DNA of 39,850 nucleotides. Origin: Zoopage sp. CT-All (Eukaryota; Zoopagomycota; Zoopagomycetes; Zoopagales; Zoopagaceae). Made by a program: the position numbers and the translations under genes. Of this stretch, positions 1-39,850 are shown one piece after another; the first letter of the stretch is position 1, and every line of letters begins with the position of its first letter. The stretch spans positions 1-39,850 of the forward strand of contig QZWS01000020.1 in NCBI GenBank assembly GCA_004114245.1, read 5' to 3'. A model generated the notes under the pieces. It ran no database searches. It saw nothing but the letters and a program-made list of their open reading frames with translations, and had not been told where the DNA came from.

Positions 1-493
1 CTCCGGCGCCCTGGCCAATTTCGGACTGCCTCTGGAACGACTCGGGAATGATGTGGTCGAGCTCCGACTCGAGCGTGACGACCTTTTTGGAGAATTGCTC
101 GCCGGTGGCGGCCGAGGCCCCAGCGAGGGTGATGCCGTCGCCCGGCCGCAGTATGTTTACCGCGATCAGCCCAATGGCCAGCGCTACCGTTGTCACTGCT
201 TCAAAGTAAAGCAGGGATTTAAGCGCCAAGCGTCCCAGCATGGCCAGATCGTCTCCGTGGCCGGCGATGCCCACCACCAGCGTCGCAAAGATTAGCGGAA
301 CGATGAGCGATTTGATCATGCGGAGAAAGACATTTGCCAGCGGCTTCAGCGCCTTGGCGAAATCCGGGGCAAGCCACCCAAGAAGGATGCCGAGGACCAT
401 CGAGATGATGATCCAGTGGGTGAGCTTGATGCGCGACAATAGGCGCGCGAGCAGGCGCACGGGGGCCGTGATGGTGTGAATGATCCCGGCCAT
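1..493 (-). CDS. Dicarboxylate/amino-acid:cation symporter (DAACS/SLC1-like), N-terminal part
   Basis: Partial gene: the ATG is at 493-491 and the frame stays open for 164 codons to the window edge. The protein starts MAGIIHTITAPVRLLARL. It continues with a first membrane segment (IIISMVLGILLGWLAP) and the family hallmark around residues 55-80 (NVFLRMIKSLIVPLIFATLV, then GIAGHGD). A third hydrophobic stretch follows (YFEAVTTVALAIGLIAVN) and then HIIPESF, which matches the V/IPxSF motif after TM3 in DctA/GltP/EAAT proteins. Family knowledge: these symporters couple Na+ or H+ to uptake of glutamate, aspartate or C4-dicarboxylates at the plasma membrane. The transport core (hairpins, TM7-8) lies outside the window, so substrate cannot be judged. 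No intron is seen in the visible part. The family call is firm; the start is the only ATG preceding the first hydrophobic segment. Confidence 0.9.
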   Translation of the reverse strand, partial: MAGIIHTITAPVRLLARLLSRIKLTHWIIISMVLGILLGWLAPDFAKALKPLANVFLRMIKSLIVPLIFATLVVGIAGHGDDLAMLGRLALKSLLYFEAVTTVALAIGLIAVNILRPGDGITLAGASAATGEQFSKKVVTLESELDHIIPESFQRQSEIGQGAG

Positions 494-1500
494 AGTCGAG
501 TGCTGTGCGTGGTCGTTAATTCGTTAATTGGATGGGAATGCACGGCGCGGAAGCGGGAATGAAGAGGGCGGCGGGTTGAATAGGGCGATGGGGGCGGATA
601 AAGTGCACGAGATAAAGCTGCATGATGCACCCGACAACCAATCGTACAGCACACGGACTTGTACAGCCCAGCCGCTTCAATGGCGCAGAGGCGGGTGTGG
701 GCCTGGAGGTGTCTGCGGTGCCCGCGGTGCCCGCGATACATCATAGTAGCATCTGCGATCAAGTGCCGCCTGCATCTCAGGCGGAAGCACAGAGAAGAGC
801 TGGTCACGGGGCAATGGTTGAGAACGCAGCGGTGGACTGCGACCGGGTTGGTGAGGAATGTGCGTCGTTTTCGGCAGAGGCGGCGATGCCCACGCGGCAG
901 ACCCATCATGACCAGCAGCGCAAAGGGAAGAGGGCAGTTCTCGCACCCTGTTGCCAAATGGATACCCTACCGCTTATAAGTCATTTGAAATGTTGAACAC
1001 AACATGCCTGACGAGGTTGGGTCGCTGCTCATTGTTTGAAGAGATTCGTGCACCCCGGTCGACGCGCAATTGACTGGAGCAGCTTTACCATATACTTGCT
1101 CATTTAGGAAACCTGCTGCGGTCTGGAGGATCTTATTCCTGCTACCAAATCAGCCGTATTCAGTGTGATATTGGATATGCACGTCTCGGTCCGCATAATC
1201 CTCATAGGCGTCGGGAATGATAATTGCTCATAGTTGGATGCAGAGTGAGCTGTGTAATCATCATCTGGCCTGATTGGCTTGGCATGCTCGGAGCCCATTG
1301 AAAGTCGTTGAGAGCGAGAATTTCTGCGTAGATACCTACAGTTATAGCAAAATCACCTATACTCTTCAATGACGTGGAGCAAGCTCTGCTCCGCGACATT
1401 TAATTATTCATCGACACGTCATTGATGCGGCTCTGGAGCAAGAAATATATTGGCCAGCCCCCCAGCCGCTGTCTCAACTTATCCACGCAGTGTAAGCAGC
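494..1500. other. Intergenic region between divergent symporter and HAM1-like genes
   Basis: About 1 kb without a supportable gene. The open frames here are short, lack recognisable domains and show no plausible exon structure. It should hold both promoters. The only motif noted is an AT-rich stretch at 1442-1451 (gaaatatat), about 50 nt upstream of the HAM1-like ATG, which could act as a TATA-like element. No repeat or tRNA was seen. Confidence 0.5.
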
Positions 1501-3775
1501 ATGAAGAAGCACGAGTCGCCCCTTCAAGCCCAACCCCGCAATCCCGCAGCCAAGCCCATCGAATCCGGCTCTGGCCTGCCATCGGACGACGTCCAGAGTG
1601 GCCTTCAACAGATCAGCAATTCGTCCAACGTGCTTCATAAAATTGCCGAGGGCATGTCGCCCACCGGGCGCCAAGCTGTTGCCGACGTGGAAAAGCTAGC
1701 AGCGGATACCGCGGCAATGATCAAGGGAAAGGAGGTGCCTGAGCTGCTTCGCGACATTGCACATGAGGCCGATCTTGCAGCGATGACGGATCGAGGCAAG
1801 TGGCACCTTCACACTTCACTAATCACATCAACGCTGAATGAAGCATCGACGAGTGCCAAGAGTACCAAAGAGCTTGCAGCAGAATCGTATGAAGTGTCTC
1901 AAGAAACGGCTGGAATCATCAACGACCTGTCCAAAACGGCGCGTCTCATGGTCATATCGCCCGAGTTCCGCGGACTTGTTGCCGAGTTTCTTGACATCGC
2001 CACCGAGCTTGTCACTGGCGCGTTGCCAGAAGGAAAGGCGAAGGCAGGCACAGAGAAAGCAGGCCACGCGCTGCACAAGGACAAAACTTCTTCTCTTGAC
2101 AAGGCGATCAAGAATGTCGAAAAATCAGTGACAGACAAGGGCGACATGCTCAAAGAAGTGCAAAAAGAGACTCACAGTGTCATCGACAAGTATATTTTCC
2201 CTGCAGCTGCCAAGGTGACTCGTGGCGACGCCTCAGTCATTGACGTGGCACACGATGCGGCCAATGCCACCGCAGAACGTCTGCGCACTGCCGCTGACCA
2301 TATGGCACTCACTCAAGAACAAAAAGATCGGGTCTGGGCCCGTATGGCAAACCTTGCCGAGGCATTGAATTCCAGTGCCGAGTATCAGCACTGCTTGAAC
2401 CTGGTCCAGGGTATCGTGGAGCATTTAGCTTGCTTTGCCAATGAAGCGTCAGAAATCACAGCCACGCTCACCTCAGAACAGCACCTTCATCGTGCTATTG
2501 TACGTATGCAATGCCTTCTGCAGAATCTCGCGGGGGGTCATAGCTTGCAACCAGTCGTTTCCGCGGCCAAATCACTGATTGCTGGCATTCGCCAGGACAA
2601 CGAGACGAGCGAGCTCGTTTCACAAACCGCCAAATCCCTTGGAAGGCTTTTTCGCGAACCAAAGTCGTTCGCGGATATGTCGTCTCGCCGCAGTCTGGAA
2701 AGCAACATGGACAGTGTCAGTCGCGTTCTCGCGAGCAAGTATTCTGCGCCAGTAGAATCCCTCCACAAGTCCATGGGCGACTTCATCAATGCTATGCTTG
2801 CAGACACAATGAACCGCCAAGTGTACAAAGATGTTCAACGAGTGGTGGGAGACTTTTTTCTGGACGCAGCTGGCAAGCCGACAATCAAAACCGAGCTGAT
2901 CGCCGACTTTGCCCAGGCCATGGCCAAATTTGTGACCAGCATCAAGTTCATTCCACTTCCGCGCATCACGCAGTAAGCTTGCCATAGTCAGTCGCCTCGT
3001 TTCGCTGATTTGTCCCTAAAGTGAGGACGAGACCTTGCGCTTCGTGCTGGATGACATTGCCTTCTACTGCTGCACTATACTTCCGGAGCAGTTCGTCATC
3101 AATACCGTCACTCAAATCGCGCTCACCGAACAAGGCGTACCGTCGTCGACTCGTGCCCACGTTAGCATGTGCGTTTCCGCCTCTTGAGCATCTTGGTGCT
3201 AAGCTATGTTGGCTAGGTCTCGTGTGTATGGCGAAGCCAGTGACGTGGTGTTCTACTATCATCGAAAAGCAACTCCCTGCCTCTCTGATGTATGGTGTCT
3301 ACCTAAACGTCCTCACATATTGATCTCTCTTCAGACTGGACTGCTGGATGTCGACATGACCCATGGGAAGGGCCTTTCCATCGATTTTGATCTGGTTGTT
3401 GCTGCAACTCCAGATCCAGTGCTGCTGGCTGGACGCAATCGTGCGACTCTCGCCATAGCGAATGTCTCGGTAGATGTTGACGATCTTCGTCTAATTTTCC
3501 ATGACACGGCCCATCACGAGTAGGTCATCTCATAAGCCGTCATGTGCTGATGATATCCAGCATGCTATACTCGATCTTTTCGCCAATCATCAACGCGCGT
3601 GCTAAGGCAGCCCTTGAAGCTGACCTGGAAACCTGCGTCAAAGTAAGCAAGCGCTACTAGCTCTCATCTTCGCTGACTCCTCGTGCAGGATATGATGCTC
3701 AAAGCCACTCAAACGGCGACGGATGCGGCGGCCAAGACCCGCGAGATGGCTGGCTGGATGAACCCGACTCACTGA
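1501..3775 (+). CDS. HAM1-like lipid-binding-fold protein (fungal HAM1_N/HAM1_C)
   Basis: Six exons: 1501-2972, 3022-3168, 3217-3289, 3335-3519, 3561-3642 and 3689-3775; introns of 49, 48, 45, 41 and 46 nt. The CDS is 2,046 nt (681 residues). The first ATG is MKKHESPLQ; an upstream in-frame extension has no ATG. The N-terminal ~480 residues are helical and Lys/Ala-rich with no membrane segment, resembling the fungal HAM1 N-terminal region. The C-terminal part is the clearest match. It runs from EDETLRFVLDDIAFYC to VYGEASDVVFYYHRK, then TGLLDVDMTHGKGLSIDFDL, then HDMLYSIFSPIINARAKAAL, the pattern of the HAM1-like C-terminal domain related to BPI/LBP lipid-binding folds. The role is not established; lipid binding or transfer is inferred from the fold. 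Its stop is 84 nt from the convergent PQ-loop gene. Confidence 0.75.
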
Positions 3776-3859
3776 CGCCTGCGCTTGGTGTCAAATAAGT
3801 AGCAAGCTTAGTTCGACTTCAATGTGAATACAATTGCGTTCTTGGCTAGCGGCACTGAG

Positions 3860-5304
3860 CTATACGCGGCCTTGCTCAAGCAGCGGGACAGCATCGCCAA
3901 GGTCGGCTCTCTCAGGCTCTCTGCGCAGCTGTCGTCGGCTCGCTTTGCGTGACGCCCGCTTAACCTTTCGCTCGGCCGCATACCACCAGAACTGTGTAAA
4001 GATCACCCCGTCAAACATGAGTGTTCCGACGGACCCGATTAAGAACGGCAGCGAGTTTAGGATGTGTTCGCGTGCCGTGGACTTGGACAGTACAGAGAGG
4101 GAGTAGCACAGGTTTCCGAGTGCTGCAAATAAAAACATGTACAAAGACAAGCCCTAGCAGCGACAGTGAGCTGTTCAAACTGACACAGTGACGGGAGGAA
4201 ATACCGAGGCCGATTTGCGAAAATACTACCACCATAATCACAACTATCAGACACCTCGCCAGAAGTTCAAAATCGACTTACGTTCATGTAAATTTGAGGG
4301 AGACGAGAGGAGAGATAGAGAAGGGTGCACATCCAGGCCACCGTCCACCCGATCACCTCCAATTTACGGCTCAACTCCTCCTCCTCCTCATCGGGGGTGC
4401 TTTTGGATACCGTCATATGCAGAGCATTGGCAACAGACGTGGTAGCAACGATGCCAGCACCCAAAACGGCGCCGATCGTCGGCATTCGTGCCGCAGTTGA
4501 TTGCTGCCGCGGTGTGATATCTCGGTCGCTGTTATTCGGCGAGGACTGAAACCGGCGGCGCAGACCAGCCGAGAAATGCGGCCGATGCTTTTTCATGGCC
4601 CGAATGATGTCCCGTGAGGCAGAGGACTGATACTTGACCCACGTTGGCGTCCGGATCAATTTGTTCCTCAGCGGCGGCCACCCACCTGCAGAGCTTGGCA
4701 CGACCGTATTCGGCCACCGTGGAGTGGATAAAGACACCCCGTGGGAAACTTCTGGGCGGTTGTCATCAGTGGACGCAGAGCTAAATCCAGTGTCGTCATC
4801 GCTGGACACGGACACATCTGACAGGGCAATTCCCAGCCCAGCCGTGGCAGCGCTGGCCTCACCTTGAGACCCAATCCTCATCGATTTCCGCCGCCTGGAC
4901 TCCAGCCTTTTCCTCATTATCTTTTCATACCAGTAATACTGACCGACGAGCGCCATATCGGCCATGGTAAAATACAGCGCCAAGTACGTCTGGAAAGGCA
5001 GCTGCTGGGTCAGAATGCACCCAACCAGATTTGCCACATCCCCGGCAAGCCAAATGGCTATGAATTGCAGCGATAGAGAGCCGGCCGATTTGGAGAGAAA
5101 GTTCTCGTAGAGCTGCGGGACCTGCGCGTTGAGGAAGAAAAACAGCGAGAGATAGCCAAAGAGGGTTGATGCCGCGTCCCGCCGGGTCTCGTAGCAAATT
5201 CCAAAGACATTCTAAGACACGCCAGTATTATGACTCCAGCAACCAAAGGCGCCTACGCCAAGGAATCGGAGGAGCGGGTCGCTGACGGCGCAGATGGGCT
5301 TCAT
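3860..5304 (-). CDS. PQ-loop vacuolar cationic amino-acid transporter (Ypq/PQLC2-like)
   Basis: Four exons on the minus strand: 5257-5304, 4282-5211, 4205-4225 and 3860-4153; all junctions are phase 0 and the CDS is 1,293 nt (430 residues). The N-terminus is MKPICAVSDPLLRFLG. The first PQ motif (NAQVPQLYENF) is at about residues 48-49. It is followed by IAIWLAGDVANLVGCIL and TQQLPFQTYLALYF, typical of Ypq1/PQLC2. A poorly conserved loop of about 180 residues, rich in Ser/Arg, follows. The second PQ motif (RLPQIYMN) is at about 321-322 and is completed by the microexon-encoded YFRKSAS and then GLSLYMFLFAALGNLCYSL. Family knowledge: these proteins export lysine/arginine from vacuoles or lysosomes. 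The loop between repeats is much longer than in animal homologues but common in fungi. Its ATG is only 44 nt from the divergent BEACH gene. Confidence 0.88.
4205..4225 (-). other. 21-nt microexon of the PQ-loop gene
   Basis: Encodes seven residues, YFRKSAS. It is flanked by introns 4226-4281 (donor gtaagt, acceptor ggtag) and 4154-4204 (donor gtattt, acceptor gctag). Including it joins RLPQIYMN to GLSLYMFLF and restores the canonical PQ-loop sequence PQxxxNxxRKSxxGLS. Skipping it would keep frame but delete the conserved RKS. Confidence 0.85.
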
Positions 5305-5348
5305 GGGAATTCGCAGATGCAACCCCCACCACAACGGCACAACTTTCG
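5305..5348. promoter_or_regulatory. 44-nt gap between divergent start codons
   Basis: Only 44 nt separate the ATG of the PQ-loop gene (minus) from the ATG of the BEACH gene (plus). A shared promoter this short would force overlapping 5' ends, with transcription of each gene starting inside or near the other, unless one of the true starts lies further downstream. No TATA element was recognised. Confidence 0.5.
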
Positions 5349-15402
<10,054 letters not shown>

Positions 15403-15500
15403 CCGGTAGAACATTTCGGATAAAATTGTAACAAGATAACCAATTTGTGCAACAGGGATATTTTAAAAGAACACAAGAGCCTGCGTATGCGCGCCGTTAC

Positions 15501-16031
15501 CTAGGGAACACACATCCCATACACCTTGTTGTCGAACAAGGCGCACTCCAGCCGCGACTTTGCGCACTCGACCGTGTAGCTATAGTCTTCGAGCACATCG
15601 CCGCAGTACTCGCCCGCGCCCTGGGCCACAGGCCGCTTAGGCGGCGTCTTTTTCTTCCCCTTTTTCTGCGCCGTGTTAGCCACTGGCTGTTTAGCGCTCT
15701 TAAACATCTGACACGTTCCTTGAGGCGTCTCCGCACTGACACTATCATACACACAATGAAGCGTTTCTTCAGCATCACAGCGGATATATCCGCCGAGGGA
15801 TGGGTCCCATCCACAAAATTCGCCATTTTGGGATTGAGCGAGCGTGGATAGGCAAAGCCCGGCGGAGCAGGACAGAGTAGCGTTCAAACAGGTTCCCGCT
15901 CCGTTGGTAGAATCATCGGCACTGGGCGGTAGGATGCACTGGGCGCCCTCGGAGCCGTGTGGGCGGGTGGATGCAGCCGCTGAGGAGGATGTGGCCAGGG
16001 CAAATACGGCGAGGGCGGTAAGCAGGCGCAT
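15501..16031 (-). CDS. Small secreted cysteine-rich protein
   Basis: Single exon, 176 residues. The chosen start (ATG at 16031-16029) gives MRLLTALAVFALATSSSAAA, a clean signal peptide; an upstream in-frame extension is low-complexity and would bury it. The mature part has 12 cysteines in two clusters: seven spread over GAQCILPP, TCLNATLSCSAGLC, EFCGWD, IRCDAEETLHC, then CQMF, followed by a Lys/Pro-rich linker (KKGKKKTPPKRP) and a second cluster with EYCGDV, VECAKSRLECALF and MCVP. An even number of cysteines and paired spacing suggest disulphide-bonded modules, loosely like Dickkopf-type cysteine-rich repeats, but no family is claimed. It is convergent with the BEACH gene (98 nt between stops) and divergent from another secreted protein gene. 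A secreted effector or wall protein is possible (inference). Confidence 0.75.
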   Translation of the reverse strand: MRLLTALAVFALATSSSAAASTRPHGSEGAQCILPPSADDSTNGAGTCLNATLSCSAGLCLSTLAQSQNGEFCGWDPSLGGYIRCDAEETLHCVYDSVSAETPQGTCQMFKSAKQPVANTAQKKGKKKTPPKRPVAQGAGEYCGDVLEDYSYTVECAKSRLECALFDNKVYGMCVP

Positions 16032-16600
16032 GGAGATGTGCTTAGGATGTGATCTATGTGCGGATAGCTGCTGCGGATCGTGAGCGGCGAGAAGACGATC
16101 GTGAGTGTGGCAGGAGTGTGCTCCACGTGGTGTATGGAGCACAAGTTCACCAGTACTGGAAACAGATCTTTGACCAGGACTTAGCATTGACTGTATGCCC
16201 CAGCCCAAGCCAGCCATGTGGGCTTTCCTGCATGCGACCAAGTTTGCAGGTGGGACCATTGACGAGTACACTGTCTGCAAAGGATGCCAGTGGCTCTGCT
16301 CCTCAACCCAAGTAGCTCCATCTTATGGGGCCCCCAATCTCAAGCCTGCAACTCTCTGGCCTTGGGTCTTTGATAAGATCCTATTGTCAAAGTATCAAGT
16401 TCAGTTATGGAGATGTCACCAGCATGGACACTACACCAACAACATCCTCATTGTCCAGAAGTTAGTTAGTAGTTCAAAGAATCCAATGATTTGCAGGGCC
16501 TGCAGGTTTAGCGCCATGCTGGCCTGCCACGTGGTTGCTCACCTCAATCACCCGCCCCGCTCTGCTGCCCATCAAAAACACTCGGAATCCTCTTAGCAGC
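16032..16600. other. Intergenic region between two secreted-protein genes; possible mobile-element remnant
   Basis: Shared upstream region of the divergent secreted pair. It contains an ATG-initiated open frame at 16195-16596 (+, 133 codons) with C-x2-C-x3-C (VCKGCQWLC) and later CRACRF and a His-rich stretch (CHQHGH), vaguely like a zinc-binding transposon domain. No homologue can be named, it abuts the next start codon, and its codon pattern is unlike the neighbours, so it is not called as a gene. Confidence 0.3.
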
Positions 16601-18154
16601 ATGAAATCACACTCTCTCCTCGCCCTTGCTGCTCTTGCGGTGCTCACCCCTGGTGCCCGTGCATCGGGCGACAAGCCTGGTGTCAATCTCAACACTATCC
16701 TCACCACCTCTCCTGCTGGTGAAAAATTGCTGAGCTATCTTCCCCTGTCAGCTACAGGAGCATTAGTTCAAACCAGCTCCGCATCCAAAAAGATTGTGGA
16801 ACCGGCTCACAGGGAACAGGCTCGCGAGGAAGCGCGACAAAAAAAGCTTCTTGAAAACAAAACCGATCCCAGCAGCCTCCCCCCCCAGATGCGTGAGGCA
16901 TTGCTGCGCTATCTTCCCCAGTCAGGCAAAGGAGCATTGGCACAGACTAGCCGCTCATTCAAAGAGGATGTGGACAGTGTCCGTGATATAACACTTCTTG
17001 AAAAGCTCTTGTATCTGTTCCAGCAGCTCAAGTTGCCTCGTCCAGAAGAATCAACCATAAAGTCCCTCGTCGCGGCAATGAAGGCTTCGCGCAATAAGAT
17101 AAGCCTCCCCCTGGATCTCCTCATCAGCACCATTAGCTATGGAATGCTGCACATGCATCTCGATAAAGTAATAAAGCTTGCCCAAATCGCAATGTCTGAT
17201 GACAATGTCATCGATATCGCCTTGGACCCGTTCAGCCTTCTTCAATTGTATCGTGCAAGTAGGGAAGACTCGCGTATAGAAGTACTCATCAAGAAAAATG
17301 CCAAGCTGTTCAAAGGTGGCCTCGGTATCAACGAGAAATGGCTCGACTACGGTTTCCTGAAATGGTTTATGGGCGAGATCGGTTTCATGCAGCATATCAT
17401 CGCTATCCGATACTCGCATGAGGATATATCTGCGATACTGTGCTTTGTGACATACTCGAACCTTGATCCACAGGTGCTGACCGGTCAATTATCAGCTACT
17501 CAGGAGGACATCACTAAATTTTTGGAATTACTGGAGTTTTTAACGCGCCATCTCGCGAAATTTCACCGAGACATGTCGATTACTGCTTTTACGAGGTTGC
17601 ATTCGGTCAAATCAGGCCCGCCTGTGACCGATCGAGTGCCATTTAACATCAAAGCAGGGTTATACGCCTGTCTTGCTCACCATCCAAGAATCGTTGAGCT
17701 AATCGAAGGCCTGGACTCGCTCTCCATTGATGGCATTATGAATAAGCGCCCACTTTATCTTAAGCGAGCTATTATACAGCAAGTTGCCGAAGCCGCAGGG
17801 ATGGACGCCAAGGATATGCTGTTGGCAGCAAGTTATCCTTGGGATGGGTATTCGCTTATTGAAATTGGTGAATTTTTCCAGCAAGCATTTACGGACATGG
17901 CGGACAGCAAAGTGCTGGAGTGGAGCACACAGTCATGGCTGATCCGAAAGCTGATCAAACGGAAGAAGTATAAAGCTGCCGCCACGATACTAAGTTTGAA
18001 CATTGATTACGGACTTCTTCCTAGCCATATCCCAGCAACATACTTTGTTCAAATCCGTCATTTCTTCAGTAGTATTGAAAATGGCGCGGATTTGAGCATC
18101 TCCAACAGCTCGATCTTAAATGATGTCTTTGGTGCGGGACCGAACAGGACGTGA
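16601..18154 (+). CDS. Secreted protein with two F-box-like repeats, unknown function
   Basis: Single exon, 517 residues, no introns, unlike most neighbours. The start at 16601 gives MKSHSLLALAALAVLTPGAR, a typical signal peptide; the frame extends upstream but without benefit. After cleavage there are two related segments: EKLLSYLPLSATGALVQTSS (about residues 41-60) and EALLRYLPQSGKGALAQTSR (about 99-118), each preceded by Pro. They resemble the F-box pattern LPxxLLxxLxxxxLxxLxxxSKxF. The second continues SFKEDVDSV. The remaining ~390 residues are helical, Leu-rich and contain no recognised domain, catalytic motif or membrane helix. F-box proteins normally act in the cytosol or nucleus, so a signal peptide plus F-box-like repeats would suit an effector delivered into a host or prey cell; this is inference. 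It may equally be a lineage-specific secreted family with a chance resemblance. Confidence 0.7.
   Translation: MKSHSLLALAALAVLTPGARASGDKPGVNLNTILTTSPAGEKLLSYLPLSATGALVQTSSASKKIVEPAHREQAREEARQKKLLENKTDPSSLPPQMREALLRYLPQSGKGALAQTSRSFKEDVDSVRDITLLEKLLYLFQQLKLPRPEESTIKSLVAAMKASRNKISLPLDLLISTISYGMLHMHLDKVIKLAQIAMSDDNVIDIALDPFSLLQLYRASREDSRIEVLIKKNAKLFKGGLGINEKWLDYGFLKWFMGEIGFMQHIIAIRYSHEDISAILCFVTYSNLDPQVLTGQLSATQEDITKFLELLEFLTRHLAKFHRDMSITAFTRLHSVKSGPPVTDRVPFNIKAGLYACLAHHPRIVELIEGLDSLSIDGIMNKRPLYLKRAIIQQVAEAAGMDAKDMLLAASYPWDGYSLIEIGEFFQQAFTDMADSKVLEWSTQSWLIRKLIKRKKYKAAATILSLNIDYGLLPSHIPATYFVQIRHFFSSIENGADLSISNSSILNDVFGAGPNRT
16721..16977 (+). repeat. Internal duplication inside the secreted F-box-like gene
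   Basis: Two related ~83-nt units at about 16721-16803 and 16895-16977, offset by 174 nt (58 codons). They share long identical runs, including gagctatcttcccc versus gcgctatcttcccc and aggagcatt in both. The DNA-level similarity suggests a fairly recent in-frame duplication of the F-box-like motif. Confidence 0.65.
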
Positions 18155-18376
18155 GGGGATTGCTCGATGCAGGGTTGAAGGATGTGGAAGAATGGAGAGT
18201 TTGCGTAGCCTCATTGTGCCAATCAATCAACGCTCTTGCTATCTGCAACATCACTTTGATATACTGTCTTTCTCTCATATGGTCTCACAAGGCACTCTAG
18301 CTCGTATTGATGCCACGGCCCAATACATGGCATTTCTCTCTCTCACTTGCATATCACGTGACAGCGCAAAAGGTTC

Positions 18377-19843
18377 ATGTCGGAGCGAAACATGCGAAAG
18401 CGCCGCACGGCTCCATCCACCGCAAGCAGCGCGCATTACGTCGGGTACGTTGAAGATGGCGAGTCCGTGGAGGCGATAATGAAGAAGTTCGAGGAGCTGG
18501 AGCGGTTCAAGTCCGAGGCAGTTGCCGCACCGTCATCTGCGTCGTCTCACGCACCAGCCTCGGATGATTTCGCCAGGGACTCGGAGACTGTCCCCGACGA
18601 TGCAGCATTGACCGATAGTCAACTGGAGGAGCTTTTCAAGCGCACGAGCGCTTTCACTGTGCAATCGGCGAGTCTCGATGAGCCGTTGGACGAGGAGCTG
18701 CTCGCATACCTCGAGCTCGATTCCGACGGCCACGAGTACGACCAGCATTCCATGCGCTCATTATAATATGTAACTCCATTTATGTGGCAGATTCGACGAG
18801 GATATTGACGGGTACGATTCATGGGACGAGGAGTTTGGTCGACCTCGGCAACGTTCGTCCAAATCTAACAAGCTATCTGCCGAACATCGAGATCGTATCG
18901 TGCAAAAATATCGTGAGCTGCGTGATGCTGGAACTGGTCGTATCGGTATCAAGACGGCTCTCAAAAAGTCCATGTAGGCGCCTATAGTTGCTCGCATTCG
19001 ATACTGATACCCCCCCCCAAGCATCGTCGACCCGAGTTTGCCGACGTACACGCGCATGCCACGGCCTATTCCACTCTCGTGGGCCATTAGAATGAAAGCC
19101 TTGGAAGAGCTGGACGCTAATCCACCAAACTCACAATACTTTGAGCTCGACCCGCTCAAAATAAATGCCGCAGACGTCGGAGCCCAGTTCAAAGCAATCC
19201 TCATCGACCCGCCTATTCTTGGGAACACCGAGACGCCCACTGTGGACGTCAAGGACCTGGTAACTCACGCCACAGCCACTGCACCACTTAGCCTCACCTA
19301 CTAGTCTTCGTTGCTAATAAACCAACTGGCACATGCCGGTTTTTTATTCATCTGGGCCGGCAAGACTCAGACCCTCGCCATTCTCAAGCTCGCCGAGTCC
19401 TGGGGATACCGATACGTTGAAAACATTTGCTGGATGCCGCTCGCAGTTAATAATCGGATTGTCGAGACGCCGGGCGAACTGCTTAAATGCGCCAAGAGAT
19501 CGCTGCTCATGTTTCGACGGGTGCTTGCTCCATCCTACCACCTTTGGCCTTGACAACCGATTAGGAAGGTGACATAGAGCTGCGACACCAGCGCAATGCT
19601 GATTGCATTTTCGAATTTCTCAGACCACGCCGCCCAGGCTCGTTAACGGACGAGAAGCCTGAGGCTGTCTACCATCTTATCGAGACCCTGGTGCCTACCA
19701 CTGGCAACAGCCCCGAGTTCCTCGAGCTATGGGCGCAGCCAAAAAGAAAACGAAGCGGATGGGTCACTGTATGTTCCACACTAATATAACTGCATTCTTC
19801 ACACAAGACTATTGACCCGGTGATTTTCGCCATCACCTATTGA
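18377..19843 (+). CDS. MT-A70 family methyltransferase-like protein (METTL14/MTA9-like), DPPW replaced by DPPI
   Basis: Exons 18377-18735, 18791-18973, 19022-19259, 19305-19520, 19565-19768 and probably 19808-19843 (411 residues). Without the last intron the protein ends at 19789. The N-terminal third is acidic and disordered. The MT-A70 fold begins near FKAILIDPPILGN (about residue 235), followed by HAGFLFIWAGKTQT, SWGYRYVENICWMP, LLKCAKRSLLMFRR, RNADCIFEFLRP, KPEAVYHLIETLVP and LELWAQPKRKRSGWVTV. These align in order with METTL3/METTL14. The catalytic DPPW of active N6-adenine methyltransferases reads DPPI, so it is probably the non-catalytic, nucleic-acid-binding partner of a heterodimer, like METTL14 (EPPL) or the MTA9 subunit of the 6mA complex described in ciliates and early-diverging fungi. 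Whether RNA or DNA is the target cannot be read from sequence. Its stop lies 11 nt from the convergent GDH stop. Confidence 0.85.
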
Positions 19844-19854
19844 CAAGCGGCGGA

Positions 19855-22800
19855 TTACTCGTCGGCTCCGCCAACGCGCTCAAAGTAGCCAGCCATAAAC
19901 TCGAAGAAGGCAAACTGGCTGGGCGCAGTGCCGTACCGGTACACAAAGCTGAAATAGAATGAGGACAAATACATGGCACACAAGAATGCCTACCGACTGG
20001 CGAGGTAGGAACCAAAGATGGCACGGATGTAGTTATCCGGCACGCGCTCGAGAACCGTGTCGAGACCCAGCATATCGAGCAACAGGTTTGGCAATGCCTC
20101 CTGGAGGACGACGCGACGTAGCGGCACGTTATTCCAGAGCGAGGTATGCTGGAGCTCCTCGTTGAGGCGGACGATGGCAAAGCTGAGGTCGTCGGAGATG
20201 ATTGATTTGGGCTGGCCCGACTCCTGCGCTTGCTTCCAGATGCACTCAAACTCGAGCTCGGCGTTCTTTTCGATGATCGCCTGGACTTCCTTGACATATT
20301 TGCTGTAAAAGTCAGGGACGTGGTCATCCTTGACCTGCATATGCTTGTAGAACTCGTCGTCGCTGAAGGAGAGCGCGGCGAGCACCTCGAGCGAGGAGCT
20401 GGTCACCCCACCCTTGTTGGCGCTAGCATCCTTGAATACGATGGCGCCAGCGTTCTCCAGACGAAGGCGCGCCTCCTGTGTGAAAAACAGGTTGGCGCCC
20501 TCGACAATGTAGCGGAAGCGCGGGTTGCCGTCGCTGTCCATGAGGCTATAGACGTTGTTCACGTCCACTGCCTCGGGACGGCCGCCGCACGGAACAAACA
20601 GCTGTGCGGACGATTTGCTCAGCAGATGGAACTCGTTACGGAAGGTAAGGCCATCGTCGACGACTTCGCCGTTGGGAAGCTTCACCTTGTACTCGTCGAC
20701 AAGCACGCGGAATCCATCCTTGGACAGCTTCGTGACGTCAAAGTGGTTGATCATCTTGCGGGCGGTGGCGAGGCGCACCAGCTCCTCGCGGTCAATACCG
20801 TGAGGGTCATACAAGACACCGCTGCCATCAACGATGCCGATGGTGAGATCAGACGCAAGCTTGATCTCGTTGGAGCCCAAATCGCCATCGGGGCCGCCCG
20901 TCTGCAGCTTGGTGATGGTCTTCTCGTCGAGGCCGAGCTTACGATAGATTCCGAGCACATACTGACGGACGGAGCGAGTGGTCATGCCAAACAGGTCGTG
21001 AGGAATGCCGCCGAGAGACTGGCTCTTGCCGGTCGTGAACGCTTTCCAGAACGAGGCACCGCGCTGGCGGGCGTGCTGGCTGGCCCAGTCCATGTAATCG
21101 GCGGTGCCCTCGTCGGGGCCGAGGAAGAGGATCTCCTCCTTTCCGTGCAGATCCACAATTTTTTCCTTGATCCCCGGGGACTGGCCGACGAGGAGCAAGT
21201 CGAGCACAGCATCGATGTACTTTTCGAATGCGACCTTTGGCTTGTTCTGGTCAACATCGAGCAGGATAGTGCCCTTGGAGCCTCCCTCGGGAATATCCTT
21301 GTTCTTGCGCTGCTGGGTCGAGGCAAGGGCATAGTTCTCGTCAAAGAGCGAGCGAAGATTGATGGAGTACGCCTCGCGATTGCGCGAGCGAATGATGCGG
21401 ATGCCGCCACGAGCGATATCACGGAAGCGCAGATGGAAGCCTCGGAATTCGGCGCCGACGACGAGGATGAGGCCGTACGGCTTGATGGGGTATTCGATCG
21501 CAGGCAAAAAGTCGGTGGTGAGACGGAACGAAAGCGCAACCTTGGTGGGCTGGTAAAAGTTGGTCTTGAGGACGTGCTTGTTAAAGGTGAGGAACGACTC
21601 AAAGACCATGAACTCGTGGGCGTTGGAGGTCGTGCGCTTGATCTTCTCCAGCAGCTCCTCGTCGGAGAGTGGGATGGCGGTGCGAATGCGCATGTAGGAG
21701 ATGGTAGGCTTGAGGGCGGCCTTGGGCGGATTGATGTAGTGGGTCATGGCAAAGTTGACGTACAGCAGCTTGAGCAGCTCGGGGTACATCTTGATGATGT
21801 CCAGCACGTACTCGCGGGTGAACGTGTCTGTGCGTAGGCGCTTCTTCATCTTGGTCAGCACTTCGACGTGGGCGGGGTTGTTAGTGTCGAGGATGGAAGC
21901 GAGCGTGGTGTACTCGTTGCCAAGACGGTTGAGAAAGTGCTGGGCAAAAATCCATCCAACATAGGCGTAGATTGCCTCCTGCACGGACAGCCTCTTGAGC
22001 TGGAAAAACTCTTGGAGCGGGGTGGTGGGCAGGCAGTAGATGAGGGAGGCCTCCTTCATGACCTGGTAGATGGTGTGCTCAATCGGCAGCGCCTTGGAGC
22101 TCGGCACCGGGTTGAGGTAGATGCAGATGACGGTGACGCCGTTGGCGAACTGCTCAACGTACTTGCGCGTGGAGTAGAGATCGTAGTAGTGATAGAGATC
22201 GGACAGGGCCGAGAAGAACGACTTGGTCGAGCGCTGGCGATATCCAATCACGATGCGCTTCTCGCGGCTGTTCTCGATCGGAAACATCTCAATGACGGGG
22301 CCGTTTCGCTGCATCACGGTGCGGATCACACGCTGGTACATGTCCAGGGTGTTTTCGGTGGCCTTTTCGAGGAAGCGCTTGTCGGCGATCAGGCGAATAT
22401 CCATGGCTTCTTGGGGCGTCGGGTTGGGCCGCACAAAATGGCACTTTCCAACAAAGTAACACCGCAGCTGGGTGGTGAGAGACGACGAGACGGTGCCACG
22501 CGAGCGGTACGTCTCGAGCCGATACGCGGCGCCGTTGATCGAATCCGAGCCATCGAGGTACTTCTCGTCAATGCGCCGCTCCACATGGATCGCATCGGTG
22601 GTGACCGTCGCTCCGGATGTAACCCCAGCAGGCACCACGACCGAGACACCTGGGCGACTCGTGTGAATATACACAGCACCGTCCTCCGTCTCGCGGTCCA
22701 AATGCACCTCCAGCTCCTTCTCGTTGCGCGTGTAGGCCAGGATCTTGGAGCCGAAGAGGGCCATGACATGCTGGCCGATGGTCTCTGCCGACTCGAGCAT

Positions 22801-23112
22801 GAAGTACATGGGATCGATGCCGAGGTTGTGGAAGTACCAGTGGACCTCGGCGTCGATGAGCTCGGGGGGGACAAAGCCCTTGTCGCGGATGTAGGCAGCG
22901 ACATGGGCCATGAGCGGCTCCTTGCCGTCAAAGGTGTTGGCGGCGTAATCCGGCGATCCGCCGGTGTCGGCCATGGCAGAGGCCAGGTTGGCGGCAGAGG
23001 TAGGCGGGGACGACATGGCGGAGCGGGACAGATGCGGGGAAAAAGTGGTCGAGATTTTGGCAGCCTGTTGGCTTGAACGACACGTCTGCAAACATCGCGT
23101 GCTTCTCGTCAT
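19855..23112 (-). CDS. GDH2: NAD-specific glutamate dehydrogenase (fungal ~115 kDa type)
   Basis: Two exons: 19994-23112 and 19855-19948, with a 45-nt intron (donor gtaggc, acceptor ttcag). CDS 3,213 nt, 1,070 residues, the usual size of the fungal large NAD-GDH. It catalyses glutamate + NAD+ to 2-oxoglutarate + NH4+ and NADH, the catabolic direction. Visible motifs: GFHLRFRDIARGGIRI; the substrate-binding PEGGSKG around residue 607; the nucleotide-binding TGGPDGDLGSNE near 740; FVPCGGRPEAV; YIVEGANLFFT. The small last exon supplies FVYRYGTAPSQFAFFEF, as in homologues. The first 40 residues (MTRSTRCLQTCRSSQQAAK...) are Arg/Ser/Thr-rich without acidic residues, suggesting a mitochondrial presequence. 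A second in-frame ATG (MSSPPTSAANLA, residue 33) could start a cytosolic form. Long open frames on the opposite strand are shadows. Confidence 0.96.
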
Positions 23113-23163
23113 TTAGTACGAATGCTATAATATAATATACTAGTAACATGCCCACCCGCGTCG
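23113..23163 (-). promoter_or_regulatory. 51-nt spacer between ABC transporter stop and GDH start, AT-rich
   Basis: The spacer between two same-strand genes contains an AT-rich core at 23125-23140, which reads gtatattatattatag on the minus strand. It could be a TATA-like element for GDH or a poly(A) efficiency element for the upstream ABC gene, or both. The rest of the GDH promoter would have to overlap the ABC coding end. Confidence 0.4.
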
Positions 23164-26100
23164 TCACCGCGAATGACTCCCCTCGACGATGCCCACAGCG
23201 GCAACAAGGCGCTGCCCTATGCCCCACGCTGCCTGCCATACATCCTGCTGCGCTGCCCGGCTCTGTTGAACCGTCATGGCATGGTACCGACCACGGCGCG
23301 CGATCAGGTCGAAATGCCTGCCCATCTCTACGATTCGGCCATCGTGCAACACCACTATGGAGGTTTTGGTGAATTTAGCAACGCGGGAGAGCCTACTGAT
23401 GCGGTCGGCCCATTGGGCGGCCGAAACACGCTTGGATGTCACAATGATGGTGGCGGTCTTGAGGTAACCTCGGATCCCTTCTAGCACTCGCACTTCCAAG
23501 CCTGGGTCGAGACAGCATGTGCTCGAATCGAGCAGCAGCACTCGTGGGTCTGCGGCAAGGGCCCGCGCTATGGCTAGCTGTGTCCGCTTCGATTCCAGCT
23601 CCACGTCATCCTACCAACCGCACACATCAATGGTGTCCCCCTACGACCCAATCAAAACGTACCAAATCGCCCAGTGGGGTGTTGACACCTTGGGGAAGAC
23701 CCGAGACCCACTCGTACAGGCCCACGACGCGCAGCACCTCGTACACTGTCGGCATGCTCACCGACGCATCCTCGCGGTGGCCAAAAATCACTGCATCGGC
23801 CAATGTGCGTCCAAACAGCGCCGAATGCGCGTCTACATGCCGTACTCCAGATCGCAGTGCATCGACAGGCCATCGCACCACAGTGCTTCCGTCTAGCTCC
23901 ACCACGCCTCGATTCGCATCGTACAAGCGAAGCAGCAGATCGACCAACGCGGTCTTGCCGCTGCGGGACTCGCCGATAACGGCCACCGATCGGCCGCCTG
24001 GAATCCGCAGCGTCAATTCGCGGAGAACACGACGTTCCGGCAAGGTTGGGTAGTGGAAGTCAGCGCGATTGAATTCAACGCGACCAGAGTCCCAGACCGG
24101 TGGAAAAGCAGTGTCCGCTGGGTAGGTCTTTATAGGCGCATCCGAGACGTTGTTGAGCTTGGCAACGCTCCGATTTGCAAAATCGTATCGGGTATTCAAG
24201 ACCGTGAGCGTGACGCCGCTCGTCAGAGTGAACAGCACTGTGAATGTAATGATGTACACCTGCCGAAGCGTGTACTCGCCATTGTCCACCAGTGTGGAGC
24301 CATAGTAAAATCCGACAGTGTACAAGAGAACCAGTATGGCTACGCAGTGTCAATGGAATGACGAATGCGCGGAGTATTACAGCTGGCAATGCCGTAGCAC
24401 ACTGCCACGATGGCGATAGCTGCAAGCGATAATCGGCGGGTCAGCTCGGCTTCGTCTGCGAAACATGTGAGGATCAACATGCGCAATCAATCGCAAACCA
24501 TGCAGCAGCTTGACAAAATAATCTTCGCGACGCAGCGAGGCGACGGTTTTGACATTTGGCAGTGTTTCGGTAATCATTCGAATGGAGCGTTTAAAGATTT
24601 TACGAGCACGTCGTCCAAGACTGGCAACGATCAGCGCAACGCAATAATGTGAAGGCGGCACCGTTTAAAGGCATTGAATTGCAGATCGCTGGAGCCGGAC
24701 GCAACCGGACTATGCACCTATCAGCATCGTGTTGTGGGAGGAACATCACAAACTAGATTGTGTACAAAGTGAGAGCAAGCGACCACCTACATGGTAACAT
24801 CGTTTTGTTGTGGAGGTGGACCAAGTTACCCTTGCGAGAAAGAAACCGCAAAGCCAGTGACAAGCATGGCAATATGACCAATAACATCACATAGCAGGCC
24901 GAACAAAAGGTCAGACACGTAGAGAGGGCCAACGGCCAGGATGGACGCTAAATTGTCTATACCACGTGAGCCAAGCTACTGCTTCACACAGAGCAGACCT
25001 GACGAATTGGAACGCTCAAAAAAATACTCCATGGGTCGCTGTAGAATACGGTCGAGGGCGGTCTGGCGAAGATCATTCGCGATGCGTGCACCCAGCATAC
25101 TCAGAGCGATCCCGAGGATAGCTCGTGTGAAGAAGGCGGTAAATGCCAAACCAACAGCGATGAGGGTCCATGTTGTCGTTCGACTTTGGAACGTGTCTAA
25201 GCTTGGCATGTTACAGAAGCCACAGTCGGCTAGAGAGTACTCACTTGGCTGACAGCGAAAGTGCCAGCACGTACTCTGACAAAAGCCACGCGAGAAACGG
25301 CGAGACCACGCCATTGACGAGCATTGACAGCAGCCCGAGAGCGAGCAGCAGCTTGTATCTCAACGCTGCAATCAGAAGCCGCATGATTGGAAACGACGCG
25401 CTGTTCACCGTGCTCGCTTTTGATTTTACAGGTGGGCCGGTGACTTCTTGAGAAGACGCAGAGTCCGCTGGATCTTTTTTGCTGGGCGAGCTCAGTGAAG
25501 CCTCCGCGAGCTCTGCTTGTAAAAGGTCCCAGTACGCGCCTTTCTTCTGTTCTAGCTCAACTGGCGTTCCCGATTCTACCACAGATCCGTCGTGGAGCAT
25601 GACTATGGGTGGGTAAACATGCGTTGCAAGGGAGTATTCTAATACCAAGCAGACCAGGACCAATCTTCTTCGCAATCGTCGCTCTGTTCAGCAAAATTAT
25701 GGCCGTTTTGGCCTTGCACGCGGCTTTGACGACGCTTAGGATAGCATCAATGTTCTCGCCTGCACTTGACGTCTCCGGTAAATCATCAAAAAGAATAACG
25801 TCTGATTCGGATATGATGGCTCTTGCTACTGTCGTCATCTATTAAGTATTTTGTCTCAAATAATGCGCGAATCAAGTGATAAACGCACCCATTGGTGATA
25901 AACAGGAAGCTGCTTGGCGTTCGGGCCCACAACCTCGTCATAGCCATCCTTCAACTCTTCAATAATCTTATCCAGTCCTATTCGAGCACACGCTGAAGCG
26001 ACAGGGTCCAGGTCGGAAACGCCATTCAGCTTAATCGGTGGGGGCGCAAAGAGCACACTTGCCTTCTCGACATCAGCGCCGAATCGCACATTATCTCGAA

Positions 26101-27968
26101 TAGTGGCAGTGAACAACACGGGGTCTTTAGGCACGAGTGCGATGGCTTTTCGCAGGAGTCGAGGAGGAATGCTCAAAATGTTGATGTCGTCGAGCATGAT
26201 CCGTCCTCCTTGCGCTTCATAAAACCGAAGTAGCAGATGGGCGATGGAGCTTTTCCCGCTCAAAGGACCACCAACAATGCAGCATGTTTGTCCAGCGCTG
26301 ATAGTGAAGTTTGCATTACGGAGAACAGGGTTCTCAAGCTGGTTTGGATAGGCAAAGTCGACCTGGGAAAACCGGATGGCCCCGAGAAAGGACTTTGACT
26401 CATTCAACGATGGCGGGTGAATCGGAGCCCCGGCAGCTCTACCAATGACGGGATATCGCCAAGGCAACTCGCCGAGCACAGCTGTTAGCGAGGATTGCGC
26501 TAGTTTGCTTTTGGTATATTGCTCGGCGTCGTGCAGCACTTGCCAAATGCACGTAAACGAGCTTTTCGCTGCGAGAAAGACACGAAGCGAGTCGGGAACG
26601 TCAGTGAAGGCGACAAAGGCTAGCAACGTCTAGTATGGAAAGCAGCATACACGAGGATACCTCCACTGATGGCAAGAAACGTAGTAATAAAATTAGCCAT
26701 TCCCAGCTCGTTCGACTGTGTGAGTTCTGCCCCGTACCAAAATGCCAGGGCATAGGATCCGTCTATCGCAGCCCTCAACGATGCTATAAAGCTGAAAATG
26801 ACCCACATAATGCCAGCTGCAAAAAGGCCGAATTCAGTGCTCGAGTGGCATCCCTTCGCTGTGTAAGGCTGGCAACAGGCTGGAGTGCGGCTGCGTATTT
26901 TGCGATTTGTGCATTGGCAGCACGAAGGATGGCGAGCGTGCGAACACCGCGAATCGATTCAGCAGCGATACGGTCGGCTCGAGCGAAAGCCTGGGCGAGG
27001 CTTGGAATCATACGGTTCGATGCAAAAATCATGATAGCCGAGCTAATAACTACGGGATGTAAATCGTTTCGCAGAACAGCAGAGAGTGCTACGCATGGCA
27101 GGGACAGCTGTAAGCAAAACCAACGACAGGCGCCAGTCTACAGCAGTTCAAGCGCAGCAAATGGATACAAGGTCATGCCAACGGTAAATGCGACTGCTAG
27201 AAATGCCAGCGTGGATACGAATGACTGCAGAAAGCGTGGCAATCCCTGATTACCGATCCCACGGCGCCAGACGCTCCAAGGAGTCGTGTCCTCATTCAAC
27301 TCGGAATCATTGGAGGCATCCGACGGCGCCTTGCTCTTAGCAGCGCCCGACAAGGGCGGATTCACGTTGATTCTGCCCAGCAATTCATACGCACCACCAT
27401 TGGCATCGAACCAAGAACAGGGCAGCGAAAACACCGCGCGCATGTACGCTTCTCTCACCGCACGCGACTGCTTTTCCGCGGCGAGCTCCATGGACGCCGC
27501 CTGCACGGTGCCAGATATCAATGCGACGCAGGCGACGCCGATCAATGCCAGAACCCAGCTCCAAATTTCATCGGACAGCCTTGAGGCGGCGGATTGCTTC
27601 GGCAAGAGCGACGACACCACGTCTGGATAGCGCAATATAAATGCTTGATGGATCGCGAATATCTGCTGGAGGAGCAACACGGCTCCAGGCAGCGTGCAGG
27701 CATTGACGACCGCGAGAATGCAGCTTGCAGCCTGCAACGCCACGGTCTGCCCAAAAACATCCGATGGGCTGCGCACCGGCACCAGTGTTCTCCACAGCGA
27801 TGGGCTTGCCGCGGGCCTCGTGAGTCCAACTGCAGCCGCCGGGTCGTCGTTTGGGCGTGGCTGGGAAGATGAGAAGAGGGAGGTGGTGCCGGCGCTCAGA
27901 CCGGCAAAGGAAGCGTCGAGGGGAGATATGGGCGGCAGCGACGTGCGCCGATTGAGCGCCCACGGCAT
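23164..27968 (-). CDS. Full-length ABCB-type (MDR-like) transporter with degenerate nucleotide-binding domains
   Basis: Sixteen exons: 27142-27968, 27093-27107, 26807-27042, 26661-26762, 25889-26619, 25646-25838, 25245-25602, 24990-25201, 24830-24947, 24766-24786, 24662-24709, 24499-24620, 24381-24455, 23663-24339, 23397-23610 and 23164-23354; 4,140 nt, 1,379 residues. The layout TMD1-NBD1-TMD2-NBD2 is complete (SYALAFWYG in TMD1; SQGWSLALT and GFYYGSTLVDNGEYTL in TMD2). Both Walker A loops are intact: GGPLSGKSS near residue 510 and GESRSGKTA near 1146. A-loop tyrosines are present (FAYP, FHYP). NBD1 has LPVYH for LSGGQ, PKDPVLF for the Q-loop, FDDLPE for LDEAT and LLNRAT for AHRLS. NBD2 has ELESK for LSGGQ, LLLDSST for LLLDEAT and TSKRVS for AHRLS. 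ATP binding may persist but hydrolysis looks lost. Introns remove all in-frame stops, so it is not an obvious pseudogene. An upstream in-frame ATG exists at 28043. Confidence 0.88.
24766..24786 (-). other. 21-nt microexon in the ABC transporter (TMD2)
   Basis: Encodes GWSLALT across phase-2 junctions, between introns 24787-24829 (donor gtaact, acceptor tgtag) and 24710-24765 (donor gtacac, acceptor catag). Its inclusion recreates the conserved GWxLAL motif of ABCB second membrane domains and keeps frame with the following exon (PVASGSSDLQFNAFKR). Confidence 0.8.
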
Positions 27969-28135
27969 GGGGAGAGATGGCAAGGGCGAGCGGTGCGATG
28001 GATGGTGATTATTGGGAAATAAAAATAAAATCCGAGTGCGCATGATGGCTGCTCCTGTGCCACAAGAGGAAGAGGCTGGGGACACGCAAATCGCCCAGCC
28101 ACCGCGCCGCCACCGCACCGCCAGCAGCATGTCCA

Positions 28136-28627
28136 TCACCACTGTGCCCTTCGTCGAGCCCGATTCCATCGAATCACCCGCCGCTTCCAGCCCCACGACT
28201 CCCGTCTCGTATCCATCGCCTCCTTCAGCTTTTCTGTGTGCTCTTTTGCGGCGGGGGCCTGCATCATGACAAATACGGGGGAGCACCCGAATCGCTTTGC
28301 GAGCGCGTTGCGCGTATGCGTCGCTGGATCGGATGCTCGCAGCTCGCGCATCTCGCGCACCTGCTCTGCTGTGAGCATGCTTCCTGACGACGGTTTTGGC
28401 GCGCGGATGGGTGGGGGGAGCACGACTTTAGCTGCGGCGCTGGAGATGTCTGCAGCCGTTGCAGGTCTCGCAGGCAGCGCGATGGCGGCTGTCGCGGGAT
28501 TTCGCACAATGAAGAGAGAATTGTCGGACAGCCGGAACCGCGGCAGGTGCGATGGGATTACATCGGGTGTTCGCTTGATGAACGTCCGCGGAATTCGCGG
28601 AAGCCGGAGGCCGAGAGAGGATGCCAT
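28136..28627 (-). CDS. Mitochondrial large-subunit ribosomal protein mL58 (MRP-L20 family)
   Basis: Single exon; the ATG at 28627 gives 163 residues beginning MASSLGLRLPRIPRTFIKR, basic and amphipathic as expected for a mitochondrial presequence. Upstream in-frame ATGs (for example at 28720) are possible. The middle has SHLPRFRLSDNSLFIVRNP and the diagnostic C-terminal half reads LTAEQVREMRELRASDPATH, then LAKRFGCSPVFVMMQAPA, then a charged helix ending RVIRWNRARRRAQW. This matches the fungal MRP-L20/mL58 family, a fungal-specific mitoribosome component. It lies upstream of the ABC gene on the same strand and divergent from the PACT gene. Confidence 0.85.
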   Translation of the reverse strand: MASSLGLRLPRIPRTFIKRTPDVIPSHLPRFRLSDNSLFIVRNPATAAIALPARPATAADISSAAAKVVLPPPIRAPKPSSGSMLTAEQVREMRELRASDPATHTRNALAKRFGCSPVFVMMQAPAAKEHTEKLKEAMDTRRESWGWKRRVIRWNRARRRAQW

Positions 28628-28770
28628 GCAGTCGTTCTGGACAAGGCACCGTGACGGCTGTTTGGGCAGCCCGCCCAACATTGCTCTCCCGCCTGCGCCT
28701 GCGCCTGCTTCTCGCGACATTCCAACGGATCCATTGACCGTGACAAAGTTTATACCCAGAATCGGTGACC

Positions 28771-31700
28771 ATGAGCGATGCCGATGGTGGTGGGGGGAGC
28801 GGCGCGAGCAGCCGGCGCGCGACATCATCTGCCAACCCCATCACTCGACTGTTCCGGCGCTCCACCGCGCCGGACCACCACGCCGACATTTCCAACGCAT
28901 CCGCGACGTCGGATGCCACATTTGAGCAGGCCTCTTTGGCGAGCACGGACTATCACGCGCAGATCCATGCCAAGGACGAGACCATCAGACAGCTGCGCGA
29001 CGAGACAGAAACGTTCACAGAGACAATACGCGTCATCAACAAGGATGCTGCCGATTGGAAGAAGAAGTACATGGAAGCATGGCGGAAGAAAGAGGAGCTG
29101 AAAGAGGCGGTGGAACAGCTGCAGAGCGAGGTCAAGCAGACCGAGTCCCGGGGTAAAGGTACCCAGTCCACCTTCAATTGCTTGTTGCCCCAAGACCATT
29201 TCAATCGTGTAGAGGAAAAGGCAATGGTCGATTCTCTCGCACGCAAGATTCGGCAGCTTGAATCGACCAACATTCATCTGCAGCAAACGCTGTCTGCCAC
29301 CAATGCTCAGCTGGTGGCTTCCCTTGGCGAAGGCGGTAAAGACGAGGTCGTGCTAGAACTCGAACTTTCTCTTGCCGAGCGCGATGCGCTGGTCGATGGG
29401 CTCAATCGGGATGTAAAGGCCTTGAACGACGACGTCAAGCGGCTAGAAGAAGAGGTGGAGATTTGGAAGCGCAGAGAACAGGAAGCGCTGGATCGTGCCG
29501 GAAAGCTGGGCGACAGTGTCGAGCGGATGAAAAAAGATAGGGACGCGGCGACTGCCGAACTGAAGAGACTTGCTGCACAGGTGGATGCGTTAAAGGCCAT
29601 GGAGACGGTGAATGATAGTAGCCCTAAGGAGCGCGAGATCCGAGGGTTGGGGGACGAGTTAAAGGCCGCGCGAGACCTGGTTGGAGTTCTGCAAGCCAAA
29701 GTCGTGGATGGCGAGGTGGCATTGACTGGAGTGCGCAAGGATCTAGCGGCTACCCAGCTACAGCAAACCCAGCTGCAGCAAACCAAGCTGCTGGCTAGCG
29801 CTGCCACAGTTGGAAGTCCAACATCATCTCGGAAGAAGTTAGCCACCATCCCCGAAACGGATGTATCAGCGGACTATGCACAAATCGTGGCACAGCTCGA
29901 AGCCCATCTCGCCGAGTCCAAATCGTCGTTCCGCAAGGCCATAGATGATCTCAAGTCTGCACACCTTGATCTCGACGTTTCAAGGGCCGAAACGATGCAG
30001 GCGGCAAAGGAAATCGCGTCATTGAAGCTGTACACCCAGAAAATCGAAAATGACCTCGAGAGGACGTCAAGACGAGCATCAAGATCGTTGAGAGGCTCTG
30101 GGGATGCCCGAGATCCGACCAAACCTGACTGGCAGCTTCAGATCCATATCCCGCACGATGCCTTTAATGACGATGACGTGGTTCCTGATCACGCCAGGAT
30201 CGAGGACATGGATGACGCTGAACTCCGCGACGTGATCCATCGTCTACGTGACGAGCTGAACGCATCGCGCGCCTCAACGATGCAGCAAGACGCGGCTACT
30301 GCCAGGCTTGAGAAGGAGAACCGCATGCTGGTCGAGCGTCAAGTCGTGCTGCAGCGCCGAATCAACCAGAGCCCTGCCACTGCGACGGACAAAGTGGAGG
30401 AGAGGAGTGCTCCATCGACGGATGGATACGGAAGTAGGAAGCAGCGCGGACTGAGCATGGTGTCTGCGCGCTTTGCAACGGGCAACTCCCACATCAGGTC
30501 ATTATCACGCCACAGACGCACCGATTCGCAGCAATCTAGTACGCCACCGGTCTCGCAAAGTGAGTATGATGACCCGGAGGAGCCCGAGCACTCTGCTCCC
30601 ATGTCTCGGCAGCATTCTCAATCGGGGTTGGACTCCCCTGGCTCCCATGTGTCTTTCGAGCTCCATCATGCTCCTTCCGCTGCCTCGCCGCTTGCAGTGC
30701 TGGACACGCACAAAGCACTGGTGGCGTCGACCCGCGAAGCATTCCTTGCATCCAAACGCAAATCAATTATTGGCGACATTACCGCGAGCGTCATTGGGCC
30801 AGAGTCGACGGAGGAACGAATGGCTCGCGAGCTCCTCGAGCTAAGGCAGGAGCTCGCAGAGAAGGATGCTATTATCCGCGAGCTGCAAATGATCGACGAA
30901 GACGATGAGGAGGCAGTCGACCAGGACGGTGGCTATGCTCAGGATACGTTGAGGACCGAGACACCGCCGAGACGCGATCATCTCAATCCCCAGTTGACGA
31001 GCACACCGCTAAGACGCCGTTCTAATTCGAGTCGCAGCTCATTTGGAAAACGGCATCCCGAAGGCAGCTTAAATTATGGAATCCGACAGTCTGAACACTA
31101 CGCTCTTCGCGCAGACTGCGAGCAGCTGCAAGAAGAAATCCGACGACTGGCACAGAACCGACAAGACCTGGATCGCGATTTAACAACAAAAGACCAAGAG
31201 GTGGAAATGCTGCGAGGGCAGATGAACTCTATTCTTGATCGATCCCGTTCATTTGTTCATGGCGGCGTGGATGCGGACACGACGGCTATGACAGAGTTTG
31301 ATCCTGATCGCACCCACCCCATCATTCGCGAAACAGAAGCTCTGATCGGCAGTCTTCGTCAGGAAGTCAAGTTGCTTCGGATGGAGCGCGATGGCGTGTC
31401 GGAGGAGCTACAGGAGCGGATCAATCGACTCAAGGACGAAGCCGTTGCCGAAATGGCCCGACTTGAATGGCATGTTGACAAGCAAGCTGCTCGGCTGCGT
31501 GTGTTCGGTGAGGAGATCCCTTTCGAAGACGAGGAGCAGCAAGCAGCGATAAATTCGTCATTCAGCTTTGGAGTTGTGCGGCGCTTGCGACGGTCGAACG
31601 CGGTGCTAAAGAAAAGTCTGGAGCAGACTATAGCGCTGATCAGCGCTGAAAATCTGCCAGCGGACGACGCTTGGCTGTTTGCATTGAGGTCATACGAGGA

Positions 31701-33439
31701 TCAGCAATCCAAAGACGATGCAGCTGACGATGATGATATTTGGAATCAGTTAATGGAGAAATTCACGTCTCAGGAAGACCATCGTAAGATGCAGGCGATG
31801 GATCGCTACATCGGCGAGATGGAAATGCTGCTGCAAAAGAAAGACATGGAAATAGAGCACATGGATCTTTCGATTTCTCGGCTCGAGCGGCAATGTATTC
31901 GTGCAGAGGAGCGCTTGGCGGATGCCGACGCCCGAGCTGCGGTTGCAGAGCAGGTGTCAGCCGCGATTCGTCAAGAGTTGGTACATCGTCAGAGAGAATT
32001 CGATGATCTCAAATCCTCAAAGCGCAGGAGCATGCGCGTCACCAGTGCCAGCGGCAGCACTCGCGGTGGAGACTTTTCCTTTAGTGCATTAGGCACACAG
32101 GAGGACATGGCCGAGTTGCTTCGGCAAAATGACGAATCGCTTGTGGGCTTAGAAGAGCTGGCAAGAATGTCATCTCGGGCAATTGGGACCCGAGATGTGT
32201 CCGATGTTCGAAGCAATGCCTCGGGCCAAGGCGAGTCTAGCTCGATGACTGCGATCCTGGATGCATTGATCAACTGCGCTCAAAATTTCGGCAATCGGCT
32301 CAACGATCTCATAGGTCGTCATTGCGAGGTCTTGCGCAGGATTGAGGGATCATCGGCACAGTCAACCGTCAGCAATCGGTCGCCAGCCAATCGGTCGCCA
32401 GCCAATCATACTAGATCAGCTGTCCGACCAGCTGATGTCGACGCATTCGCTGAATTAAATCGTTTGCTTGGCGAAACATTGGCCGAGATGCTGGCTACAC
32501 TGGAGAGCCTGCTCGCTCGTGCTCTGCGTCGTACTCGGCAGCTAGAATCCGAGACCGACACGGCGACAGAGATAGGAGACGGTAGGAATCATGAGCTAGC
32601 AACATGGGTAATGGTGTGTACTTTAGATTTGGTTGGTGCTCGGCGGTCAAGGACGATGCGAAACAGCACTAGTGCGCAGTACAATTCGTCACACGCCTCC
32701 ATGCTGCTTGCCGAAGAACGCCGCAAGACTGCCAAGCTTTCTGAAGACGTTCGGATGCTACAGAGCATCCTTGATGCTGGTGAGCGCAGCAACAAGGTTG
32801 GCAGTGATCATATCGGTGTTTTTTCTATTGATATTAGGGACCTGAGTCGGTTATGCAGCTCCGCCAAGACAATTCTCACCTTCAAGCTGAGCTTGAACGG
32901 CTGGACCAAGCTGTTCGCGAACGCGAAGAAACTGTCGAGCAGGAGCGGCTGAGCCATGAGGTTTGTGTAGGACTTGTCAACCCAACTAATCCGCGTTGCA
33001 GGTAGACGTCAATAAAATGCATGACAAGTTGGAGCGAACGCGATCAAAAAATCAAGACCAACAGCGATTGCTTGCGCAGGAGGTCAAGTACTTGCGTGAG
33101 AAATTCCGTCGTGAGGCCGGTTTCCGGACCGACCTGGGCTTTCAGAAACGCTACTTCCTTCATCTGCTCGGTGGCATGGAAATGTCGGAGCAGGCAACAC
33201 TGCACCTTATTGCGTCAATCATGGACGAAGATCGATCAGGCGTGGGAGGCATGAGTGATGGCAGCATGGTGCGCAATCCCCAGTCGCGATTTCGTGCTGC
33301 CATCCTTGCTGTGATTGCCATCCATCGCATGCGGAAGCTCAGCCAGAACTGGCAGTCGATTCGATCCATCAAGTACGGCTCGGCTGCAAAAAATCGGCCC
33401 AAGTCGGTTATCTCCGAGACCACGTACCAGCGCATATGA
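28771..33439 (+). CDS. PACT-domain coiled-coil protein (pericentrin/Pcp1-like MTOC scaffold)
   Basis: Five exons: 28771-29152, 29213-32581, 32627-32796, 32838-32960 and 33002-33439; 4,482 nt, 1,493 residues. Start MSDADGGGG; the in-frame GTG six bases upstream is not used. The N-terminus is disordered and Ser/Arg-rich. It is followed by coiled coil for most of its length (for example YHAQIHAKDETIRQLRDE and KYMEAWRKKEELKEAVEQLQ), broken by Ser/Pro-rich loops near residues 560-650. The C-terminus holds the PACT signature (about 1370-1450): VKYLREKFRREAGFRTDLGF, then QKRYFLHLLGGMEMSEQATL, then IHRMRKLSQNW. Family knowledge: PACT targets AKAP450, pericentrin, Spc110 and Pcp1 to centrosomes or spindle pole bodies, and binds calmodulin. 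In a flagellated fungus it would sit at centrioles or basal bodies (inference). The 32797 donor (gttggc) is weak but gives correct frame. Confidence 0.88.
29755..29784 (+). repeat. 15-bp tandem repeat (two copies) in the PACT gene
   Basis: Two copies of cagctRcagcaaacc encode QLQQT-QLQQT inside the coiled coil. It is a minor in-frame repeat. Confidence 0.7.
32374..32407 (+). repeat. 15-bp tandem repeat (two copies plus partial) in the PACT gene
   Basis: Perfect 15-bp unit aatcggtcgccagcc repeated twice, followed by aatc, encoding NRSPA-NRSPA-N in a disordered linker. Perfect identity suggests recent slippage and likely length polymorphism. Confidence 0.8.
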
Positions 33440-33809
33440 GTGGGTGAAGTTTGAGAAGTATTGCTATTGCTATTGCAGCCATGTCATAAATGTAGTATTT
33501 GCAGCTGTCCTTATTCCAATCAAGCCACAGAAAATGCATAATGCGCAAAGGTGTGGGTGTTTAAATTACACTTATGCTAGAAGGCAACGTCTCAGAGCAA
33601 CAACATAGCATAGCGCCGCAGTAGTACCGCACCAGGAAACGAAAGATAAGAATACGAGACGAACGATGGAATGTAGGAGACAACGCTAGTGGCCCAAAAG
33701 CTGAGCGACAGCATCGAAAAACCTTGACGTGAATGACGAGCTGTCCCATCGACGAACTCCTTTACAAGCCGCCGCCGGTCTTTACCGGCATGTGTAACTC
33801 AACCCGATG
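33440..33809. other. 3' intergenic region between convergent PACT and DUF1636 genes
   Basis: 370 nt between two stop codons. It is moderately AT-rich near 33460-33560. No open frame, repeat or RNA gene is supportable; it presumably holds two 3' UTRs. Confidence 0.5.
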
Positions 33810-34979
33810 TCATAACCAGTCACGAGTATGACTTGAATCGGACGTTTGTGCTTGATAACGCGAGTCTATTCTTAACGGCGAACCCGGATATACCGGAGTC
33901 TCCAAGTCGATTATGGAAACATCGACATCCAGTTCGTTTACATCACTTGCCGGTTCTGGTTCCACCTTGGCGAGTATAGCATTCGTAACCGGTGCCTTCA
34001 TGACGGGCGGTATCCTGGCTAGTATCGTGGACTTTAAAGCAGTGGGCCGATCCTTAACTTTGGAAAACCCAGCGGTACCGCCGACATCTTTGACCCAGTC
34101 ACGAGCAAACCCCAGCACATCATTGATGGCTGCTTTATCACCGTCCTTGATCCCACCAAACTGATATGTGTATTTCCCGGGCGCAGCATAGGCGATGGCG
34201 TTGGGCGTAGCACAATGCGAAAGACACTCCACTGGCTTGATATCTAAGCAAGCACGCACAGAAGCCGCGGGCGAGGCAACCTCGGTCTGACGATCAACGA
34301 TTTGCTTGTATAGGCGCTGACCAGACTTGACACGATATTTCTTACCGTGAAATCGGGCCGAGGTTGCCGTAGTTATGGGAAAGGATACGCTGGGCGTGGG
34401 CGATGGTGGCGGCAGCGCCGTGACCATATCTTCCATATCCAAGACCATACCAGCAGGAACGGGCGCCATTCCGCTCATGCATAGGGCCTCCTTTGTAGGA
34501 TCCCGCTTGCGATCACATTTGACGCAAACGAATAATGTGTGGCGGATTTGCGGCGCTTGGGATGGTGGAGAATCGCGCATCGCAGCCAAGTTTACGCCCG
34601 AGTCATTCCTGCGCACCTTGGGCGCTTCGTCCAGGGGTGTCCTCTTGGCGATCGATGCCACCATCGTTGCATCCGACGCCATATCGTACTCCAATGCGGA
34701 GCCAATTAGTCCACTTGTACCATCGTCCGATTCCACGCGCACTGCGTCAAGAGCCACGTCGGTCTCCTTCTCTACGACCGCCAGTCCAGATTCCATCGCA
34801 GCCACCATCCATCGAACCCCGCAAACAACTCTTCTTAGCACCCAACACAAACATTGCCCGAAACACCGCCGCCCGCGCTGTGAGTCGAATGTGATGACGA
34901 GGATGGTGGCGAGGGCGGTGAGGTAGAAGAAGTTGCGACATCCCCAGAGGCTCCAGTCCTGGACGAGCACCGAGGGCAT
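33810..34979 (-). CDS. Membrane-anchored DUF1636 (thioredoxin-like ferredoxin) protein
   Basis: Single exon, 389 residues; start MPSVLVQDWS. One hydrophobic segment near residues 17-31 (NFFYLTALATILVITF) suggests an N-terminal anchor. The C-terminal half matches DUF1636, a bacterial/cyanobacterial metal-binding family with a [2Fe-2S] thioredoxin-like ferredoxin pattern. Its parts are TLFVCVKCDRKRD (Cys152, Cys155), VECLSHCATPNAIAYA (Cys252, Cys256), APGKYTYQFGGI, and DRPTALKSTILARIPPV. The last two are the characteristic GKWTYxFG and RPxxLxxxxLARIPP blocks of the family. A Pro/Ser/Thr insertion of about 60 residues separates the two Cys pairs, and a ~60-residue acidic tail follows the domain. 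In bacteria the family is linked to metal homeostasis, but its function is unproven. The eukaryotic version with a transmembrane anchor is unusual. Confidence 0.75.
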   Translation of the reverse strand: MPSVLVQDWSLWGCRNFFYLTALATILVITFDSQRGRRCFGQCLCWVLRRVVCGVRWMVAAMESGLAVVEKETDVALDAVRVESDDGTSGLIGSALEYDMASDATMVASIAKRTPLDEAPKVRRNDSGVNLAAMRDSPPSQAPQIRHTLFVCVKCDRKRDPTKEALCMSGMAPVPAGMVLDMEDMVTALPPPSPTPSVSFPITTATSARFHGKKYRVKSGQRLYKQIVDRQTEVASPAASVRACLDIKPVECLSHCATPNAIAYAAPGKYTYQFGGIKDGDKAAINDVLGFARDWVKDVGGTAGFSKVKDRPTALKSTILARIPPVMKAPVTNAILAKVEPEPASDVNELDVDVSIIDLETPVYPGSPLRIDSRYQAQTSDSSHTRDWL

Positions 34980-36399
34980 ATGGGATTGTGCGCGGATGGT
35001 GGCGGAAGGAATGTATGCAACGGGGTGTGACGTGGGCCGCGGATGCCGTGTTGGGAGGATCTAGAGCGGACCAATGGTGAGGCGAAAAGCGCCATGCGAT
35101 AGCGAATTGATCTGATAAGATCCTATCGTGGGAGGGCTAATTACCGTATTACTATTGGAGCCCACACATTTGCCAACTGATGCCTCCCTGGGACAGACAA
35201 GGCAATAAGGCACTACACCCTCCAAGACATAAGTCTGACATGTTCCACAAATGCTGGACACAGGTGGACACTACTATAATGTGGGCAGTATACAGAAAAT
35301 GGTGTATTCACCCACTGAGCTTGGACCAGGCTGCAGCTCTAGGCGGCTGATGCATTCCAAATGCACCATATGATTCAGTCATGTTTGAAATGGATCAGTC
35401 ATTACATGCTTTGAAAGTAGGACAATCCTGTCTCCAGTTATGAGACTGTCTCATCAAGGACAAGGGGATGGCCATGCTCACAAGAGAGGAGCAATAGTGT
35501 CAGGGCCATACCCCTTGTAGTGACAGTCTTGTCTTTTCTCTGCGTAATCAACACAGGTTTCTCTGCCCTCCTTGCATCCCTTGCACTCTGCTTGCCCCCA
35601 GGCCCCTCCTGGCCCGGGCAGACGTTACAGATTGATTACGCCCCCAACATAGGTGCTGGGCAGTGTCCCGGGGGCATGCTCAGCACTTGGCGGCCGTCGG
35701 CCTTGTCCTCTCCACTGCTGGCGTCACCCACCCTTGGTTGGCCTTGTTGTGGTGCACGGCCATGACAGGGGTTGTGACTGTGCTCTTTTCTCTTTGGTGT
35801 GTTTTCCGGGACCAGGAATACATAGACTTCCATCGTATTCCTGCCCAAGTCCCTTTCACATCCACGAGTATAACACTTGTCCTCCCCGCCGGCCTCCCTC
35901 CTCCGGCTGCAGCCACCCGACGCCGCCTATACTTTGCCACTCTTATCTCCGCTGTGGTCGCCATGGCGCTGCTCCCCTCTAGCGTCCGGCGTCCGTCGGC
36001 CTCGTTTCCCCTGCCACCATCATCATCCTCAGCCGGCACCATGTCCTCCCTGCCGGCCTCCCTCCCCCCAACCGCAGCCGCCTGACAAATAGTGGGTATG
36101 TGTGACAGTTGTAGGAATCGAGCAATTGTAGTGAGTAATTGTGATCAGGATGGGTGAGTGGCATCTTGTAGAATAATGTATGTTTTGCAAGCTTTTTAAA
36201 AATTTGAACAGATTTTAAGTACTACTTTTTTGCTTTTAGAATGTTCTGAAACATTCCAGAACACCACAGTCACATATGTTCATGACCGAGTTGGTCACCA
36301 AACAAATATAAGCATCGGAGTTATAACAAGAGCTGTATGAGTATGCATATCTCTCAAGCGCAAGAGACCATATAATACACTGCAAATCAGCCAACGCCG
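34980..36399. other. Gene-poor 1.4-kb region
   Basis: No gene is supportable. There are open frames on both strands (for example 35663-36085, +, with a hydrophobic stretch and a Pro/Ser-rich tail; and 35061-35261, -, with CGTCQ and CLVC zinc-like pairs), but none starts, ends or splices convincingly or matches a known family. A short imperfect repeat (ccggcctccctcc) occurs at about 35888 and 36052. From 36100 to 36400 the sequence is AT-rich. It may contain degraded mobile-element sequence (inference). Confidence 0.4.
36238..36262. promoter_or_regulatory. Heat shock element (five 5-bp units, four perfect)
   Basis: The run aGAAt-gTTCt-gAAAc-aTTCc-aGAAc is a contiguous array of alternating nGAAn/nTTCn units, the binding site of trimeric HSF. 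Only the third unit deviates (AAA for GAA). It lies 3' of the NEK kinase stop and about 1.26 kb upstream of the DUF1636 start, so its target is unclear. Confidence 0.65.
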
Positions 36400-38118
36400 T
36401 TATCGACGCAGCTTGAGAAATGGCGAAGGAAGCGACACATCTGCCAAACCATTGCCAGCCACTTCAGCTGCCTGTCCATTCATATCGGCTAATCCACGAT
36501 CTCGAAGACTGGACACCCGTGTGACGTCTGCCATCGTAGTATCTACCATCATTGCATGCTCGGCTTCCTCGTCGTCAGCTACTTCGGCATCCAGCACATT
36601 ACTTAAGCGAAGCGTGCGTTGCAGCGCCAGGGATGAAACCTTGCGTGATACAACCCCAATAGCGCCAATGCCGCCACTGCCGGCCTCCTTGCGTTGGAGA
36701 AGCTGCTGTTGCTGGCGACGATTCAAGTACGGCGATGCTCGAAGCGCTCCTCGGCCTTCCTTCGGCTTTCTACTGCCAGTTGCGGATATCACAGATGTTG
36801 GGTGCGACGGCGGCACGATTGCACCACCCAGCATGGCCGCTTGGCTAACCTTGGCCTGGACTTGCTTGAGCATACCAGCGACCTCAACTTCTTTACGCGC
36901 AATCGTCTCTTCGCGCGGCCATAGACTCGCTTCCCGCATATCAAGCTCCCGAGCACGCATGTTGAGGGATTCTTCGGCAGCGGCTAGGATGCGCTCCTTA
37001 GCAGCAATGGCCTTCTCGCGTTCCAGGAGCGCGCTCTCTAATTCCAAAAGCCGAGAATCCTGGGCAGGCCTTTTCGTGCCAGCATTTTCGCTCAAAAAAA
37101 CAGAATCCTTGTTAGCTGCCTGCTTGGATCGTTCTATCTGCAATGCAATATCTTGAATCCGCGGCACCTGCAATAGCTCAATCGTGGATGGTCGCAAACT
37201 AGGCTGCACACGGCTGATCAGTAACAGCAAGCCTCTGAGTTGGTCAGCCCACATTGACATTGAGCATCGACGAAATGGCGCGTCGCAGCTCGTCCGAATA
37301 CACATCCGGGACTGATCGCATTGGCACACCATAGGCAATCCGTGCATTCAACTCAGCCTGCGAGCGAGCGAGAAACGGCGGCTCGAGCAGACATAATTCG
37401 TAAATAAGACATCCTAGCCCCCAGATATCCGATTTGACGTTATAGGTAGCACCAGAGACAAGCTCAGGGGACATATAGTAGGGCGTGCCGACAAGGGTGC
37501 GTGCGAATCCATGGTCGGGATGCGTGACAACACGCGAGAGGCCGAAATCGCCAAGTTTAACGTTCTTGTTCTCGTCCAAGAACACTTTGATGGAGTATTA
37601 GGGCACAAGAGGAAAGGAAACGGCGCGGGAGTACCATTGGCGCATTTGAGATCACGATGGAGGATCGCTTCGCCGGCAGCCTCCCCTTTCGCGGCATTGG
37701 CACCATTTCTCCTCGCGTACCCATAATGACACTCATTCAACGCCATCGCAAGCTGCGCAAACCATCGCCACACTAGCCCCTCCTCTATGCCCAACCCCCT
37801 GTTTCCTCCGCCTCCGCCCTTGGCCTTCACGGCCCGCACCACCTCGGCGAGATCCCCACCGCCGCAATACTCCATCACCAATCCAATTACTCTACGCTCA
37901 CGATCCACAAATCTCTCATAATACCGCACAATGTTGTCGTGACGCAGGGTACGGAGGATGTTGACCTCGGAGACGATTTGCTGGCGCTCATGGGCAGAGA
38001 GATTGTGGTAAGGGATGCGCTTTAGGATGAGGCGATGACCGTCGGCGCGACGCACGAGGCGGTGAATGGTGCCGTAGGAGCCGCGGCCGATGACGTCCAG
38101 TACTTGATATTTTTCCAT
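36400..38118 (-). CDS. NIMA/NEK2-type serine/threonine kinase
   Basis: Three exons: 37635-38118, 37253-37584 and 36400-37203; 1,620 nt, 539 residues. Start MEKYQVLDVIGRGSYGTIHR; an upstream in-frame ATG would run into the divergent gene. Kinase landmarks: GRGSYG loop, LILKRIPY lysine, HRDLKCAN, DFGLSR, GTPYYMSPE and MLNVNPSLRPST, in the order and wording of NIMA/NEK2. A Gly/Ala-rich insert (YARRNGANAAKGEAAGEA) precedes HRD, as in some fungal NIMA kinases. The non-catalytic tail starts with a charged coiled coil (LLELESALLEREKAIAAKE onward) and ends in a Ser/Arg-rich segment. Family role: mitotic entry, centrosome separation and, in ciliated cells, basal-body control. All catalytic residues are present. 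Confidence 0.93.
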
Positions 38119-38263
38119 TCTGCGAGAGGCGAGGTGTGGTTGGTGGGAGAAGGAAATGGCGCGATGTCGCGATGTCGCGCTGGGGGATGTCGCGGCGCTG
38201 GAGATGTCAACATTTTGACCACCATTGAGCACTGTGCCAGTCAAGTCAACCATCCCACGCCCC
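38119..38263. promoter_or_regulatory. Bidirectional promoter between NEK kinase and R-SNARE
   Basis: 145 nt separate the divergent start codons, so both core promoters must lie here. It contains a local imperfect repeat (gcgatgtcgcgatgtcgcg at about 38160). No TATA element was recognised. Confidence 0.5.
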
Positions 38264-39161
38264 ATGTCCATCGTCCTCGTGCTCATCGCGTACAGCCGCA
38301 CGGTGCTCGCCGAGTACGCAGACTCGGACCATGACTACTCTACAGGTATGATTGGTGGCTGCGCCGAAGGACTGTTCCGCCGGCTCTGCCCGAGTTCCCC
38401 ACAGCCTCATCTGCGAATTATGTAGTTACAAAGACAGTGCTGGAAAAGCTGCCAAAGAAGGACGGACGGGTCTCGTACGTTTACGACCGCTTCTTGTTCC
38501 ATTCCATCCGAAACGGCGACCTCGTCTACCTCTGCATGGCCGAAGAAGCCTTCAGTGTGTTGCTTTCCAGGATGCTCTTGCTTAGTAACATCTCTGTATT
38601 CTAGAGAGAAAGGTGGTATTTTCAATGCTGGATGAGGTCGTGGCGCGGTTCGAGGCGGTCACCGCTGGGAAGAACATCTCCGGGATGGGTGCTGGCGGTA
38701 TGAAATCATTTGCCCGGGATCTAGAGGAACTTACCGTACGTTTGTGCTTCTATTCAGCGCTTGGCGAACTGATATGGGTAGGATAAGTACAGCAAGCCAG
38801 ATGTCGACAAGGCCCAGGTGGCACGCGACGAGGTCGAGGAAACGCGTCGTCTCATGGTTCAAAACATCGGTACGTCAAGACACCTTGCCTACCTAGCCCC
38901 ATCTCATTTCTTCTCGGTGTGGGGATAGAACGGGTGCTGGAGAGGGGCGACTACCTCGACAATCTCGTCGACCGCACCTCGGACCTCGACACCACCGCAT
39001 TTGCATTTCGGAAGCGCAGCACTGCGCTAAGGAGGCGCATGTGGTGGAAGAACATGCGATTGATGCTGCTACTTGCCTGGATTATAGCCATGGGCGTGTA
39101 CTTTGTGATTGGGAGCGTATGCGGCTTCCCCGCATTTGGACAGTGTCGGTCCAGTGGGTGA
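38264..39161 (+). CDS. VAMP7-type longin R-SNARE
   Basis: Five exons: 38264-38345, 38426-38554, 38605-38735, 38788-38869 and 38929-39161; 657 nt, 218 residues. Start MSIVLVLIAYSRTVLAEYA, the beginning of a longin domain (about residues 1-110: YDRFLFHSIRNGDLVYLCMA, AFKRKVVFSMLDEVVARF). The R-SNARE motif follows (about 122-178) with the zero-layer arginine at about 147 in NIERVLERGDYLDNLVDRTS. The tail anchor is LMLLLAWIIAMGVYFVIG (about 187-204), followed by a short lumenal tail with two cysteines. Family knowledge: VAMP7/Nyv1-type SNAREs drive fusion with late endosomes, vacuoles and the plasma membrane. The first intron (80 nt) is the longest well-supported intron in this window. Confidence 0.94.
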
Positions 39162-39354
39162 GAGAGCCAGGGGGCGGGAGGGTGCCACCGATTCATCAGT
39201 CCTTGAGTCAGCGTTGGAAAGTCGGTGTGGGCATTGCAAATGTGTATACTGCGTTGAGCTGAGATCCCGAATACCTCTGCTCAAGCACATATGAATTGCG
39301 CAACAAGCAAGATCTATTGCAACTGCTCGCGCAAGTCTACACAGCCACCACCTC
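39162..39354. other. Short convergent intergenic region
   Basis: 193 nt between the R-SNARE and small heat shock protein stops. Nothing beyond presumed 3' UTRs is visible. Confidence 0.5.
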
Positions 39355-39825
39355 TCACTGCACGGTGATGGACTTGATGCCCTCGCGCTGCTGCGCCTTG
39401 GGCACCTTGACCTCCAGCACGCCGTTCTCAAACTTGGCCGAGCACTGGTCGGACTTGGTTCCGCGCATCAGCGGATACACGCGCTCGTACCTTCCATAGC
39501 GGCGCTCCTGATACAGCGCGCTCGGGGTCAGCTTCTCATCGGACTTCTTCTCAGCCCACACATGGATCGAGTCGCTGCGCGCGTCCACCTTGACATGCTC
39601 CTTCTTCACGCCGGGGAGCTCGACGCGGAGGACGTACGAGGAGTCGTCCTCGAAGAGGTCAGAGCGCGGCGACCAGGTGATGGGGCCGGCAGCCGGCTGG
39701 GTGCCAAAGGCGCTGGCGCTGGGAGTCAGCTGGTTGTAGTCGGACATAAAGTCGCGGAAGAGCGAGCCCATGCGGCGCTCCATCTGGGAAAACGGGTCGG
39801 CAATGTCAGCGCGGAAGAGGGACAT
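39355..39825 (-). CDS. Small heat shock protein (Hsp20/alpha-crystallin)
   Basis: Single exon, 156 residues. Start MSLFRADIADPFSQMERRMG; the N-terminal arm has a Phe-rich amphipathic stretch (SLFRDFMSDYNQL). The alpha-crystallin domain spans about residues 48-147: PRSDLFEDDSSYVLRVELPG, VKKEHVKVDARSD, RRYGRYERVYPLM, and the signature NGVLEVKVPKA, followed by a short tail (GIKSITVQ). It acts as an ATP-independent holdase in the cytosol. Only 25 nt upstream are in the window, so its promoter and any heat shock element are not visible. Confidence 0.96.
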   Translation of the reverse strand: MSLFRADIADPFSQMERRMGSLFRDFMSDYNQLTPSASAFGTQPAAGPITWSPRSDLFEDDSSYVLRVELPGVKKEHVKVDARSDSIHVWAEKKSDEKLTPSALYQERRYGRYERVYPLMRGTKSDQCSAKFENGVLEVKVPKAQQREGIKSITVQ

Positions 39826-39850
39826 GGTTGGAGTGGCGGGGCTGGGGCTG

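Follow-up and report, generated by a model that had tools for sequence, protein, structure and literature searches.

Gene model and domain layout

The window, meaning the whole 39,850-nucleotide stretch of DNA that was analysed, carries on its minus strand a gene of 16 exons (27968..23164) that probably encodes a non-pumping relative of the multidrug exporters. Spliced translation gives a product of 1,379 amino acids with a single stop codon at its end, matching the length, exon number and intact frame given in the earlier note. Exons 1–6 lie at 27968-27142, 27107-27093, 27042-26807, 26762-26661, 26619-25889 and 25838-25646, exons 7–12 at 25602-25245, 25201-24999, 24956-24830, 24786-24766, 24709-24662 and 24620-24499, and exons 13–16 at 24455-24381, 24339-23663, 23610-23397 and 23354-23164. 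Each of the 15 introns is of the GT-AG type and 34–56 nt long, and GC content is 0.47 in introns versus 0.56 in exons. Many of the introns were placed partly by the criterion of an open frame, and the exons of 15, 21 and 48 nt, together with one 34-nt intron, are putative parts of the model. The alignment to homologues, made with an earlier model of 1,384 amino acids, is mostly colinear over the splice junctions, and removal of the introns mostly brings homologous residues back and does not delete them. The homologue, solved-structure and Pfam searches and the motif counts also refer to the 1,384-residue model. The final model was obtained by the alignment-led replacement of a 29-nt intron by a 44-nt intron, a net difference of five residues located just before the conserved SYALAFWYG of the first transmembrane domain (TMD1), outside the nucleotide-binding domains (NBDs).

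The product has the full ABCB layout that the earlier note described, TMD-NBD-TMD-NBD in one chain, with three Pfam ABC_membrane and two ABC_tran stretches. On the minus strand, and including introns, TMD1 (residues 70-462) occupies 26416..27761 according to the homologue alignment and Pfam ABC_membrane, and NBD1 (residues 463-740) lies at 25489..26413 according to Pfam ABC_tran and the NBD profile. TMD2 (residues 770-1085) lies at 24145..25399, as placed by alignment and by Pfam ABC_membrane (794-1061 of the 1,384-residue model), and NBD2 (residues 1086-1350) was placed at 23256..24142 by the NBD profile. Hydropathy analysis yields 12 segments, one of which falls within NBD1, leaving 11 plausible membrane segments in what is a predicted topology. 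In TMD1, alignment with rat ABCB4 and with a canonical ABCB gene from the same assembly (contig C349) shows that the first intracellular coupling loop is replaced by a hydrophilic stretch containing an insert (residues 201-236; 27261..27368, minus strand); an unrecognised intron may lie here.

Catalytic motifs of the two nucleotide-binding domains

The catalytic motifs were identified in the spliced protein with the help of an alignment to 410 homologue NBDs; the coordinates given with them are on the minus strand. In NBD1, the Walker A motif reads GGPLSGKS (26249..26272), the Q-loop VPKDP with Gln replaced by Lys (26120..26134), the signature position LPVYH instead of LSGGQ (25895..25909), Walker B VILFDD with Glu replaced by Asp (25782..25799), and the H-loop LLNRAT with His replaced by Asn (25677..25694). 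NBD2 carries GESRSGKT as Walker A (23951..23974), VDAHS at the Q-loop position (23822..23836), where Gln is lost and the Q-loop column holds Ala (HVDAHS), ELESK instead of LSGGQ (23587..23601), VLLLDS with the Walker B Glu replaced by Ser (23524..23541), and TSKRVS with the H-loop His replaced by Lys (23422..23439). The substitutions reported previously for the signatures, Walker B, H-loops and Q-loops all reappear in this alignment, which has zero or one gap relative to homologues around both signature positions.

Both NBDs possess the A-loop Tyr, the general Walker A pattern G-x4-GK[ST] with its Lys, its Ser/Thr and its first and sixth-position Gly, and the Walker B Asp. The earlier statement that the A-loop Tyr and Walker A were kept is correct for the Tyr and the general pattern, but not for the fourth-position Gly, which is lost in both NBDs: this ABC-type position is Leu in NBD1 and Arg in NBD2, whereas 407 of the 410 homologue NBDs have Gly there (the others being two Ala and one gap). 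Each NBD matches the conserved residue in four of the seven conserved Walker A columns. Overall, 12 of 18 nucleotide-binding columns are kept versus 0 of 14 for catalysis and communication (Q, S-G-G-Q, E, H; Fisher p = 1.1e-4), the signature Leu, which the profile alignment finds in both NBDs, being excluded from the catalytic set. Including the D-loop changes the catalytic count to 3 of 22 (p = 9e-4). Neither composite site is of the consensus kind, with a Walker B Glu, an H-loop His and a partner signature all in place, and the degeneracy affects both composite sites, a different condition from the single degenerate site of the ABCC, BSEP and TAP type.

Five of six catalytic features are lost in each NBD. 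Among the 410 homologue NBDs, 305 have lost none, 65 one, 37 two, two three and one four, and none of the 196 other two-NBD proteins checked has lost at least two features in both halves. Within this sample, the symmetrical loss is as uncommon as had been proposed. No description of a doubly degenerate full exporter was found among the matches listed in the open-licence literature.

The normal motifs were also sought in other frames and splice forms. The patterns [LIVMFA]SGG, SGG[QEK], LS.GQ, LDE[APS], AHR, THR and [IVL][IVL][AST]H gave five matches in the minus-strand frames of 23000-28200, all outside the NBDs. In a junction test of the two NBD regions (GT or GC to AG, 20-200 nt), two of 2,739 donor-acceptor pairs produced a string resembling a signature; each of the two uses a GC donor and lies downstream of the NBD2 H-loop. 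None of the 2,739 restored a catalytic motif in place. Alternative splicing that brings back LSGGQ, DE or His, named in the earlier note as grounds for rejecting its reading, was thus not found in this junction and frame scan.

Divergence, relatives and the possibility of decay

Loss of constraint is domain-specific and concentrated in the NBDs. Compared with 41 homologues, NBD1 and NBD2 have median identities of 0.296 and 0.309, under every homologue (lowest 0.378 and 0.405), whereas TMD2 (0.206) is within the homologue range (lowest 0.192) and TMD1 (0.195) is slightly under it (lowest 0.208). Each of the four domains has nevertheless lost some conserved columns, with 25/54 kept in TMD1, 54/110 in NBD1, 21/35 in TMD2 and 61/115 in NBD2. 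In a quick-method tree of 44 rows (the window gene, genes on contigs C349 and C372, and 41 selected from 214 retrieved homologues), the gene's branch length of 4.19 is some five times the median of 0.79; this tree does not place the gene, which draws a long-branch warning and is contained in no supported set. The long branch and the position of TMD1 slightly under the homologue range fit general relaxation. Fast evolution alone does not yield the pattern of motif loss, since homologue P0190, with a branch nearly as long (3.14), keeps every motif intact.

Searches for an orthologue covered several kinds of material. None was found with the full model (95 matches from 7,993 candidates scored), with residues 480-1350 (best 120 of 327 matches, 7,993 candidates scored) or with the 257-residue exon-5 frame (5 matches of 1,157 candidates); every match listed by these protein searches was a different ABC protein, with 22-39% identity. 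Viral contigs contained no orthologue, and there was none among 22 loci of 26-38% identity in prokaryote genomes. The exon-5 frame gave ten matches in the gene's own assembly: the window stretch, the gene's own second NBD and eight others at most 41% identical. The canonical gene on C349 (locus L010), whose 5' end is missing, is a full ABCB like the window gene but has intact LSGGQ, DE, AHR and Q-loops in both halves. The 43-nt intron at 24787..24829 (minus strand) is identical in alignment column and phase to an intron of this gene, and another intron has the same phase and lies at most three columns apart. Tetranucleotide correlation with the window is 0.894 for a 6-kb piece of C349, 0.778 for a 3-kb piece (L008) and 0.83-0.85 for three other contigs, the within-window values being 0.82-0.91. 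Judged by composition and introns, C349 may come from the same organism as the window gene. The assembly appears mixed, with contig C383 bacterial-looking by eye; the neighbouring genes in the window, MRP-L20 and NAD-glutamate dehydrogenase by Pfam, are consistent with a fungus.

The main rival is recent pseudogenisation, present or incipient, in which the pump function was lost first and the gene drifted under weak constraint, so that it is now expendable without having acquired stops. The failure to find an orthologue in the protein, viral-contig and prokaryote-genome searches, the very long branch, the losses across all four domains and the partly frame-guided choice of introns are in its favour. 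Against it, the spliced gene has no premature stop in 1,379 codons and is not a broken-frame pseudogene, whereas each of 200 neutral simulations had accumulated at least 19 stops (mean 32) when 25 of 42 catalytic residues were lost. Synonymous codon preference is 0.076 +/- 0.011 versus 0.011 and -0.008 in the shifted frames, and falls within the range of 0.010-0.164 shown by six further open frames in the window, although fourfold-site GC in NBD1 (0.50) is not different from intron GC. The return of homologous residues on intron removal and the concentration of losses in the NBDs likewise speak against decay, which we regard as unlikely. Because of the stop-free frame, the codon usage and the intron common to the canonical paralogue, an old pseudogene is argued against. 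The earlier view that random decay is improbable therefore applies to a pseudogene that is old and decays uniformly, though not to a recently dead gene.

Interpretation and comparison with known systems

The best explanation, to which we assign about an even chance, is that the gene encodes an ABCB-type pseudo-exporter that binds ATP without hydrolysing it, derived from a working exporter that lost both composite ATPase sites without falling out of use. Each NBD would remain able to bind ATP through its own Walker A face. Because both signatures are lost, the two NBDs would be unable to clamp ATP between them or to hydrolyse it, and the membrane domains would therefore not be cycled as a pump. 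The Q-loop links the ATP site to the membrane domain. The protein would most likely be a non-pumping membrane protein that serves as a nucleotide-responsive regulator or gate, or as a partner modulating another transporter; the logic of such a regulator or gate would be comparable to that of SUR or of the non-hydrolysing site of CFTR. The ATP-gated channel, sensor or regulator suggested in the earlier note is thus a putative role. ATP binding itself may be lost, since only four of seven Walker A columns are identical per NBD, and signalling from the NBDs to the membrane may be gone because the TMD1 coupling loop carries a long insert. It is tentatively possible that the gene belongs to a conserved, working ABCB-like class of an unsampled fungal lineage, in which two ATP-binding faces without hydrolysis would use the nucleotide as a ligand only, in a gate, sensor or regulatory subunit.

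A nucleotide-independent role is doubtful: here the NBDs would be structural supports and the TMDs a passive conduit, lipid scrambler, receptor or partner protein. Such a role is compatible with the family-range divergence of TMD2, the altered Walker A, the lost Q-loops and the replaced coupling loop, but the binding residues retained in both NBDs (A-loop Tyr, Walker B Asp, and the Walker A Lys, Ser/Thr and first and sixth-position Gly) would not be expected if the nucleotide were irrelevant. Full-length ABCB proteins normally have both sites within a single chain, which is one argument against slow pumping, whether by this protein unaided or with working sites contributed by a canonical ABCB in a complex. 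The passages of PMC7756269 on degenerate sites state that ATP remains bound there and that transporters with one such site function, but with both signatures and both Glu/His pairs lost, and no consensus composite site within the chain, this explanation is very unlikely. An artefact, with normal motifs masked by a base error or by a different splice form, is scarcely credible despite the putative short exons and 34-nt intron of a predicted model, given that the motifs are not encoded in the NBD stretches of any minus-strand frame, that none of the junctions tested creates one in place and that both signature regions align with at most one gap.

The proposed non-hydrolysing pseudo-exporter can be compared with several known systems. 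Canonical full ABCB exporters (P-glycoprotein ABCB1, ABCB4 and the fungal Pmd1/Mdr1 type) share its chain order, and the window protein has in common with them the A-loop, the general Walker A and the Walker B Asp. BLASTP coverage of the query is 86-92% in nine of the ten best homologues, and the top solved-structure match is P-gp (9nfi, E 6.7e-118). Unlike these exporters, the window protein has lost both catalytic sites, and its NBDs are more diverged than those of all 41 homologues. The term 'pseudo-ABC transporter' is applied, in passages of PMC6956336 and PMC7174638, to the bacterial SufBCD scaffold or, in a table entry, to a mycobacterial membrane protein; these are different proteins and were rejected as precedent. 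Exporters with one degenerate site include ABCB11/BSEP, TAP, the ABCC family, CFTR and TM287/288, as well as Pdr5, which has an inverse topology. The passages of PMC7756269 devoted to such sites report replacement of the Walker B Glu by Ser in CFTR and by Met in ABCB11, an altered H-loop and signature, and, for human full-length proteins, a degenerate site that is always NBS1. The window protein displays the same kinds of residue change, but in it both sites are degenerate, whereas in these exporters one site is consensus. One degenerate site is common in ABC exporters, and the remaining site still burns ATP; two dead sites, with the frame and much of the membrane part maintained, would separate the ATP-binding from the ATP-hydrolysis roles of the NBDs. 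In CFTR and SUR a pump has been turned into something else with one live site remaining; the window gene, if the proposed reading is true, would be a natural case of a whole pump converted to another function.

Gene model and intron structure

The ABCB-type gene of the window (27968..23164, minus strand) was modelled by hand from three-frame translations and then refined against a homologue alignment. The final model comprises 16 exons and encodes 1,379 residues, the same values as in the earlier note, with the terminal stop as its sole stop. Pfam assigned three ABC_membrane and two ABC_tran stretches to the product of an earlier model with five more residues; among solved structures, P-glycoprotein, ABCB4, BSEP and plant ABCB19 come closest.

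Judged from the sequence, the introns look real. All 15 are GT-AG and 34-56 nt long, with a GC content of 0.47 versus 0.56 in the exons, and they score as non-coding. Because the protein is colinear with its homologues across most splice junctions, the removed pieces are insertions relative to the homologue coding sequence. Small exceptions occur near introns 1 and 2, where two residues are lost and two gained, at intron 25645-25603 (two gained) and at intron 24765-24710 (four missing). With a 29-nt intron at 26802-26774, the earlier model carried five surplus residues compared with the homologues, and therefore a 44-nt intron, 26806-26763, was adopted. Intron 24829-24787 is identical in alignment column and phase to an intron of a canonical ABCB gene on contig C349 of the same assembly, while a second intron shares its phase with a C349 intron and lies at most three columns away. 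The C349 gene (locus L010, 1-4234) also carries an intron just after the signature motif, at the equivalent site in both nucleotide-binding domains (NBDs); the NBD1 intron of the window gene is 8 bases off this site. The model is weak near residue 276, where it has an intron of 34 nt and an exon of 15 nt, and in the second transmembrane domain (TMD2), where two exons measure 21 and 48 nt. In TMD1, a 36-residue hydrophilic stretch (27261-27368, minus strand) replaces the first intracellular coupling loop; it may be a true insert or a concealed intron, and a missed intron is thus possible in this loop.

Loss of catalytic motifs in both NBDs

The NBD profile was built from 174 canonical-signature segments of 206 homologues, selected by length out of the 214 retrieved, and was aligned to the NBDs of all 214 proteins and the query. 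The gap filter passed 412 of 434 matches and dropped 22; two of those passed come from the query and 410 from homologues. NBD1 reads GGPLSGKS in Walker A, LPVYH in the signature and VILFDD in Walker B, with the Q-loop Gln replaced by Lys and the H-loop His by Asn. The corresponding motifs of NBD2 are GESRSGKT, ELESK (placed with one gap) and VLLLDS, with Ala and Lys in the Q- and H-loops. The alignment therefore reproduces the losses of the signature, Walker B Glu, H-loop and Q-loop described earlier for both NBDs. The accompanying claim that Walker A is kept holds for K[ST] in both domains, but not for the fourth position, which is Gly in 407/410 homologue NBDs and here Leu (NBD1) and Arg (NBD2).

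Six features were scored: Walker A K[ST], the fourth Walker A Gly, Q, signature SG, Glu and His. Each query NBD has lost five. As a yardstick rather than a census (the sample is skewed to proteins with words common to the query, the profile is seeded with canonical NBDs, and 207 unlisted matches and 5 from the exon-5-frame search lie outside the scoring), 305 homologue NBDs have lost no feature, 65 one, 37 two, two three and one four. None of the 196 other two-NBD proteins scored has lost at least two features in both NBDs. In this sample, the most degenerate domain after those of the window gene is the second NBD of P0204, an ABCB-like homologue with LARGQ in both signatures and, in that NBD, N for Glu and T for His.

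Among columns at least 75% conserved, the query retains 12/18 of the nucleotide-binding set (A-loop Tyr, seven Walker A columns, Walker B Asp) versus 0/14 of the catalysis and communication set (Q, S-G-G-Q, Glu, His; Fisher p = 1.1e-4), along with 38/67 and 45/67 of the remaining conserved NBD columns. Homologues retain catalytic columns better than other conserved NBD columns (median 1.00 versus 0.93), whereas the query retains them worse, at 8/21 and 9/21 (0.38, 0.43). No homologue NBD retains less than 0.60 of them, and the proteins at this minimum are more diverged in their other columns (0.36) than the query.

Motif patterns in the minus-strand frames of 23000-28200 matched at five positions (27805, 27769, 26670, 25087, 24490), none of which lies within an NBD. 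Donor-acceptor pairs were tested for each NBD region (1,184 and 1,555 pairs), and none builds a signature-like string in place. Two build one elsewhere; each of these uses a GC donor and lies downstream of the H-loop in NBD2.

Maintenance, decay and genomic setting

Four results speak for a maintained gene; pseudogenisation, complete or under way, appears rather unlikely. When the canonical C349 coding sequence was mutated neutrally until 25/42 catalytic residues were gone, the 200 runs accumulated 32 stops on average and at least 19, versus 0 in the window gene. Also against decay are the codon score (0.073 in frame versus -0.14 in shifted frames; 0.106 for the C349 gene) and the synonymous codon preference (0.076 +/- 0.011, shifted frames about zero), which falls inside the 0.010-0.164 range of six other long window frames taken as genes. 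Fourfold-site GC exceeds intron GC in the whole gene (p = 2.1e-4), TMD1, TMD2 and NBD2; it does not differ in NBD1 (0.50, p = 0.7), nor is it higher in two of the six other frames. The divergence is moreover domain-specific, a further point against pseudogenisation: median identity to 41 homologues is 0.296 and 0.309 in the NBDs, under every homologue (lowest 0.378, 0.405), while TMD2 (0.206) is inside the homologue range (lowest 0.192) and TMD1 (0.195) slightly under it (lowest 0.208). Pseudogenisation is favoured by a branch of 4.19 changes per column versus a median of 0.79, by the disappearance of conserved columns from the TMDs as well (25/54 kept in TMD1, 21/35 in TMD2) and by an intron choice partly guided by keeping the frame open; a recent death would also be compatible with all four maintenance results. 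The next longest branch, 3.14, belongs to homologue P0190, in which all motifs are intact.

No relative above 39% identity occurs among the protein matches listed, and searches of the viral and prokaryote collections yielded none nearer. In the assembly (8.6 Mb, 419 contigs), the exon-5 frame as query gave no second copy; the remaining matches reach 41% identity at most. C349 encodes a canonical full ABCB of 1,350 residues, with the 5' end missing and motifs intact in both halves; the tetranucleotide likeness of its 6-kb and 3-kb pieces to the window is 0.894 and 0.778. Contig C372 carries another canonical ABCB, and the ABC genes of C383 (L012) are uninterrupted and bacterial-looking by eye. 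More than one organism seems to be represented in the assembly. Within the window, a frame with an MRP-L20 (mitochondrial ribosomal protein L20) domain (28136-28840, minus strand) fits a fungal genome. Just downstream of the ABC gene lies an intronless NAD-dependent glutamate dehydrogenase frame (19990-23019, minus strand), overlain by long antisense open frames and with a fourfold-site GC of 0.81 versus 0.43-0.60 in other window frames. A long plus-strand frame at 6338-11278 contains neurobeachin DUF4704 and laminin-G-like domains; its predicted product is a BEACH-type protein.

Proposed working and comparison with known ABC proteins

According to PMC7756269, the NBDs are glued to each other by ATP, and ABCB1 function is blocked once the Walker B Glu is lost. 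With signature, Glu and His gone from each NBD, neither site of the window protein should sandwich or hydrolyse ATP. Single NBDs may still bind ATP through the kept Walker A Lys and Ser/Thr, A-loop Tyr and Walker B Asp. From these lost catalytic and kept binding residues, the favoured reading, at about even confidence, is a putative non-pumping, nucleotide-binding pseudo-exporter. A scaffold or conduit working independently of nucleotide, for which these binding residues would not be needed, is rather unlikely.

Among the open-licence PMC matches listed, no title or abstract beginning reports degeneracy at both sites of an ABC protein. A fungal ABC survey mentions putative pseudogenes, and the word 'degenerate' is absent from its main text (PMC2848647). 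According to the relevant part of PMC7544095, loss of one Glu in ABCB1 (E556M) stopped transport, which three further replacements restore. In Trichomonas, ABCA proteins are described in part of PMC3378599 as pairing a consensus NBD with a degenerate one, and changes in single motifs are common there.
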